From Tepiditoga spiralis (GTDB taxonomy: Bacteria; Thermotogota; Thermotogae; Petrotogales; Petrotogaceae): DNA of 64,000 nt. The translations under genes were made by a program, and so were the position numbers. Numbering within the stretch: position 1 is the stretch's first letter; the number at the start of each line of letters is the position of its first letter. The stretch lies in NCBI RefSeq assembly GCF_014701195.1, contig NZ_AP018712.1, positions 452,501-516,500 on the forward strand. The letters are read 5' to 3'. This document shows, one piece after another, positions 1 to 64,000 of this stretch. Under the pieces are notes generated by a model that saw only the letters and a list, made by a program, of their open reading frames with translations, made no database searches and was not told the DNA's origin.

Positions 1-438
1 ATTCCTCGTGTCCCACGCTACTTGGGATCAGCTTCGATTAGTTTACGAGTTTTCGTCTACAGGACTTTCACCTTCTTTGGTTTATCTTCCCATATACTTC
101 GACTTCCTCTTTACCTATTCCCTCTATTTACAGTTCGAGTTAAGCTGTCCCTCTACCCCAAATTGACAACGGCTGTACCCTTTTACATCAATTTGGTTTG
201 GGCTTTTCCCTTTTCGCTCGCCACTACTCAGGGAATCTCTTTGATTTCTTTTCCTCCAGCTACTATGATGTTTCACTTCGCTGGGTTCGCCTCCCTTTCG
301 GGCTCTTCCGGGTTTCCCCATTCGGATATCTACGGTTCTTCGATTGCTTGCTTCTCCCCGTAGCTTTTCGCAGCTTGCCACGTCCTTCTTCGCCTCTGGT
401 CGCCTAGGCATCCCCTGTATGCCCTTTTTACTTTGGAC
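1..438 (-). rRNA. rrl: 23S rRNA, 5' part only
   Basis: The reverse complement reads as the 5' region of 23S rRNA: the GGGGATGCCTAGGC segment and the GAGGCGAAGAAGGACGTG segment lie at about 380-415, matching the first ~60 nt of bacterial 23S. The rest of the molecule runs off the left edge. The mature 5' end is placed about 22 nt before GGGGATGCC by analogy with E. coli and is uncertain by several bases. It is transcribed last in the 16S - tRNA-Ala - 23S order. Confidence 0.95.
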
Positions 439-484
439 TTTCTTTCTTATGCACTTGTCAATGAACTTTTCTGAATGATTTCTT

Positions 485-560
485 TGGTGGAGTGAAGGGG
501 GCTCGAACCCCTGGCCTTCTGCTTGCAAAGCAGATGCTCTCCCAACTGAGCTACCACCCC
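485..560 (-). tRNA. tRNA-Ala (anticodon TGC)
   Basis: A 76-nt cloverleaf on the minus strand. It starts GGGGTGG, has the D-arm AGCTCAGTTGGGAGAGC, an anticodon loop TTTGCAA flanked by CTGCT/AGCAG (anticodon TGC, Ala), and a T-arm with GGTTCGAGCC. The 3' CCA is encoded. It sits alone in the 16S-23S spacer; there is no tRNA-Ile partner. Confidence 0.97.
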
Positions 561-606
561 GTTCTTTTGCTCACTCAATAATGGATAGAGGTAGTTGTTC
601 TCCTTA

Positions 607-2135
<1,529 letters not shown>

Positions 2136-2262
2136 TGGTTTGATTCTCACTCTAGTTCTTTCTTACTAGCGTCCTTTTCTTTCGAAAAGTTTTATTTTAC
2201 TACCTCTATCCATTTTTCAATGAGCTTCTTTCTCCTTCGCTTGCTTTTCCCTCAGCGACTCA
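2136..2262 (-). other. rRNA operon leader with 16S processing stem
   Basis: This is the transcribed leader between the promoter and 16S. The stretch 2199-2225 is complementary to 569-595 in the 16S-23S spacer: 16 consecutive base pairs (AATGGATAGAGGTAGT with ACTACCTCTATCCATT), then a small bulge and a further GCTCA/TGAGC run. In the precursor this closes the long stem at the base of 16S that RNase III normally cuts. Confidence 0.75.
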
Positions 2263-2265
2263 ATC

Positions 2266-2294
2266 ATTCTATCACTTTCTCCTTCTTTTGTCAA
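2266..2294 (-). promoter_or_regulatory. rRNA operon promoter
   Basis: Read on the minus strand: -35 TTGACA (2294-2289), a 17-nt spacer, -10 TAGAAT (2271-2266). An A-rich stretch upstream of the -35 box resembles an UP element. The predicted start near 2259 leaves a leader of about 125 nt before 16S. Confidence 0.8.
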
Positions 2295-2434
2295 TTACAT
2301 TTCTTTTAACCTTTTTTCAACGTCGTGTTAATCCATCAATCTCTTTTTAATAGAGTTTTTTCATTTACATATTCATATTTTTTTATTTTTAATTCAATAT
2401 GAAATAAAACCTTAAAGAAAAATGTAAATGCACC

Positions 2435-2464
2435 TTACTTTTTTCTATTTAAATATGTTATAAT
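2435..2464 (+). promoter_or_regulatory. Promoter of ylxQ-infB
   Basis: A consensus -10 TATAAT (2459-2464) is preceded by a weak -35 TTACTT (2435-2440), 18-nt spacer. It faces away from the rRNA promoter, so the gap 2295-2434 holds divergent promoter DNA and no gene I can recognise. Confidence 0.55.
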
Positions 2465-2497
2465 AATAGTAAAATATGAAATAAGGAGTGTTGTTTA

Positions 2498-2821
2498 GTG
2501 AATAAAGAAGATAAAATACTTGGGTTAATTGGTTTTTCATCAAGAACCCGAAGTTTTGTTTTTGGTAAAGATGGAATTAGATCTTATATCAAAAGTTTAC
2601 AAAATAAAAAAGTTGTAATTATTGCTTCAGATACTGGAAAAAGTACAAAGGATGATACTATTAAAAGATGTGAATCTTTTAATGTTCCTTGTGTTGTTTT
2701 GAAAACAAAAACTAAGGAAGATCTTTCAAATGCACTTGGTAAAACTGAAGTGAGTATAGTTGGAATAGAAGACGAAAATATAGTTAAAGGTATTTTAGAC
2801 CTAGTTGGGGGTGATGCTTAA
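2498..2821 (+). CDS. ylxQ: L7Ae-family ribosomal-like protein YlxQ
   Basis: The 107-residue product has the fold-typical pattern of the L7Ae/L30e RNA-binding family: a glycine-rich N-terminus (ILGLIGFSSRTRSFVFGKD), a central KKVVIIASDTGKST strand-loop, and a C-terminal helix. YlxQ proteins of this size accompany infB in many bacteria, and the family generally binds kink-turn RNA. The start is GTG with AAGGAG 9 nt upstream. The stop TAA shares its last base with the infB ATG, so the two genes are translationally coupled. The usual nusA and ylxR neighbours are absent upstream; the rRNA operon is there instead. Confidence 0.85.
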   Translation: MNKEDKILGLIGFSSRTRSFVFGKDGIRSYIKSLQNKKVVIIASDTGKSTKDDTIKRCESFNVPCVVLKTKTKEDLSNALGKTEVSIVGIEDENIVKGILDLVGGDA

Positions 2822-4953
2822 TGTCAAAAACCCGTGTTTACGAATTAGCAAAAGAATTGAATATAAGTACAAAAGAATTAATGAATTATTTAGAAAAAGA
2901 ACTTGGTTTAGAAATAAAAAGCCATATGAGTACATTAGATGAAGATTCAATAGAAACAATAAAAGAATTTTATAATTCTACAAAAAAGAAATCTAATGAT
3001 AATAAAAAAAAGATTCCTAATAAAAATAATTCAAAAGTTATCTCTAATAAAAACAAAATAATAAAAAATGAAGTAAAAGAAAATAAAGAGATAAAAGAAG
3101 CTAAAAATGAAACAAAAAAGGAATCAAGTAAAGAAGATAATATAAAAGAAATAATTTTATCTTCTAATGAATTAAAACTAGATTTATTAGCAAAAAAATT
3201 ACATAAAAATCAAGGCGATTTAATAAAAAGTATGTTTATGAAAGGAATTATGATAAAACCTAATCAAGATTTAAACATAGAAATAGCTGAAGAAATTGCT
3301 ATGAATTTCAACTATATTTTAACAATAAATGATGATGAACAAACTAAACCTACTGAAACAAAACAAGAAAAGGATATATTAAAAGAAAGATGGGAAAAAA
3401 TTTATTCTGAAAAGAAAGATAAATTTAAAGACAGAGCTCCTGTTGTAACGGTAATGGGGCACGTTGATCATGGTAAAACTACTTTACTAGATCACATAAG
3501 AAAAACACAGGTTGCCGATAAAGAAGCTGGTGGAATTACTCAATCTATCGGAGCTTATCAAACTGTTTATAATGGAAAAAAGATTACTTTTATTGATACA
3601 CCTGGACACGAAGCTTTTACTGAAATGAGAGCAAGAGGAGCTCAATCAACTGATATAGTAATACTAATTGTTGCTGCGGATGATGGTGTAATGCCTCAAA
3701 CTATAGAAGCTTATAACCATGCAAAAGATGCTGGTGTTCCAATAATAGTTGCTATAAACAAAGTTGATAAACCAAATGCAAATGTTGAATTAACTAAACA
3801 ACAATTAGTAGCAAAGTTAAACTTAATTCCAGAAGATTGGGGTGGAGATGCAATAACTGTTCCTATATCAGCAAAATCTGGGATGGGTGTTGATGATTTA
3901 TTAGAAATGGTTTTATTAGTTTCTGAAATGCAAGAAATAAAATGTTATCCAAAAGGAAATGCTAGAGCTATAATAATAGAGAGTAAATTAGATAAATTTC
4001 TTGGACCTGTTGCTACAGTAATTGTAAAAGATGGAATATTAAAAAATGGAGATTTTTTTGTTGCTGGAAGTACTTTTGGAAAGGTTCGTAGATTAATAGA
4101 TAGCAATGGTAAAACTATAAAACAAGCCGGTCCATCTACTCCTGTACAAATTTTAGGTTTTGATGAAGTACCAAGTATGCATTCAATATTATATGCTGTA
4201 AATACTTTAGATGAAGCAAGAGAAATTTCTTCCATTGCAAAAGAAAAAGAAGAGTCTAAATCTAAGCAAAAAAAACATGTAAAATTAGAAGATTTTATGA
4301 ATATGATGAAAGAAAATCAAAAGAAAATATTAAATATAATATTAAAAGCTGGTACATATGGTGAAATAGAAGCTTTAAAAAATTCAATTTCAAAATTAAA
4401 AAATTCAGATATTGATATAGAAATAGTTCATGCTGGAATTGGTGCTATAACAACAAGTGATGTTATGCTTGCTTCTGCTTCAAATGCTGTTATTTTAGGT
4501 TTTAGAGTAAAAGCAGATTCTAAAACTTTAAAAATGGCTGATAAAGAAGAAATTCAAATAAAAAGATATGATATAATCTTTAACTTAATTGATGAATTAA
4601 AAAAAGCTCTTCAAGGTATGCTTGAACCTGAAGAAAAAGAAGAAATAACTGGTAGTGGAAAAATAAAAGAAGTATTTAAAATAAAGAAGGTTGGTAACAT
4701 AGCCGGTATTCAATTAACGGATGGTTATGTTTCTGCAGAAGGAAGAGTTAGAATTTATAGAGAAGGTAAATTAATTCAAGATGTAGAAATAGAAACTCTT
4801 CAACATTATAAAGATATAGTTAAATCTGTTAGTGCTCCACAAGAATGTGGAATAAAATTTGTAAACTTTAATGACTTTAATTCTGGTGATGAGTTAGAAT
4901 TTTATAAATATATTCAAATTGAAAGAACATTGAACTTTAATTCTAAAAAATAA
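2821..4953 (+). CDS. infB: Translation initiation factor IF-2
   Basis: A GTPase that brings initiator tRNA to the 30S ribosomal subunit. The N-terminus (about 1-50) is the IF2_N helix domain, followed by a Lys/Asn/Glu-rich linker to about 110 and a second IF2_N-like segment. The G domain shows G1 GHVDHGKTT (about 213-220), G3 DTPGHE (about 259) and G4 NKVD (about 313). Domains II, III and the C-terminal fMet-tRNA-binding domain follow. At 710 residues it is full length. Its stop codon lies inside a terminator hairpin. Confidence 0.98.
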   Translation: MSKTRVYELAKELNISTKELMNYLEKELGLEIKSHMSTLDEDSIETIKEFYNSTKKKSNDNKKKIPNKNNSKVISNKNKIIKNEVKENKEIKEAKNETKKESSKEDNIKEIILSSNELKLDLLAKKLHKNQGDLIKSMFMKGIMIKPNQDLNIEIAEEIAMNFNYILTINDDEQTKPTETKQEKDILKERWEKIYSEKKDKFKDRAPVVTVMGHVDHGKTTLLDHIRKTQVADKEAGGITQSIGAYQTVYNGKKITFIDTPGHEAFTEMRARGAQSTDIVILIVAADDGVMPQTIEAYNHAKDAGVPIIVAINKVDKPNANVELTKQQLVAKLNLIPEDWGGDAITVPISAKSGMGVDDLLEMVLLVSEMQEIKCYPKGNARAIIIESKLDKFLGPVATVIVKDGILKNGDFFVAGSTFGKVRRLIDSNGKTIKQAGPSTPVQILGFDEVPSMHSILYAVNTLDEAREISSIAKEKEESKSKQKKHVKLEDFMNMMKENQKKILNIILKAGTYGEIEALKNSISKLKNSDIDIEIVHAGIGAITTSDVMLASASNAVILGFRVKADSKTLKMADKEEIQIKRYDIIFNLIDELKKALQGMLEPEEKEEITGSGKIKEVFKIKKVGNIAGIQLTDGYVSAEGRVRIYREGKLIQDVEIETLQHYKDIVKSVSAPQECGIKFVNFNDFNSGDELEFYKYIQIERTLNFNSKK

Positions 4954-4977
4954 AACCCCATTTGGGGTTTTATTTTT
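4952..4977 (+). terminator. Intrinsic terminator after infB
   Basis: AAAACCCC (4952-4959), loop ATTT, GGGGTTTT (4964-4971), then a T-rich run. It overlaps the infB stop codon. The SD of the next gene begins at 4981, so there is no room for a promoter between them. Confidence 0.85.
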
Positions 4978-4991
4978 AATGGAGGATACTT

Positions 4992-6449
4992 ATGATATTT
5001 GGAATAGGTATATTTATACTTATATGGTATATAGCAAGTCTTTTTTATAATCCAATTATTTTACCAGATCCATTTTTAACTCTTCATACTCTTTTTAATT
5101 TAATGATGAATCAATCTTTTTGGATACAATTTTTTGATACATTATTAAAGAGTTTGCTTGGATTCACTTTAAGTATTTTAATTGGAGTACCTATTGGTTT
5201 TGCTTCTGGAATAAATAAAAAATTTAAGAGTTTCATTAGACCTATTATAATGCTTTTTCAGGGTGCACCTATTGTATCTTACATTGCAATAATAATGCTT
5301 TGGTTTGGTATTGGATTTTATACACCTATGTTTGTTGCCTTTATAGTTATATTTCCAACTATCGTTTTAAATGTATCTCAAGGAATTGAATCAACTGATA
5401 AAAAACTTTTAGAAATGGCTAAAGTTTATAATATAAAAAAAAGTGATACTATAAAATTTATTTATCTTGGATCCGTTTTTCCATTTATTATTTCAACTTT
5501 GAAAATAGTTTCTGGAACTCTTTGGAAAGCAACTGTAGTTGGAGAATTTTTAGGTGGTAGTAGAGGCTTAGGATATGCTCTTTCTATTTCTAAAATATCT
5601 TTAAATACAGATGAAGTATTTGCCTATACTTTATTTTTAATAATAGTTGGAATAATTTTTGAAAGATTAATTTTAAAAATTAATTTTAAGTTGAAACTTC
5701 CAGAAAAAAAGTGTATTGAAAAAACTAGAGAAATTTATAAAATAACTCCAGCTTCAATTAAAATACAAAATTTAAAAAAGAGTTTCAACACTGAAATTAT
5801 CTCTAATTTTTCTACTTTAATTGATCAATCTGAAACATTTGCTATAATAGGTGATTCAGGATCTGGAAAAACAACCATTTTAAATATTTTATCTAATTTA
5901 ATTCCAAAAACTTCTGGAACAATTGAAAAAAATTTTAAAAGGTTAGCTTATATATTTCAAGAAGATAGATTGATACCTTGGATGAATGTAGAAGATAACA
6001 TAAAAATAGTAAATCAAAATATTTCAAAAGAGGTTTTTGTAGAAACTTTAAAAACTTTAAAAATATATGATAAAATAAAAAGCTTTCCACATGAACTTTC
6101 TGGAGGAATGAAAAAAAGAGTTAATATAGCAAGAGCTTTAATATACTTTCCAGATATAATATTAATGGATGAACCTTTTTCATCATTAGATATAAAGATA
6201 AAACATGAAATAATCTTAGATTTTTTAAAATTAAAAGAAAAGTATAAATTTTCCATAATAATTGTTTCTCATGATCCTTATGAACTTTCTATGTTAGCTG
6301 ATAGTACTGTATTTCTTTATGGCACACCTTCTATTTCTTCAGAAAAAACAACTTATAAAAAAGCTATAAATAGAAATAAAAAAGAAAATGAATTAATTTA
6401 CTTAGAAATAAAAAATAAAATATTAGGAGAAGAATATGAAAAATATTAA
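4992..6449 (+). CDS. ABC transporter permease-ATPase fusion (NitT/TauT-like)
   Basis: One 485-residue polypeptide joins both core parts of an importer. Residues 1-235 are a BPD_transp_1 permease with five to six membrane segments and an EAA-type loop near 131-150. Residues 250-480 are an ATPase with Walker A GDSGSGKTT (287-295), Q-loop FQED (322-325), signature LSGGM (369-373), Walker B ILMDEP and an H-loop histidine in VSHD. In the nitrate/taurine/thiamine-precursor class these are usually two genes plus a substrate-binding protein; no binding protein is nearby, so the substrate is unknown. The SD GGAGG sits 6 nt before the ATG. The gene overlaps the next by 14 nt. Confidence 0.85.
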   Translation: MIFGIGIFILIWYIASLFYNPIILPDPFLTLHTLFNLMMNQSFWIQFFDTLLKSLLGFTLSILIGVPIGFASGINKKFKSFIRPIIMLFQGAPIVSYIAIIMLWFGIGFYTPMFVAFIVIFPTIVLNVSQGIESTDKKLLEMAKVYNIKKSDTIKFIYLGSVFPFIISTLKIVSGTLWKATVVGEFLGGSRGLGYALSISKISLNTDEVFAYTLFLIIVGIIFERLILKINFKLKLPEKKCIEKTREIYKITPASIKIQNLKKSFNTEIISNFSTLIDQSETFAIIGDSGSGKTTILNILSNLIPKTSGTIEKNFKRLAYIFQEDRLIPWMNVEDNIKIVNQNISKEVFVETLKTLKIYDKIKSFPHELSGGMKKRVNIARALIYFPDIILMDEPFSSLDIKIKHEIILDFLKLKEKYKFSIIIVSHDPYELSMLADSTVFLYGTPSISSEKTTYKKAINRNKKENELIYLEIKNKILGEEYEKY

Positions 6450-7077
6450 AAATATAATCTTTGATATTGATGGAACATTGGTAAATACAAAAAAAGTTAC
6501 TATACCAGCTTTTAAAAAAACTCTTGAATCTTTAGATAAAGATGGATTTAAAGTAAAAGTAAATTCAAATGAAATTATGAAATACATAGGATATACAATA
6601 GACAATATCTTTAAAAATATATTTAAGTCTGATGATAAAGTTTTAATTGAAAAAGCTATACATTACTTAGATATTTATGAAGAAGAATTTTTATCAAAAA
6701 CAAATGAAATCTTTTTTGATGGTGTGTTTGATGTTTTATCTTATCTAAAATCTAAAAATAAAAATATTTATCTTTTATCTAATTGTAATAAAAAATATTT
6801 AAACATCGTCTTAGAAAAAGGCTTAAATGAATTTATTGATTCACCTCATTGTTCTGAAATGTATAATTGGAAAGAAAAAGATTATGTTATATCAACTTTT
6901 ATAAAAAAAACAAATAGCAAAAGCTTTGTAATGATTGGTGATAGGCACAAAGATATTGAAGCTGCAAAAGCTAATAATATAAAATCAATAGGTTGTAATT
7001 ATGGATATGGGAATAAAGAAGTTGAAAAAGCTGATGTAATAATTCATAATATAAAAGATATTATAAATATTTTTTAG
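6436..7077 (+). CDS. HAD-superfamily phosphatase
   Basis: A 213-residue haloacid dehalogenase-type hydrolase. Motif I is FDIDGTLV (residues 9-16, both Asp present), motif II is LLSNCN, and motif III/IV is MIGDRHKDIEAA. A helical cap lies between motifs I and II, as in phosphoglycolate phosphatase/PpaX-like members. It overlaps the ABC fusion gene by 14 nt and is probably cotranscribed. Sequence alone does not give the substrate; a vitamin-precursor phosphate is possible given the transporter but is a guess. Confidence 0.85.
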   Translation: MKNIKNIIFDIDGTLVNTKKVTIPAFKKTLESLDKDGFKVKVNSNEIMKYIGYTIDNIFKNIFKSDDKVLIEKAIHYLDIYEEEFLSKTNEIFFDGVFDVLSYLKSKNKNIYLLSNCNKKYLNIVLEKGLNEFIDSPHCSEMYNWKEKDYVISTFIKKTNSKSFVMIGDRHKDIEAAKANNIKSIGCNYGYGNKEVEKADVIIHNIKDIINIF

Positions 7078-7151
7078 TTATATTTCCTTATTTTAGATAA
7101 TGTTGTTACATAAATACACTTAATATTTATACATATTAAATATGAATAAGT

Positions 7152-7347
7152 TATAATAAGTTGAAATTATTTCAGATTATGTACTTCAACTATTTTTATT
7201 CGGCTTTATTCCTATGTAAAGACTAAATTCTGATTAAAATCAAAAAAATTTTTTAAACATCTGATTCGTGTTGTTTCATATTGTTTAAGTTATTTAATAT
7301 AAAAAAGTACATAATCCGAGAAAACCCAAATGAAAGGAAGTTTTGAA
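7152..7347 (+). promoter_or_regulatory. Promoter and long structured 5' leader of the DEAD-box helicase gene
   Basis: A TATAAT box (7152-7157) precedes about 185 nt of untranslated leader. GTTGAA (7160-7165) can pair with TTCAAC (7185-7190) at the transcript start. A perfect 12-nt inverted repeat, GATTATGTACTT (7175-7186) and AAGTACATAATC (7305-7316), could close the whole leader just ahead of the SD. The rest of the gap from 7078 holds no recognisable gene. Confidence 0.5.
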
Positions 7348-8925
7348 ATGTCAAAATTTGAAGATCTCGGTTTATCCGAAACAACGTTAAAAGCATTAAA
7401 GAAAAAAGGATTTGAAGAACCAACTCCAATACAAGAAAAAACAATTCCTGTTTTATTAAAAGGCGAAGTTGATTTAATCGGTCAAGCTCAAACAGGTACT
7501 GGTAAAACAGCAGCTTTTGGTTTACCTTTAATTGAAAAATTAACACCTGGTGCAAAACATGTGCAAGCTTTAATACTTGCTCCAACAAGAGAACTTGCTG
7601 TTCAAGTAGCAGAAGAAATAAACTCTTTAAAAGGAAGAAGTAAGTTAAGTATACTTCCAATTTATGGTGGAGCATCAATTGAAAGGCAATTAAACGCTTT
7701 AAGAAGAGGCGTTGATATTGTTGTAGGAACACCTGGTAGAGTAATAGATCATATAAAAAGAAAGAGTTTAAAACTTGAAAACATATCTTATTTCATTTTA
7801 GATGAAGCTGATGAAATGTTAAATATGGGATTCATAGACGATATGGAAGAAATTTTTAAACATACAAATCCAGATAAAAGAGTTTTATTATTTTCTGCAA
7901 CAATGCCTAAACCTATATTAGGTCTTGCAAAAAAATATATGAAAAATTTTGAAATTATAAAAGTAAAAAAAGAGCAATTAACAACCAATCTTACAGATCA
8001 AATATACTTTGAAGTTAATGAAAGTGATAAATTTGAAGCTCTTTGTAGAATAATTGATATAGAAAAAGATTTTTATGGTTTAGTTTTCTGTAGAACAAAA
8101 TTAGATGTTGATAGAGTTGCTTTAAAATTGACTGAACGTGGATATAATGCTGAAGGTATACATGGAGATATTTCACAGTATCAAAGGGAAAGAATTTTAA
8201 AAAAATTCAAAGATAAAAGAGCTCATATCTTAGTTGCAACAGATGTTGCAGCAAGAGGTTTAGATATAAATGATTTAACCCATGTAATTAACTATTCCCT
8301 TCCACAAGATCCAGAATCTTATGTTCATAGAATTGGAAGAACAGGAAGAGCTGGTAAAGAAGGAACCGCTATAACTTTTGTAACACCTTCTGAATATAGA
8401 AAATTAATATTTATAAAAAGAGTTGCAAATACTAATATAAGAAAAGAAAAGGTACCTGGTATAAAAGAAATTATTAAAACTAAAAAAGAAAGAATAAAGA
8501 ATGAAATTTTAGATATAGTTAAAAATTCAAATGCTTCTGAATATGAAAATTTAGCAAAAGAATTATTAAATATTTCAGATCCAGTACAAGCAATTTCTGC
8601 TCTTTTAAAACATGCTTATCAAAGTGAATTGGATACTGCAAATTATAATGAAATAAGTGAAGTTTCTATAAATACTAAAGGAAAAACAAGATTATTTGTT
8701 GCTCTTGGTAAAAAAGATGAAATGGATATCAAAAAATTATTAAAGTTTATCAAAGATAAAACTGATGTTGATACTAAAAAAATTAGAGATGTTAGAATTT
8801 TTGAAAACTTCTCATTTATATCTGTTCCTTTCGAAGAAGCTGAAATTATAATCGATACATTTAAAAGAAAAAAGAGAGGAAGAAGACCTCTTGTAGAAAA
8901 AGCAAAAGAAAGAAAATCTAAATAA
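7348..8925 (+). CDS. DEAD-box RNA helicase with DbpA-type C-terminal domain
   Basis: An ATP-dependent RNA helicase of the DeaD/CshA type. From the N-terminus: Q motif (PTPIQ), motif I AQTGTGKT (about 46-53), PTRELA, TPGR, DEAD (about 152-155), SAT, RGLDI and HRIGRTGRAG (about 327-336). The last ~80 residues form a DbpA-like RNA-binding domain (KGKTRLFVALGKKDEMD onward), ending in a basic tail. Of two in-frame ATGs, 7348 is chosen because AAGGAAG (7334-7340) lies 7 nt ahead of it; the ATG at 7330 has no SD. Such helicases often rise in the cold through long leaders, which fits the leader seen here. Confidence 0.95.
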   Translation: MSKFEDLGLSETTLKALKKKGFEEPTPIQEKTIPVLLKGEVDLIGQAQTGTGKTAAFGLPLIEKLTPGAKHVQALILAPTRELAVQVAEEINSLKGRSKLSILPIYGGASIERQLNALRRGVDIVVGTPGRVIDHIKRKSLKLENISYFILDEADEMLNMGFIDDMEEIFKHTNPDKRVLLFSATMPKPILGLAKKYMKNFEIIKVKKEQLTTNLTDQIYFEVNESDKFEALCRIIDIEKDFYGLVFCRTKLDVDRVALKLTERGYNAEGIHGDISQYQRERILKKFKDKRAHILVATDVAARGLDINDLTHVINYSLPQDPESYVHRIGRTGRAGKEGTAITFVTPSEYRKLIFIKRVANTNIRKEKVPGIKEIIKTKKERIKNEILDIVKNSNASEYENLAKELLNISDPVQAISALLKHAYQSELDTANYNEISEVSINTKGKTRLFVALGKKDEMDIKKLLKFIKDKTDVDTKKIRDVRIFENFSFISVPFEEAEIIIDTFKRKKRGRRPLVEKAKERKSK

Positions 8926-8934
8926 TAATAAAAG

Positions 8935-8973
8935 TAGGTAGTATGTAAAATTTTACACACTACCTATTTTTTT
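8935..8973 (+). terminator. Terminator after the helicase gene
   Basis: A near-perfect 16-bp palindrome, 8935-8950 against 8951-8966 (TAGGTAGT...ACTACCTA with one A/C mismatch), is followed by T7. The central bases must form the loop. Part of its 3' arm recurs at about 9150-9168. Confidence 0.75.
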
Positions 8974-8974
8974 A

Positions 8975-9177
8975 TTTACACAAAATTTTTTATGGTCTCG
9001 TTGCAAAAGGTTATTTATTACAAAAAATTATACTAAAAACTTCTAAAATTTACTCTTAAAGCTTATTTCATTAGAGTCGATAATTCTTATGGAAATACTT
9101 TAAAAATAATAACTAATTTTATTTATTTTTACCTTCCAAGAAAAGGCACAAAATTTTACACGCTACCTTTACAAAAT
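8975..9177. other. Gene-free stretch
   Basis: About 200 nt with no ORF, RNA or promoter I can support. Its right end (9150-9168) repeats AAAATTTTACAC-CTACCT from the helicase terminator with one base change (A to G). Confidence 0.5.
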
Positions 9178-9754
9178 TTATTTTCTTCCTGTGTGTTCTA
9201 TGTTTTGTCTAAACATTGGCCATGAAGACTCTGAAACTCCTTTACATTTTGATGTTATCGCGTACAAATTGTTATCCACACTTCCTACGTATATCGTCCC
9301 ATCTTGCCCTATCGCTGGACTGGATCCTATATCATTCTCTGTTTCATACCTCTACATAAAAACGATATATTGGTGACTCGAATACCCTGCCTTTATCTGA
9401 TTTTGCTGCTACTTTCCAATAATATATTCCTTTTTCATTTATTTCTCCTAAATTATAACTATTTTCTGTTTGAGCTTCTGATACTTTTAATAAGTTATCT
9501 TTTTCTGTTCCAAAGTACACGTCATAGGTTAAATTTCCTCCATTAACACTTATTGCTTCCCATTTTAATCCAACTAATCCTTTGTCTATACTCTTATAAT
9601 TTTCTGGGTTTATTGAAAGTATCTTGGGTATTGTGTTTCCTCTTTTTACTACTCTAAATCCTAAATCTTTGTACTTATATGTTTTTGTATTCATATTTCT
9701 ATTTGATACTCTTACATACTTTGAACTTTTAAACCAGCTTCCTCCTTTTTTATA
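9178..9754 (-). pseudogene. Remnant of a secreted SUMF1/FN3/PQQ-repeat protein
   Basis: Two minus-strand frames carry pieces of one multidomain protein. The frame open from 9754 to 9344 begins without a start codon at KKGGSWFKSSKYVRVSNRN and continues to GFRVVKRG, the C-terminal signature of formylglycine-generating-enzyme-like (SUMF1) domains; a fibronectin-type-III-like domain follows, ending FYVEV-stop. The overlapping frame from 9348 to 9178 reads YETENDIGSSPAIG, then DGTIYVGSVDNNLYAI and SWPMFRQNIEHTGR-stop, the classic last blade of a PQQ/BamB-like beta-propeller. The 5' end is lost (in-frame TAA at 9757) and the FN3 and PQQ parts are out of frame, so this is a deletion-frameshift relic, not the 116-residue gene an ORF caller would report. 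Confidence 0.8.
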
Positions 9755-9929
9755 TTAAAAATATTTTTTTATCTTGATTTATTCTTTAGTTTTACTTTTA
9801 AATATTAATATATCAAAGGTGTTTTTATTTTTCTTTATTTTTTGTACATTTACACAATTAACACATTTTATAACACTTACAATAACATATTGCGAATAAC
9901 TCATTATTATATCATTTTTCTTTTCAATA
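9755..9929. other. Gene-free AT-rich stretch
   Basis: No recognisable gene, RNA or repeat. It lies between the broken 5' end of the pseudogene and the terminator of the next minus-strand gene. Confidence 0.5.
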
Positions 9930-9960
9930 AACAAGAGAACCATACGTTGTATAGTTCTCG
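9930..9960 (-). terminator. Terminator of the AAA-ATPase-like gene
   Basis: Hairpin GAGAAC-C-ATAC (9935-9945), loop GTT, GTAT-A-GTTCTC (9949-9959), one mismatch. On the minus strand it is followed by TTGTTTATT, a weak U-rich tail. Confidence 0.6.
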
Positions 9961-9988
9961 ACTTATTTTACATTATATTTTATTTATA

Positions 9989-11779
9989 TCATAATTGATT
10001 ACTCATATTTTTTATTTTTTCAATAGATAACTTTGTTGTTTTAGAAATAATTTCTATATCAACTCCATTTTTTAATAGTTCTTTTGCCATTCTTTCTTCT
10101 GGAGTTACTTCAACATCTTTATCCAAATTACTAACGATTTCAACCTCTTTTTTATCAAAAGCTATTGAAACTTTTATTATATCATTTATTCCATAACTTT
10201 TTATCTCTTCTTCATACTTCTTTTCATTTATTTGTTTTAATCCATTTTGTGCACTGTTTAATAGTGTTTTTTCATTTTTATAAAACTTTTTAAACTCTAT
10301 TATTATTCCTTTATCTGTTTTATCTTTTGGTATTAAAATAACATCTGCTCTTCCAAGTCCTGTTTCTCTATTACTCTTTATTATGTACTCTTCTTTCAAA
10401 CCAACGCTCATTCCAAGTATTAGTCCATGATAAAATCTTTCTGGTTCTTCTCCACTAACATCAAAGTAACTCAATGTATTAATAGTTAGTTTTTGAAAGT
10501 CTTCTTTAAACTCTTCTATGTATCCATTTATTAGGTTCAATAGTATATTATTAATGTTTATATTTGATTCTCTCAACATATTTCTAACTGTTTGTACAAA
10601 AAAATCTTTTACTTCTTCATTTGGTATCTTTACTTTATACATTGTTATATTATTTTTTCTTTTTTTACTCGTCCACTTTAAGTAACCACTAAATAAAAAT
10701 AATGTCCAAATTGCACTTTCACTATTTAAGTTTAAATCACCATAAACCATAGTTTCTATTATTTCACACTCTACTTCTTCTCCATTTATTAATTTTTCTA
10801 CATTATCTTTTATATTAACAGTTCCTTCTTTTATTAGCTTTCTTATTAAATAATTTCCACTCGTATTCATCCAATATGGTCTTATTTTCCCTTTATTCTT
10901 TGCAAGAGTTACTATAGAAAAAGGATTGTATATTTCAACACCACCAAAGTTATAACCATTGTACCAGTCTATAACTTCATTTTCTTCGTATTCAAGTTCA
11001 TAATACTTCAATACTTCTTCTACTTCTTCTTTAGTTAAACCATACTTATCATTGAATAGTTCATTTAATACAGTAGAAACTTCTAAATTATTCACACCAG
11101 TAAAGATACTTTCTTTAGAAACTCTTGTTATTCCAGTAAGAACTGCTTTTTCAAGGTATACATTATCTTTTAATGCCATGCCAAATAAATTACCTATTAA
11201 AGATATTATTTCATCATAATAACCATGTAAATAAGCTTGTTGAATGGGAGTGTCGTATTCATCTATTAATATTATTACTTTTTTATCATAGTATCTTTCC
11301 ATATATTCTGATAAACTTCTTATACAATTTTCATAATCAGCATCTAAAGCTTCTCTACCCATTATTTTATTGTATACATCTTTTTCCCTTTCATTTAATA
11401 CTTCAAAAACATATTCATGTTTTATATACAACCTTGAAAGCTCCATAGCTAATAAATCATGCATTTTTTTTAAGTTATTAGACTTTAAATCCTTAAAGGT
11501 GATGTATATAACGGGGTGTTTATTTAAATGTTTTTCTATTATGTTTTTTTCTTTGTATATATTTAAATCTTTAAAGAGGTATTCATTGTTTTGAGTAATA
11601 TCAAAAAAGTACTTCATCATAGATTGACTAAGAGTTTTCCCGAACCTTCTTGGTCTTGTTATTAATAAAACATCTCCACTTTCAATAACTTCTTTGATTA
11701 ACATACTTTTATCTACAAAATACATATTATCTTCAATTAAAGATTTAAAGTCACTTCTTCCTATTGGCAATCGTTTCAT
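9989..11779 (-). CDS. AAA-ATPase-like protein with C-terminal PD-(D/E)XK nuclease domain
   Basis: The 596-residue protein belongs to the AAA-ATPase_like (PF09820) plus PDDEXK_9 (PF08011) class. The N-terminus has the family opening LPIGRSDFKSLIEDNMYFVDKS and a P-loop-like LITRPRRFGKT (about 39-49), then a Walker-B-like VIILIDEYDTPI. The C-terminus carries the nuclease core GRADVILIP ... GIIIEFKK (about 477-499), i.e. the D...ExK signature. Such genes are numerous in Petrotogales and gut anaerobes; their role is unproven, though mobility or defence is often proposed. SD GAGGAG precedes the ATG. It is monocistronic, with -10 TATAAT at 11820-11815. Confidence 0.85.
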   Translation of the reverse strand: MKRLPIGRSDFKSLIEDNMYFVDKSMLIKEVIESGDVLLITRPRRFGKTLSQSMMKYFFDITQNNEYLFKDLNIYKEKNIIEKHLNKHPVIYITFKDLKSNNLKKMHDLLAMELSRLYIKHEYVFEVLNEREKDVYNKIMGREALDADYENCIRSLSEYMERYYDKKVIILIDEYDTPIQQAYLHGYYDEIISLIGNLFGMALKDNVYLEKAVLTGITRVSKESIFTGVNNLEVSTVLNELFNDKYGLTKEEVEEVLKYYELEYEENEVIDWYNGYNFGGVEIYNPFSIVTLAKNKGKIRPYWMNTSGNYLIRKLIKEGTVNIKDNVEKLINGEEVECEIIETMVYGDLNLNSESAIWTLFLFSGYLKWTSKKRKNNITMYKVKIPNEEVKDFFVQTVRNMLRESNININNILLNLINGYIEEFKEDFQKLTINTLSYFDVSGEEPERFYHGLILGMSVGLKEEYIIKSNRETGLGRADVILIPKDKTDKGIIIEFKKFYKNEKTLLNSAQNGLKQINEKKYEEEIKSYGINDIIKVSIAFDKKEVEIVSNLDKDVEVTPEERMAKELLKNGVDIEIISKTTKLSIEKIKNMSNQL

Positions 11780-11880
11780 AGAATCATCTCCTCATTTCTA
11801 ATTCTTTATATACTATTATATCAAAATTACTTTAAAATATTAAAAAATACATTAATTCTTAATAAGAAAAAATTTAAAAT

Positions 11881-11951
11881 GCTTGACTTCTTTACAATCG
11901 AGAAATCAAGCATATAGATAATCTAATTTTCATTTAACTTAGATTATCTAT
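11881..11951 (-). terminator. Double-hairpin terminator of the methionine operon
   Basis: Two hairpins follow metH on the minus strand. The first is a perfect 13-bp stem (ATAGATAATCTAA 11914-11926 with its complement 11939-11951). The second is GCTTGA-C-TTCT / AGAA-A-TCAAGC (11881-11891 with 11901-11911), followed on the minus strand by ATTTTAAATTTTTT, which makes it the likely true terminator. Confidence 0.7.
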
Positions 11952-11978
11952 CAGTAGGTATCTTATCTGTATGATTTT

Positions 11979-14354
11979 TTATATAGAAAAAAATTGTTTT
12001 GCTATTTCAACAGCTTTTTGTGCATCTTTAACATAATAATCTGCTTTTATCATATCAGTATATTTTTGATTTAAGACTGCTCCTCCAACCATAATTTTAC
12101 AATCTAATTTATTCTTACGTATTTCTTTAATTATATATTCCATACTTTTAACTGTTGTTGTCATCAAAGCGCTTAGTCCAACTAATCTTATATTTTCTTT
12201 TTTTATACTTTCTATTATTTTTTGTGCTGGTACATCTTTACCTAAATCTACTATTTCGTATCCATAGTTTTCAAGTATAACTTTTACTATATTTTTTCCT
12301 ATATCATGAACATCACCTTGAACAGTTGCCAAAAGTATTTTTTTTCCAACTTTTTTTTCTTCTCCTGACTTTAATATTATTTCTTTTATTAATTCAAATG
12401 ATTTTTTTACAGTTTCTGCAGATCTTATAAGTTGAGGTAAAAATATTTCTTCTTTTTCATATCGTTGTCCAACTATATCCAATGCTGGAATTAAAAATTC
12501 ATTTATTATTTCCATAGATTTTTTTTCTTTTAGCAAAATTTTTGTTGCTTCAATTGCTTCATCTTTTAAACCATCAATTATTATTTGTTTTAAATCTATT
12601 TCTTTTTGCATTTTAATTTCTTTATTTAATTTTTTTTGTATAACTTTTGAATACTTTTCTATAAATTTCTCTGATTGTTTATCTTGATTTGATAAAACTT
12701 TATATGAATAGATTATTTCTTTTATTTCTTCTTTTTTAGGATTTAATATTGGTGCATCAACTCCAGCTGTTAAAGCCATTGCTAAAAATGTTTTATTTAA
12801 TATGCTTCTATTTGGAAGGCCAAAAGATACATTACTTATTCCCAAAGTTGTTTTAACATTAAATTTTTCTTTAACCATTCTAACAGCTTTTATTGTTTCC
12901 ATAACATCTTCTTGTTGTGCTGATGCTGTTAAAACTAAACAATCTATCAATATATTTTTTTTATGTATTCCATATTTTTGAGCTGTTTTTATAATTTTTT
13001 CTGCAACTTCAACTCTTTCTTCTGCCTTTTTAGGTATCCCTCTTTCATCTAAGGTCAGTCCTACTACACATGCTCCATACTTTTTTACTATTGGAAATAT
13101 TTTTTCCATACTTTCTTTTTTACCATTTACAGAGTTTATTAATGGTTTACCATTATAAATTCTAACTGCATGTTCTATTACTTTTGGATCTGAACTATCA
13201 ATTTGAAGTGGTAATCCCATTACTGATTGTATTTCTTTTATAACTTTTATCATAATTTCTTCTTCGTTTATTTCGGGAAGTCCCACATTAACATCTAAAA
13301 TATCTGCGCCTTCTTCTTTTTGATTTATTGCTTCTTTTATTATATAATCTAAGTTTTTATCTCTTAATGCTTGTTTAAACTTCTTTTTTCCTGTTGGATT
13401 TATTCTTTCCCCTATTATTTTTAAAGTTTCACCTATCTTTACAGTTTTTGAATATGATGAAACTGCCGTGAATTCTTTTTCTTTTATTTTTTTTGGTTTT
13501 ACTGTTTTTAATTCTTTTGTCATTAATTTTATAAATCTTTCATCTGTACCACAACATCCTCCTATTATCTGTGCACCCATTTCAACTATTTTTTTCATGT
13601 GAGTTAAAAATTCTTTTGGAGTAATCTTATACTTTGTTTCACCATTTTCTATTTCTGGTAATCCAGCATTTGGTTGAACCATAACAGGTATTGATGAATA
13701 TTTTATAATTTTTTCTACTATTGGTATAGCTTCTTTTGGTCCAACAGAACAGTTTAATCCTAGTGCATCTACATCAAGTCCTTCTAAAACATTTACCATT
13801 GTCAATGGATCTGTTCCAGTAAATGTTCTTCCATCTTCTGTAAAAGTCATTGTACAAAAAACAGGTAATTTTGTATTTTCTTTTGCAGCAAGTATTGCTG
13901 CTTTTGCTTCATATAAATCTGATATTGTTTCTATTAAAATTAAGTCTGCACCTGCTTTTTCTCCAGCTATCATTTGTCTTTTAAACATATTATATGCTTC
14001 TTCAAACTTCAATGTTCCTGATGGTTCTAATAATCTTCCTATTGGTCCTATATCAAGTGCAACATATTGTACTCCAGTTGCACTCTTTGCTATTTTTACA
14101 GCTGATTCAACAATTTCTTCAACAGTATACTCGGTTCTTTTTAATTTAAATTCACTTGCACCAAAAGTATTTGTTGTTATTATTTGTGCACCTGACCTTA
14201 TATATAGTTCATGTATTTCTTTTATAATATTTGGGTTTGTAATATTTAATGTTTCTGGTAATGTTCCAAGTTTTAATCCTTTTTTTTGTAATTGCGTACC
14301 CATTGCACCATCAAAAAATAAAAGCTCATTTTTTATTCTTTCTTTAATATGCAC
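11979..14354 (-). CDS. metH: Cobalamin-dependent methionine synthase (MetH) lacking the reactivation domain
   Basis: Transfers the methyl group of 5-methyltetrahydrofolate to homocysteine through enzyme-bound cobalamin. Domains in order: homocysteine/zinc-binding barrel (1 to about 290, with the zinc cysteines in IGGCCGT near 266), pterin-binding barrel (about 310-560), B12 cap and Rossmann domain (about 585 to end) with the cobalt-ligand motif DVHDIGKN near 680. The fourth, AdoMet-binding reactivation domain of E. coli MetH is missing and is supplied by the preceding gene, as in T. maritima. GTG at 14354 is chosen because AAAGGGTGG lies a proper distance ahead; GTG at 14363 overlaps that SD. 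It overlaps the upstream gene by 11 nt. Confidence 0.93.
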   Translation of the reverse strand: MHIKERIKNELLFFDGAMGTQLQKKGLKLGTLPETLNITNPNIIKEIHELYIRSGAQIITTNTFGASEFKLKRTEYTVEEIVESAVKIAKSATGVQYVALDIGPIGRLLEPSGTLKFEEAYNMFKRQMIAGEKAGADLILIETISDLYEAKAAILAAKENTKLPVFCTMTFTEDGRTFTGTDPLTMVNVLEGLDVDALGLNCSVGPKEAIPIVEKIIKYSSIPVMVQPNAGLPEIENGETKYKITPKEFLTHMKKIVEMGAQIIGGCCGTDERFIKLMTKELKTVKPKKIKEKEFTAVSSYSKTVKIGETLKIIGERINPTGKKKFKQALRDKNLDYIIKEAINQKEEGADILDVNVGLPEINEEEIMIKVIKEIQSVMGLPLQIDSSDPKVIEHAVRIYNGKPLINSVNGKKESMEKIFPIVKKYGACVVGLTLDERGIPKKAEERVEVAEKIIKTAQKYGIHKKNILIDCLVLTASAQQEDVMETIKAVRMVKEKFNVKTTLGISNVSFGLPNRSILNKTFLAMALTAGVDAPILNPKKEEIKEIIYSYKVLSNQDKQSEKFIEKYSKVIQKKLNKEIKMQKEIDLKQIIIDGLKDEAIEATKILLKEKKSMEIINEFLIPALDIVGQRYEKEEIFLPQLIRSAETVKKSFELIKEIILKSGEEKKVGKKILLATVQGDVHDIGKNIVKVILENYGYEIVDLGKDVPAQKIIESIKKENIRLVGLSALMTTTVKSMEYIIKEIRKNKLDCKIMVGGAVLNQKYTDMIKADYYVKDAQKAVEIAKQFFSI

Positions 14355-14997
14355 ATGAACCACCCTTTCTTTTAAAACTACAATTTAACTTACATCCATC
14401 GCAACCATATATATTTGCAACACTATTTTCTTTTTGTAATCCAATAATTGCAGTTACTGATTTTTCAGGTATTAATACATTATTTTCTGTAACATCCAAT
14501 CCTATTTTTTTCCTTGTATCTAAAATATTTACTATTTCTTGTTGAACTTCTATTGAAAAATCTCCATATCCTGGACTGTATCTTGGAGTTATATAATATG
14601 GATACATTTCTTTTTCTATAATACTTTGAACTTCATCACAACTTTTTTCAACATAAACAGAAGCACAAGCATTAAAAATAACTGCTTTAGTCATATCTTT
14701 TAATTGATAATAACGTAGTTTTTTATCAATTTCAAATCCTATAGTAACTGCCATAATTGCACATTTGTCTGATGCTCTTAAATGAGTTTTTATATTTTCA
14801 CCTTTTAATAAAACCTCTGTTCCACTTAATAGTATTCCTTCTTTTAATTTTTCTAAATCAAAAATTTTAAATGTATATCTGTAAATAGAAGTGTTTTTTA
14901 CTTCTTCAATACTTTTATCTATTAAAAAATCTAATTTATTATCTATTTTTTGATTTTTGTACCCTAAATACCTTAACACTTCTTTTTTAAACTCCAA
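14344..14997 (-). CDS. Methionine synthase reactivation protein (TM0269-like)
   Basis: A 217-residue protein resembling the free-standing reactivation module of Thermotoga methionine synthase. That module uses AdoMet to remethylate cobalamin oxidised to the inactive Co(II) state. The central TPRYSPGYGDFSIEVQQEI corresponds to the RxxPGYxxxP-like AdoMet-binding region of the MetH activation domain. The tail CDGCKLNCSFKRKGGSCAY is cysteine-rich (four Cys), suggesting a small metal site in addition to the domain. It sits directly between metF and metH, overlapping metH, which fits a dedicated partner. Confidence 0.85.
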   Translation of the reverse strand: MEFKKEVLRYLGYKNQKIDNKLDFLIDKSIEEVKNTSIYRYTFKIFDLEKLKEGILLSGTEVLLKGENIKTHLRASDKCAIMAVTIGFEIDKKLRYYQLKDMTKAVIFNACASVYVEKSCDEVQSIIEKEMYPYYITPRYSPGYGDFSIEVQQEIVNILDTRKKIGLDVTENNVLIPEKSVTAIIGLQKENSVANIYGCDGCKLNCSFKRKGGSCAY

Positions 14998-14999
14998 TT

Positions 15000-15884
15000 T
15001 TATTCCTCCATTTTTATATTGATTTTTAATATAGATGTTATTCTTTTTACAATTTCTTTTGCTATTTTAGATTTATTCATAACATATAAGTGAATCCCAT
15101 CAACTCCAGTTGTTAAAAGATCTATAATTTGATCACATGCATATGTAACTCCTGCATCAATTAATGCTTCTTTATTATTTTCGTATTTATTCATTATTTT
15201 TATAAATTTTTCTGGTATATTTACTCCACACATAGATACTATTTTTTCAACTTGTTTTTTATTTACTACTGGCATTATACCTGCTTGAAGTGGTATATTT
15301 ATATTTCTATTTTTTAATTTTTCTCTAAAATCATAAAAATATTTATTATCAAAAAATAATTGTGTTATTAAAAAATCCGTTCCTGCATTTACTTTTTTAT
15401 TTAAATAATATAAATCTAAACTTTTATTTCTTGCTTCTATATGTCCTTCAGGATAACAAGCTGCACCTATACTAAACTTCTTTTTTTTAGATATGTATCT
15501 TATTAAGTCTTCAGCATAATTAAATTCTTTTTTTATATTTTTATCGTTTGGAATATCTCCACGTAATGCCAGCACATTAGATATGTTGTTTTCTATCAAT
15601 TGATTTAATATTTCATCTATTTCTTTTTTACTCGAATTTATACATGTTAAATGAGAAAGAGGTTCAATTTTATATTCTCTTTTTATAAAAGAAGAAATTT
15701 CTACTGTTTTATTGTTTTTTATACTACCCGACGCCCCATAAGTAACACTTATATAATCAGGATTCAATTGTGCAAGTTCATCTATTGTTTTATATATTGT
15801 TTTTATATTTGATTCTTTTTTTGGTGGAAATATTTCAAAAGATATAACTGGTTTCTTTTCTTTAAAAATATCTTTTATGTACAT
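15000..15884 (-). CDS. metF: Methylenetetrahydrofolate reductase
   Basis: The 294-residue flavoenzyme reduces 5,10-methylene- to 5-methyltetrahydrofolate, the methyl donor for MetH. Family marks are SFEIFPPKKE near the N-terminus (catalytic Glu), YISVTYGASGS, LALRGDIP and GAACYPEGH. Length is typical of the bacterial enzyme. The ATG at 15884 is preferred to the in-frame GTG nine bases upstream, because GAGAGGTG there is the SD. Only 3 nt separate it from the reactivation gene. Confidence 0.93.
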   Translation of the reverse strand: MYIKDIFKEKKPVISFEIFPPKKESNIKTIYKTIDELAQLNPDYISVTYGASGSIKNNKTVEISSFIKREYKIEPLSHLTCINSSKKEIDEILNQLIENNISNVLALRGDIPNDKNIKKEFNYAEDLIRYISKKKKFSIGAACYPEGHIEARNKSLDLYYLNKKVNAGTDFLITQLFFDNKYFYDFREKLKNRNINIPLQAGIMPVVNKKQVEKIVSMCGVNIPEKFIKIMNKYENNKEALIDAGVTYACDQIIDLLTTGVDGIHLYVMNKSKIAKEIVKRITSILKINIKMEE

Positions 15885-15889
15885 AAATA

Positions 15890-16618
15890 TCACCTCTCTA
15901 TTTCTATTTTACCCCAACTTCCAAGAGTATTATCAACTATTATTAAAATTCCTATAATATTTTTTATAGAAGTTGCAAATTTTATTCCTTTTTTTATATC
16001 TTCTTTTGTTTTAATAATATTTCCAATTGCTGTTGCCGTTGCATCAGCAAGTAATGTGTCTTCAGATAAAACTACCACTGCATCTGATTTTCCAAAACTC
16101 AAAGAATGTCCAAACGTTCCAGAAGATGTACATATTCCAAGTTTTTCATAATTTGGTTTTATCTTTAAAGATAGTTTATTAGAAAATTTAGATTTTCCAG
16201 CATATATTTTAATCTTTCTTTCCTTTTTTGTTTTTAAAAATATATCTCCGCCATTTTCAATTATTACTTCATCTGTATACTTTAAAAGTTCTATACCAAC
16301 ATATTCTGAAATTGCACCAGCAATCGCAGCCATTGGTCCAACATTAGTTAATTTACTGACTTTAATCATATGCTTTACTATTTTACTAGCATTTTCTTTT
16401 TCTACTATTGGTACTAAACTTTTATAAAATTCTATATTTTTAGCTGAATAATTTATTATTTCTTCTCTATATTTTTTTACCATTTTTTTTGTTATCTTAG
16501 ACAAATCTTTTTTTGCAGAAATAAACAAGTCTGTTTCAAATTCCATTACTCTAAAATTTGTCATATCCTGACTTTTCATTTTTTCTCTATAATCTCTTAC
16601 TTCATACAAATCAATCAT
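15890..16618 (-). CDS. UPF0280/COG2122 ApbE-like protein
   Basis: A 242-residue member of the UPF0280 family, recognised from VGPMAAIAGAISEYVG, VIIENGGDIFL, ICTSSGTFGHSLSFGKSDA and ADATATAIGN. The fold is ApbE-like. In methanogens a COG2122 protein works with the COG1900/DUF39 protein in making homocysteine from aspartate semialdehyde and sulfide. The DUF39 gene lies immediately upstream here and overlaps it by 8 nt, so the same partnership is inferred. The exact chemistry is not settled by the sequence. Confidence 0.85.
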   Translation of the reverse strand: MIDLYEVRDYREKMKSQDMTNFRVMEFETDLFISAKKDLSKITKKMVKKYREEIINYSAKNIEFYKSLVPIVEKENASKIVKHMIKVSKLTNVGPMAAIAGAISEYVGIELLKYTDEVIIENGGDIFLKTKKERKIKIYAGKSKFSNKLSLKIKPNYEKLGICTSSGTFGHSLSFGKSDAVVVLSEDTLLADATATAIGNIIKTKEDIKKGIKFATSIKNIIGILIIVDNTLGSWGKIEIER

Positions 16619-17744
16619 CTTCTTTCATTTTTTTTACTTTTTTATCTAATGGAAATACTTCAAGTGGTTTAGTTAATAAAAAGTTTCCATTTTTTATTTC
16701 ATCTTTTAATTCATTTGCAATTTTTCTAGCTTTTTTTAAATTAGATATTGATGCAGTTCTAACTTCTTTTCCATTTATTTTCACCATACCACTTTGAAGT
16801 TGTTTATAATTTACCTTTTTTATTTTTTTACCACTACTATAGTCAATAATATTTGTTTGTATTTCTTCATTTTTTATTGTTGTATATTTTAAAATTTCTT
16901 CATTTAAGATTGGAATTGGTATTCCAATACCAATAAACATTGATATTCCATAATTTTTAAAAATTACAGGTTGTATATATTCTTTATTCATTTTTTTTAA
17001 ATCTCCTATAACCGCTAATGTTCCTGCAGGTGTAATTGGCACTCCTCTTTCATTTCTTTCTGCAGAAGAATTAAATTGTGTACCCATCCAACTTACATAT
17101 CCTTGAGTTCCTGCTAAAAATATCTTTGTTCCTATTCCTATCGTTTTATAGTATGGATCATTTAATAGTGGACTTAACTCTCCTGTTGTACTATAGTTTA
17201 TATTACCCATATTTGGTCTTAAAGTTCCCATATACGTATAAATTTTTTTATCTGAAGCGTTTGTTGCCGCATTATAATTTTGATAAACATTTCTTGGATT
17301 AAATAAATAAGCTTCATTTATATCTTCTTTTGTTATGTATGTATCAACATGTTTTTTTGGATAACAATCAGTTCCATTTGAAGTTGCTTCTAAATGTATT
17401 TTTTTCCCAGATATTAAGTCATGTATTACGTGTGCTCCACCATATTTTTTATTTTTACTCTCTTGAGATGCCCCAATATATGAATCAACTGCAGCTAATC
17501 CAGAATATGCTTCTACACCATTCAAATAAGTTTTTTGCATTCTTATTGGCGGATTTGAATGTCCAAAATTTAAAAATGCTCCACTTGAACACATTGGCCC
17601 AAAGGTTGCTGTAGTAACAACATCCACATACTCTGCAGTTTTTTCAATTCCAATTTCTTCAACTATATCTATAATTTCTTCTGCTGTTACAACAACAGCT
17701 TCACCTTTTGAAATTTTTTCATTTATCTCTTCATAAGTTTTCAT
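16611..17744 (-). CDS. Homocysteine biosynthesis protein, DUF39/COG1900
   Basis: A 377-residue DUF39 protein (TATFGPMCSSGAFLNFGHS, with the conserved Cys; IGASQESKNKKYGGAHVI; GTQGYVSWMGTQFN). This family converts aspartate semialdehyde plus a sulfur source to homocysteine, bypassing homoserine activation. It ends after the core, without the CBS or ferredoxin extensions seen in some members, and no NIL/ferredoxin gene adjoins it. The start at 17744 is chosen for AAGGAGG about 8 nt upstream; the in-frame ATG at 17771 overlaps lysC further and has no SD. It overlaps lysC by 14 nt. Confidence 0.88.
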   Translation of the reverse strand: MKTYEEINEKISKGEAVVVTAEEIIDIVEEIGIEKTAEYVDVVTTATFGPMCSSGAFLNFGHSNPPIRMQKTYLNGVEAYSGLAAVDSYIGASQESKNKKYGGAHVIHDLISGKKIHLEATSNGTDCYPKKHVDTYITKEDINEAYLFNPRNVYQNYNAATNASDKKIYTYMGTLRPNMGNINYSTTGELSPLLNDPYYKTIGIGTKIFLAGTQGYVSWMGTQFNSSAERNERGVPITPAGTLAVIGDLKKMNKEYIQPVIFKNYGISMFIGIGIPIPILNEEILKYTTIKNEEIQTNIIDYSSGKKIKKVNYKQLQSGMVKINGKEVRTASISNLKKARKIANELKDEIKNGNFLLTKPLEVFPLDKKVKKMKEDD

Positions 17745-18963
17745 ACTTCTCAACCTCCTTATTTTTTTCAATTAACTTTTCGTGTAATTTTTTTAAACCA
17801 ATTTCTGAGTGTTCTTTTGAAACAATACAAGAAATTTTTATTTCTGAGCATGAAACCATGTCTATTGGTATTTTTTCATTTGATAATACTTCAAAAACTT
17901 TTGCTGCAATTCCAGGATTAGACTTTATTCCATATCCTATTACAGATATTTTTGAAACACTTTCATTAAACTCCACATTTTTTGCTTTTAATTTTTCCTT
18001 TATCTTATTACTTACACATAATGCTTTCTCAAAATCATTCTTACTTAAGGTAAAAGATATATCTATTTCATCTTTTACTTTGTTTTCTACAATTAAATCT
18101 ATGTTTATACCTTCATTTGCAATTTCCTTAAATATAGTATTTAAAACATTTATAGAGTAAGGTATTCCTTTTATTGAAATTTTTGATTCGTTTTTTGATA
18201 ATGTAATTCCTTTTATTATAGGTTTTTCCATATTTTTAACCCCTCCAACAATAGTTCCTATTTCTTCTGTAAATGAAGATCTTAAATGTATCTTTAAATT
18301 ATTTTTTGCAGCTAATTCAACACATCTTCCATGAAGAACTTTTGCTCCAGAATCAGCCATTTCAAGCATTTCTTCATAAGAAATTTTTTGTATTTTTTTT
18401 GCATTATTTACTATTCTTGGATCTGAAGTATAAACTCCATTAACATCTGTACATATATCTACCTCCTTTAATCCTAAAGCTGCAGCAACTGCTGTTGCTG
18501 TGATATCTGATCCACCTCTTCCTAAAGTCGTTATTTCATTTTTTTTGGTAACTCCTTGAAAACCTGCTAAAATTACTACATTATCTTTTTCTAATTCTTT
18601 TTTTATTCTTTTTATATTTATTTTTTTTATTTTTGCTTTATTGTAATTCTCGTTTGTTAAAATACTCGCCTGCCAACCTGTAAATGAGATGGATTTTTCT
18701 CCTAAATTTTGTATTGCCATCGATAATAAAGATATAGATACTTGTTCACCAACAGATAAAATCATATCTAATTCTCGTTTTGATGGTGTTTTTGAAATTT
18801 TTTTTGCCTTTTCTAAAAGATCATTAGTCATTCCAGCAGGAGCAGAAACAACAACAATTATTTTATTTTTTTTCTTTAATTCAACTACTTTTTTTGCTAT
18901 CTTTTCTATTCTTTCAACTGTTGCAACTGATGTTCCTCCATACTTTTTTACTATAATATTCAT
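17731..18963 (-). CDS. lysC: Aspartate kinase
   Basis: Phosphorylates aspartate, the first step toward methionine, lysine and threonine. The 410-residue protein opens with VKKYGGTSVA, the aspartokinase nucleotide signature, and has the catalytic-domain segments TLGRGGSDITA and VDICTDVNGVYTSDPR. Two ACT regulatory domains make up the last ~145 residues (the second ends near KLHEKLIEKN). It leads a methionine operon behind a SAM riboswitch, so this copy is probably dedicated to methionine. SD AGGAGGG lies immediately after the leader terminator. Confidence 0.95.
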   Translation of the reverse strand: MNIIVKKYGGTSVATVERIEKIAKKVVELKKKNKIIVVVSAPAGMTNDLLEKAKKISKTPSKRELDMILSVGEQVSISLLSMAIQNLGEKSISFTGWQASILTNENYNKAKIKKINIKRIKKELEKDNVVILAGFQGVTKKNEITTLGRGGSDITATAVAAALGLKEVDICTDVNGVYTSDPRIVNNAKKIQKISYEEMLEMADSGAKVLHGRCVELAAKNNLKIHLRSSFTEEIGTIVGGVKNMEKPIIKGITLSKNESKISIKGIPYSINVLNTIFKEIANEGINIDLIVENKVKDEIDISFTLSKNDFEKALCVSNKIKEKLKAKNVEFNESVSKISVIGYGIKSNPGIAAKVFEVLSNEKIPIDMVSCSEIKISCIVSKEHSEIGLKKLHEKLIEKNKEVEKYENL

Positions 18964-18974
18964 TCTTCCCTCCT

Positions 18975-19015
18975 AAAAAAAAAATCGGTTGTGAATTTAT
19001 CTTCACAACCGATTT
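18975..19015 (-). terminator. Attenuator terminator directly ahead of lysC
   Basis: On the minus strand, a perfect 14-bp stem: AAATCGGTTGTGAA (19015-19002), a 6-nt loop, then TTCACAACCGATTT (18995-18982), running into T10 (18984-18975). The lysC SD starts about one base after the T run, so any lysC mRNA must read through it. Its 5' arm can pair instead with 19061-19072 in the leader ORF. Confidence 0.92.
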
Positions 19016-19029
19016 AAAGCTCTATTATG

Positions 19030-19125
19030 TCAATTTATATAACAAAAGACATGGGCATAAAAATCGGTTATGCCACACATCCACATATTCATATTTATTT
19101 TCTTTACTATTTTTATTACATTCAT
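19030..19125 (-). CDS. 31-residue leader peptide upstream of lysC
   Basis: A short ORF with an excellent SD (GGAGG, 7 nt before the ATG), too small for most gene finders. It reads MNVIKIVKKIN, then MNMWMCGITDFYAHVFCYIN, then TGA. Met codons at positions 12, 14 and 16 and Cys codons at 17 and 28 stand out. Codons 18-24 form the hairpin GGCATAA-CCGATTT-TTATGCC (19074-19054). The bases CATAACCGATTT inside it are complementary to the 5' arm of the lysC terminator. It lies between the SAM-I terminator and the lysC terminator, as a classical attenuation leader would. Confidence 0.7.
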   Translation of the reverse strand: MNVIKIVKKINMNMWMCGITDFYAHVFCYIN

Positions 19126-19139
19126 ATAAATTCCTCCAT

Positions 19140-19169
19140 AAAAAAATGTCTCTTTCATTTGAAAGAGAC
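19140..19169 (-). terminator. SAM-I riboswitch terminator
   Basis: GTCTCTTTC (19169-19161), loop AAAT, GAAAGAGAC (19156-19148), then AT7. It lies 10 nt after the aptamer and directly before the SD of the leader ORF. The arms share AAATGAAAG with the aptamer's last hairpin, giving scope for an alternative antiterminator. Confidence 0.9.
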
Positions 19170-19179
19170 AATATTTTTT

Positions 19180-19279
19180 ATTATCTTTCATTTCAAATGA
19201 AATGCTGGATTTAGCACCACACAAAAATTGCAGGTTGCTGAAAGGTCATAGGGCCAGTCCCTCACTTTCTCTTGATAAT
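19180..19279 (-). ncRNA. SAM-I riboswitch (S box)
   Basis: The minus strand reads ATTATCAAGAGAAAGTGAGG, then GACTGGCCCTATGA, CAGCAACCTGCA, TGTGTGGTGCTAAATCCAGC and GATAAT. These are the conserved S-box elements: P1 (ATTATC/GATAAT), the kink-turn GAGGGACTGGC...ATGA, AGCAACC, and GGTGCTAA-TCC in P3. SAM binding to this class favours the downstream terminator. Everything from lysC to metH lies downstream. Confidence 0.95.
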
Positions 19280-19296
19280 TTTATTTAATTTTCAAA

Positions 19297-19325
19297 ATAA
19301 TACCACAAAAATATTTTTTTGTCAA
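19297..19325 (-). promoter_or_regulatory. Promoter of the lysC-metH operon
   Basis: -35 TTGACA (19325-19320), exactly 17 nt, -10 TATTAT (19302-19297), minus strand. The predicted start near 19290 is about 10 nt before the SAM-I aptamer. Confidence 0.85.
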
Positions 19326-19353
19326 CTGTGTTTTTTTATAATTTAATACTTTA

Positions 19354-19953
19354 TTATTTATACCTTTTTATCAATTCTTTTAGTCCTGAATCAGTATTTC
19401 CTTCACCTATAGCACCAAATTTCCATTCATTATTATGTCTATAAAGTTCAGCTACTACTAAAGATGTTTTATTAGAATAATCATCACTTAAATTATATTT
19501 AAGTAATTCTTTTTTTCCTTCAATATCTACTAATCTTATGAAAGCATTTTTTATCATTCCAAAGTGTTGTTTTCTTCTAACACAATCATATATATTTACA
19601 ACAAATACCAATCTGCTTATATCACTTGGAACTCTTGATAAATCAACAAATATTTGTTCATCGTCGCCTTCTCCTTCTCCTGTTAAGTTATCTCCTTGAT
19701 GAATAACACTATTTGCTTTATCATTTAAATTTCCAAAGTAAACTAAATCAGAGTTACTTTGCAACTTATCATTTTTCAACATTAAAACTGATGCATCGCA
19801 GTCTATATCTTGATTTTCTTTAAAAAGTGATTTAAAAAAACCTTTTGCACTTTGTTCAACAGGATCCCAACCAAGGCCCACCATTATTTTAGATAAGCCT
19901 GCATAATCCTTAGATAAATTTATTTTTTGTCCTTTTGTGAGATTTATACTCAT
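19354..19953 (-). CDS. TerD-family stress protein (divergent paralogue)
   Basis: A 199-residue TerD-domain protein. It keeps the Ca-binding style segments IDCDASVLML and [15 protein letters not shown] and the C-terminal HNNEWKFGAIGEG. It differs from the other two copies by a 12-residue insertion (AKGFFKSLFKENQ) before the first acidic loop and by a Cys in place of the usual Phe/Leu between the aspartates. TerD proteins bind calcium and act in tellurite/chemical-stress responses. It is last in the minus-strand ter operon, 11 nt after the next TerD gene. Confidence 0.88.
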   Translation of the reverse strand: MSINLTKGQKINLSKDYAGLSKIMVGLGWDPVEQSAKGFFKSLFKENQDIDCDASVLMLKNDKLQSNSDLVYFGNLNDKANSVIHQGDNLTGEGEGDDEQIFVDLSRVPSDISRLVFVVNIYDCVRRKQHFGMIKNAFIRLVDIEGKKELLKYNLSDDYSNKTSLVVAELYRHNNEWKFGAIGEGNTDSGLKELIKRYK

Positions 19954-19964
19954 AATATCATCTC

Positions 19965-20540
19965 CTATACATCAAGTCCATAGTTTTTTACAAGTGCTGC
20001 TAAACCACCTGAAAATCCACTTCCTACTGCATTGAATTTCCATTCATTATTGTGTTTGTAAATTTCACAAATAACTAAAGCAGTTTCTACAGAAAAATCT
20101 TCTGTTAAATCATATCTTAAATATTCTTCGTTTGTATCTTGATTTACTATTCTAACAAAGGCATTTGATACTTGACCAAAGTTTTGTTTTCTTTGATCTG
20201 CTTCAAAGATAGTTACTGTTATAGCAATTTTTTCGATATTTGAAGGGATTTTTTCAAAATCTATTAAGATTTCTTCATCGTCTCCTTCTCCTTCTCCAGT
20301 TCTATTATCTCCTGTATGAATAACTGCTCCACTTGGATGTTTTAAATTATTATAAAAAACAAAATCAGTTTCTGATGTTGCTTTTCCATTTGCATCTAAT
20401 AAAAAAGCTGATGCATCTAAATCAAAGTCAAATCCTCCATCATATTTATTTGTATCCCATCCAAGTCCTACTATAACTTTTTTTATTCCTGTTCCTTTTG
20501 TCAAATCTACTTTTTCACCTTTTTTTAAACTAATAGCCAT
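19965..20540 (-). CDS. TerD-family stress protein
   Basis: A 191-residue TerD protein with [29 protein letters not shown] and [15 protein letters not shown], the paired acidic loops that coordinate Ca2+ in this family. It is nearly identical to the 21588-22163 copy over its length, so the two arose by recent duplication. The ATG at 20540 follows a GGGGG SD; the longer ORF from 20564 would overlap the upstream gene and lacks an SD. Confidence 0.93.
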
Positions 20541-20556
20541 TTTTTTACCCCCTTTT

Positions 20557-21555
20557 TTATCCATTTATTGCTTTTATGACAACATAAACTATAAAAAGCA
20601 AATAAACTATGCCCATTATCCCTGCATCTTTTTTATGCATTCCTTTTTTCTTCAATAATAAAATTCCAGTTGTAAACATTGAAATTAATAAAAATCCAAA
20701 CATACCTGCATTTTGAGATAGTTGAACTTCTATAGTTCTTCCTGCTATAACCATTGGTATTCCAAGTCCAACACATATGTCAAAGATATTTGATCCAACA
20801 GCATTTGAGATAGCTCCATCAGCATCACCTTTTTTAGCAGATTTAACTGATAGTAATGTATCTGGTATAGATGTTGCTGCTGCTATAACAACAACAGAAA
20901 CAATAAATGGTGGAACATGTATTGTATTTGATATAACTAAAGCTGAAGCAATTATTGCATCAATTGATATCCAAATAATAGCCATTGCAACAACTATCCA
21001 AAATGTTATTAACAAATAGCTCATATCTTCTTCTAATTCTTCTTGTTCTTCTTGATTATTTCTAAAATCTTTAGTTTGAAGATATAAAACATATATATAT
21101 GCAGAATATATTAGTAATAATATTAAACCTGTATAAATGTTAAAGTATCCAATATATGTAAAAATAAATAATGTAACTATTGATATTAAATAAAAAATCA
21201 TATCTCTATAAACATATTGAGCTTTTACTTTCAAATTTAAATCAATTCCTTTAAATGCTAATATACTAACAAGAGGTATTAATAATATATTAAATATTCC
21301 AGACCCTGCAATAGTGGCAACTCCAACATCATTAAATTTATGATATAAAAGAACAGCTATCATTGCTGTTGCAAATTCTGGAAAGGATGAAGCTATTGCA
21401 TCAAATGTTGCCCCACGAACAGAAGTTGGGATATTTAACTTTAATCCTGTAATATGTAAAACATCTCCTAATTTATCTGATGCTACACTAACTAAATAAC
21501 TCATTACAACTAATACTGGTAAAGCAATCCAAATATTTGTTATCCACTCAAACAT
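20557..21555 (-). CDS. Ca2+/cation antiporter (CaCA family)
   Basis: A 332-residue membrane protein with two Na_Ca_ex halves of about five membrane segments each. The alpha-repeats are visible: [18 protein letters not shown] (about 43-60) and [34 protein letters not shown] (second half, with the family's GSNIFD). An acidic cytosolic loop ([10 protein letters not shown]) lies between them. It is flanked on both sides by terD genes in one operon. B. subtilis and enterobacterial ter clusters carry a TerC-type membrane protein at this place. Calcium transport is inferred from family and from the Ca-binding TerD partners. Confidence 0.88.
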
Positions 21556-21587
21556 AAAAGTATCCTCCTAATTTTATATTATTTTTT

Positions 21588-22163
21588 TTAAGCATCAAGT
21601 CCATAATTTTTCACAAGTGTTTCTAAACCACCTGAAAATCCACTTCCTACTGCATTGAATTTCCATTCATTATTGTGTTTATAAATTTCACAAATAACTA
21701 AAACTGTTTCTATTGAAAAATCTTCACTTAAATCATACCTTAAATATTCTTCATTTGTATCTTGATTTATTACTCTAACAAAGGCATTTGATACTTGTCC
21801 AAAGTTTTGTTTTCTTGTTTCTGCATCGTGTATTGTTACAGCTATAGAAATTTTTTCGATATTCGAAGGAATTTTTTCAAAATCTATTAAGATTTGTTCA
21901 TCATCTCCTTCTCCTTCTCCAGTTTTATTATCTCCTGTATGAATAACTGCTCCACTTGGATGTTTTAAATTATTATAAAATATGAAATCAGAATCTGATG
22001 TTGCTTTTCCATTCGCATCTAATAAAAATACTGAAGCATCTAAATCAAAGTCAAATCCTCCATCATATTTATTTGTATCCCATCCAAGTCCTACTATAAC
22101 TTTTTTTATTCCTGTTCCTTTTGTTAAATTTATTTTTTCCCCTTTTTTTAAATTTATAGACAT
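21588..22163 (-). CDS. TerD-family stress protein
   Basis: A 191-residue TerD protein, first gene of the minus-strand ter operon. Acidic loops [11 protein letters not shown] and [15 protein letters not shown] are intact. SD AAAGGAGGAG stands about 7 nt before the ATG. Very high identity to the 19965-20540 product indicates duplication with the antiporter gene caught between the copies. Confidence 0.93.
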
Positions 22164-22221
22164 TTTTTCTCCTCCTTTGAAAAAATTAAATTTTTTTATT
22201 TTTTTTTATAAAACTAAAAAT

Positions 22222-22330
22222 ATTATACCTCAAAATTAAAAAAATTAAAAATTTTTTAGTTACAAATTAATTAATATGCTTGATTAATTAATTAATTTAC
22301 TATTGTTTTCCTAAAAAAATGTGATATACT
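22222..22330. promoter_or_regulatory. Divergent ter promoters with central palindrome
   Basis: Minus-strand -10 TATAAT lies at 22227-22222 (terD side, weak -35). Plus-strand -35 TTGTTT (22303-22308), 16 nt, TATACT (22325-22330) drives the YceG-like gene. Between them is an inverted repeat AATTAATTAAT (22265-22275), 7-nt spacer, ATTAATTAATT (22283-22293), well placed to act as an operator for both directions. Confidence 0.5.
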
Positions 22331-22394
22331 AATAATGAATTAATTTTATAAAAAATAAAATTTTAAATCTTTATATTAAAATGAGGTATTAAAA

Positions 22395-24710
22395 ATGCTT
22401 AATATAGAAAGAATTATTATTTCAAAATCAAAAAAATCAAATAACTTATTAGAAGATTTAAAAATCAACATAACAAAAAGAGTTGACTATTATTATCATA
22501 AATCTTTATTTGTTCCAGTTTATTTTTATAGAATTGTGGGAAATGAAAAAACATTAAATTACATCAAAAATTCCTTAAATGATAAAAAATATATACTAAT
22601 ACAAGCAAAATCTTTTAAACAAGATGATAATCTTTTATCTTTAATAAAAAATACATACAATGAAAATATTAATATGTTTTTCAAATCTATAAAAAATACC
22701 AACTTTTTCAATATAACAAATACTAAAATTTTAAATGATAGTATTGCAATCGCTTTTTATAAAACATTGAAACTTTATGAAAAGAAAAATAATAATATTA
22801 CTAAAATAAAAAACTTTTCTTATAAAATGCTCTTAAAGATAAAAGAATATTCTAAAGACATTTGTATTGATGAAGATAACACTAAAATTTTATACTATGG
22901 AAATATAAAAGAACATGATATATACTTTTTATACTTTTTATTTGAAATAGGATGTGATATCTTATATATAAATGAAAATGACAATGAATTTGAAAAATTT
23001 GATTTTATAAATGAAATATCAAATAAAACTACTATACAAGTTCCAACAAATTTTAAGCTTCAATCAAATAAAATACATAATGAATCAAATATAAATAAAC
23101 TTCCATTAAATACTTTTCATACAGATGATATAATAACAACCTTAAAAAAATCTGATGATATTTTTAGTGATTTTTTTCTTCCTCTATCAAAAAGACATAA
23201 TTATGTAAATGGTGAAAAAATTATTCTACCTGTATTTTTTTATAGATATATAGGAATTAAGGATAATGAAGTTGATTTTAATAATGAATTATTTCATTTT
23301 GATAAGAAATTATTAGAATATGGAAGTAAATATATAAAATTTATAAATAAAATACCATTTAATCCTCAATTTATGCCTAATTTAAATTGGATGAGTCTAA
23401 AAACTTCTGAAGAAATTGTACAATATTTAAATCAAAATTCTGCTTTCTTTCAATTAGAAGATAAAAAATATAAGTTAAAATTGTTATCTTCATTTAAAGA
23501 AATTCTATATTTATTTTTAATAGAAGAAAATAATCCATCCAAGATTAAAAATTTTGTATTTAAATTTATTTCTTGGATAAATGAATATTTACCAAACCTA
23601 ATATCAAACTTTGATTATGCCAATAAATTAAATAAAGTTATAATCAATCCTAAAATTTTATATTATGGTGAAATAAAAAAACATGAATTTTATTTTTTGA
23701 TATTTCTATCAAAAATGGGATCAGATATTCTTTATATAAACAAATTAAAAGATGTTACATATGATCTAAACAATAAATATTCAATTCCATTCTTATTAGA
23801 AAAAAGATGTGAAAATACTCCTTTTCCACAAAAAGAAGTAATAACTAGAAAAGAAACAACTGCGTATAAAGCTTCAGAAGAAATAGGAATGATAATACAC
23901 AATGAAGAAGATGGTGTTTATAAACCTTGGCAATTTCAAAATTATTATCCAAAAGCTGTAACTTTAAAAACAACTTATGATGAATTAAAAATCTTATGGA
24001 ATAATGAATCGAGAATGAGAACAGGTTTTAAAGTATTTAATAAAAATATTTATATACCAAACATTTTTGCTAAAATAAGTGGAACTCATGAACAAATAAA
24101 TGATTATTGGTCTGATTTATCTTCTTTTTTAACAGAAAACACTTTGTTTTTTGAAGAAGTTCCTTTTACAAAAATAACTTATACAAAACAAGAACTTTAT
24201 AAAAGTGCTTTTTTATTTAAAGATAATAAAATAAATAAAGAAGAATTATTAAATTATGAATTTTATAAGTTTGGATATTTAAATACAGGCGTTCAATCTT
24301 CTATTATAAATAAAATAGAAGAATTAATAGAACTTAATCCATTTAAAGAAACAATGACTATGGAACTTAAGCTAAAAATATTAGTTACAATTTTAGAATT
24401 ACCTAAAGAAATAGTTAGAATGATTCAAAACTTTGATTATCCATTTATTCCACCTAAAATTGTAATTTATGATAATACAGAAAAGATGTTTAGCATTGAA
24501 GATTCTATTATCATATCTTTTCTAAACTTATTTGGATTTGATATTTTAATACTAACTCCAACTGGATACAATAACATAGAACAAAAAATTAAAACACAGT
24601 ATTATGATATTCATAAAATTGGTAAAAATATCTTCGATTTAAACTTACCAGATTTAAAAAAATTAAAAAAACAGAAAAAATCAATTTGGTCTATTTTTTC
24701 AAAAAAATAA
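22395..24710 (+). CDS. YceG-like component of the Ter/TelA stress module, triple repeat
   Basis: A 771-residue soluble protein, probably of the YceG family that accompanies TerD and TelA in Firmicutes (yceC-H order in B. subtilis). It has no recognisable catalytic motif. A module recurs three times at a period of about 256-267 residues: a start near PVYFYRIVG / PVFFYRYIG / PNIFAKISG and an end near ILYYGNIKEHDIYFLYFL...CDILYIN (about 164), ILYYGEIKKHEFYFLIFL...SDILYIN (about 420) and IVIYDNTEKMFSIEDSIIIS...FDILIL (about 687). The assignment rests on context plus this pattern, so it is moderate. It is 12 nt from telA with a GGAGG SD between. Confidence 0.65.
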   Translation: MLNIERIIISKSKKSNNLLEDLKINITKRVDYYYHKSLFVPVYFYRIVGNEKTLNYIKNSLNDKKYILIQAKSFKQDDNLLSLIKNTYNENINMFFKSIKNTNFFNITNTKILNDSIAIAFYKTLKLYEKKNNNITKIKNFSYKMLLKIKEYSKDICIDEDNTKILYYGNIKEHDIYFLYFLFEIGCDILYINENDNEFEKFDFINEISNKTTIQVPTNFKLQSNKIHNESNINKLPLNTFHTDDIITTLKKSDDIFSDFFLPLSKRHNYVNGEKIILPVFFYRYIGIKDNEVDFNNELFHFDKKLLEYGSKYIKFINKIPFNPQFMPNLNWMSLKTSEEIVQYLNQNSAFFQLEDKKYKLKLLSSFKEILYLFLIEENNPSKIKNFVFKFISWINEYLPNLISNFDYANKLNKVIINPKILYYGEIKKHEFYFLIFLSKMGSDILYINKLKDVTYDLNNKYSIPFLLEKRCENTPFPQKEVITRKETTAYKASEEIGMIIHNEEDGVYKPWQFQNYYPKAVTLKTTYDELKILWNNESRMRTGFKVFNKNIYIPNIFAKISGTHEQINDYWSDLSSFLTENTLFFEEVPFTKITYTKQELYKSAFLFKDNKINKEELLNYEFYKFGYLNTGVQSSIINKIEELIELNPFKETMTMELKLKILVTILELPKEIVRMIQNFDYPFIPPKIVIYDNTEKMFSIEDSIIISFLNLFGFDILILTPTGYNNIEQKIKTQYYDIHKIGKNIFDLNLPDLKKLKKQKKSIWSIFSKK

Positions 24711-24722
24711 GGAGGAAAAAAA

Positions 24723-25805
24723 ATGGCTGATGAATTTAAAATTGAAAATGAAAACATTGAAGAAGTAAAAAATGAAATAGAGTTAAAAGTAAAAAATTCT
24801 CCAGAAGTACAAGCTATATCTTCACAAATAGATTTTAAAAATGTTGAATCAATATTGACCTTCGGAAAAGAAACTGCTGAAGAAATATCAAAATTTGCAG
24901 ATAAAATTTTGAATTCTATTGAAACAACAAAAATAGAAGATTCTGGAACGCTTTTAGTTCAATTAAACAAGATCATGGATAAGTTCGATATAAAGGATTT
25001 TAATGATGCTGAAAAAAAGCAAGGTTTATTAAAAAAATTATTTAAAAAAGCAGAAAAAACTATTGATGGGTTATTAAAAAAATACCATACAATGGGTGGA
25101 GAAGTTGATAAAGTATATATTCAATTAAAAGAATATGAAAATGAAATTACTCAAAGTAATAGAATGCTTGAAGAAATGTTCAATAAAAATATGGAATATT
25201 ATGAAACTCTAGAAAAATACATTCAAGCTGGTCATATTGTTGTTGAAAGATTAAAAAGTGAAATATTACCTCAACTTGAAGAAAAAACCAAATCAGGAGA
25301 ACAAATAGATCAAGTAAATTATTCTAATGGTTTACAGGTTCTTGAAATGATGGAACAAAGAATTTATGATCTTGAACTTGCAAAAAGTGTCGCTCTCCAA
25401 ACTATGCCACAAATAAAATTAATTCAAAAAGGTAATTATAATTTAATAAGAAAAATAAACTCTGCATTCATAATAACCATTCCTATTTTTAAACAAGGAT
25501 TAAACCAAGCAATAACTCTTAAAAGGCAAAAAATTCAAGCACAAGCAATGGCAGCGCTTGATGAAAAAACAAATGAACTTTTATTGAGAAACGCTCAAAA
25601 TACGGCTATGCAATCAAAAATGACTGCACAACTTGCAGGTAGTAGTTCTATAAAATTAGAAACATTAGAAGAAACTTGGAAAACTATAATGAAAGGCATT
25701 GATGAAACTCGTGAAATTCAAGAAAATCTAAAACAAGAAAGAATAAATGGTACCAAAAAACTTCATGAACTTCAAAACGAATATAATAATAAGATAAAAA
25801 AATAA
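24723..25805 (+). CDS. telA: TelA-family toxic anion resistance protein
   Basis: A 360-residue helical protein of the TelA/KlaA family (PF05816). Marks are ILTFGKETAEEISKFADKIL near the N-terminus, a long coiled-coil centre, and the conserved SVALQTMPQIKLIQKGN and NSAFIITIPIFKQGLNQAI segments. TelA proteins are linked to tellurite and cell-envelope stress by genetics; the biochemical activity is unknown. It follows the YceG-like gene closely, and its stop codon is inside the shared terminator hairpin. Confidence 0.93.
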   Translation: MADEFKIENENIEEVKNEIELKVKNSPEVQAISSQIDFKNVESILTFGKETAEEISKFADKILNSIETTKIEDSGTLLVQLNKIMDKFDIKDFNDAEKKQGLLKKLFKKAEKTIDGLLKKYHTMGGEVDKVYIQLKEYENEITQSNRMLEEMFNKNMEYYETLEKYIQAGHIVVERLKSEILPQLEEKTKSGEQIDQVNYSNGLQVLEMMEQRIYDLELAKSVALQTMPQIKLIQKGNYNLIRKINSAFIITIPIFKQGLNQAITLKRQKIQAQAMAALDEKTNELLLRNAQNTAMQSKMTAQLAGSSSIKLETLEETWKTIMKGIDETREIQENLKQERINGTKKLHELQNEYNNKIKK

Positions 25806-25831
25806 TGGATAGTCTTAGACTATCCATTATT
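25801..25831. terminator. Bidirectional terminator, telA and methyltransferase genes
   Basis: A perfect 14-bp stem with a TTA loop (25801-25814 with 25818-25831; core ATGGATAGTC/GACTATCCAT), with T-rich DNA on both sides. The stop codons of both convergent genes lie within it. Confidence 0.85.
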
Positions 25832-28800
25832 TTATAAAAGTTAATTTATTTAAATTATATTTAATTCCTTTCTCGGGTATCGGAGATAATTTTAATAAAT
25901 TTTCATCAATAGTTTTTAATTTTTCTATTCGTTTTAAATCTTTGTCTGTTTTAAACCGTTTTAATTCTAATTGCTTAATTTCTGGTTTGATATAAACTTT
26001 TGAAATTAACTGAAATGTTCCTGAATTTAACCTTGAAAAAAGCAGAAATACTGTATCAATTTTCCAAATAATAGGTGCATTTTTATACAGTTTTTTATGT
26101 GATTTTATATAATCTGTAATTAAATATTTTTCTATTGATTTTCCAGTAAAAGAACTAAAAAAATCATCTGTTATACCTACTTTTTCAAGATCCAACATTA
26201 TTCTTGTTGAAAGCGGTTTAATCTTTTCTTTAGTTTTTTCTACATCTAAAAAACCATATTCTGATTCCTTAAGAATCTTTTTTATTGAATGATCTATTGC
26301 AAGAAACAAATATTCTTGTACTCTGTATCTTGATAAAACATTACCTTTAATACTTTCTTCAAAAATTATTAAAGGGTTTAGTTTTAATTCAGTAGAAACT
26401 TTTTTTATTTGATTATCATAATCTATCTTCCAACGTTTATAATAAGATTTAAGTATTTTATCTTCAGTGTTTATTTTTTTAGTTTCTACTTTTAATGCTT
26501 CTATGTATGAATCTATATATTTTTGTAGTTTTTCAACTTCACTTTCTTCTATTTTAAATTCTTTTAAATAAGTTTTTGTCAATATATCCTTTAACTTAAG
26601 CAAATGATTTGTATGATTTTTATTTATCTTTAGCCATCCAACTGGTGTACTCATTTCTTTTAATACCAATTTAATATCTTTTTCATTTAAATTATAGAGT
26701 TCAAAAATAAGTTTATCTGCTATACTTTCAAATAAAGTCAAATATGTATCTAAAGAATCCCTTTTCTTTATAAAGTTTTTTATTCTCTTTACAGTATCCG
26801 TTTCTGTAATTAATGGCAATTGATTACATTGTAATTGATGTAATGGTGATCCTTTATAATGTAGTTCTATTGGATATATATCTAAGTTTTGTTTTTTTAT
26901 TATTATTAATATTTTTCCTAATAAATCTAAAAATTTTGTTTTATCTATATCTTCAATTATATTTTTATGTATTGGAAGTTTTTTTAAATCTCCAACTTCT
27001 AAATCCACACTTCCTGCAATAAATTTATATAAAAACCTTCCAAAAGTACTATTTAAAATAGTTAAAATTCTAAATTTTAACTTTTCTTTTTTAAAAAATA
27101 TAGAACTTCCTTTACAATCAAACATGAAATTTTTTGGTAAATATCTAAAAGTAGAACCTTTAGAAGTTGTCATTGAATAAGTTATCCCTTCTCTAAAGTA
27201 ATACTGTCTACTTGGCAATTTATTTCCACTTTTTTTCAAAAGCTCTTTATTTTTATCATCATAAGCTATTACCCACCATAAATTACCATACCACATATTG
27301 TATGGTCCACCTTTAGAATAAGGTATCCATTTTTTATTTATTTCTTCTTTGGCTACTTCCCAATTGTATCTTAAAAACCTTTTATTATCTCCTGTTGCTA
27401 TTCCTTGTCTTACATCAGCTATATCTTTTAATTGTAGATTAGAAAATATATTTAACAATTTTTGATTCATCCAATAAGCAAATGGAAATCCTGGAATCTT
27501 CTTAAAATTATTGTTGTCTATATAATAAACATTTCTTGAATATTCAAAATTTTTATTTTTCCATATATAAAATAATTTTTCTTTTTTATTCTTACTTTTT
27601 GTTAAATCTATATAAGTACCATGATTTAACTCTGATTTTTCCATTATATAAGCAGCAGTATCAACAAGTGCATCATTAAATACTCCACCAAGGCCAAATT
27701 GAACAAACATTCTTATATTCATATTGTTTAATATAAATTCACGTGTTTTTTGATAACTCGATATAAACATAAAAGTTTGTGGTGTAATCATTCCAAGTAA
27801 TCCTTCATCTTTTAAAAAATCATAGTTCTTTTTTATAAAACAAGTATATAAATTTTTTTTAAAGTTTGTATACAATGAAAAAATCTTTTCTTTTAAATCT
27901 TTACTATAATTTGATGAATCAGTATATGGAGGATTTGATAAAACTATATCAAATTTTTGTTCAAATATTGTATTTTTTTGAAGACTTCCCAAGTCATCTG
28001 AAATACTATGTATATTAAAATTTAAAGTTTCAAAACAATTGTTTTCTAATGCTTTCAATTTTAAAATTAATTTTGTTGTTTGAATGGCTCTTTTATCTAC
28101 ATCTAAACCAAATAAATTATTTTCAATTATTAATTTTGAAGCATCTTCTGAGGATATTCCGTTTTCTTCATACATTTCAATTAATCTATCATAAGATTTT
28201 ATTAAAAAATGTCCACTACCACAAGCTGGATCTAAAATACTTATATTTGATAAATCTTTATACTCTCTGTTCTTTTTAGGGATTATATTATACTTTTCTT
28301 TTAAATGTGTATACTTATTTATTTCAGAATAATAAGTTGTTAGTGTATTATCCACTAAAAATTCAATTATCCATTCAGGCGTATAAAATTGCGATTGAAT
28401 TGCTATACTTTTATTATTTTCACGTACATCATCATTATAATATTGATAACACCATCCTAAAATATCATCTTTATTCCAATCTTTTACTAAATTTAATTCA
28501 TTCATTATTTTTTTTAAAGCATATCCAGATAGAGAAATTTCTGGTTTTAAAAAAAATTCAGGTATTTTTTGATAAAGTTCATTAAAAGCTACTTGAAATA
28601 CTTCATAATAAAGTTCCTCTGAATTTTTTTTTAAGTTCATTTTTTTTGATATTTTTTCATATATTAAAGAATCAGTTGATGTATATTCTTCACTTATTAA
28701 AAATTTTTCTTGCATAATTTTTAAAGCTACAATAGAGTTAAAGTGTGTAAATACCAATTCTTCAATATCTTTTATCTTTAATTTTTTTAAAGCTATTGAA

Positions 28801-28865
28801 CTTTTTAAATCATTTTGTATAATAGATTTTATTTTTATAATAGTATTTGATAAGTTTTTATACAT
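25827..28865 (-). CDS. PglX/type IIG-like adenine DNA methyltransferase, solitary
   Basis: A 1012-residue N6-adenine methyltransferase of the Eco57I/PglX class. The catalytic core has motif I DPACGSGHF and motif IV SNPPY, preceded by QFYTPEWIIEFLVDNTL. The C-terminal half carries BREX-PglX-like target-recognition segments RQGIATGDNKRFLR, KGGPYNMWYGN and FDCKGSSIFF. No PD-(D/E)XK nuclease motif is evident at the N-terminus, so restriction activity is not supported. None of the BREX genes (brxA, brxB, brxC, pglZ, brxL) and no restriction gene is near. SD GGAGG stands 4-5 nt before the ATG. Base composition matches the neighbours. Confidence 0.82.
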   Translation of the reverse strand: MYKNLSNTIIKIKSIIQNDLKSSIALKKLKIKDIEELVFTHFNSIVALKIMQEKFLISEEYTSTDSLIYEKISKKMNLKKNSEELYYEVFQVAFNELYQKIPEFFLKPEISLSGYALKKIMNELNLVKDWNKDDILGWCYQYYNDDVRENNKSIAIQSQFYTPEWIIEFLVDNTLTTYYSEINKYTHLKEKYNIIPKKNREYKDLSNISILDPACGSGHFLIKSYDRLIEMYEENGISSEDASKLIIENNLFGLDVDKRAIQTTKLILKLKALENNCFETLNFNIHSISDDLGSLQKNTIFEQKFDIVLSNPPYTDSSNYSKDLKEKIFSLYTNFKKNLYTCFIKKNYDFLKDEGLLGMITPQTFMFISSYQKTREFILNNMNIRMFVQFGLGGVFNDALVDTAAYIMEKSELNHGTYIDLTKSKNKKEKLFYIWKNKNFEYSRNVYYIDNNNFKKIPGFPFAYWMNQKLLNIFSNLQLKDIADVRQGIATGDNKRFLRYNWEVAKEEINKKWIPYSKGGPYNMWYGNLWWVIAYDDKNKELLKKSGNKLPSRQYYFREGITYSMTTSKGSTFRYLPKNFMFDCKGSSIFFKKEKLKFRILTILNSTFGRFLYKFIAGSVDLEVGDLKKLPIHKNIIEDIDKTKFLDLLGKILIIIKKQNLDIYPIELHYKGSPLHQLQCNQLPLITETDTVKRIKNFIKKRDSLDTYLTLFESIADKLIFELYNLNEKDIKLVLKEMSTPVGWLKINKNHTNHLLKLKDILTKTYLKEFKIEESEVEKLQKYIDSYIEALKVETKKINTEDKILKSYYKRWKIDYDNQIKKVSTELKLNPLIIFEESIKGNVLSRYRVQEYLFLAIDHSIKKILKESEYGFLDVEKTKEKIKPLSTRIMLDLEKVGITDDFFSSFTGKSIEKYLITDYIKSHKKLYKNAPIIWKIDTVFLLFSRLNSGTFQLISKVYIKPEIKQLELKRFKTDKDLKRIEKLKTIDENLLKLSPIPEKGIKYNLNKLTFIK

Positions 28866-28980
28866 TATTCCTCCATTTTATAATGAATTTATATTTTTCC
28901 TCTGTATTATACCCCAAGAAAAATTTTTTTCAAAATCATTTATATTAAAAATATAAAATATTTCTTTTTTGTTTAAGCTT

Positions 28981-29010
28981 TTGACTTTAACATATCATTT
29001 GTTTTATAAT
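28981..29010 (+). promoter_or_regulatory. Promoter of the HD-GYP gene
   Basis: -35 TTGACT (28981-28986), 18 nt, -10 TATAAT (29005-29010), followed by a short leader and GAGGTGAT as SD. Confidence 0.7.
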
Positions 29011-29048
29011 ATATATATAATATAGGTTAGATTATTTTATTCTTTGAG

Positions 29049-31391
29049 GTGATTGATATTAAAAAATACACAACTATTTTATTTTTAATTTTTGGAATTT
29101 TTATTTTTTCAAAAAACATTCTAATTTTAAATTCATATAGCTATGACTATACTTGGACAAAAAATATTACTTGGGGAATTTTAGATACACTTAATGAAAA
29201 ATACAGTACATACATAGAATATATGGATACTAAAAGAAACAATTCTGATGAATATTATAAAAAATTATTTGATCTTTATTATATGAAATATAAAGATAAA
29301 AAAATAGATCTTGTTATTGCTTCAGATGATAATGCATATAACTTTATTGAAAAGTATGGAAAAAAATTTTTAATAAATATACCAGTAGTGTTTTGTGGAA
29401 TAAATTACATACAAAAAACAAATATAAATAGTTCTAAAAACTTTTATGGAATAGGAGAATATGAAGATATTGATGGAACAATAAACATTGCTTTAAGCTT
29501 ACACTCAAAAATCAAAAATATTTATTTTTTAATAGATGACTTTACTCAATCTGGAAAAATAATGTTTCAAGAATTAAATGATAATATAAACAAATATACT
29601 ACAAAGTACAACAAAAATTTTGAAATAATTAAAGTTAATCATTTACAAGAATCTATTAAAAAAATAAGAACCTTAAAAGATGGAATAATAATTATTCAAG
29701 CATTTTTGAAAGATGCAAATGAAAATATCTTAAGCTTAGAAAAATCTCTAGAAATAATTGAAAAAAACTCAAAATTACCTATTTATGGCATGCTTTATTC
29801 TTATTTAGGTCATGGAATTGTTGGTGGAGTTTTAACAAGCGGATACTATCAGGGAGTTGAAGCAGCAAAAATATCAAAAAAACTTTTAACAAATCAAAAA
29901 GTTAGCAAAGAAGATATTTTGAAAGCAACGATAAATAGTAATCAAATATTTTTTGATTATAATCAAATGAAAAAATTTAATATATCAAAAAAACTGTTAC
30001 CTAAAAAATCAATTTTAATAAATAATACACAATCATTTTTTGAAAAGTATAAAAAAGTTATTTTAATATACTTTTTTTCAATTACTATTTTAACTTCAAT
30101 AATATTATTTTTAATTATAAATATTTATAAAAGAAAAAAAGCAGAAAATATTATTCAAAAACAAAATATGGAATTAGAAAGTAGCTATGAAGAACTTGAA
30201 GCTCAACATGAAGAACTTGAAGCTACACAAGAAGAGTTAACAAAAAATTATAAAAAAATCAAATCTGAAAAACAAAAAAATATAGAAATAAATGATAAAT
30301 TAAATAAAATAATAGAAGTAACAGAAAAATTTAGTAAAATGAATACAACCTTTGATGAATTTTGTAATACTTTATTAAAAGCAGCCATTGCCTTAATACC
30401 AGAAGCTGATTATGGAAGTATTTCAATTATGGAAAAGGATAAATGGAACTATATTGCAACTGTAGGTCATGATTTAAATATTTTAAAAACTTTAGATTTA
30501 AAACCCGAATATGCATTGCAAATTAATGGAACTCAAGATATTAAAAGTTTTGAAGATTTCCACTTAGGAAATATGCCACAAAACATTAAAGAAAAGTTAT
30601 ACAAAGCTTCAAAACCTATAAAAGAAAGTCTAATGACAAAAATAAATATAGAAGAAAAAACACTTTGGATATGTCTTGATATAGATAAAAAAAGTATTAA
30701 AACTTTTAAAAGTTATTCAAAAGAAATAATAAATACCTTTATATATCTTGCAGAAAAGTTCATGCGATTAAATTTAAGAATGGATAAAGTTAAGAGTGCT
30801 TACTTAGATTTTTCTCAAAAACTTGCAACAATTGCAGAAGCACACGATGATTGTACTGGAAAACACGTAATTAGAGTAGGTGCTTTATCTGAATTAATAG
30901 CAAAAAAATATGGATTAAATAATGATAAAGTTCAAGATATAAAAAACTTTGCACCACTACATGATGTTGGAAAAATATTTGTATCCAATGAAATACTAAC
31001 AAAAAATACTAAATTATCTAAAGAAGAATGGGAAGAAATGAAAAAACACACAATACACGCAAAAAGACTTTTAACAGGAGAATACTTTGAAATAGCATTA
31101 AAAATAGCATTAAACCATCATGAAAGATATGATGGAAGTGGTTATCCTATGGGTTTAAAAGGAAACGAAATACCTATAGAGGCTCAAATAGTTAGTATTG
31201 CTGATGTATACGATGCTTTACGTTCAGATAGACCTTATAAAAAAGCCTTTACTCACGAAGAAACTTTAAACATACTATTAATTGGAGATGGAAGAACATC
31301 TCCAAAACATTTTAATCCTAAAATTTTAAAAATATTTGAAGAAAATCATAAAGAAATTAAAACTTTATTCGACAAAATAAATAAAAACTAA
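29049..31391 (+). CDS. Membrane HD-GYP cyclic-di-GMP phosphodiesterase with ABC_sub_bind-like sensor
   Basis: A 780-residue signalling protein. An N-terminal signal/anchor is followed by a periplasmic ABC_sub_bind-like domain (LILNSYSYDYTWTKNITWGILD; about 25-310), a membrane segment (about 335-358), a coiled coil (YEELEAQHEELEATQEEL), a GAF-like region and a C-terminal HD-GYP domain. The latter has HD in HDVGK (about 638) and HHERYDGSGYP (about 689). It should hydrolyse c-di-GMP in response to an extracytoplasmic ligand. The coordinates use GTG 29049, but GAGGTGAT (29046-29053) overlaps that codon. By SD spacing the in-frame ATT at 29058 (protein starting IKKYTTILFLIF) is the better start. 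Confidence 0.9.
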   Translation: MIDIKKYTTILFLIFGIFIFSKNILILNSYSYDYTWTKNITWGILDTLNEKYSTYIEYMDTKRNNSDEYYKKLFDLYYMKYKDKKIDLVIASDDNAYNFIEKYGKKFLINIPVVFCGINYIQKTNINSSKNFYGIGEYEDIDGTINIALSLHSKIKNIYFLIDDFTQSGKIMFQELNDNINKYTTKYNKNFEIIKVNHLQESIKKIRTLKDGIIIIQAFLKDANENILSLEKSLEIIEKNSKLPIYGMLYSYLGHGIVGGVLTSGYYQGVEAAKISKKLLTNQKVSKEDILKATINSNQIFFDYNQMKKFNISKKLLPKKSILINNTQSFFEKYKKVILIYFFSITILTSIILFLIINIYKRKKAENIIQKQNMELESSYEELEAQHEELEATQEELTKNYKKIKSEKQKNIEINDKLNKIIEVTEKFSKMNTTFDEFCNTLLKAAIALIPEADYGSISIMEKDKWNYIATVGHDLNILKTLDLKPEYALQINGTQDIKSFEDFHLGNMPQNIKEKLYKASKPIKESLMTKINIEEKTLWICLDIDKKSIKTFKSYSKEIINTFIYLAEKFMRLNLRMDKVKSAYLDFSQKLATIAEAHDDCTGKHVIRVGALSELIAKKYGLNNDKVQDIKNFAPLHDVGKIFVSNEILTKNTKLSKEEWEEMKKHTIHAKRLLTGEYFEIALKIALNHHERYDGSGYPMGLKGNEIPIEAQIVSIADVYDALRSDRPYKKAFTHEETLNILLIGDGRTSPKHFNPKILKIFEENHKEIKTLFDKINKN

Positions 31392-31409
31392 ATTTAAGGA
31401 GGAACCACA

Positions 31410-32645
31410 ATGAACATAGAAACTTTATCAAAAAGAAGAAATGAATTATTAAAAACCTTACCAAATAATTCGATTGTAGTATTATTCTCTGGAAGAGAAA
31501 AGTTTAAAACTGCTGATGAACTTTATACATTTTCTCCAAACAGAAACTTTTTTTACTTTACAAATATAGAGCAGTCTGATGTTGCAATGATATTAATTAA
31601 AGAAAATGATAAAACTTCAGAATTTTTATTTATTGAAAAAAATGATCCTATAAAATCAAGATGGATTGGAGAAAAAATAAAACCAGAAGAAGCACAAAAA
31701 ATTTCTGGAATAAAAAATATTAGATTTTTAGATACATTCAATGACTTTTTAAATCAACAAATACAAAAAAATGAAAATATATACTTTGATCTTGAAAGAC
31801 AAAGTTGGAATAAAGGTAAAAGTGAAGCAGAAGAATTTGCTTTAGAATTAAAAAATAAATTTCCACATGTGAAAATAAACAATATATACAATAATATTTC
31901 TCAATTAAGAATGATCAAAGATGAAGAAGAAATAAAAAATATTAAAAAAGCAATTTCAATAACAAAATTAGGTATAGAAAATATGATAAAAAATGCTAAA
32001 CCAAATATGATGGAATATGAATTAGAAGCTTACTTTGACTTTTCATTGATCTCAAATGGCATAAGGGAAAAAGCCTTTCATACAATAACTGCATCTGGAA
32101 AAAATGCAACTGTCTTACACTATTCTCAAAATAATTGTAAAGCAGAAGATAAAACACTAGTTTTATTAGATTTAGGTGCTGCTTACAATCATTATAGTGC
32201 TGATATAAGTAGAACATTTCCTGTAAACGGAAAGTTCACACAAAGACAAAAAGATGTGTATAACGCTGTTTTAAAAGCTCAAAAAGAAGTTGAAAAAAAT
32301 GCTAAACCAGGAGTTACTTTAATTGAACTAAATGAAATAGCAAAAAAAGTTTTATCCAAAGAATGTAAAAGTTTAGGCTTAATAGAAAAAGATGATGAAC
32401 TTATAAAATATTATTTTCATGGAGTATCTCATCATTTAGGGTTAGATACACACGATGTTGGAGATAGAAGTTTACCATTGCAAAAAGGAATGGTAATAAC
32501 AAATGAACCAGGTCTTTATATTGAAGAAGAAGGTATTGGAATAAGAATAGAAGATGATTTATTAATAACAGAAAATGGATGTGAAGTTTTATCTAAAGAA
32601 ATAATAAAAGAAGTAAGTGATATAGAAAACTTTATGGAGAACTGA
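31410..32645 (+). CDS. Xaa-Pro aminopeptidase (M24B)
   Basis: A 411-residue metallopeptidase that removes N-terminal residues before proline. The creatinase-type N-domain (1 to about 175) is followed by the pita-bread domain with all five metal ligands: Asp in LDLGAAYNHYSAD (two), His in HGVSHHLGLDTHDVG, Glu in NEPGLYIE and Glu in GIRIEDD. It is cytosolic, with no signal peptide. SD AAGGAGG lies 7 nt before the ATG. It sits 18 nt after the HD-GYP gene and 4 nt before the helicase gene, so the three are likely cotranscribed without an obvious functional link. Confidence 0.93.
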   Translation: MNIETLSKRRNELLKTLPNNSIVVLFSGREKFKTADELYTFSPNRNFFYFTNIEQSDVAMILIKENDKTSEFLFIEKNDPIKSRWIGEKIKPEEAQKISGIKNIRFLDTFNDFLNQQIQKNENIYFDLERQSWNKGKSEAEEFALELKNKFPHVKINNIYNNISQLRMIKDEEEIKNIKKAISITKLGIENMIKNAKPNMMEYELEAYFDFSLISNGIREKAFHTITASGKNATVLHYSQNNCKAEDKTLVLLDLGAAYNHYSADISRTFPVNGKFTQRQKDVYNAVLKAQKEVEKNAKPGVTLIELNEIAKKVLSKECKSLGLIEKDDELIKYYFHGVSHHLGLDTHDVGDRSLPLQKGMVITNEPGLYIEEEGIGIRIEDDLLITENGCEVLSKEIIKEVSDIENFMEN

Positions 32646-32649
32646 AATT

Positions 32650-35600
32650 ATGATTATAAAAAAAATAACGGACAATCCAAATAGAAATTTTTTTATCTCA
32701 GCATCAGCTGGAACTGGAAAAACATATACATTAACTCAATACTATATGAGTATACTTGAAAAAAATAAAGATTCAAATATAATTGATAAAATATTGGCCG
32801 TTACTTTTACAAATAAAGCTGCAGGAGAAATGCGCGAAAGAATAACTGAAAGTATTTATGAAAAAATGAATGCTGCAAAAACAAATAAAGAATATGAATA
32901 TTGGAATGAAGTAAAAATAAGTTTATCTGGAGCTTGGATAAAAACTATAGATAGTTTTTGTTCAAGAATTTTAAAAGATAATAATGTTTTAATAGGTGTA
33001 GATCCAAACTTTACAATGATAAGTGAGTTTAAAAAAGAAAATGAAATAGAAAGAGCAGTTTATTATACTCTTAAAGTTATTTTAGAAACTTATGAAAATA
33101 TTGATCCTGATTTGATAAATTTATCAACAGACAGAAAAAACAATGTAGAAAAAATACTTTTAGAGTTCAAAAAAGATAAAGAATTTAAGAAAATAGTAAA
33201 AGAATTTTTGAAAAATGAAGGTATTAAAAAATTTGAAGAATTATTAAAAGAAATGGTTAGAAATTGGCGTCTTGAAATGAAAAGAGCTATTGTAGAAACT
33301 ATGGAACTTTCAGAAAATGGAGACTTATATACAAATTTTTTAAAACTTTTAAAAAATGCTTCATATATTGCATCTGAATTTTATGAATCATTAACTATTG
33401 ATCAATTTAAATATGATTTTAAAGGTATTTTAGAAAAAACAATATTAACCTTAGAAAATAATAACATACTAAAAAAGTATCAAAATAAATTTAAGTACAT
33501 TATTGTTGATGAATATCAAGATACAAATTATCTTCAAAAAGAAATATTTGACAAACTGCATCATGAAAATAATTATTTATTCTATGTTGGAGATAGAAAA
33601 CAATCCATATATAGATTTAGAGGTGCAGATGTATCAGTTTTTTCAAAAACCGAAAATGAATTTAAAAACAAAAATTATATAGTTGAAAGTTTAAATACAA
33701 ATAGACGTTCAAACAGTGAAATTGTAAGTTATATAAATAAGCTTTCAAAAGATGTTTTATTTGAAAAAAATAATATATATATGGATGATGTTGAAAGTGA
33801 ACTATTCGAAAGTATATGCTTTAAAGAAATAGATGAGTGTAATTATGAAATAAAAGAAAATAAAAATATTACGCCAAATCTTTTAAAAGATGATAATAAA
33901 AGAATAAAATATATATACGCTACTCCTGAAAAAGATAATAAAGAATTAAGAGTAAAAAAAGAAGCAGAAACAATAATCAAAACTATAAAAAATCTTTTAA
34001 ATAAAGAAATGACATTTAGAAAAAGAAAAAATGGAAAAATAATATTTGAAACAAGAAAAATAAAACCTGGTGATATAGCCTTATTATTAAAACAATTAAG
34101 TGGCTATGAAGAAATTTTAAAAAATGAATTTCAAAAAAATAATATTCCCTATTATATAGTAGGAGGAAAATCATTTTATTATAAACCTGAAGTTCAAGCT
34201 GTTTTTAGTGCTTTAAGCGCTGTTCAAAACCCTTATAATGATTATGAATTTATAAAATATATGATGTCTTTAATTGGTGGAATGACATTAAATCAATTAC
34301 ACACCTTAATAAAAAATAAAAAAAATTCATTATTTGAAACCTTTGAAACTATTGAATTTTCTTCTGAAAGATTAAATAGAGCCTATTTAGTATTAAAAAA
34401 ATATAGAAATTTAAGATATTATATGAAACCTACAGATATATTAAAAGGTATAATAAAAGAAACTAAGTATTTAGTATACTTAATGGCTCTAGATAATTCT
34501 GAATCGGCTATTTCTAATGTAAAAAAATTAATTACAGGGTCACAACAATATGATTCAATAGCAAATACCTTTTCTGAACTTGTAAAGTTACTAAAAAAAT
34601 CTACAGAAGTTGATGAGAAAGAAGCTGTTTTAGAAGATGAAAAATCTAATAGTGTAAAAATAATGACAATACACAAATCAAAAGGTCTAGAATTTCCTAT
34701 AGTTTTACTTGGTGGGTTGCATAATAAAATAGACAAAAAAATAATTAAAAATATTGATTTTTCATTACCAAATTCAAATGGTGAAAGATATTATTTACTA
34801 AAAAATGTTATGAAAAATACCTTAAATGAAAGCTCTAATTATATATTAAAATGGTTTAAAAATAATGATTTTTTAGAAAAAACAGAAACAAATAGATTAA
34901 TCTATGTAGCAACAACAAGAGCTAAAGAAATGTTAATACCTATTTTAATAAATACAAAAAGTAACTCTTATAATAATTATTTTTTTAATTATAAATATGA
35001 TAATATAGATAAAATAAATGAAATTGATTTAAAAGATATTAAAATAAACAATAAAATTGAAGAAATAATTTTCAAAGATATACCTAAAAATAATCTAAAA
35101 AACTTAAAAAACTTAGCTTATAAACAATATATTGCACCAACTTATTTAATAAATGAACCAAAAGAAAGTGAAGAAAAATTCTTAAAAAATATTGGAATAA
35201 GCTACAAAAAATATTTTAAACAAAGTGTTTTTTCAGACGAAGAATTAATGTTTAGAGGTTCACAATTACATTTAAAGTTACAGAGTGCACCATCTTTAAT
35301 TCATTTAAAAAAATTAATAGATAAAGAAAAAAATAGAAATTATGATTATTTACCTCCTAAATTTGATGAATTAAACATAGTAAAAAAAGCTTTTGGAAAA
35401 AATGAAATAGTAAAAACTGAATGGAGATTAGTAAAAAAAATTGAAATCAATAATAAAGAATACATGTTATTTGGAATACCTGACAGAGTTTTAATAAACA
35501 ATGGAAATATAGAAGTTATAGATTATAAATTTTCTGATCTTTTAAATAAAAATAAAATTAAAGATTATATATTTCAACTTCAATTTTATATGTATCTTTT

Positions 35601-35730
35601 AAAAGATTTTGGATATCCTAAAAAAGGCTATATTCTTAGTATTAAAGAAACCAAAGAACCTATAGAAGTAACTTATAATAATGATATTGAACTTGAAATA
35701 ATTAATAAAATAAAAAAATTACAGATTTAA
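32650..35730 (+). CDS. UvrD-family helicase-nuclease, AddA-like
   Basis: A 1026-residue SF1A helicase fused to a nuclease, the AddA/RecB architecture for processing DNA double-strand ends. Motif I is SASAGTGKTYT (about 17-27), Ia is AVTFTNKAAGEM, II is YIIVDEYQDTN, III is VGDRKQSIYRFRGAD, V is IMTIHKSKGLEF and VI is YVATTRAKE. The C-terminal PD-(D/E)XK core reads FGIPDRV ... IEVIDYKFS near the end. No addB partner lies in this window, so it may be a single-chain variant or have a distant partner. Confidence 0.9.
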   Translation: MIIKKITDNPNRNFFISASAGTGKTYTLTQYYMSILEKNKDSNIIDKILAVTFTNKAAGEMRERITESIYEKMNAAKTNKEYEYWNEVKISLSGAWIKTIDSFCSRILKDNNVLIGVDPNFTMISEFKKENEIERAVYYTLKVILETYENIDPDLINLSTDRKNNVEKILLEFKKDKEFKKIVKEFLKNEGIKKFEELLKEMVRNWRLEMKRAIVETMELSENGDLYTNFLKLLKNASYIASEFYESLTIDQFKYDFKGILEKTILTLENNNILKKYQNKFKYIIVDEYQDTNYLQKEIFDKLHHENNYLFYVGDRKQSIYRFRGADVSVFSKTENEFKNKNYIVESLNTNRRSNSEIVSYINKLSKDVLFEKNNIYMDDVESELFESICFKEIDECNYEIKENKNITPNLLKDDNKRIKYIYATPEKDNKELRVKKEAETIIKTIKNLLNKEMTFRKRKNGKIIFETRKIKPGDIALLLKQLSGYEEILKNEFQKNNIPYYIVGGKSFYYKPEVQAVFSALSAVQNPYNDYEFIKYMMSLIGGMTLNQLHTLIKNKKNSLFETFETIEFSSERLNRAYLVLKKYRNLRYYMKPTDILKGIIKETKYLVYLMALDNSESAISNVKKLITGSQQYDSIANTFSELVKLLKKSTEVDEKEAVLEDEKSNSVKIMTIHKSKGLEFPIVLLGGLHNKIDKKIIKNIDFSLPNSNGERYYLLKNVMKNTLNESSNYILKWFKNNDFLEKTETNRLIYVATTRAKEMLIPILINTKSNSYNNYFFNYKYDNIDKINEIDLKDIKINNKIEEIIFKDIPKNNLKNLKNLAYKQYIAPTYLINEPKESEEKFLKNIGISYKKYFKQSVFSDEELMFRGSQLHLKLQSAPSLIHLKKLIDKEKNRNYDYLPPKFDELNIVKKAFGKNEIVKTEWRLVKKIEINNKEYMLFGIPDRVLINNGNIEVIDYKFSDLLNKNKIKDYIFQLQFYMYLLKDFGYPKKGYILSIKETKEPIEVTYNNDIELEIINKIKKLQI

Positions 35731-35745
35731 TCTGTAATTTTTTTA
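35719..35745 (+). terminator. Terminator after the AddA-like gene
   Basis: TTACAGATT (35719-35727) and AATCTGTAA (35729-35737) form a hairpin that includes the stop codon, followed by T7. Confidence 0.8.
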
Positions 35746-35802
35746 TTTTATTATTTTTTTATTTATTATAAATAAATATATATAAGAAATATTAAACACT
35801 AC

Positions 35803-35832
35803 TTTTTAATTAATCACATGATTAATTAAAAA
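35803..35832. repeat. Palindrome upstream of the chemoreceptor gene
   Basis: TTTTTAATTAAT (35803-35814), spacer CACATG, ATTAATTAAAAA (35821-35832): perfect 12-bp arms. The core resembles the inverted repeat between the divergent ter promoters. It could be an operator or simply AT-rich symmetry; the flanking 35738-35921 DNA has no gene. Confidence 0.5.
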
Positions 35833-35921
35833 CAATTTATTTTAGTTAACTTTAAAGAAACATAATATAAATATTATAAATGTATAATTAATATTAGACA
35901 AAATTCTTTGGAGGTGAAAAA

Positions 35922-37973
35922 ATGAATAGCTTAAAATGGAGAATGGTCTTTATAATTGGAACTCTTGTAACTGCCATTTTATTAATATCTGGATCAATAT
36001 CAGTTATTTATTTAAGAAATCAAACAATATCTCAATTAGAAACTAATTCAAAAGAAGTTTTAAAAAGTCAAGCAAAATATGTTGAAATGTGGTTTAATGA
36101 AAAAATAGATACATTAAATAATATGGCTAATGCTGAATTTAAAAACACAAATTTTAATGAAAAAGATAATGTTCAAAAGCTAAAAAGAGAGTACAATGTT
36201 AATAAAAAATTTTTTGAAATGTTTTTTGTTGCAAGAAAAGATGGTTTTTCTTATACAAATTTAGATGGAGTAACTGCAAACGTAGCTGATAGACAGTACT
36301 TTAAAGAAATAATGTCTGGAAAAAATTATGCCATCTCAGGAATGTTAATATCTAGAGCCACACAAAATCCAATCATAGTTGTAGCTGTTCCAATAAAAGA
36401 TAACTCTGGAAAAACAATTGGAATGATTGGAGGAACAGTTCTTTTAGATAGTTTTCAAAGTCTTATAAACGGTCTTAAAATATCAAACTTAGGTTATGGT
36501 TGGGCAATAGATAATACAGGTTTAGTAATTGCACATAAAGATAAAAGTTCTATAGGAAAGGTTAATATAATTAATGCCGATAAAGATTTTGGATATAATG
36601 GCTTAACCAATATTTATAACAGATTAAAAAAAGGCGAAATAAATCTGGAAGAAGTAACATTACCTGACAAAAGTCAAGCATTTATAGCTTTTTCTCCAAT
36701 AGGAAAAACAGGATTTTCTTTTGGAGTAACTATAGATAAAAATTCTATGTTAAAAAATGTATACACTATGATAAAATACTTTATAATAATAATAGCTGCA
36801 TTTTTATTTATAGGTATATTTTCTGCATACTTAATTGGAAATGCTGTTTCTAAACCTATAATAGAACTTTCAAAAGAAATAGAAAAACTAGGCGATGGAA
36901 TATTAGATGTTAATATTGAAAATATTAGAAAAGATGAAATAGGTAAAATGCAAGAATCACTTTTAAAAACAACTCAAAAATTAAAATCAATGGTAAAACA
37001 AATATTGGGAATATCTATGAATGTTAATAGTTCTTCTACTGAATTATCAGCAACTTCAGAAGAAGCCTCTGCAACTAATCAAGAAATTTCTGCACAAGCA
37101 GATCAAATAAATGAAAGCACACAAAGTGTATCAGCTTCCTTGCAAGAAATGGGAGCAAATATAGAAGAAATAACTTCTGCTTCAAATAATCTTGTTTCAT
37201 TTATAAATAATGTCGTTGAAGAATCTAATGGAATGAAAAAAAATGCAGAAATAGGAAAAACAAATATAAAGAATATAGAAGATGTTATAGCTAAAATTTC
37301 TGAAGAAATGCTTGAAAGTTCAAAAATGTCAAATAAATTGTATGAAAAATCAGCAAATATAATGCAAATAGTTGAAACAATAAACAATATTACTGAACAA
37401 ACAAACTTGTTGGCATTAAATGCTGCAATAGAAGCTGCAAGAGCCGGAGAAGCCGGAAAAGGATTTGCTGTTGTTGCTGATGAAATAAGAAAGTTGGCAG
37501 AAGAAAGCAGAAGTGCCACAGAAGATATTTCTCAAATTTTATCCGAAGTCTTTGATTCTATTAAAAATTTAAACAAAAAATCAGAAGAAATTAGTGAAGT
37601 TGCAATAAATGCAAAAGATAATGAAGAAGATGCAGCACATAGCGTTGAACAAATAATGGATGAAATAGAAAAAATAGTAGATAGAGTTGGAGAAATTTCA
37701 ATAGCTATAAATCAACAAAATTCAAGTACAAATGAAATATTATCGGCTGTAAATGTATCTGTATCTTCCATTGAAAATATATCAGAAGAAGTAAATGAAC
37801 TTTCAGAAGCAATAAAAGTTCAAGTCAATGTAGCTCAAAATGTTGGAGAAAATAGCATGGATTTATCAGAACTATCAAAAAAATTAGAAGATCAATTAGA
37901 AAAAACTTTCAAATTAAAAGAAGAAGAAAAAGAAGAAATTTTAAAAACTTTAAGCTTAAAAGTAAAAGCTTAA
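35922..37973 (+). CDS. Methyl-accepting chemotaxis protein, dCache type
   Basis: A 683-residue transmembrane receptor. TM1 is at about 8-30, a periplasmic dCache_1-like ligand domain spans about 35-280 ([18 protein letters not shown] is typical), TM2 is at about 285-310, then HAMP. The cytoplasmic signalling domain has the invariant hairpin tip [20 protein letters not shown] with [16 protein letters not shown] next to it. No CheW-binding oddity is seen. SD GGAGGTG stands 6 nt before the ATG. The next gene is cheX. Confidence 0.96.
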
Positions 37974-37999
37974 ACTCAATAAAAAACATAAAGAACATT

Positions 38000-38032
38000 T
38001 TGTAAATATTGTATTAATGTGATACAATATTT
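38000..38032 (+). promoter_or_regulatory. Palindromic promoter element of cheX
   Basis: AAATATTGTAT (38004-38014) and ATACAATATTT (38022-38032) form an 11-bp inverted repeat with a 7-nt centre. The same bases contain TTGTAA (38000-38005), 17 nt, TACAAT (38023-38028) with an extended-10 TG. It may be a promoter covered by an operator, or an mRNA hairpin just before the SD. Confidence 0.45.
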
Positions 38033-38047
38033 ATGGAGGTGATTTTA

Positions 38048-38512
38048 ATGCTTGATGTTAAAGTAATAAATGCTGTAATTGAAGCTTTAACTGGAACATT
38101 TAAAGCGGCTTCTAAAACTACTATTAGTTTAGGAAAGCCCCAAATGCTTAGAGATATTGGTGATTCATTTCAAATAATAACAACAATTGGATTCAATGGT
38201 GTTCTTGAAGGAAACTTAATATACTCTATGCCTGAAGATGTTGCTGTAAGTATTGTAACTAATATGATGGGTGGAATGATGCAAATTGATAAAATAGATG
38301 ATATGGCTCTCAGCGCTATCGGTGAACTTGCAAATATGATATCTGGTGCAATTGCTATATCACTTGAAAAAACTGGATTTCCAATAAATATAACTCCTCC
38401 TTCTGTTTTAAATGGAGAAAAAATATCTGTAAGTGTTCATGGAACAATTTTAAAGTTTCCTGGTAAACTCCTTGATGATAAAGAAATGGATGTATTTTTA
38501 GTTGTTAAATAA
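38048..38512 (+). CDS. cheX: CheX-type chemotaxis phosphatase
   Basis: A 154-residue CheC/CheX-family protein, which dephosphorylates CheY-P to adapt the chemotaxis signal. The single active-site motif ELANMISGA (E...N) and the NMMGG strand-turn fit CheX rather than the two-site CheC. The ATG at 38048 is used: the longer ORF from 38033 would place its first codons on the SD (GGAGGTG, 38036-38042). It lies 75 nt after the chemoreceptor gene. Confidence 0.88.
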   Translation: MLDVKVINAVIEALTGTFKAASKTTISLGKPQMLRDIGDSFQIITTIGFNGVLEGNLIYSMPEDVAVSIVTNMMGGMMQIDKIDDMALSAIGELANMISGAIAISLEKTGFPINITPPSVLNGEKISVSVHGTILKFPGKLLDDKEMDVFLVVK

Positions 38513-38540
38513 AAAAAGATGGCTATGCCATCTTTTTTTG
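38512..38540. terminator. Bidirectional terminator, cheX and arcC
   Basis: A-run, GATGGC (38518-38523), loop TAT, GCCATC (38527-38532), T-run. The A/T flanks make it work on both strands for the convergent genes. Confidence 0.88.
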
Positions 38541-38547
38541 TTATTTA

Positions 38548-39483
38548 TTATTGAGATATTAATGTTCCTGTTTTACCTTCAATACCTTCTTTAGCTTTTT
38601 CAAGAGAGGTTATTAAAGCTTTTCTTCCTTTTTTTGATTTTGCAAACTTAACAGCTGCAGTTACTTTTGGAAGCATTGAACCAGGTGCAAAATGTCCTTC
38701 ATTCATATACTTTTCTGCTTCTTCAACAGATAAATCACTTAACCATTTTTCATTTTCTTTTCCATAATTTATAGCTACCTTTTCAACAGCAGTTAAAATA
38801 ATTAAGTAATCTGCATCCAAAATTTCTGCCATTTTTTCACTTGCAAAATCTTTATCTATTACTGCTGGAACGCCTATTAATGAGTTACCTTCTTGAACAA
38901 CAGGAATTCCACCCCCACCAACAGTAATAACTATATGATCATTTTTTACTAAATCCATAACGGCTTCTTTTTCAGCAACATCAACAGGAATTGGAGAAGG
39001 AACAACTCTTCTATAACCTCTTCCAGCATCTTCAACCATTGTATAACCTCTTGTTTCTTTCAATACTTCAGCTTCTTCTTTTGTATAAAACGCTCCAACT
39101 GGTTTTGTTGGTTTTTCAAATGCTTTATCATTTTTATCTACAATAACTTGTGTAATTATAGTGGCAACTGGTTTCTTTATACCTCTATTCAAAAGTTCTT
39201 CTCTTAATGCATTTTGCAAATGATATCCTATATAACCTTGACTCATAGCTCCACATTCTGGAAATGGCATTGCAGGAGTTCCTGCATCTGATTTTGATGA
39301 AACTTCCATAGCAAGATTTATCATACCAACTTGTGGACCATTTCCATGGGCAATAACAACTTCATGACCTGCTTCTATTAAATCTGCAATAGGTTTTGCT
39401 GTGTGTTTAACCAATTTTAATTGTTCTTCTGGTGTTTTTCCCAAAGCATTTCCACCGAGTGCAACGACTATTTTATCTTTCAT
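38548..39483 (-). CDS. arcC: Carbamate kinase
   Basis: The 311-residue enzyme makes ATP from carbamoyl phosphate, the last step of the arginine deiminase pathway. Amino-acid-kinase marks: VVALGGNALGKTPEEQ at the N-terminus, IAHGNGPQVGMI, and VTVGGGGIPVV. Length is standard. Last gene of arcABC; 14 nt from arcB, with AAGGAGG as SD. Confidence 0.96.
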   Translation of the reverse strand: MKDKIVVALGGNALGKTPEEQLKLVKHTAKPIADLIEAGHEVVIAHGNGPQVGMINLAMEVSSKSDAGTPAMPFPECGAMSQGYIGYHLQNALREELLNRGIKKPVATIITQVIVDKNDKAFEKPTKPVGAFYTKEEAEVLKETRGYTMVEDAGRGYRRVVPSPIPVDVAEKEAVMDLVKNDHIVITVGGGGIPVVQEGNSLIGVPAVIDKDFASEKMAEILDADYLIILTAVEKVAINYGKENEKWLSDLSVEEAEKYMNEGHFAPGSMLPKVTAAVKFAKSKKGRKALITSLEKAKEGIEGKTGTLISQ

Positions 39484-39497
39484 AATTATATTCCTCC

Positions 39498-40490
39498 TTA
39501 TAGATTTCCAATAGTAGCAACCATAACAGCTTTAATGGTATGCATTCTATTTTCAGCTTCATCAAAAACCTTAGAATGTCTACTTCTAAATACTTCATCA
39601 GTAACTTCCATTGATTCAAGACCAAATTTTTCGAATATATCTTTACCTACAACTGTATTTTTATCATGGAATGAAGGTAAACAGTGTAAGAAGATAACAT
39701 CATCATTTTCTGTTTTCTTTATCATTTCCATATTAACTTGATAATCTTTTAATAAATTAATTCTTTCTTCAAATTTGTCTTCTTCTCCCATTGAAACCCA
39801 TACATCTGTATAGATAACATCTGCTCCTTTTACATCATCTACATTTTCTGTTAATGTTATTGTTGCTCCTGTTTCCTTTGCTACTTCTTTCATTTCATTT
39901 ACAAGTTCTTCACTTGGCCATAATGATTTTGGTGCCAATGCAACAAAGTCCATTCCTGTTTTTGCTGCTCCTATCATTAATGAGTTTCCCATATTGTTTC
40001 TTGCATCTCCTACGAATACAAATTTTACTTTATTTAATGGTTTTGCTACATGTTCTTTTACTGTTAAAAAGTCTGCTAAGATTTGTGTTGGGTGGTATAA
40101 ATCTGTTAACCCATTCCATACTGGTACTCCTGCATATTTTGCCAATGTTTCTACTGTTTCTTGTTTGAATCCTCTAAATTCTATTCCATCATAGAATCTT
40201 CCTAATACTTTTGCTGTATCTTCTATTGTTTCTTTCTTTCCCATTTGACTATTTGTTAAGTAAGTTACATTTGCTCCTTCATCATATGCTCCTACTTCAA
40301 ATGCACATCTTGTTCTTGTTGATGACTTTTCAAATATTAATACTATATTTTTTCCTTCTAATAAGTTTCCTTTTATTCCTGCTCTTTTTTTTGCTTTTAA
40401 GTCCATTGATAAATCCAATAAGTATCTTATTTCCTCTGGTGTATATTCTTTTAATGTTAAAAAGTGTCTTCCTCTTAAGTTTACTGACAT
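39498..40490 (-). CDS. arcB: Ornithine carbamoyltransferase, catabolic
   Basis: The 330-residue enzyme splits citrulline to ornithine and carbamoyl phosphate in this context. Carbamoyl-phosphate-binding [12 protein letters not shown] (about 51-62), HPTQILAD and the ornithine-site HCLPSFHD are all present. Position between arcA and arcC argues for the catabolic role. SD GGAGGAAGG precedes the ATG. Confidence 0.95.
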
Positions 40491-40579
40491 TGTATCCTTC
40501 CTCCTTCACTTTTTTTGTTGTGTTTTATTTTCAATATTTTTTATTTTAATTTTTGAGTTTTTAATGTTTGAGAACTATA

Positions 40580-41794
40580 TTATTCTTCTCTAAATAGTGG
40601 CATACTCATACATCTTGGACCTCCACGTCCTCTTGAGAGTTCGCTTGATGGGATTTCGAGTATTTCTATTCCTGCTTCTTTAAATAATCTGTTGGTTACA
40701 TAATTTCTATCATAAACTATTATCTTACCTGGAGCTATTGCCAATGCATTTGATCCATCATTCCATTGTTCTCTTTCTGCTGCTATTTCATCTGAGTCTC
40801 CACATCTTATTACCGTTGCTTTTTCTAATTCTAAGTGTCTTTTCAATATTTCTGATAGTTCTCCACTTTCTTCTGATACTGAATATCCTTTATCTTCTTT
40901 TCTCAATACAAATATTTTTATTATTCCTTCTAACTTTGGATGTACTACAAATTTGTCATAATCCAACATTGTAAATACTGTATCTAAGTGCATGTATGCT
41001 CTTGATTCTGGTATTAAAAATCCCAATATGCTTTCAAATGAATCTCCATATTTATGAAATATGTTGTTTGCTAATGCTTCTAGTGCTTCTGGATCTGTTC
41101 TTTGAGATATTCCAACTGCCAATGTCTTTTTGTTTAATACTAATACATCTCCACCTTCTAATGCGTATGGACAATCTTTTTCATAATACTTTGGTGTTCC
41201 TTTGTATTCTGGATGATTATTTATTACATATTCCATTAACATTGCTTCTCTTCTTCTTGCTGGTGTTCTCATTTTATTTATTGTTATTCCTTTTCCTATT
41301 GTTGCTGCTGGATCTCTTTGAAAGTATAAGTTTGGCATTGGATTTAAAAAGAAGGGTATTCCTAACTTGGCTTTTCTTACCTTTACTGAAAATATATCTT
41401 GTTTTAACTTCAATTCATTTGTTCTTACTCCTGCTATTAACTTGTCTACCATTTCTCTTGTACTCATTGAAGTTAACATCTCTATTAATGCTTCTCTTAT
41501 ATATTGATTGTTTATTTCTGATAGGTCTAAAAATTCTTTTACAAAGTCAAGTTTGTTATTTTGTGAGTCCATGGCTTCTACGAATAGATCTGTTACATAC
41601 TTTACTTCTACGCCATTTTCTCTTAGAAGGTTGGCAAATGCATCGTGTTCCTCTTGTGCCTTTTTTAGGTAGGGTATATCATCAAACAGAAGATCTGCTA
41701 AGTAGCGTGGGGCTAAATTTTCTAATTCTTTTCCTGGCCGATGTAATAACACTCTCCGTAATTTCCCTATTTCACTATATACATTTATTTTCAT
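40580..41794 (-). CDS. arcA: Arginine deiminase
   Basis: The 404-residue enzyme hydrolyses arginine to citrulline and ammonia. Catalytic residues are recognisable: FQRDPAATI (Asp), LEGGDVL, AYMHLDTVFTMLD (His, Asp) and the nucleophilic Cys in GRGGPRCMSMP near the C-terminus. First gene of the arc operon; a GGGGG SD precedes the ATG. Together with arcB and arcC it yields ATP and ammonia from arginine. No arginine/ornithine antiporter gene is in the window. Confidence 0.97.
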   Translation of the reverse strand: MKINVYSEIGKLRRVLLHRPGKELENLAPRYLADLLFDDIPYLKKAQEEHDAFANLLRENGVEVKYVTDLFVEAMDSQNNKLDFVKEFLDLSEINNQYIREALIEMLTSMSTREMVDKLIAGVRTNELKLKQDIFSVKVRKAKLGIPFFLNPMPNLYFQRDPAATIGKGITINKMRTPARRREAMLMEYVINNHPEYKGTPKYYEKDCPYALEGGDVLVLNKKTLAVGISQRTDPEALEALANNIFHKYGDSFESILGFLIPESRAYMHLDTVFTMLDYDKFVVHPKLEGIIKIFVLRKEDKGYSVSEESGELSEILKRHLELEKATVIRCGDSDEIAAEREQWNDGSNALAIAPGKIIVYDRNYVTNRLFKEAGIEILEIPSSELSRGRGGPRCMSMPLFREE

Positions 41795-41852
41795 ATTATT
41801 TCCCCCTTACTAAAATAATTAAGTAACTTATTAAAGTCTCTTAAGTAATTTC

Positions 41853-41881
41853 ATTATATTATTTAATTAAATAAAACACAA
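41853..41881 (-). promoter_or_regulatory. Promoter of arcABC
   Basis: Minus strand -35 TTGTGT (41881-41876), 17 nt, -10 TATAAT (41858-41853). The start near 41846 leaves about 50 nt before arcA. Confidence 0.65.
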
Positions 41882-41967
41882 CCTTATTTTTAGTCGTTTA
41901 TAAAAAACTATTAGTAATAAAAAGACTTTTTTTAAAAAAATTTAAATTAAGCATAAAAACAATTAGA

Positions 41968-42015
41968 ACATAAATTAAATATTATTTTTTAATAAAAATA
42001 ATATTTAATTTATGT
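41968..42015. repeat. 22-bp perfect AT palindrome upstream of arcABC
   Basis: Arms 41968-41989 and 41994-42015 are exact complements with a TAAT loop; only the outermost C/G pair is not A/T. It is about 90 nt upstream of the arc -35 box. No gene lies in 41795-42139. Function unknown: cruciform-forming operator or terminator remnant. Confidence 0.7.
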
Positions 42016-42098
42016 ATATATTGTATTATCTTATGTTTAAAAATTTTAAATTTTCAAAAATAAAGCTTTGTTAAATAAAGAAATATTAATTTTAATAT

Positions 42099-42136
42099 AC
42101 TTTATATCATATTTTATATATTATATGATATAAAGT
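42099..42136 (-). terminator. Hairpin after the glycerate kinase gene
   Basis: A perfect 14-bp stem ACTTTATATCATAT (42099-42112) / ATATGATATAAAGT (42123-42136) starts 4 nt past the stop codon. It lacks a proper T run, so termination is a guess. Confidence 0.45.
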
Positions 42137-42139
42137 GTT

Positions 42140-43363
42140 TTATCTATTATTTTTTAATATAAAAGTAATATCATTTACATTAGTACCTGTTGGTCCAGTA
42201 AAAATTAAAGAATTTATTTTTTTTAAAGCATTGTAAGAATCATTATTTTTTAAAATTTTTTTCACATCAATATTTAATTCTTTCAAATTTTTTAAACTAT
42301 TTCCATCAACAATTCCTCCTGCTGCATCTGTTGGTCCATCTGTTCCATCAGATGAAAATGAAGCAATAATCGTATCTTTAACTCCAGAAATATTTAATGC
42401 AGCAGTTAATGCTATTTCTTGATTCCTTCCACCTTTTCCGTTTCCTTTTACTTTAACAGTAGTTTCTCCTCCAAATATCAAACAAGTTGGTTCTTTTGAC
42501 TCAAAATCTTTTGCTATATTTCCTATGAATTTTCCAGTTTCATCTGCATCTCCATTCATGCTTTTAACCATTATAATTGATTTATATCCAAGTAATTCTG
42601 AATTTTTTTTAACACTTTCACAAAATTTATTTATATCTCCTATTATGTGAGTTTCAATATTTTTTAATTTTTTAGGTGTTTCTATTTTTAAAGTTTCTAA
42701 TATTTTTTTTGATATTTTTATATTATATTTTTCTATTATATTGAAAGCATCATTAGATGTAGTAAAATCTGGATATGCTGGTCCTGATGCTATTGTACTC
42801 AAATCATTTCCTAAAACATCAGATAATACAAGCGTCATTATCTTTGATTTCGTTAATTTTGCAAATTTCCCACCTTTTACCTTAGATAAATGTTTTCTAA
42901 CTGTATTTATTTCTCTTATGTCTGCTCCTGATTTTAATAATTGTAAGTTTATTTCTTGCAACTCCTTTAAACTTATATTTTTTTCGGGTATTTCAAAAAG
43001 AGATGATCCTCCACCCGAAACTAAAAATAATAAAGTATCTTCTTCTTTTAAATTTGATGCAAATTCAATAGCTTTTTTAGTTGCTTTTATGGTATTTTCA
43101 TCTGAAATTGGATGTCCTGCTTCATAAATATCAAAATTTTTAATACTTCCTTTTGAATGTTTATATTTAGTAATAATAATTCCTTTTTTTATTTTAGGTA
43201 ATACTTTAAGTGCAGAATTAGCCATTTCCCATGCTGCTTTTCCTATTGCTAATGTATAAATATTCCCTTCAAATTTTTTATCTTTTAAAAAGTTTTCTAC
43301 AGAAACATTTGGTAATACATCATTTATTGAATTTTTTATTATATTTAAAGCATCTTTTTTCAT
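42140..43363 (-). CDS. Glycerate 2-kinase (GckA/MOFRL type)
   Basis: A 407-residue D-glycerate kinase of the DUF4147/MOFRL family, giving 2-phosphoglycerate. Segments: ALGKAAWEMA-like TLAIGKAAWEMA, FLVSGGGSSLFE, SGPAYPDFTT, FGGETTVKVKGNGKGGRNQE and SFSSDGTDGPTDAAGG. It is last in the operon behind the GH13 phosphorylase, which would release glycerate, so this gene closes the route into glycolysis. It overlaps the glycosyltransferase gene by 4 nt. Confidence 0.93.
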   Translation of the reverse strand: MKKDALNIIKNSINDVLPNVSVENFLKDKKFEGNIYTLAIGKAAWEMANSALKVLPKIKKGIIITKYKHSKGSIKNFDIYEAGHPISDENTIKATKKAIEFASNLKEEDTLLFLVSGGGSSLFEIPEKNISLKELQEINLQLLKSGADIREINTVRKHLSKVKGGKFAKLTKSKIMTLVLSDVLGNDLSTIASGPAYPDFTTSNDAFNIIEKYNIKISKKILETLKIETPKKLKNIETHIIGDINKFCESVKKNSELLGYKSIIMVKSMNGDADETGKFIGNIAKDFESKEPTCLIFGGETTVKVKGNGKGGRNQEIALTAALNISGVKDTIIASFSSDGTDGPTDAAGGIVDGNSLKNLKELNIDVKKILKNNDSYNALKKINSLIFTGPTGTNVNDITFILKNNR

Positions 43364-44510
43364 TTTAAAATCTCCTTTTTTAAATCTTTAAAAAGATTTT
43401 TCCACAATATTCTAAATTCAAAGTATTTTGGTGATAATTCTTTTGCTCTTAACTTTGCATAGTTAATAAATTCTTTAACTTCATTTTTTTCTAAAATATT
43501 TAATAATTTTTCTTCTGCATCTTTAAAATTTTTTTCTTCAAAAAACTCCCCAGGATATGGTTTTAGCTTTTCTATATCTATAGAATTTAATTCCTCAATA
43601 TTTTTTGAATATTCAATCTTTTCTTTTTCATAAAAAAATCTCAAAATATCTTGTTTTAATTTACAAACATTAATTTTATTGCTTTCATTATATTCGGGAG
43701 GTAAATGAATTATATTTAAACTTTTATCTAAAAAAAAGGATAATCCTTCCATTTTTGCATTTATTAAATAATCTATATCTTCACCTCTTGTATTGTAAGG
43801 ATCAAAAGATACTTTTTCAATAGTATTTCTGTGTAAAACCATGTTTCCACCAAAAATAATAGGTGTTTTTACTAAATTTCCAAATTTTTTATCTAATAAT
43901 TCATAAGTTTTGTCCATAAGTTTTATTTTATTATCAAAAATATTGTTAGTATTTTTATCTTCAAAGCTTAATCTGTGATTACCTTGTTTATCTAAATAAT
44001 ATCCAGCAATACCTAACACAAGTTCATTATTATAATATTTTCCTATATACTTTGTTGCTTGAATTAAATAATTTTTAGGAATTATTTCATCATCATCTAT
44101 TCCTATTTCACTACCTTCTATATAAGGAATTAATAATTGTAAATTTCTTATATTATTATAATTATTTAAATTTATTTCTTCTAAAATCTTTATATGACCG
44201 AGTTTTCTTATTTTTTCTTTTAAATCTTTTAAATTACTATAAGAAAATTGTTTTATTTTTAAAGTTTTTTCAAACTTAGAAATTATTTTTTGTACTTTTT
44301 TTCTACTTCATATGATAATTCTTTATGTGTTGAAGCAGTTATAACTAAAATATCAAAGTTATAATATTCAATTTTTTTTAAGCTTTCAAGCGTTCTTTCT
44401 AAAGTTCCATCAAAATCTAAAGGAGTTGGATGATCAAAGATAGTATTAGAATCTTTTTTATTGGAAGGAAGTGTCCAATAAGTTGGAACAACTATAGTTA
44501 CTTTTTTCAT
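43360..44510 (-). pseudogene. GT-A-type glycosyltransferase, single-base frameshift
   Basis: The N-terminal part reads MKKVTIVVPTYW from 44510 and hits TAA at 44283. One base out of frame, the reading continues through KIISKFEKTLKIKQ, the catalytic-looking EIGIDDDEIIP (DxD), FGGNMVLHR and TRGEDIDYL to 43360. The break is at an A6 run (about 44286-44291 region); one more A restores a single protein of about 383 residues. The ATG at 44019 is an internal Met, not a start. Either a recent mutation, a sequencing error, or slippage at the A run. The family (GT2/GT81-like) and its place between a glucosylglycerate-type phosphorylase and glycerate kinase suggest a glycerate glycoside as product, an inference. 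Confidence 0.8.
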
Positions 44511-44529
44511 TTTAAAACCTCCATACTTT

Positions 44530-44559
44530 TTAAAAAAGGTGAACTAAAGTTCACCTTTT
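44530..44559 (-). terminator. Intra-operon terminator after the GH13 gene
   Basis: AAAAGGTGAACT (44534-44545) with AGTTCACCTTTT (44548-44559), T-rich tail on the minus strand. The GH13 stop codon is in the stem, and the SD of the glycosyltransferase gene follows within 10 nt of it. Confidence 0.75.
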
Positions 44560-46202
44560 ATCCACATATATTCATATGGTTTTATCTTAAATTCATTTTT
44601 TGTTTTTTCATCATTTATAAGGTTTATTCCTAATTTAAAGTACTTAGATAAATTTAATTTAATGCTTTCATTTGTAAAGTTATGTAAAATAAAAAAGTTT
44701 CCTCTTTTTATTGCAAATACTTTATCATTAATTTCTAAAATTTCTTGTTCAGCTAATGGTGAAAATTCTTTATTATTATTTCTTATTTTTAACATTTTTA
44801 TCATTCCATAAAAAACCTTATGTCTTAAAGAATTTTCCTCATTTAATTCTAATCTTAATGTATCATAATTTAATTTTTCTCTATTTATACTTCTATTTAT
44901 TTTTGTTATTTTTACACCTTCATTCCAATTTCGAGATCCAAGCAAACTATGTATATATATACCTGGAATTCCTTTAAGTGCTATTGCGATTGAATATGCA
45001 CCTAAAAATTTTTTTATGTTTTCTTCTAATTCAATATCTTTTTCATATAAAGCATCAAAATAATTTATATTCATTTCATATGGTTCTTTTGTTCCATCAG
45101 CATTATTTTTATAAGAAACTAATCCTTCATTTTCTAATGTATTTAAAACCATCTTTTTTATTTCTTCAGAATTTAATATACCTTTTACAGGCATTAATCC
45201 TATACCATCGTGCGATGCTAAAAAATTAAAAAATGTAGTTTCATTGGATTTATATTCTAATTCCTTTGCCCATCTTGTTATATATTTAGAATTTTGCGAT
45301 AAAAAACTATATAAAACTAAAGGAGGTAATGTGAAGTTATAAACCATGTGTGCTTCATTATAACCATTTCCAAAGTAACTAACATTATCTTGGTGAGGAA
45401 CATTTGTTTCAGTTACTATTTTACAATCTCCTATTTTTTCTAAAATTTCTCTCAATAATTGTATAAATAAATGAGTATTAGGATGATGTATGCAATTAGT
45501 ACCTATTTCTTTCCATAAAAAACCAATTGCATCAAATCTTATTAATTTTGCTCCATTTTTTACGTATAACATTAAAATTTCAAGTATTTCAATAAATACT
45601 TTTTCATTTTTATAATTTAAATCTATTTGATCTTTACTAAATGTAGTCCAAATTTTTTTAATTCTATTTGAAGTTTTATATTCATTTAAAAGAGGTAATG
45701 CCCTTGGTCTAAAAACTTTAGATAAGTCTTTTGAATCTTCAACTTCTATAAAATAATTTTCAAATTTTTTGTTTCCTTTTAAAAACTCTTCAAACCACAA
45801 ACTTTTTGCTGATATATGATTTATTACAGCATCAAACATTAATTTATAATTTTCTGAAAGAATTTTTATATCTTCCCAATTTCCAAGTTCTGGATTAACT
45901 TTTTTATAATCTATAACAGAAAATCCATCATCAGAAGAATATGGAAAAAACGGTAATAAATGCACTGTATTTATACTATTTTTTATATACTCATTTAAAA
46001 ATTTATATAATGTTTTAAGTGGAGCTTCATTTTCTTTTTTTATGGAATCTCCATAAGTAATTAATATAGTGTCTTTTTCATTAAACTTTTCTTTTTTTAT
46101 ATTATTCAACGCATATTTCTTTATTAATTTTTTTATATTTTCATACAAAAATTTTGAATTTTTAGGATATAAAATTTCCAACTTTTTTTCTATGGAGTTC
46201 AC
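44544..46202 (-). CDS. GH13_18 sugar phosphorylase, probably glucosylglycerate phosphorylase
   Basis: A 552-residue sucrose-phosphorylase-like (GH13 subfamily 18) enzyme. Barrel motifs: HLLPFFPYSSDDGFSVIDY, DAVINHIS, LIRFDAIGFLWKE (nucleophile Asp), VTETNVPH (acid Glu) and FLASHDGIG. Sucrose phosphorylases and glucosylglycerate phosphorylases share this frame. The NADGTKEPYEMNINY stretch and the glycerate kinase downstream point to glucosylglycerate plus phosphate giving glucose-1-phosphate and glycerate. Sucrose-6-phosphate or other acceptors cannot be excluded. Follows rpiR by 11 nt. Confidence 0.82.
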   Translation of the reverse strand: MNSIEKKLEILYPKNSKFLYENIKKLIKKYALNNIKKEKFNEKDTILITYGDSIKKENEAPLKTLYKFLNEYIKNSINTVHLLPFFPYSSDDGFSVIDYKKVNPELGNWEDIKILSENYKLMFDAVINHISAKSLWFEEFLKGNKKFENYFIEVEDSKDLSKVFRPRALPLLNEYKTSNRIKKIWTTFSKDQIDLNYKNEKVFIEILEILMLYVKNGAKLIRFDAIGFLWKEIGTNCIHHPNTHLFIQLLREILEKIGDCKIVTETNVPHQDNVSYFGNGYNEAHMVYNFTLPPLVLYSFLSQNSKYITRWAKELEYKSNETTFFNFLASHDGIGLMPVKGILNSEEIKKMVLNTLENEGLVSYKNNADGTKEPYEMNINYFDALYEKDIELEENIKKFLGAYSIAIALKGIPGIYIHSLLGSRNWNEGVKITKINRSINREKLNYDTLRLELNEENSLRHKVFYGMIKMLKIRNNNKEFSPLAEQEILEINDKVFAIKRGNFFILHNFTNESIKLNLSKYFKLGINLINDEKTKNEFKIKPYEYMWIKGEL

Positions 46203-46213
46203 AAAACACCTCC

Positions 46214-47014
46214 TTAAAACCTTTTTGGTCTTATTACCTTACTCAACTCCTCAAAATGTTTATTATGATTTTTTTTCATTAGCATTGCATTGTACAAAAT
46301 ATCCATTAAAAATACTTCTCCTATCCTACTTTCAATAAACTCATTTTCATGTGGAGAAGCTACTGTATATAAAGCTTTTTTTACTATTTTACTTAATGGT
46401 GAATTAACTCCAGATGTAATACCAATAGTATAAGCTCCAGCATCATTTGCTATTTCTGTTGATTTATAAGTATCTCTTATAAATCCAGAATGACTTATTG
46501 TAAAAACTGTATCATTTGAGGTCAAAGATGCACTAACCATAACCTGTATGTGAGGATCAGAATAAGCAACAGCTGAATATCCTAAACTTGAGAACTTAAT
46601 TGCAATATCTTCAGCAATAGGAGCCGATCTTCCAACAGCAAAAAATATTAATCTATTACTTATTAATATTCTATCTATTATTTCGTTTATTGTATCGATA
46701 TCTAAATTTTTATAAATAGTATTTATCGTTGAGATTGTTTTATTAAAGTAAGATTCATAAACATTACTACTCTTTTCTATTGTTGATTCTGAGCTCATCT
46801 CTCTAACTAACTCTAATTTAAATTGCTGATATCCATCAAATCCAGCTTTTCTAACTAATCTATACACAGTTGTTTCACTAACTCCAGACCATTTTGAAAG
46901 TTCAGTTATACTATAATGTATAGTATCATCTGGTCTTTCTATTATATAATCAGCAGCTTTTTTTTCTGATTTTGTAAGTGAACTATAAATACCTTTAAGT
47001 TTGTTGATTACCAT
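46214..47014 (-). CDS. RpiR-family transcriptional regulator
   Basis: A 266-residue regulator with an N-terminal HTH_6 domain (SLTKSEKKAADYII ... VSETTVYRLVRKAGFDGYQQFK, residues 10-65) and a C-terminal SIS domain that senses a phosphosugar (FFAVGRSAPIAEDIA, FTISHSGFIRDT, GITSGVNSPL). It lies between the importer and the phosphorylase genes and probably controls them. An identical 12-bp palindrome near two promoters (50303-50314 and 51759-51770) is its likely operator. Confidence 0.92.
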   Translation of the reverse strand: MVINKLKGIYSSLTKSEKKAADYIIERPDDTIHYSITELSKWSGVSETTVYRLVRKAGFDGYQQFKLELVREMSSESTIEKSSNVYESYFNKTISTINTIYKNLDIDTINEIIDRILISNRLIFFAVGRSAPIAEDIAIKFSSLGYSAVAYSDPHIQVMVSASLTSNDTVFTISHSGFIRDTYKSTEIANDAGAYTIGITSGVNSPLSKIVKKALYTVASPHENEFIESRIGEVFLMDILYNAMLMKKNHNKHFEELSKVIRPKRF

Positions 47015-47063
47015 AAATATCCCTCTTTTCTTTAATGAAGTATGTAATTATTATACAACAAAC

Positions 47064-48035
47064 TTACTCCTTTACTCCACCAGTTGTCAATCCACCAGCA
47101 AGATATTTTTCCATAGTCATAAATAATATTATTACAGGAACAGCTGTTAAAACTGATGCCGCCATCATTTTTGTCCAAATTGCATGTTCAGAATTAAAAA
47201 TTTCATTTAATCCTATTGGTAAAGTATGAAATTCTGGATAAGGTCTAATAAAGATTGATGCAAATAAATATTCATTCCACCCTATCATAAAAGCATAAAT
47301 AAATACAGTTACTATAGCTGGAAGAGATAATGGAATTATTATCTTATATATTACCTTTAATCTTGAACAACCATCTATTATAGCAGCTTCTTCAATTGTT
47401 TCTGGAATAGTTCTAAAATAATTACCAAGCATATAAAGAGAAACTGGTAATGTTTGTACTATATAAATTACAAATAAAGAAAGCATTCCTTTTATTCCAG
47501 AATTAGTCATACCCATCTTTACAAATATTTGATAAAGAGGAACTGCCAATATAGTTCCACCAAATAAATAAACTAATAAAACACCTCTTTGTATGTAGCT
47601 TCTTCCAGAAAATTCTATTCTACTAAAGGCATATGCTCCAAAAATAGAAATTATAACACTTATTAAAGCACTTATTCCTGCAAGTAATAAACTATTTTTA
47701 AAAAACCTAAGAAATGGAAAAGAGTTCTTTTTTCTTTTAGAATATATTTTTTCCAAAACTTTTTTCTTTTGTTCTTCTGGCATGTTTTTTACTAAATCTA
47801 AAAGTTGTTTATCTTCATTTGAAAGTTCTTCACGAATTGATTTTTTTAACCCCAATAATTCTTCATAAGCATTCAATGTCGGTCTTTTTGGTATTAATCC
47901 CTTATCAAAAGCATCTGTATCGTACCTAAAAGATACAGATACCATCCATAAAAATGGATAAATAACAAAAGTAACCAATAAAACTATTAAAAACCAAAAG
48001 AAAAAAGTTCTTATAAATGATTTTTTCTTTACCAT
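47064..48035 (-). CDS. ABC sugar transporter permease (MalG type)
   Basis: A 323-residue carbohydrate ABC permease with six predicted membrane segments and the EAA loop IEEAAIIDGCSRLKVIYKII. Between TM1 (about 10-32) and TM2 (about 115-135) it carries an unusually long charged loop, KGLIPKRPTL to SKRKKNSFPF, with LSNEDKQLLDLVKNMPEEQK at its centre, absent from MalG itself. Cotranscribed with the other permease, which it overlaps by 7 nt. Confidence 0.93.
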   Translation of the reverse strand: MVKKKSFIRTFFFWFLIVLLVTFVIYPFLWMVSVSFRYDTDAFDKGLIPKRPTLNAYEELLGLKKSIREELSNEDKQLLDLVKNMPEEQKKKVLEKIYSKRKKNSFPFLRFFKNSLLLAGISALISVIISIFGAYAFSRIEFSGRSYIQRGVLLVYLFGGTILAVPLYQIFVKMGMTNSGIKGMLSLFVIYIVQTLPVSLYMLGNYFRTIPETIEEAAIIDGCSRLKVIYKIIIPLSLPAIVTVFIYAFMIGWNEYLFASIFIRPYPEFHTLPIGLNEIFNSEHAIWTKMMAASVLTAVPVIILFMTMEKYLAGGLTTGGVKE

Positions 48036-48916
48036 TTCAACACCTTCTTCACGTAAAAACCTATTAAACTAAACATTACTACAAATAATATAGTTGCAAT
48101 AGAAGCCGCAACTCCTTGTTGTGGAAGTCCTGAAAAAGCCTTTTCATAAATATATATTGGTAATGTATTGGCAAATTTTGACATTAAATAAACTTCATCG
48201 AATTTATAAAAGTTCCATATTCCTCTAAGCAATGCTATAGATCCTATTACAAAATAAAGCTCTGGAAGAGTTATATTTAAAAATTTTTGCCAAGATGAAG
48301 CTCCATCTAATTCAGCTGCTTCATAATAATCATCTGATATGGATTGTAATCTTGAAAGAATCATTAAATATACAAATGGAAAATTTCTCCAAATATTAAA
48401 AATAGATACAACAATAAATGCATTGTTTGGATCGTTTATCATATCTGTTCCTGAATTAAATCCAAAAATAGATAAAAATTGTACTAGTGGACCATCAATT
48501 GGTAAGAATACATACTTCCAAGAAAACACAATTGCAATTAATGGTGTTACATATGGAAAGAGTAATAATCCACGTACAATACTTCTACCAGGAAATTTTT
48601 TATTCATTAAAAGTGCTACCCCAAGACCAAGCAATATGCTTCCCATAACTGTTATCAAAGTAAAAGCTACTGTTGTTCCAAATGATTTCCAAAAGGATAA
48701 ATCAGATAAAACATTTAAATAATTTTGTATTCCAACAAATGTGTTTTTTTCTCCAAAATTTAATGATACTTTAAAAAAACTTAAGTATATATTATATAGT
48801 ACTGGATATAAAATTAAAAATCCTATTAAAATTAATGTTGGAGAAATTAACTTCCACCCAAAAGTTTCTTCTTTCCTTTTTAAACTTGTATATTTAACCA
48901 TAAAATTCCTCCTCAA
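48029..48916 (-). CDS. ABC sugar transporter permease (MalF type)
   Basis: A 295-residue permease of the UgpA/MalF group with six membrane segments and the EAA loop YYEAAELDGASSWQKFLNI. A start near 48901 (MVKYTSLKRKEE) is also plausible: AAATTTGAGGAGG precedes 48916-48901, and GAGGAGGAATTTTATG fits the inner ATG better. Partner of the MalG-type permease; no ATPase gene is in the operon, so a shared MsmK-like ATPase elsewhere must energise it. Confidence 0.92.
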   Translation of the reverse strand: MRRNFMVKYTSLKRKEETFGWKLISPTLILIGFLILYPVLYNIYLSFFKVSLNFGEKNTFVGIQNYLNVLSDLSFWKSFGTTVAFTLITVMGSILLGLGVALLMNKKFPGRSIVRGLLLFPYVTPLIAIVFSWKYVFLPIDGPLVQFLSIFGFNSGTDMINDPNNAFIVVSIFNIWRNFPFVYLMILSRLQSISDDYYEAAELDGASSWQKFLNITLPELYFVIGSIALLRGIWNFYKFDEVYLMSKFANTLPIYIYEKAFSGLPQQGVAASIATILFVVMFSLIGFYVKKVLKW

Positions 48917-48939
48917 ATTATCTTGAGAATATATAAATT

Positions 48940-48965
48940 AATTAAAAGATGGGGTTTCCCCCATC
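48940..48965 (-). terminator. Intra-operon terminator after the binding-protein gene
   Basis: GATGGGG (48948-48954) pairs with CCCCATC (48959-48965); on the minus strand it is followed by TTTTAATTAATTT. It sits 5 nt past the binding-protein stop and would raise binding-protein mRNA relative to the permeases. Confidence 0.75.
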
Positions 48966-48969
48966 ATTA

Positions 48970-50253
48970 TTACTTACCCAAAACTCTTTTTGCTTCCTTT
49001 TGTGCCCATTCTGCAGTTTGTTGTGGAGTCCAATTATTTGCAAACATATAATTTATAGCTTTTCCAATTACAAAGTTAGCAGAAAGTTTACTCATATCAG
49101 AAATAACTTTTCCGTTAACAAATTCAAATCTTTCAACACTGTCTAAAGCACCAACAATTTCAGAAATTTTTTCTTTTCCATACCTTGATAAAATTGGATT
49201 ATCTAAAAATTCAGAACTTTCAGCAACACTCTTTCTTGTTGGATTCATTCCACCTGGTGCCATATGTAACCAATAAACATAGTTCTTTGGTGTCATTAAA
49301 AATTTTACAAATTTTTCTACTTCTTCTGTATTATTTGAAGTTTTTAATATTCCTAATCCAACCATTTGACCATAAGATGTTGGTCTTATATTAATCATTT
49401 TATTTGCAAAACCAGTATTTAAAACAAGTTTTGGATCAAATGAGTTAATTCTACTCTTTTGTACATCTTCAACTGCTATATCATCCATTATGTATGTTGA
49501 ATAAAAAATCATAGAAGCTTCTCCAGCAAGATAACCTTTCAATGCATCTAAAACTGTTGTATAACCAGGTTTTGCATATTTATTTAATTCTTTATAGAAT
49601 CTAAATGCTTCTATCATTGCTTTAGAAGTAAAGGTTATATTTCCATTTTCATCAATAGGTCTTGCACCATTTGCCAAAGCTATTTCTGTAAAAACTTGTT
49701 CTGCATAAGAATCAGCTTTTTTTGGTAAAATTAATCCATAAACACCTTTTGCTGGATTATTTAAAGATTTTGCAGCTGTTAAAATATTATGCCAACTTAA
49801 AGGATATCCTAAATCTTTACCATCAAACCAATCTTTTCTATACCATATACCTTGTACCCAAGCATGAAATGGTATTCCAAAATTACTTTTACCATTACTC
49901 AATAATCTAGAAGCACCTGGATAAACATCTCCAAAGTCTTTTATTATTTTTGATGTTAAATCTTCATTCATATAGCCACTACTTGCTAAAAGTAATAAAG
50001 GTTCAATTCCACCTTCTAATAAATCTGGTAATGTTCCTGAATTTTTTGCTACAGGAATTTGTTTCAAGAGATCATTTTCTTGTATTGGAACAACTTTAAC
50101 CTCTATACCTGTTTGAGCTTCAAATATTGTTGCAAGAGCATTTATCCTTTGTTGTCTATCAGATTCTGTTTCTGTAGTCCAAAATGTTATAGTTTTTGAA
50201 AATACAAACAATGAAATCGAAAGAACAATAATTAAAACAATTAACTTTTTCAT
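48970..50253 (-). CDS. Extracellular sugar-binding protein of the ABC importer
   Basis: A 427-residue family-1 solute-binding protein. Residues 1-20 are a signal peptide (KLIVLIIVLSISLFVFSK) without a lipobox cysteine, so it is released to the periplasm rather than lipidated. The SBP_bac_1 body begins TITFWTTETESDRQQRINAL and contains WVQGIWYRKDWFDGKDLGYP. It is the first gene of the glucosylglycerate-type operon, with a GGAGGGGGAAG SD. Ligand inferred from context only. Confidence 0.93.
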   Translation of the reverse strand: MKKLIVLIIVLSISLFVFSKTITFWTTETESDRQQRINALATIFEAQTGIEVKVVPIQENDLLKQIPVAKNSGTLPDLLEGGIEPLLLLASSGYMNEDLTSKIIKDFGDVYPGASRLLSNGKSNFGIPFHAWVQGIWYRKDWFDGKDLGYPLSWHNILTAAKSLNNPAKGVYGLILPKKADSYAEQVFTEIALANGARPIDENGNITFTSKAMIEAFRFYKELNKYAKPGYTTVLDALKGYLAGEASMIFYSTYIMDDIAVEDVQKSRINSFDPKLVLNTGFANKMINIRPTSYGQMVGLGILKTSNNTEEVEKFVKFLMTPKNYVYWLHMAPGGMNPTRKSVAESSEFLDNPILSRYGKEKISEIVGALDSVERFEFVNGKVISDMSKLSANFVIGKAINYMFANNWTPQQTAEWAQKEAKRVLGK

Positions 50254-50302
50254 ACTTCCCCCTCCTATGTTGAGATTATTTTTTTCTTTTTTTTAAAAAA
50301 AC

Positions 50303-50347
50303 AGAAAGTTTTCTTCAAAATTATAGAATATAAAAAATTTTTTTCAA
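50303..50347 (-). promoter_or_regulatory. Importer operon promoter and candidate RpiR operator
   Basis: Minus strand -35 TTGAAA (50347-50342), 16 nt, -10 TATAAT (50325-50320). The palindrome AGAAAGTTTTCT on the plus strand (50303-50314) begins 5 nt past the -10 box, over the start site. Its exact complement recurs at the same place in the GT4 promoter. Confidence 0.6.
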
Positions 50348-50418
50348 AATCTGTTTTAATATATTTATATCAAATTAATAACAATTAAGAATAATTAATT
50401 AATAAAATATCAAAAATA

Positions 50419-51717
50419 TTAATATATTATTTTTAATAATAATTTTTCTAATGTTTGGTATGAATAATATTTTTTTCCCAAATTAAAATTATTTTGAACT
50501 ATATCATTATACTTGTTTTTATCATACAATATTGAAATAATTTCATTTGACGCCTTAATTAAAGTATTTTCATTAACTTCATAAAGATCCTTTTTATTTT
50601 TTCTTGCATTATCTCCAAGACTAACATACTTAAAACCATTTTTGGCTATATCTTCTTTAAATACTGGATATTCATACATTAATATTGGTTTCATAGCAAA
50701 TAATGCTTCTAAAAATTGATTTCCAAAACCCTCTAGTATACTTGGATAAGTTACAAAATCTGAAATTGCATAAAAATCCCACAAAGAATACTTTTTATCT
50801 TTTCTAATATCTTCACATATGTCATTTGCAAACAACAAATTAACATTTTTTTGTTCAGCTTGCGCTTTTAATAAATTTGTATATTCAAATTCTTCTTGTA
50901 AACCCGGTAATAAAAGATAAATTTTTGAATCTTTATCAAATTTTTTTCCATTGTATAAAGTTCCTTGTTTAGCTTTTTTTTGCACCAAACTCAATGTATC
51001 AATCGCAAGTTCTATACCTTTTCTTTTAACTACTCTTGTAGCTTGTAAAAATACAATATCATTTTCTTTTATTCCTAATTTTGAATAAATATTTTTATTG
51101 TATAAATCAACCTTCCAAAGTTTTTTATCAAAGTCAAATACATTTGGTACAATATAAGAATTAACTTTTTTCTTATTGTATAAATTTTTTTGAGCAATTG
51201 AATTAATCACTATATGTTTTATTTTTAATGGTGGAAAAAACTCATTCAAAAGTTCTTTAACATATTCAGACGTTGGATTTTTATAATAATCTCTTTCCCA
51301 ATAAAAATCATGATGATGTGCATAAACTTTTATTTTATTTTCATGACAAAATTCCCATAAAGCTTTTGCTGCAGAAAGATTATGACCTAAAGACCAAATA
51401 TTATTTACAACTATTAAATCAAAATCCTTTAATAGTTTTAATTGTTTTTTTATTTCATTAGAAAGTTTATTTATTTCTTTTTCAAGTTTATCTTCACTCC
51501 AATCATCCAAACTTATATAGCTTTTCTTTTTTATTATTTCATTACTTTCTTCACTATATGCTAATAGAGGAATTTGTATTCCACTTGCATTTCCCATTTC
51601 TCCACCAATTAAAAAAACTTCATTTCCCATGCTTTCAAGAACATTTTTCCATTTATTCATTTCAAGTGAAACTCCATCTGTTTCCCCAACTCTATAATGT
51701 AAAAGACCAATCTTCAT
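50419..51717 (-). CDS. GT4 glycosyltransferase, possible mannosylglucosylglycerate synthase
   Basis: A 432-residue GT-B glycosyltransferase. The N-domain begins KIGLLHYRVGETDGVSLEM and contains HHHDFYWERDYY; the C-domain has ATRVVKRKGIELAIDTL and the donor-site VTYPSILEGFGNQFLEA (E-x7-E). I associate this N-terminal pattern with the non-phosphorylating mannosylglucosylglycerate synthases of Petrotoga, but from memory only. The shared operator with the neighbouring glucosylglycerate-type operon supports a link. Ordinary glycan synthesis is the alternative. SD GGAGGTG precedes the ATG. Confidence 0.7.
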   Translation of the reverse strand: MKIGLLHYRVGETDGVSLEMNKWKNVLESMGNEVFLIGGEMGNASGIQIPLLAYSEESNEIIKKKSYISLDDWSEDKLEKEINKLSNEIKKQLKLLKDFDLIVVNNIWSLGHNLSAAKALWEFCHENKIKVYAHHHDFYWERDYYKNPTSEYVKELLNEFFPPLKIKHIVINSIAQKNLYNKKKVNSYIVPNVFDFDKKLWKVDLYNKNIYSKLGIKENDIVFLQATRVVKRKGIELAIDTLSLVQKKAKQGTLYNGKKFDKDSKIYLLLPGLQEEFEYTNLLKAQAEQKNVNLLFANDICEDIRKDKKYSLWDFYAISDFVTYPSILEGFGNQFLEALFAMKPILMYEYPVFKEDIAKNGFKYVSLGDNARKNKKDLYEVNENTLIKASNEIISILYDKNKYNDIVQNNFNLGKKYYSYQTLEKLLLKIIY

Positions 51718-51758
51718 AAATCACCTCCTGTATATTTTTTTCTTTTTTTAAAATAAAA

Positions 51759-51804
51759 AGAAAACTTTCTTTTTATTATAGCACTTTTCATATGGTATAA
51801 TCAA
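51759..51804. promoter_or_regulatory. Divergent promoters of GT4 and ASCH genes with operator
   Basis: Minus strand TTGATT (51804-51799), 18 nt, TATAAT (51780-51775) for GT4; plus-strand TATAAT (51796-51801) for the ASCH gene. AGAAAACTTTCT (51759-51770) lies 4 nt past the GT4 -10 and is the centre of a 12-bp-armed palindrome (51752-51777). It is identical to the importer operator read on the other strand. Confidence 0.6.
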
Positions 51805-51832
51805 TTGATATCTAAAAATATTGGAGGACAGC

Positions 51833-52174
51833 ATGGTACACCAAATGAAATTAATAGAAGAAATGTTTGAAAAAATAAAAAACAAAGAAAAAAAAGTTGA
51901 AATTAGACTATTTGATGAAAAAAGACAAAAAATAAAAGAAGGTGACATTATTATTTTTTCAAAATTACCCAAATTAAATGAAACTTTAAAAGTCAAGGTA
52001 TTTAATTTGAAAAAATTTAATACTTTTAAAGAAATGTTTAAAACTCTTCCAAAAGATATTTATGGATATAAAGATATTTCTTTAGAAAAATTTTTAAGTA
52101 TGATATATGAGATATATTCAATAAAACAAGAAAAAAAGTATGGAGTGCTTGTAATTGAAATTTCAAACTTATAA
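51833..52174 (+). CDS. ASCH-domain protein
   Basis: A 113-residue protein of the ASCH/PUA-like fold, recognised from EKIKNKEKKVEIRLFDEKRQKIKEGD, the FSKLP strand and FKEMFKTLP. ASCH proteins are thought to bind RNA or modified nucleosides; a few hydrolyse N4-acetylcytidine. The start ATG at 51833 follows GGAGG by 5 nt; the TTG at 51821 overlaps that SD. Confidence 0.82.
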   Translation: MVHQMKLIEEMFEKIKNKEKKVEIRLFDEKRQKIKEGDIIIFSKLPKLNETLKVKVFNLKKFNTFKEMFKTLPKDIYGYKDISLEKFLSMIYEIYSIKQEKKYGVLVIEISNL

Positions 52175-52306
52175 CTATGTAAATTACCTTTTAATATTAA
52201 AGTTATCTTAATATAATTGAATTGAATAATTTACATTTGTGTTTTTTTTTTTACATAAAAAAATTATTATTTAATAAATGAGACATTAAAAGGTGAGGTG
52301 ATTTTT

Positions 52307-52855
52307 ATGAAAAAAGTACTTGTATTTTTAATGGTATTAATTGGAATTACAGTTTTATGGGCTGATAATACTCCAACATTAGTTAACAACTATGCAGAGT
52401 TTTCAAATGATGCAACAACACTTGCTGCTAAAGTTAAAGTTTTTGTTGATCAATGGTATAGTGCAACCTTTAAACCTACACAGTCTTTAACCTTTACTAG
52501 TGCAGGAAACTGGGATGGCGGAGATCATTTAGGTGAAGGTTTAGGAACATTTTCAATACAATCAAATGGTGAAGTATTAATGAAAGTAAAAATAGATCCA
52601 TCTGAAACAACATCAGATATTTATTCAGCTATTTCAGCTTTAAGATTAATACATAATAATGATAAAGATAATCCTTTAACAGAAACAAATCCAAAAGAAA
52701 TTGCTTTTACTCTTTCTCAAGATGATGCTTTGTCAACAAATGTTTATGATATAAGAGCAGATTTCAATATTGATAGCAAATTAAAAGCAACAGGAAATGA
52801 TAATTACGTAATATTTTATGTTGTTGATTTTCAACCAAATAATAGATTACCATGA
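52307..52855 (+). CDS. Small secreted protein of unknown function
   Basis: A 182-residue protein with a clear signal peptide (KKVLVFLMVLIGITVLWA, cleaved near residue 20). The mature part is beta-rich and mostly polar, with a repeat-like TSAGNWDGGDHLGEGLGT and no cysteine. I recognise no family. The start at 52307 uses GAGGTGAT as SD; the ATG at 52298 overlaps it. A strong terminator follows and the next three genes encode envelope proteins, so it may be a secreted or surface subunit handled by them. Confidence 0.75.
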   Translation: MKKVLVFLMVLIGITVLWADNTPTLVNNYAEFSNDATTLAAKVKVFVDQWYSATFKPTQSLTFTSAGNWDGGDHLGEGLGTFSIQSNGEVLMKVKIDPSETTSDIYSAISALRLIHNNDKDNPLTETNPKEIAFTLSQDDALSTNVYDIRADFNIDSKLKATGNDNYVIFYVVDFQPNNRLP

Positions 52856-52870
52856 TCTTCATAAAAACAT

Positions 52871-52895
52871 GGGGCTTTTTAAGCCCCTTTTGTTT
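52871..52895 (+). terminator. Terminator after the small secreted protein gene
   Basis: GGGGCTT (52871-52877), TTT, AAGCCCC (52881-52887), then TTTTGTTTT. It separates the small gene from the three-gene cluster. Confidence 0.9.
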
Positions 52896-52954
52896 TACTA
52901 TAATAAAAATATGATAAAATATAAAAGACAAAATAAATTTAAGGGGGTTTTTTA

Positions 52955-54505
52955 ATGAAAAAATTATTAGTTTTTTTAGTAATTTTTAGCTCTATATTAT
53001 CATTTAGTTTCATGGTTCAACCACTTGTTCAAAATATTGAAGCAAAACCCGGAGAAGAAGTTGAAGTACAATATGTTATGTCAAATACAACTAAAGTAAA
53101 AGAAGATATAAATTTAAATATTACTGGTGTTTTTATAAATGAAAAAAAAGATGGATGGGTATTAGATCAAAATTATTCAAGATCTGCTGCAAACTGGATA
53201 GAATATAATCCAAATATAACGCTTTTACCAAATGAAAAAACAACACAAAAATTTAAAGTTAAAGTTCCTTTTGGAACTGCAGGAAGCTACTTTGCTGCAT
53301 TTAACTTTTCTTCAAATGCTCCTGTTACTTCTGGTCAAGTTGCATACAAAATGAATTTTTTAACTGTAGTACAAATATTAGTTAGTGGACAAGGAAGCAA
53401 AGAAAAGATAACTGTATCTTCTGCAACACCAACCTTAATAAAAGAAAATGGAGAATTACTTGGTATAAATTTAGACTTAGATGTAAAGAACCCTAGTGAT
53501 TGGGTTTCTTCTGTTTGGGGAAGAATCGATGTTAAATCAGATCAATTAAGAAAAATATTGGCATCAATAGATATTCCAGAAGAAAATGGTACCTTTGTAT
53601 CTCCTAAAAAGGGCAAATCTTTAAACTATAAAATAAATAAATTATTACCACCTGGTGATTATAAAATACAAATGGCTTTAAGTTATGGTTATCATAAATA
53701 TTATTTTGGAAAAACAACTTATGAAAGTACCTTTACAGTTCCAGCTGAAATTGAAAAAAATAGAAAATCTCTATTTTTAAGTACTGATTTAAAAGAACTT
53801 TACACAAAAATAGAAAAAAGAAATTCATCTAGAGGTTTACAAGTAAATCCTAAAAATCTCACATTAAATATTTTAAATAATGATTATGTAGAAGCTATAG
53901 TTACTCCAAGAATAAATGCTACTTTCAATCCAAAAGGATCTGATAATAACTTTAATAGATTAATAAATCCAAAATTTGTTCAAATAAGACCTTTAAGAGA
54001 TATAAGAGCAAGACCTTACACAGAAAGAGGTAATTCTTTAAGAATTATGGCTGATTATAGAAGAGCAAATTTAGAAAATTTAAAAGGTGAGTACTATGGA
54101 AGTCTTGAATTATCTGCAAAAGGTGAATTAAAAGATAAAACATTAACTAAAAACTTAACTGTACCAATTATAATTGACTTTGGAGATAACACATATAAAT
54201 TTAATTCAAATGCCACATTTGAAGCGTCTACTTTACTTATAAATGTAGAAAATAAAGGAAATTCAAGAGTTAAATTTGATGCCTCAATATTTGTAATGAA
54301 TTCAAAAACTGGAGAAAAAATAGGTGATGACATAAACTTAAAAAACTTAATTGTATATCCTAATTGTTCTTATACATTAAAACAAGATATAAATAAAATA
54401 GGTGATGCAGATAAAATAATTATAAAATACAAATATTTAGATGGATTTGATACAAATGGAAATCAATTATATTCTGAAAAAACATCTGAAATAAAAATAA
54501 AATAA
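52955..54505 (+). CDS. Secreted Ig-like repeat protein, chaperone- or DUF916-like
   Basis: A 516-residue exported protein: signal peptide 1-18 (KKLLVFLVIFSSILSFS), then several predicted beta-sandwich domains. The first (PLVQNIEAKPGEEVEVQYVMSNTT ... GTAGSYFAAFNF) looks like the ligand-binding Ig domains of DUF916 or pilus-chaperone proteins. A later Ig-like unit is around FEASTLLINVENKGNS. It ends IKIK without a membrane anchor, so it is periplasmic or surface-exposed. Four nucleotides separate its stop from the SD of the secretin gene. No exact family assignment. Confidence 0.7.
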   Translation: MKKLLVFLVIFSSILSFSFMVQPLVQNIEAKPGEEVEVQYVMSNTTKVKEDINLNITGVFINEKKDGWVLDQNYSRSAANWIEYNPNITLLPNEKTTQKFKVKVPFGTAGSYFAAFNFSSNAPVTSGQVAYKMNFLTVVQILVSGQGSKEKITVSSATPTLIKENGELLGINLDLDVKNPSDWVSSVWGRIDVKSDQLRKILASIDIPEENGTFVSPKKGKSLNYKINKLLPPGDYKIQMALSYGYHKYYFGKTTYESTFTVPAEIEKNRKSLFLSTDLKELYTKIEKRNSSRGLQVNPKNLTLNILNNDYVEAIVTPRINATFNPKGSDNNFNRLINPKFVQIRPLRDIRARPYTERGNSLRIMADYRRANLENLKGEYYGSLELSAKGELKDKTLTKNLTVPIIIDFGDNTYKFNSNATFEASTLLINVENKGNSRVKFDASIFVMNSKTGEKIGDDINLKNLIVYPNCSYTLKQDINKIGDADKIIIKYKYLDGFDTNGNQLYSEKTSEIKIK

Positions 54506-54518
54506 TGGGGTGAACTCA

Positions 54519-55685
54519 TTGAAAAAAATTTTAATAAAAAGGCTTTTAATACTTTTAATTTTAATTATATTTTCTACCTTTAATTTTGCAAATGCAAATT
54601 TATATAGTGTTTCTTTATTTCAAGAAGATTTAAGAACAGCAATAAGTAATCTTGCTTATGATACGGGAACTACAATAATAATGGATCCTAAAATCGCTGG
54701 ATTTGTAACTTTAGATGCTGTTGATAAACCATTAGAAACTTTATTGGATATGATTTTAATGCCTTTTGGTTATGCTTGGAAAAGAATTGATGATTATATA
54801 TTGGTTGGAGTTCCCGATCCTTCAAGCGGAACTTCCATCCATTTAAATGATACTTATGTAATGAAAACAAGATATTTAACTCCAAAAAGTTTAATGCAAC
54901 TTTTACCAAGATATTTTCAAAATTTTGTGTCATACAGTGAACAAGATAGGAATTTTGTAGTTATAAATGCTCCACCTAAAATTGCTGGAACTATTGCAAA
55001 TACTATAAGAAAAATAGATATGGGAAGAGCAGAACTTTCAATAGAGGTTAAAGTTGTTCAAATAGATACAGAAGAATTCAAAAAATGGAATATATCAAAA
55101 CTTGAAATAACTCAACCTTATGATAGAGGAAATGGTTATAATAATAGCCCTCATACACAACTTTCAGATAAATCTCTTGATTTTCTTGCAAATTTAAATG
55201 GAGTAGACTATGGATTAATCATAGACAAAGCAATTTCAGAAGGGCATGGAGAAGTTGTTTCAAACTCTAAAATAAATGTTATATCTGGTGAAAACAGTAC
55301 ATTATCTGGAAAATTAGTACAGTCAACAAATGATCAAAAGGTAGTTGGAGAGTATTCTGGTTTTGAATTAAGTCTTTCTCCATATTTAATGTCTGGAAAA
55401 AAAGTAAGATTAAATGCAACTGTATTATTAAAAGATAAAAGAAGTGTTGAAAATGATTCTTATCTTGAAAATAAGATACAATCAACTTTTGTTTTGGATC
55501 TTGAAGAAGAAGGTACAATAGCAGCTTTTAATTATTCAACAGTAGTTCAAAAAAGTATTGGAATACCATTTTTATCTGATATTCCAGGTATTGGTTCTTT
55601 ATTTAAAACAAGTATAGATAAAAAAACAGATCAACAAATAATCTTCTTAGTTAAATGCTATGCATCTGGTGGTGAAATACAATGA
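54519..55685 (+). CDS. Short secretin (type II/III/IVa secretion outer-membrane channel family)
   Basis: A 388-residue exported protein. After a signal peptide (about 1-25, ending NFANA) comes a secretin/TonB short N-domain (LFQEDLRTAISNLAYDTGTTIIMDPKIAGFVTLDA), an N1-like domain (MKTRYLTPKSLMQLLPRYF) and the secretin pore domain (EVVSNSKINVISGENS; ending IPFLSDIPGIGSLFKTS, the family hallmark). Start TTG at 54519 is chosen since GGGGTGA lies 5 nt ahead. It overlaps the next gene by 4 nt. No secretion ATPase or pilin gene adjoins it. Confidence 0.85.
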   Translation: MKKILIKRLLILLILIIFSTFNFANANLYSVSLFQEDLRTAISNLAYDTGTTIIMDPKIAGFVTLDAVDKPLETLLDMILMPFGYAWKRIDDYILVGVPDPSSGTSIHLNDTYVMKTRYLTPKSLMQLLPRYFQNFVSYSEQDRNFVVINAPPKIAGTIANTIRKIDMGRAELSIEVKVVQIDTEEFKKWNISKLEITQPYDRGNGYNNSPHTQLSDKSLDFLANLNGVDYGLIIDKAISEGHGEVVSNSKINVISGENSTLSGKLVQSTNDQKVVGEYSGFELSLSPYLMSGKKVRLNATVLLKDKRSVENDSYLENKIQSTFVLDLEEEGTIAAFNYSTVVQKSIGIPFLSDIPGIGSLFKTSIDKKTDQQIIFLVKCYASGGEIQ

Positions 55686-57154
55686 TAATAAAATTAAAAA
55701 AACAATTTATAATCTTTTTTATTTTAATATTAATTCCAATGTATATATTTTCTTCATCTAAAATAATAGATATAAATTTCTATGAAACTCCTTTAAAAGA
55801 TGCAATACAAAGCATAGCAGATGGTAGTAATTCTATTATAATAATTGGCCCTGAAGTTAAGGGAAGAGTTACGCTTTCAGTAAGAGGTTTAAGTGTTGAT
55901 AGTGCTTTAGAATTAATTCTTTATGGAACGACTTATGACTACAAAAAAATATCTGAAGGTATTTATGTTGTAGGAACATTAGAGGCTCAAAATAATATTT
56001 CGATGTACTTAAATCAACCTAATATAATTAAATTAAAGTACATAACAACCGAAAATATAAAAAATGTTTTATCTCAATATGGAGAACGTGTAAAGTATAT
56101 AGATGGAGCAGACTTTATAGTTGTATATGGTAATGATAAAATAGCAAAAAAAATTACTGATACAATAGAAAAATTTGATAAACTCGGTAATGAATATATC
56201 TTTTTGTACAATATTTACTCATTAACTCAAAGTGCCTATCAAGCTATACAACAATTAAACTACTATGATTTTCCTGTAAAGTTTGAAAACTCATTGAATT
56301 TCTTGCAAAAAAACTTTACTCGTCTAACAAGAATAGAGCAAACTGGTTTTATAGAAACTACAAACTATGCAAAGTTTTCAATTGGTATAGATTTTAGTAA
56401 GTTAAATGGTCAAATTGCTATAGAAAATAATTTATATTCTTTAAAAACATCTATAACAACTCAAGATTCAACTGTCTTAAATTCATTTTCTTCAACTCAA
56501 AAAGTTGGAGATACTATATATGCAGCATACAATATAAATGGAGCCTTTTATTTAATTGTTTATAATTTATTACCTGAAATTCAAACATCTTTAACTAAAC
56601 CAGTTGGAACTTATGCCAAAGTAAATACAGGAATTGAATATACAAATAAATTATTATATACTGCAGGCTTAAGCATAAGTGACAAATATGTACAATTTAG
56701 TTATGATTTCAATAAAGATTTTAAAATTTTATTTAAAAGTGATATTGTTTCGGGAATAAATGGTGAAATGGAAGCTTCATTAGATGAAAATTCAAAATTA
56801 AATACAAAAATTTCATTTATAGAAGAACAAAAATTTGATCCATTTTTTATGCTTGGAAAGGTATCTTTGGGAACTTCATTAACTATAAAAAATAATGAAC
56901 TTTCTCCAGAACTTTCAAATCTTGGATATAATCTTGGACTTTATTGGGGATTTATGAAAGATGTTTCTATAATAAAATATATTAATTTTGGAATTGGTTT
57001 TGATTTAAATTATGATTTTAATAAATTTAATATACTTCCTGAATTTTTAGTAAAAAACAAACTCAGTTTTGATAAAACTTTAATGTATTTAAACTTCAAA
57101 ATAAATAAAAATCTTAATTATGACATCAATGGTTATGTGAGTTTTGAATTCTAA
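55682..57154 (+). CDS. Secretin N-domain fused to a predicted outer-membrane beta-barrel
   Basis: A 490-residue exported protein. A signal peptide (about 1-24) is followed by the same secretin short N-domain as its neighbour (FYETPLKDAIQSIADGSNSIIIIG...GRVTLSVRG) and an N1-like domain (IIKLKYITTENIKNVLSQYG). Then, instead of a secretin pore, the last ~180 residues alternate polar and aromatic residues in strand-sized blocks and end YVSFEF. A C-terminal Phe is the usual mark of BAM-inserted barrels. It probably partners the secretin; terminator follows. Confidence 0.72.
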   Translation: MIIKLKKQFIIFFILILIPMYIFSSSKIIDINFYETPLKDAIQSIADGSNSIIIIGPEVKGRVTLSVRGLSVDSALELILYGTTYDYKKISEGIYVVGTLEAQNNISMYLNQPNIIKLKYITTENIKNVLSQYGERVKYIDGADFIVVYGNDKIAKKITDTIEKFDKLGNEYIFLYNIYSLTQSAYQAIQQLNYYDFPVKFENSLNFLQKNFTRLTRIEQTGFIETTNYAKFSIGIDFSKLNGQIAIENNLYSLKTSITTQDSTVLNSFSSTQKVGDTIYAAYNINGAFYLIVYNLLPEIQTSLTKPVGTYAKVNTGIEYTNKLLYTAGLSISDKYVQFSYDFNKDFKILFKSDIVSGINGEMEASLDENSKLNTKISFIEEQKFDPFFMLGKVSLGTSLTIKNNELSPELSNLGYNLGLYWGFMKDVSIIKYINFGIGFDLNYDFNKFNILPEFLVKNKLSFDKTLMYLNFKINKNLNYDINGYVSFEF

Positions 57155-57177
57155 GACGGCTTCTGCCGTCTTTTTTT
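57155..57177 (+). terminator. Terminator after the barrel gene
   Basis: GACGGC (57155-57160), TTCT, GCCGTC (57165-57170), T7. The SD of the response regulator begins 3 nt later. Confidence 0.9.
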
Positions 57178-57191
57178 GAAAGGAGTAATAT

Positions 57192-57851
57192 ATGTATAAT
57201 ATTTTAATAGTAGAAGATGATGCGTCTATTGCAAGGTTACTTGAATTAGAGTTACAACATGAAGGTTATAAAACATTAATTGCAAAAGATGGTGAAGAAG
57301 CTGTTGAGTTTTATGGAAATTTTAAGCCTGACGTGATATTATTAGACGTAATGCTTCCAATAAGGAATGGCTTCGAAATTGCAGAAATAATAAGAAATTA
57401 TGATAAAGATGTTGGAATAATAATGTTAACTGCAAAAGGCGAGTTAGAAGATAAGGTAAATGGTTTAAAAAATGCAGATGATTATATAGTAAAACCTTTT
57501 GAAGTTGAAGAAGTTTTTGCAAGAATAGAATCTTTATTAAGACGCCTTGGAAAAACAAAAAATAGTATAAAAGCTGGAGATATAGAATTATTTCCAGAAA
57601 GAATGCAAGTTTTTATAAAAGGCAAAGAACTTCATTTAAGTTTAACTGAATTCAATATTTTAAAAACATTATTATTGAATAAAAATATCGTTGTTTCAAA
57701 AGAAAAAATTTTAGAAGAAGTTTGGGGATATGAAGATGAAAACCTAAATATAGTTGAGGTTTATGTTAATTATCTTAGAAAAAAACTTGGAGATTATGGA
57801 AAAAAAATAAAAACTGTGAGAGGTGTTGGATACGTTATCAGAGAAGATTAA
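57192..57851 (+). CDS. OmpR-family response regulator
   Basis: A 219-residue regulator. The receiver (1 to about 118) has the acidic pair EDD, the phosphoacceptor Asp in VILLDVMLP (about 53) and Lys in VKPF. The winged-helix DNA-binding domain (about 125-219) ends VRGVGYVIRED. The receiver is one residue short in the usual GLxxGADDY loop (here GLKNADDY). The gene overlaps the sensor kinase by 29 nt. Confidence 0.95.
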   Translation: MYNILIVEDDASIARLLELELQHEGYKTLIAKDGEEAVEFYGNFKPDVILLDVMLPIRNGFEIAEIIRNYDKDVGIIMLTAKGELEDKVNGLKNADDYIVKPFEVEEVFARIESLLRRLGKTKNSIKAGDIELFPERMQVFIKGKELHLSLTEFNILKTLLLNKNIVVSKEKILEEVWGYEDENLNIVEVYVNYLRKKLGDYGKKIKTVRGVGYVIRED

Positions 57852-59145
57852 ATCTAGTGCTGTTTTAAATCAAGCAATATTTTTTACTATTATGGTTTTT
57901 ATTATAATAACCATAATAACTTTTTCTATGAAAATTCTAGTATCAACAACAGCATTGCATGGATACTCAAAAGCTTTAATTAATCAAATAAATCCAAATA
58001 AAATACTAAAAAATGATGAAACTGATATATTTTCAAAATTTTTAGAAAATACAGATATAATAAAACGAAGTTTTATGGAAAATAAAATAGTAATATTGGA
58101 TAACAAATTAATTAATGATCCTTACAAAATAATAGATGAAAACTTTAGAATACCTGGAACACCAGTAGCAATTAAAAAAAATGGAATATACTACATATTT
58201 GTAGGTTTACGACTATTTGACAACTCAAAGATGATAGTTGGAGGACCTTCACTTGAATTCACTGCAGTTATGGGAGCTTTTAATTATATATCAATTATAA
58301 TATTAATATTTGGATTAATATTTTCAATAATAATTTCATATTTATTAGCAAAAAAATCTTTGAGTCCAACTATAAAAATTTCAAAAAAACTCTCTAAAAT
58401 TAATATAGAAAATTTAGAAAGAGTTCCAGAACAAAAAACTATTGAATTTCAAGTATTAGCAAATCGATTAAACTCTATGTTAGACAGAATCGAACAAGGA
58501 TATGAAATTCAAAAACAATTTGTTTCAGATGTTTCCCATGAACTAAGAACACCTTTGACAACATTAAATGGTTATATTAAAATGTTAAAGCGTTGGGGAA
58601 AAAATGATGAAAAATTATTAGAAGAATCAATAGAAAAAATTGAAACATCAACCAATTATTTAAAATCTATGATAGAAAAACTTCTAATTTTATCTAAACC
58701 AGACTTTAATCCTGAAATATCTATTTTTAATATTTCAGATGCAATTAAAGAAGTTTTAAAACTATATAACACTCAAGAAAGAAAATTTATAGAAAAAGGA
58801 ACATCCTTTAATGTAGAAACATCCTTTGAATACTTAATTATAATACTTAAAACATTAATAGAAAATGCAGTAAAATATTCGGAAAAAGAAATAGAAATAA
58901 TTTATGATAAAAATTCAATAATTATTAAAGATTTTGGTATTGGTATACCAGAAGATAAAGTTGAACATATATTTGAAAGATTTTATCAAGCTGATACTTC
59001 AAGAAAAGATTTTGGGCACGGATTAGGTCTTTCAATAGCAAAAAAATTATGTGAAAAATTAAATATCAAAATTGTAGCAAACTCAAAAATAAATGAAGGA
59101 AGTTCATTTAAACTTATGTTTGGAGGAAAAAATAGTGAAAATTGA
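57823..59145 (+). CDS. Sensor histidine kinase
   Basis: A 440-residue membrane kinase paired with the response regulator. TM1 (about 17-40) and TM2 (about 150-172) enclose a ~110-residue extracytoplasmic domain. Then HAMP, the DHp helix with the phosphoryl His in FVSDVSHELRTPLTT, and the ATPase with N box ENAVKYSEKE, G1 DFGIGIPE and G2 GHGLGLSIAKKL. GTG 57823 or TTG 57826 could start it. The stimulus is unknown. Confidence 0.94.
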   Translation: MLDTLSEKIKSSAVLNQAIFFTIMVFIIITIITFSMKILVSTTALHGYSKALINQINPNKILKNDETDIFSKFLENTDIIKRSFMENKIVILDNKLINDPYKIIDENFRIPGTPVAIKKNGIYYIFVGLRLFDNSKMIVGGPSLEFTAVMGAFNYISIIILIFGLIFSIIISYLLAKKSLSPTIKISKKLSKINIENLERVPEQKTIEFQVLANRLNSMLDRIEQGYEIQKQFVSDVSHELRTPLTTLNGYIKMLKRWGKNDEKLLEESIEKIETSTNYLKSMIEKLLILSKPDFNPEISIFNISDAIKEVLKLYNTQERKFIEKGTSFNVETSFEYLIIILKTLIENAVKYSEKEIEIIYDKNSIIIKDFGIGIPEDKVEHIFERFYQADTSRKDFGHGLGLSIAKKLCEKLNIKIVANSKINEGSSFKLMFGGKNSEN

Positions 59146-60166
59146 TATGGAATATACCTTAAACTATTTAAAAGAAATAATGAAAGTACATAGTCCATCT
59201 GGAGATACAGAAAAAGGCATAAAAAATGTAGAAGAAGAGTTTGATAAACTTAAAATATCTCATAAAAGAACTAAAAAAGGGGCTATTATAGCAACAATAA
59301 AAGGAAAAGATGATGAACATCATAAAACTATATCAGCTCATATAGATACACTTGGAGCCATGGTTAAAGAAATAAAAAATAACGGAAGATTAAAAATGGC
59401 GCAAATAGGAGGTTTTTCTTGGACTTCTGTTGAAGGAGAAAATGTTATAGTAAAAACATTAAATGGAGAAGAATATACAGGAACAATTTTATTTGATAAA
59501 CAATCTGTACATATACATGGAATGATTCCTCGTGAAACAATTAGATCTGATGAAAATATGGAAATAAGATTAGATGAAGACGTAAAAAATAAAGATGACG
59601 TTTTAAAATTAGGAATTAATGTTGGAGACTTTGTTTACTGCGAAACAAGAACTACTATTACAAAAAATGGTTATATAAAATCAAGATATTTAGATGATAA
59701 AGCCGCCGTTGCAATAATTATGGGCATTTGTAAGTATATTAAGGATAATAATATAGAACCAAAATATACAACTCACTTTTTTATAAGTAATTATGAAGAA
59801 GTTGGTCATGGAATATCTGCTATTCCAGAAAAAACTGATGAATTTATTGCAATAGACATAGGAACGGTTGGACTCGGTCAAAACTCTGATGAATTTTCTG
59901 TTTGTATTTCAGCAAGAGATACATCGGGACCTTATGACTTTTCATTTAGAAAAAAATTACAAAAAATATGTGAAAAAAACAATATACAATATAAAGTAGA
60001 CATGTATAATAGATATGGTTCTGATGCAAGCAAACTAGTTCATCAAGGTGTTGATGTAAATTATGCACTCCTTGGGCCTGGTGTAGATGCTACACATCAT
60101 TATGAAAGAACTCATATAAAATCTTTAGATAATACTGCTAAACTCTTATTAAACTATATCGTTTAA
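59135..60166 (+). CDS. M42-family aminopeptidase
   Basis: A 343-residue cocatalytic zinc peptidase (glutamyl aminopeptidase/FrvX group). Ligands and catalytic residues visible: HIDTLGAMV, YLDDKAAVAI, NYEEVGHGI (catalytic Glu pair), ISARDTSGP and THHYERTH. GTG 59135 is taken as the start because GGAGG (59122-59126) lies 8 nt ahead and the ORF upstream is inside the kinase gene. It overlaps the kinase by 11 nt, so it is probably in the same transcript. Confidence 0.93.
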   Translation: MKIDMEYTLNYLKEIMKVHSPSGDTEKGIKNVEEEFDKLKISHKRTKKGAIIATIKGKDDEHHKTISAHIDTLGAMVKEIKNNGRLKMAQIGGFSWTSVEGENVIVKTLNGEEYTGTILFDKQSVHIHGMIPRETIRSDENMEIRLDEDVKNKDDVLKLGINVGDFVYCETRTTITKNGYIKSRYLDDKAAVAIIMGICKYIKDNNIEPKYTTHFFISNYEEVGHGISAIPEKTDEFIAIDIGTVGLGQNSDEFSVCISARDTSGPYDFSFRKKLQKICEKNNIQYKVDMYNRYGSDASKLVHQGVDVNYALLGPGVDATHHYERTHIKSLDNTAKLLLNYIV

Positions 60167-60282
60167 TTTAAATTAGAAGGTTTACACGTAATATAATCTT
60201 AGCAAATTAAAAATTATATAAATTTTAAAATAATTCATCTCATTTTATTACATGTATATATTACAAATAAATAATAAATTTA

Positions 60283-60425
60283 GAATTAAGGCATTTAGGA
60301 ATTTGGTGAAAATCCAAAACGGTCCAGCCACCGTAACTGAGAACGAACACTACAAAATACCACTGAGAAATCGGGAAGGTGTAGTTAGTAGAATGATACA
60401 GAAGTCGGGAGACCTGTCTTAATTC
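60283..60425 (+). ncRNA. Cobalamin riboswitch
   Basis: Conserved elements in order: P1 GAATTAAG (60283-60290) with CTTAATTC (60418-60425); GGTGAAAATCC; CGGTCCAGCCACCGTAACTG; CCACTG; GGGAAGG; ATGATAC; and the B12 box AGTCGGGAGACCTGTC. This is the adenosyl-/methylcobalamin aptamer family. It controls the YitT-family gene downstream. Confidence 0.93.
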
Positions 60426-60433
60426 AATTTTTA

Positions 60434-60466
60434 TCTCAATTTCTTGGTTTGAATTGAGAAAAATTT
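60434..60466 (+). terminator. Expression platform of the cobalamin riboswitch
   Basis: TCTCAATT (60434-60441) and AATTGAGA (60452-60459) form a hairpin, then AAAATTTTT. AATTCAA at 60421-60427 (3' strand of P1) can pair with TTGAATT in the hairpin's 3' side, so P1 formation and the alternative fold exclude each other. Weak T run; terminator or SD-access control. Confidence 0.6.
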
Positions 60467-60483
60467 TTATATGGAGGTATATT

Positions 60484-61341
60484 ATGAAAAAAATTATTTT
60501 TAAAGAGTATTTTTTTGCAACTATTGGAGCTTTATTAACTGCATTTGGACTTGCTGTATTCTTAATGCCACATGATATAGCTTGTGGTGGAGCAAATGGT
60601 CTTGCAATTGTTTTAAACAGTGTAATTCATGTTCCAGTTGGTATATTGATGTATGGTGTCAATATTATTCTATTTATCCTTTCATTTATTTTTATAGGAA
60701 AAGAGTTTGGAGCAAAAAGTATATATTGTACTTTTATTCTTAACTTTTTTGTTGATATGTTTGATAGAATACTCCCTATACCAAAATACACTGGAAATGA
60801 TATGTTTTTAGCTGTATTTTTTGGAGTTGTTATATCTGCTGCAGGTATGGCAATTACTTTTTCACAAAATGCATCAACAGGTGGAACTGACATAATTGCT
60901 AAAATATTTAATAAATATTTTGGACTTTCACTTGGTATAGGTCTTTTAATGTCTGATTTAATTATAGGTCTTCTTGCAGGAATTGCATATGATCCAACAG
61001 TTGGAATGTATTCTATTGTATCAGTTATTATAAATGGCTTAACAGTTGATTTCATTATTAGAGGAATAACAACAGATGTTACAATGATGATAATATCTGA
61101 AAAGAAAAAAGAAATATTAGAATATATCTTAAAAGATTTAGATAGAGGTGCATCACTTATAAACGCTGAAGGAGCTTATTCTGGACAAAAAAAACAATTT
61201 ATATATGTAGCTTTAAGTAGAAGAGAAAAAAATGAAATGATACATAAAATTCAATCGATTGATCCAGATGCTTTCATAACTGTACAACCAATTTCTACGG
61301 TAATTGGATATGGTTTTAAAAACTTCAAACAAGTAATATAA
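60484..61341 (+). CDS. YitT-family membrane protein (DUF161 + DUF2179)
   Basis: A 285-residue protein with about five to six membrane segments (first ~200 residues; family marks LTAFGLAVFLMPHDIACGGANG, NASTGGTDIIAKI) and a C-terminal cytosolic DUF2179 domain (SLINAEGAYSGQKKQFIYVALSRRE). The function of YitT proteins is unknown. The cobalamin riboswitch upstream ties this one to vitamin B12 supply, e.g. uptake of B12 or a precursor, or replacing a B12 need. SD GGAGG stands 7 nt before the ATG at 60484. Confidence 0.9.
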   Translation: MKKIIFKEYFFATIGALLTAFGLAVFLMPHDIACGGANGLAIVLNSVIHVPVGILMYGVNIILFILSFIFIGKEFGAKSIYCTFILNFFVDMFDRILPIPKYTGNDMFLAVFFGVVISAAGMAITFSQNASTGGTDIIAKIFNKYFGLSLGIGLLMSDLIIGLLAGIAYDPTVGMYSIVSVIINGLTVDFIIRGITTDVTMMIISEKKKEILEYILKDLDRGASLINAEGAYSGQKKQFIYVALSRREKNEMIHKIQSIDPDAFITVQPISTVIGYGFKNFKQVI

Positions 61342-61370
61342 TTTTTTAATTTTTATCTTATACGACAAAA

Positions 61371-61408
61371 ATATGCAAATTTGATAAATCAATTTGCATA
61401 TTTTTTTA
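61371..61408 (+). terminator. Terminator after the YitT gene
   Basis: ATATGCAAATTTGAT (61371-61385) pairs with ATCAATTTGCATAT (61388-61401) with one bulge, then a T run. Confidence 0.8.
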
Positions 61409-61437
61409 TACTAAAAATTATTAAAAAATAGTAATAG

Positions 61438-61480
61438 TTGACAAAAAATTAAAAAAATGATATCATTCACTTAGTGAATG
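61438..61480 (+). promoter_or_regulatory. Promoter and operator of the polysaccharide operon
   Basis: TTGACA (61438-61443), 17 nt, TATCAT (61461-61466): near-consensus. A perfect palindrome CATTCACTTAGTGAATG (61464-61480) overlaps the -10 and the start site, a repressor-operator layout. The wHTH protein encoded next is the obvious candidate. Confidence 0.8.
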
Positions 61481-61497
61481 AATAATCGAGGTGTAAT

Positions 61498-62145
61498 ATG
61501 TTTAAATTTGAAGAATATTCTTTTTTTAATCCATCACCAAACTTTAGAGAAATGGTTCTTTTACAAATAATATCAAAGGATTCTAATGTATCTCAAGAAA
61601 TACTTGCAAAAAATGCTGGAATAGCGCCGTCAATGGTAAATAGATACTTAAAAGAGTTTGAAGAAAAAAAGTACATAAACAAAGTTGGAAAAACGAGAAG
61701 AAGTATGCAGTATAAATTGACTGAAGATGGAATAAAGAGATTACAGTTTTTAATAGTTTCTTATACCAGCGAAGTATCGAAGATGTATGCAGAAACAAAA
61801 ATATCTTTTGATGGTGTTTTATATCAAATAAAAAATAAATCTTTAAAGAACATATATTTATACGGTGCAGGTGTTGTTGGAGGAATACTTTTAAAAGTTT
61901 TAAATAGTGAAAACATAGAAATAAAAGGCTTTATAGATGAATCACCATTAAAAATAGGAGAAAAACTTTACAATATAAAAATTTTTTCTCCAGAATCAAT
62001 GAAAAATAAAAATTATGATGCAATTATAATAGCTTCATTTAGACATTATGAAGAAATATTGAAAAAAGCAAAAAACTTTGGATTAAAAAATATACAAATT
62101 TTTAAAATAGACAATGAAGGAAAGGTTTCATTGAAGGAGGCTTAA
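61498..62145 (+). CDS. Winged-helix regulator fused to a Rossmann-like domain
   Basis: A 215-residue protein. Residues about 15-80 are a MarR/Lrp-like winged helix (VSQEILAKNAGIAPSMVNRYLKEFEEKKYI). Residues about 115-210 start YLYGAGVVGGILLKVL, an NAD-type G-x-G-x-x-G, and continue GFIDESPLKIGEKLYNIKI, as in the N-terminal domain of CapD/FlaA1-type sugar-nucleotide enzymes. It heads an operon with sugar-nucleotide genes and probably senses a nucleotide cofactor or sugar nucleotide. SD GAGGTG; 2-nt gap to the aminotransferase. Confidence 0.82.
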   Translation: MFKFEEYSFFNPSPNFREMVLLQIISKDSNVSQEILAKNAGIAPSMVNRYLKEFEEKKYINKVGKTRRSMQYKLTEDGIKRLQFLIVSYTSEVSKMYAETKISFDGVLYQIKNKSLKNIYLYGAGVVGGILLKVLNSENIEIKGFIDESPLKIGEKLYNIKIFSPESMKNKNYDAIIIASFRHYEEILKKAKNFGLKNIQIFKIDNEGKVSLKEA

Positions 62146-62147
62146 AT

Positions 62148-63299
62148 ATGAAAGTACCACTTTTTGATATGACAAGGCAGTATGAAAAAATAAGAACTGA
62201 AGTTTTAAATACAATTGATGAGATTTTTAAAAGCGGAAAGGTTGTTCTTGGAAAACATGTAAAAAATTTAGAAGAAAATATAGAAAAATATATGAATGTT
62301 AAAAATGCAATTGGTGTTGCAAATGGTTCAGATGCACTTGTTATTGCTGTAAAAGCTTTAAATTTAAATCCTGGTGATTATGTAATAACAACACCTTACA
62401 CATTTTTTGCAACTGCAAGTTGTATAGTTAGAAATGGATTAACTCCAATCTTTGTGGATATAGAAGAAAAATATTATAACATAGATTTAAATGAAGTAGA
62501 AAGAATTTTAAAAACACATCCACAAAAAGAAAAAATAAAGGCAATAATACCTGTTCATTTATTTGGAAAAACAGTTGATATGAAGAAGTTATTAGAACTC
62601 AAAGAAAAGTATAATTTAAAAGTAATAGAAGATACTGCACAAGCAATAGGAGCTGTTTGGTACGATGGAGACAAAAAGATATATGCAGGAACTGCAAGTG
62701 AGTTTGGAACTATATCATTTTTTCCAACAAAAAATCTTGGTGGATATGGTGATGGTGGAATGATTGTATCAAACAATGACGAACTCTCTCAAAAAGCAAA
62801 GTATTTGAGAGTTCACGGAGCATCAAAAAAGTACTATCATGATGAAGTTGGATTTAATTCAAGACTTGATGAAGTACAAGCAGCTATACTTGACATAAAA
62901 TTAAAACAGTTAGATGAATACATAGAAAAAAGAATAAATGTAGCAAAAATATACAAAAAGCTATTTACAGAAAATGGACTAAATGAATACATAGAGTATC
63001 CAGAAGTATTTAAAGATAGAACGCACGTTTATCATCAATATGTTATAACTTTAAAGAGTGGAAATAGAGATGAACTATTTAAACATTTAAAAGAAAACGA
63101 AATTGGAACTTCAATATATTATCCAAAAGGACTTCATCTTCAAAAATGTTTTGAAGATCTCGGATATAAAGAAGGAGATTTTCCTATTACAGAAAAAGCG
63201 TGTAAAACAACAATAGCTCTTCCAATATTTCCAGAATTAACAGAAAAAGAGCAAGAACATGTTGTAAAAACAATAAAAAATTATTTTAAGGGGGAATAA
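62148..63299 (+). CDS. DegT/DnrJ/EryC1-family sugar aminotransferase
   Basis: A 383-residue PLP enzyme that aminates UDP- or dTDP-keto sugars for surface glycans. Marks: VGVANGSDALVIAVKAL-like IGVANGSDAL, TPYTFFATASCI, IEDTAQAIGA and the PLP lysine in SFFPTKNLGGYGDGG, with NSRLDEVQAAIL after it. With the UDP-sugar dehydrogenase next door, a WbpE-type step (amino sugar uronate synthesis) is likely. SD AAGGAGG overlaps the end of the regulator gene. Confidence 0.93.
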   Translation: MKVPLFDMTRQYEKIRTEVLNTIDEIFKSGKVVLGKHVKNLEENIEKYMNVKNAIGVANGSDALVIAVKALNLNPGDYVITTPYTFFATASCIVRNGLTPIFVDIEEKYYNIDLNEVERILKTHPQKEKIKAIIPVHLFGKTVDMKKLLELKEKYNLKVIEDTAQAIGAVWYDGDKKIYAGTASEFGTISFFPTKNLGGYGDGGMIVSNNDELSQKAKYLRVHGASKKYYHDEVGFNSRLDEVQAAILDIKLKQLDEYIEKRINVAKIYKKLFTENGLNEYIEYPEVFKDRTHVYHQYVITLKSGNRDELFKHLKENEIGTSIYYPKGLHLQKCFEDLGYKEGDFPITEKACKTTIALPIFPELTEKEQEHVVKTIKNYFKGE

Positions 63300-63301
63300 A
63301 A

Positions 63302-64000
63302 GTGGCATTAATAGATAAAATAAATGATAAAACAGCAAAACTTGGAGTAATAGGTCTTGGATATGTTGGACTACCTCTTGCAGTAGAAAAAGCAAAGGCT
63401 GGATACAATGTAATTGGATTTGATGTTCAAGAAAGTAAAGTTAAGATGGTAAATGAAGGTATTAATTATATAGGTGATGTTGTAGACAGTGAATTAAAAG
63501 ATTTAGTAAAAAATGGAAAAATAAAAGCAAGCACAAATTTTGATGAACTTGAAAGTTGTGATGCTGTTATGATATGTGTGCCAACACCACTCGATAAATT
63601 TAAACAACCAGATTTAACTTATGTTGAAGCATCAACAAGAGAAGTTGCAAAGAGAATTCACAAAGAAATGCTCGTTGTTTTAGAAAGTACAACTTATCCT
63701 GGAACAACTGAAGAAGTTATGCAACCAATACTTGAAGAAAGTGGATTAAAAGCAGGAGAAGATTTTTATCTTGCATTCAGTCCAGAAAGAGTGGATCCAG
63801 GAAATATAAGATTTAAAACTAAAAATACTCCTAAAGTAGTAGGAGGTGTATCAGAAGCTTCAACAAAAGTTGCAAAAGCTTTATATGAAAGTATATTAGA
63901 TGCAGAAGTATTCTGTGTTTCTTCACCAAAAGAAGCTGAAATGGCAAAGATACTTGAAAATTCTTTTAGAATAGTAAATATAGCCTTTATAAATGAAATG
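63302..64000 (+). CDS. UDP-sugar dehydrogenase (WbpA/WecC type), partial at window end
   Basis: The first ~233 residues of a nucleotide-sugar 6-dehydrogenase, cut by the right edge. Rossmann motif GVIGLGYVGLPLA near the N-terminus, MICVPTPLDKF, ESTTYPGTTEE and FSPERVDPGN are diagnostic of UDP-N-acetylglucosamine/mannosamine dehydrogenases. The start is GTG with AAGGGGG ahead. The catalytic Cys lies beyond the window. Confidence 0.93.
   Translation, partial: MALIDKINDKTAKLGVIGLGYVGLPLAVEKAKAGYNVIGFDVQESKVKMVNEGINYIGDVVDSELKDLVKNGKIKASTNFDELESCDAVMICVPTPLDKFKQPDLTYVEASTREVAKRIHKEMLVVLESTTYPGTTEEVMQPILEESGLKAGEDFYLAFSPERVDPGNIRFKTKNTPKVVGGVSEASTKVAKALYESILDAEVFCVSSPKEAEMAKILENSFRIVNIAFINEM

Follow-up and report, generated by a model that had tools for sequence, protein, structure and literature searches.

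Background

Leader-peptide attenuation is a textbook mechanism of gene control, and the methionine T-box riboswitches of Firmicutes report the charging of tRNA-Met to methionine genes by way of a terminator. The amino-acid attenuators represented in Rfam are those for His, Leu, Thr and Trp, with the Ile/Val and Phe attenuators lying outside Rfam, and T-boxes are mentioned in the same paper (PMC3766115). Leader-peptide systems were known only from Proteobacteria, Actinobacteria and, as newly reported there, a few Firmicutes (PMC2965389). Mycobacterial cys operons have Cys-rich leader peptides upstream; the study found no conserved terminator hairpins at these sites and, before the methionine operons of Actinobacteria, no conserved RNA structures (PMC1262725).

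Here, we describe a leader region in front of a methionine biosynthesis operon in the window, which is the whole stretch of 64,000 nucleotides that was analysed. The segment 19125-18976 on the minus strand is very probably a transcription attenuator that works through a translating ribosome and responds to how fully elongator methionyl-tRNA is charged, by the logic known from trp and his.

Organization of the operon and its leader region

The operon appears, from the profile matches of its products, to serve methionine synthesis via the DUF39 route to homocysteine. Its genes are as follows.

17731-18963, minus strand: lysC, monofunctional aspartate kinase, the operon's first gene (NF005155, 489.8 bits, cut-off 346)
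16611-17771, minus strand: DUF39/HcyBio, homocysteine biosynthesis (sulfur incorporation) enzyme (PF01837, 511.5 bits); the ORF as given begins upstream of its likely start
15890-16618, minus strand: UPF0280-like protein (NF003323, 280.3 bits, cut-off 271)
15000-15893, minus strand: MetF, methylenetetrahydrofolate reductase (TIGR00676)
14344-14997, minus strand: separate methionine synthase activation-domain protein (PF02965)
11979-14363, minus strand: MetH, B12-dependent methionine synthase without activation domain (NCBIfam/Pfam profile matches)

MetH is split: its reactivation domain is a small protein of its own (14344-14997), encoded just upstream of the catalytic part (11979-14363). Directly upstream of the whole operon and its leader, on the same strand (19354-22163), are three TerD-domain genes and a gene of the Na+/Ca2+ exchanger family.

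The leader region carries the following features.

19297-19325, minus strand: putative sigma-70 promoter TTGACA-17-TATTAT upstream of SAM-I (consensus match only, 11/12, TG before the -10 element)
19178-19281, minus strand: SAM-I (S-box) riboswitch aptamer (Rfam RF00162, 86.1 bits against a gathering score of 44.4, E 3.4e-20)
19140-19170, minus strand: terminator 1, the SAM-I expression platform (10-bp stem 19170-19147 and T-run)
19133-19137, minus strand: Shine-Dalgarno sequence GGAGG of the leader ORF, 7 nt before the ATG
19030-19125, minus strand: leader peptide ORF of 31 codons, MNVIKIVKKINMNMWMCGITDFYAHVFCYIN and stop, read directly, with homologues in other families
19078-19092, minus strand: regulatory Met cluster, Met codons 12 (19092-19090), 14 (19086-19084) and 16 (19080-19078)
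19054-19074, minus strand: P1, anti-antiterminator hairpin GGCATAA-CCGATTT-TTATGCC, from sequence and fold
19061-19072, minus strand: antiterminator strand CATAACCGATTT, pairing with the 5' arm of terminator 2
18974-19015, minus strand: terminator 2 (14-bp stem 19015-18982, 6-nt loop GATAAA, T-run)

The order is therefore putative promoter (the top-scoring minus-strand promoter-like site in the leader region), SAM-I, terminator 1, GGAGG, the ORF with P1 and the antiterminator, terminator 2 and lysC. The SAM-I assignment is based on a score above the RF00162 gathering score followed by the terminator at 19170-19147. SAM-I was the sole match in an Rfam search of positions 17000-21000 with E up to 1, which gave no T-box, and the Rfam His, Leu, Thr and Trp leader models did not match the window element.

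The part between terminator 1 and lysC has the anatomy of an attenuator. A Shine-Dalgarno sequence and a short ORF, translatable by its sequence, lie between the putative promoter and the operon, and Met12, Met14 and Met16 form a cluster of codons for the operon's own end product, methionine. An intrinsic terminator precedes the first gene, together with a mutually exclusive antiterminator: CATAACCGATTT (19072-19061) forms 12 bp, one of them a G-U pair, with AAATCGGTTGTG, the terminator 2 5' arm (19015-19004). A third hairpin (of the 1:2 type), P1, competes with the antiterminator, and in footprint folding a ribosome placed at the control codons disturbs it. An earlier note on this DNA had described the ORF with its Shine-Dalgarno sequence, the 12-bp pairing that excludes the lysC terminator and the local hairpin GGCATAA/TTATGCC at 19074-19054. 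All three are where that note placed them, and we add that P1 in the predicted fold is lengthened from below to about 14 bp, so that Met codon 16 is included.

These features exceed chance expectation. The antiterminator duplex has an energy of -18.2 kcal/mol, compared with -9.1 ± 2.2 for dinucleotide-shuffled sequences, none of 500 of which equalled it, and four terminator-like sites were found, where 0.1 would be expected. The fold of the full leader has a z of -3.8, and the Met cluster was matched in 4 of 2000 shuffles.

Homologous leaders in Thermotogota

Of 103 Thermotogota genomes, 35 have DUF39. Operon heads were scanned for short ORFs that had a Shine-Dalgarno sequence, three or more Met codons in a run of eight and a terminator no further than about 220 nt away; visual inspection added three members of a single genus, in which two Met are clustered. 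The Shine-Dalgarno sequence and the in-frame Met codons are scanner criteria, so for scanner-found leaders they do not count as independent evidence; covariance-model matches, antiterminator geometry and gene targets do.

A Met-rich leader stands before the DUF39 operon in 23 of the 35 genomes, in families f1, f3, f4, f5, f9 and f11, and also in G046, whose contig ends before DUF39. The Met cluster in lysC-operon leaders takes forms such as MMAMMMW, MMIMCG, KGYMMMR, SMMMR and similar. Examples are NMMAMMMWRTDR within an f9 leader and NVNMMIMCG in f9/g29, KGYMMMR.TPPKLGG in f4, SMMMRWKAPG in f5, NTMMMRMMGRRR in f11 and NVMAMIMC in f3; in three f3 leaders, the cluster consists of just two Met codons. 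A leader was not recognised in 12 of the 35 (G011, G042, G045, G056, where the contig is cut, G057-G062, G071 and G088). The match in G050 (L055/L186) has no well-placed Shine-Dalgarno sequence and is a weaker member, kept since its antiterminator fits (7 of 500 shuffles). The window's two nearest lysC-operon relatives weaken the family picture. G011 has SAM-I without a leader, and the G004 leader (L188:4848-4943) has no standard start near its Shine-Dalgarno sequence, with ATA at the right spacing; whether this is a rare start or decay of a leader behind SAM-I is uncertain. The Met codons of G004 lie 51 nt from an antiterminator that is not significant (61 of 500 shuffles).

In G068 (L180:4000-6000), the leader and terminator are intact and the aspartokinase gene follows about 2 kb further on, which suggests a possible insertion between attenuator and operon.

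A covariance model, R1, was built from seven f9 lysC leaders only and is blind to reading frames and Met codons. It picked up the lysC leaders of f11 and f3, and led to new sites before metY in G101 and before metQ in G010, G015 and G020. Having been trained on f9, R1 misses the leaders of the window and of G004. When metQ loci were located via PF03180 and their upstream regions scanned, a Met leader was found before metQ in 15 genomes; two (G101, G102) have one before metY. The genes behind these leaders are MetQ and O-acetylhomoserine sulfhydrylase by NCBIfam. The closest relative found for the window leader precedes metQ in G003. The two leaders have KI..KIN.N and TAACCGATT in common and align with a score of 114, compared with 65 ± 7 for shuffles. 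The window leader, used as a DNA query against its own genome, gave no second copy, only A+T-rich chance matches. Two second metQ copies in f2/g11 (L295, L297) are preceded by short ORFs ending GMVMCRE.P, with two Met codons and a terminator, possibly degenerate Met leaders.

As background, 109 kb of lysC loci from other Thermotogota gave no Met hits, and a Met scan of 784 kb of other-phylum lysC loci, obtained by a lysC-alignment scan of contigs, gave one distinct ORF and no convincing Met leader. The element appears to be phylum-wide in Thermotogota and not confined to lysC operons of Petrotogaceae. Alignment of homologous lysC leaders in Petrotogaceae had been proposed beforehand as a check; the conserved ORFs and coevolving pairing that it looked for were found, in a range of genomes for which that scope was too narrow.

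Conservation of the antiterminator

The antiterminator strand starts 3-9 nt past the last clustered Met codon in 34 of the 36 leaders analysed, the exceptions being G004 (51 nt) and G085 (17 nt). When terminator arms were swapped among 13 representatives, the mean duplex energy was -12.3 kcal/mol, compared with -21.1 for the native pairs, and none of 20,000 permutations was as good. Antiterminator and terminator arm evidently coevolve, and shared ancestry alone does not account for this, because the sequences differ between lineages while pairing is kept. In almost every leader, P1 begins close to the Met cluster and includes the antiterminator, either within the loop or within the 5' arm. The arms of P1 are complementary yet divergent by lineage, as in GGCGTACC/GGTATGCC, GGTGTACC/GGTACACC, GCCGGCG/CGCCGGT and GTGGCAT/ATGCCAC.

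Conservation of P1 and of the antiterminator would also be expected of a structured RNA switch, in which the ORF is untranslated and a protein or small molecule sets the balance between P1 and the antiterminator; without a ribosome, P1 is indeed the predicted fold of the window leader up to the terminator arm. We regard this explanation as hardly credible, given that no aptamer-like sequence is conserved among the families beyond the Met codons, that Rfam, even at a relaxed E-value, gave no more than sub-threshold chance hits for the element, whether in the window or in ten related loci, and that, of 72 alternative frames, only 5 stay open over the stretch of the leader frame.

Predicted effect of a translating ribosome

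The earlier proposal to fold the leader with and without ribosome constraints was carried out: a ribosome footprint was moved along the ORF codon by codon, and the transcript was folded each time as far as the 5' arm of the terminator. In every leader tested, predicted antiterminator pairing was higher with the ribosome at the Met codons than when it had moved beyond them or reached the stop codon. The expected number of antiterminator pairs in the window leader was 15.7 at Met12, 15.1 at Met14 and 10.1 at Met16, compared with 0.9 at codon 24 and 1.0 at the stop codon. Pairing rose again at codons 27-31. With no ribosome, the window leader gave 10.0 expected pairs when upstream context was included, and P1 won in a separate fold up to the terminator arm. 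Most leaders form the antiterminator even without a ribosome in this equilibrium model, and the OFF state in untranslated RNA would therefore depend on P1 forming first during transcription.

Any pause over codons 7-15 favours the antiterminator in this model, as it would if the leader read translation in general, for example the slowing of ribosomes by antibiotics or with growth, and the Met codons were incidental. That reading is very unlikely in view of the Met specificity across families and of the Met-related targets metQ, metY and lysC-DUF39-metH.

The identity of the signal

The earlier note had left open whether cysteine, methionine or translation itself is the signal, and had pointed to a pause around codons 26-29 (Val-Phe-Cys-Tyr). 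Such a pause does free the antiterminator in the folding model. A leader reading cysteinyl-tRNA, through Cys17 and mainly Cys28, would act in this way, with a ribosome at codon 28 covering the P1 3' arm; the model gives 12.2 expected pairs at Cys28 and 10.2 at Cys17. Sulfur enters homocysteine in the DUF39 pathway, so Cys status could matter, and Cys follows the Met cluster in several leaders (MCG, MCI). However, Cys is clustered in only 1 of 24 lysC leaders and is absent from several (G039, G046, G063, G080), and most leaders have nothing that corresponds to codons 26-29 of the window leader. It is thus improbable that cysteine is the main signal.

Methionine, by comparison, is constant. At least three of a residue in eight codons were found in the 24 lysC leaders as follows: Met in 21, Lys in 8, Ile and Asn in 6 each, Cys in 1 and Trp in none; the clustering of Lys, Ile and Asn is as expected for A+T-rich genomes. 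When the scanner was rerun for each residue at the same lysC loci, it returned 19 loci for Met, 2 for His, 1 for Cys and none for Trp or Asp, and at the metQ/metY loci 16 for Met, 1 each for Cys and His and none for Trp. No scarce residue other than Met clusters in the homologous leaders, and Met codons appear to be their only constant feature. Of the signals first considered, methionine is thus the one borne out, by this constancy, the spacing in 34 of 36 leaders and the metQ and metY targets.

Proposed mechanism and relation to the SAM-I riboswitch

The earlier claim that a leader-peptide transcription attenuator guards the lysC-DUF39-metH operon is supported by the anatomy and the homologues. 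Anatomy, conservation and the coevolution of antiterminator and terminator were observed directly; translation of the ORF, stalling, read-through and a combined gate we infer. A ribosome would initiate on the leader ORF and, when charged Met-tRNA is scarce, stall in the Met cluster at codons 12-16. The stalled ribosome would block the foot and 5' arm of P1 and leave the antiterminator strand just downstream free to pair with the terminator 2 5' arm, so that RNA polymerase could read through into lysC. When Met-tRNA is plentiful, the ribosome would cross the antiterminator strand and depart at the stop codon. P1 could then close over the antiterminator, terminator 2 would form, and transcription would end before lysC. 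SAM-I and terminator 1, upstream in the same transcript, would also have to be passed, and full expression should require low SAM and low charged Met-tRNA together.

The order SAM-I then leader occurs in the window genome (G000) and in G004, which belongs to another genus, and G011, also of Petrotogaceae, has SAM-I only. A search of 41 relatives found SAM-I only in f1, so that within this set no lysC leader of another family is accompanied by SAM-I. Upstream of metQ, nine other Petrotogaceae genomes have SAM-I in place of the leader. In three Petrotogaceae genomes (loci L229, L233, L239), the stretch from the SAM-I terminator to metQ contains several imperfect tandem repeats of a unit about 100-130 bp long, with a CAGGGC.CAGCCCT-like sequence. 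We infer, as the simplest reading, that the leader is the older control of the lysC operon in the phylum and that SAM-I was added in Petrotogaceae, sometimes replacing it. It is likely that the leaders form a previously undescribed, phylum-wide Met attenuator regulon (lysC-DUF39, metQ, metY) that is swapped with SAM-I between genera, and that the two are stacked in the window as a two-input gate, by which methionine biosynthesis would be transcribed only when SAM and charged Met-tRNA are both low.

If this is true, Thermotogota, only some of which have SAM-I, would gain a control of methionine synthesis and uptake. The window would be a natural case of one transcript that senses, in series, a product (Met-tRNA) and a downstream cofactor (SAM), and unnamed genes behind such leaders would become candidates for methionine metabolism.

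Comparison with known systems

The suggestion that an attenuator of such design is undescribed agrees with our searches: there is no Rfam family for a Met attenuator, and the literature searched, mostly non-subscription papers, so that an earlier description is possible, contained no leader-peptide attenuator with methionine codons and no tandem of a SAM riboswitch and a leader peptide.

Methionine T-boxes bind tRNA directly, without a ribosome, and no T-box matched in the window region. With the mycobacterial Cys-rich leaders, the element shares runs of sulfur amino acid codons in an upstream ORF (PMC1262725). With SAM-I (RF00162), which is found upstream of metQ and metY in other Petrotogaceae, it shares the same kinds of target genes. 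SAM-I senses SAM by direct binding, whereas the leader element has no aptamer and takes the place of SAM-I before metQ in other genera.

The closest likeness is to the trp, his, thr, leu, ilv and phe attenuators of the enterobacterial type, with which the element shares a Shine-Dalgarno sequence and short ORF, a cluster of end-product codons, three alternative hairpins and an intrinsic terminator before the first structural gene. Unlike the trp/his type, the Thermotogota element would read methionine, occurs in Thermotogota, matches no Rfam model and has its antiterminator mostly in the P1 loop, directly behind the control codons; in the window, it also stands in tandem with a riboswitch. Methionine is absent from the attenuator amino acids of one paper (PMC3766115) and leader-peptide systems are confined to few phyla in the other (PMC2965389), and a conserved Met attenuator of Thermotogota would therefore extend both lists. 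The logic, leader-peptide attenuation, is known; as far as we have found, the amino acid, the phylum and the pairing with a riboswitch are new.

Follow-up and report, generated by a model that had tools for sequence, protein, structure and literature searches.

The yitT gene of Tepiditoga spiralis stands alone behind a full-length cobalamin riboswitch, and of 103 Thermotogota genomes at least 13 have a YitT gene placed behind such a riboswitch. Regulation of yitT by B12 is well supported, and we infer from the form of the element both that it binds the cofactor and that it switches the gene off in the cell. Considering that the pairing recurs beside succinyl-CoA enzymes, YitT probably helps the cell to get by when a B12-dependent step is missing, and does not serve to import B12. 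We tentatively propose that it is a short-chain (di)carboxylate transporter, most likely a succinate exporter, working in a bypass under a B12 OFF riboswitch; the transport activity, substrate and direction that we infer for it derive from gene context and predicted structure.

The features of the locus are listed in Table 1, numbered within the window, that is, the whole stretch of 64,000 nucleotides that was analysed. The initial annotation had described a complete aptamer, with P1, core and B12 box, that leads only to a YitT gene followed by a terminator, and each of these elements was recovered here. The cmscan match spans the full RF00174 model (positions 1-189, gathering score 31.5 bits), the core GAAAATCC is visible in the sequence, and the B12 box reads ACCACTG instead of GCCACTG with its pairing kept. 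The spacing from the aptamer to the yitT start is 48 nt. Upstream, the nearest gene encodes an M42 peptidase and ends at 60166; downstream, an HTH gene at 61498 has its own promoter-like site (TTGACA-17-TATCAT, at 61438). Given this site and the hairpin with a T-run 3' of yitT, which is absent from the output of a consensus terminator scan, the yitT transcript is probably monocistronic and YitT the single target of the switch.

Folding of the leader gave two mutually exclusive pairings, P1 and an antiterminator, both of which use the 3' strand of P1. The 3' arm of the leader hairpin, GAAUUGAG (60451), competes for this strand, and the computed duplexes are nearly equal in energy (-9.5 kcal/mol for P1 with 10-nt strands, -10.0 kcal/mol for the alternative). 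Being A+T-rich, this hairpin escaped the consensus scan, which needs T right after a G+C-richer stem; clearer leader terminators, each with a T-run, are present in the relatives G012 (-16.8 kcal/mol) and G019 (-12.8 kcal/mol). The layout fits the usual one of a transcriptional OFF switch, and this layout, together with the behaviour of most known B12 riboswitches (PMC11575231), points to an OFF direction for yitT. With B12 bound, P1 would form and the leader hairpin could end transcription, leaving yitT off; when B12 is lacking, the 3' strand of P1 would pair with the 3' arm of the hairpin and transcription would continue.

Table 1. Features of the riboswitch-yitT locus, in window coordinates
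Feature	Position	Strand	Basis or detail
Cobalamin riboswitch aptamer (RF00174)	60272-60435	+	cmscan of the whole window: 75.8 bits, E 6.9e-17
P1 5' strand, GAAUUAAG	60283-60290	+	pairs with 60418-60425
P1 3' strand, CUUAAUUC	60418-60425	+	alternative partner 60451-60458 (antiterminator)
Leader hairpin, candidate terminator	60426-60468	+	folding; arms at about 60435-60443 and 60451-60458, then AAAAAUUUUU
Shine-Dalgarno-like GGAGG	60473-60477	+	sequence
yitT	60484-61341	+	ATG at 60484; PF02588 and PF10035; 285 aa
Hairpin with T-run 3' of yitT, probable terminator	61367-61407	+	-13.8 kcal/mol

A search for B12 riboswitches upstream of other yitT genes had been proposed along with the initial annotation, and it brought the pairing back in three YitT lineages. 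Aptamers were called with cmscan; a regular-expression detector, which found 10 of 12 known cases plus further unverified matches, was dropped. Four of the linked genes stand solo behind the riboswitch, eight belong to sucC-sucD-yitT operons, all of them in family f9, and one to a sucC-sucD-aspT-yitT operon (G035). The solo genes, in the window and in G012, G019 and G020, encode the most similar YitT proteins of the window's family (21 genomes) and have the riboswitch 48-116 nt upstream in all four cases. No cobalamin riboswitch lies near the remaining YitT places of these same genomes, and none was found by cmscan at 60 further YitT loci, several of which are cut by contig ends; for the f1 paralogues and roughly twelve YitT genes of f2, gene and riboswitch positions were compared by eye. 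Outside Thermotogota, 13 YitT loci had no cobalamin riboswitch, and in nine of these 13 genomes, a small sample compared by eye, none of 19 riboswitches is within 30 kb of any of 22 YitT places.

A 105-row YitT tree places the linked genes in clade A (4 rows, SH-aLRT 97), clade B (8 rows, SH-aLRT 99) and a single row C, which sits among unlinked YitT genes. The tree comes from a quick search with SH-aLRT support only and has the window row on a long branch; a short row (L032, 223 aa) and a repeat of the window gene (L012) were left out beforehand. Three label changes are needed, and supported branches force three. Three gains of the B12 link would be the simplest reading, although the tree does not tell gain from loss. 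An accidental copy of the riboswitch before yitT, neutral or with only a local effect, would suit a pairing seen in only at least 13 of the 103 genomes, but it is very improbable in view of the three YitT lineages and of the retention of the element in all four clade A members, in which the proteins of the three relatives are 57-63% identical to that of the window.

Genes that interconvert succinyl-CoA and succinate accompany the linked yitT. A homologue of the sucC-like protein of T. spiralis (G000) is encoded in 28 of the 103 genomes, and in 25 of these the match begins 44-80 nt after the end of a B12 riboswitch; of the other three, G012 and G032 have the match at the edge of a contig, and G087, where no riboswitch was seen, is also among the 13 genomes without a match to the B12-dependent methylmalonyl-CoA mutase (PF01642). 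G019 and G020 lack the sucC-like gene and have a B12 riboswitch before a ScpC-type CoA-transferase, which in G020 scores above the curated cut-off for ScpC, a succinyl-CoA:acetate CoA-transferase (715 versus 500 bits). Counting either the sucCD-like pair or the ScpC-type enzyme, all 13 yitT-switch genomes thus hold a set of this kind, and in 12 the riboswitch was seen before it, the contig of G012 ending too early. The sucC-like gene is broken by stops in G078 (C1:401764-402707) and G007 (C9:289210-290211), both of which keep the B12 riboswitch.

The place after sucD is taken by an AspT/YidE-type transporter gene in 13 genomes (G000, G005, G006, G008-G011, G032, G077-G080 and G085), by yitT in eight f9 genomes, by both in G035 and by neither in G012, which has a solo yitT, G038, G062 and G087; G007, with a decayed copy, and G033, cut by a contig end, are outside this tally. 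The AspT-like calls were made by eye from N-terminal sequence, except in G000 and G035, and the proteins of G008, G009, G035 and G077 were used as queries against the AspT-like gene of T. spiralis. YbjL is probably a succinate transporter. The AspT/YidE family is described as including the succinate exporter SucE1 (PMC9527358). T. spiralis itself carries an AspT-like gene as well as yitT. Its AspT-like frame (L008:3644-4844) reads full length and has no ATG, GTG or TTG start; a T-run hairpin (-20.5 kcal/mol) separates it from sucD, and in most other genomes the sucD-aspT spacing is tight. The AspT-like gene may be poorly expressed in this genome with a solo yitT. The f9 sucCD operons adjoin lysine-pathway genes, and at four f9 loci (L198, L203, L204 and L209) the B12-controlled sucCD-aspT genes are closely followed by a lysine riboswitch, which precedes the lysine-pathway genes.

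Methylmalonyl-CoA mutase is the B12-dependent step at which such a set would act. PF01642 is matched in all 13 yitT-switch genomes and in 90 of the 103 overall, and in T. spiralis the genes for both mutase subunits, large and small, form one run with those for MeaB, methylmalonyl-CoA epimerase, a biotin carrier, an MmdD/OadG-like protein and a carboxyltransferase that is close to MmdA. When B12 is lacking, gut and rumen bacteria that use the propionate pathway are blocked in propionate formation and accumulate succinate (PMC10881866, PMC11575231), so the B12-repressed succinyl-CoA enzymes and transporter look like a bypass for an idle mutase. In one of these bacteria, Xylanibacter ruminicola, four cobalamin riboswitches were predicted, none of them close to succinate-pathway genes (PMC11575231). 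In the bypass that we propose for Thermotogota, succinyl-CoA would pass through the mutase towards propionyl-CoA when B12 is present. When it is absent, YitT would be made together with the B12-repressed enzymes (a SucCD-like ligase or ScpC), succinyl-CoA would be cleaved to succinate with a gain of ATP or acetyl-CoA, and the succinate would be exported by YitT; AspT-type proteins would fill this export role in related genomes.

The same bypass might run in the other direction or handle another acid, with YitT importing succinate from which SucCD or ScpC would make succinyl-CoA in place of an inactive mutase, or exporting methylmalonate or propionate that accumulates behind a stalled mutase. 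Its sucCD, ScpC and AspT context would be identical, whichever of succinate, methylmalonate and propionate YitT moves, and the lysine-pathway neighbours and the four lysine riboswitches of f9 speak in its favour. The usual routes that consume succinyl-CoA did not turn up, which speaks against it. A general role in feeding succinyl-CoA into the C4 route to 5-aminolevulinate and corrins was rejected, HemB (PF00490) being matched in 4 of the 103 genomes; all four are among the 28 with a sucC-like gene, and the other 24, T. spiralis included, have no HemB. Supply for methionine through MetA or for lysine through a succinyl-type DapD is less likely: among 12 chosen genomes HTS was found in none, and the acetyl-type DapH was over its cut-off in 10, both of which lower the supply reading, although succinyl-CoA may have other uses. 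Taken together, the HemB, HTS and DapH results tilt weakly to disposal and export over supply and import, and we regard the reversed or other-acid bypass as unlikely.

Succinate export has points against it as well: sucCD is present without an adjacent aspT or yitT in G038, G062 and G087, T. spiralis has both an AspT-like gene and yitT, ECF S-components are the best second-look fold matches of the YitT membrane domain, and the small sample outside Thermotogota gave no link between yitT and B12. Genes of a B12-controlled operon may, moreover, share the signal alone and not a pathway. A different B12-sparing role for YitT might be to supply a B12-independent route with a metal, a nucleotide precursor or an amino acid that it transports; B12 control alone would permit such a role, but it would leave the recurring company of sucCD, ScpC and AspT unexplained, and we give it little credence.

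The initial annotation had taken riboswitch control as strong evidence for a role in B12 or corrinoid supply, or in a function that spares B12. Of these, sparing is favoured by the sucCD operons of nine of the 13 linked genes and by the riboswitch-ScpC arrangement of G019 and G020; for supply the wording was too strong, although a hint of S-component-like fold remains. That YitT imports cobalamin, cobinamide or another corrinoid precursor, perhaps in the manner of an ECF S-component, would accord with the usual control of B12 uptake and synthesis by B12 riboswitches (PMC3766115), and the four solo genes are without direct evidence from operon context. However, btuF lies behind a separate B12 riboswitch in all 11 yitT-switch genomes checked (G066 and G075 were left out), with btuC also seen in 10 and the G035 stretch ending before it, so B12 import by YitT would be redundant, although it might take up a precursor. 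In addition, no cob, cbi or btu gene is found in the operon of any of the 13 linked yitT genes.

The protein itself has the look of a regulated transporter, with a predicted duplicated membrane domain (about residues 1-197) followed by a PII-like DUF2179 domain (about 198-279). Both assignments are over their cut-offs, PF02588 (YitT_membrane) with 193.9 bits against 24.3 (E 2.8e-57) and, after it, PF10035 (DUF2179) with 64.7 bits against 22.8 (E 6.7e-18); the same domain search gave no PF06826 match. A profile comparison of its two halves shows the membrane domain to be one unit present twice (probability 90.5, E 1.4e-6), each copy modelled as a long helix, a short helix that opens with a GG motif and two more helices (mean pLDDT 88). 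The predicted fold of the DUF2179 domain is PII-like, with Z 11.1 to a solved DUF2179 domain (3hlu), which was also the sole match in a profile search of PDB sequences, and Z 10.9 to PstA (83 residues, rmsd 2.6).

With the membrane domain as query, Foldseek returned nothing significant (best E 0.28, to Nramp), and a fold search with the full-length model matched the PII-like domain only. In a second-look fold comparison, ECF S-components made up six of the top seven rows, with Z 6.6 for RibU (113 residues, rmsd 3.5-3.8), 5.2 for ThiT and 4.3 for BioY, values below 8 that may reflect only a common arrangement. This weak resemblance of the modelled domain to vitamin-binding proteins is in line with corrinoid import, but YitT has a clear internal repeat, which is not a known feature of ECF S-components, and no EcfA/EcfT module was found among the three genes examined around yitT. 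All told, corrinoid import by YitT appears improbable.

Six RF00174 matches, that of the window included, were found in the T. spiralis genome. The other five precede a cbi operon with a btu-like set, cobT, a btuFCD operon, the sucC/sucD-like pair with the AspT-like gene, and a HutD-YaiI-aldo/keto reductase group, several of these gene names having been read from sequence by eye. In the last case (L009:10108-12387) the riboswitch scores 105.1 bits and stands before HutD (PF05962), a YaiI/YqxD protein and an aldo/keto-reductase-like gene. The cbi operon (L007:1074-11867) lies behind its B12 riboswitch in a genome with no HemB match, and corrin synthesis from 5-aminolevulinate therefore looks incomplete in T. 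spiralis. The dependence on B12 for MetH asserted in the initial annotation agrees with a match of window positions 11979-14363 (minus strand) to TIGR02082 (metH) that covers positions 2-858 of a profile of length 1182 (E 3.3e-154); this MetH-like protein has 794 aa and scores below the whole-protein cut-off. The MetH-like gene run is downstream of a SAM riboswitch at 19178-19281 (minus strand).

PF02588 is annotated only as uncharacterised; its ties to B12 and to succinyl-CoA enzymes, and its interchange with an AspT-type transporter, now give it a specific, testable substrate class. If the succinate bypass is true, these cells would use B12 sensing to reroute carbon at the step that methylmalonyl-CoA mutase catalyses. 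A bolder version, which we consider rather doubtful, is that YitT proteins are carboxylate exporters gated by their PII-like domain and that in Thermotogota a B12 riboswitch employs them to flip the fermentation end product from propionate to succinate once B12 is exhausted, in a dedicated system assembled three times.

The riboswitch itself belongs to a known family: the window element shares with RF00174 the full-length aptamer, the core and the B12 box, and it has a terminator-like hairpin in the leader before the gene. It differs in its target, YitT, which was not found as a B12-riboswitch target in the literature searched; the term 'yitT' does not occur in the main text of PMC3766115. The sucCD part is already known in Thermosipho, where that portion of the 'SucCoA' cluster is under a B12 riboswitch (PMC6211235, citing Swithers et al. 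2012), as are the sucCD-like genes of the genomes analysed here. In these, YitT is encoded next to the AspT-like gene, in its place, or solo with its own switch, and in G019 and G020 ScpC replaces SucCD. Within the B12-controlled operon YitT takes the position behind sucD that is otherwise held by AspT/YidE proteins (PF06826, including SucE1), to which it is unrelated in sequence. With PII-like proteins (PstA/DarA, SbtB and CutA) its DUF2179 domain has a predicted fold in common, the YitT version being joined to a membrane domain. The window protein shares both PF02588 and PF10035 with the YitT family, and its gene is one of at least 13, among the YitT genes compared in 103 Thermotogota genomes, with a B12 riboswitch upstream. 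The repeated recruitment of YitT into a B12-controlled set, the replacement by ScpC and a concrete hypothesis for the substrate all appear to be new.
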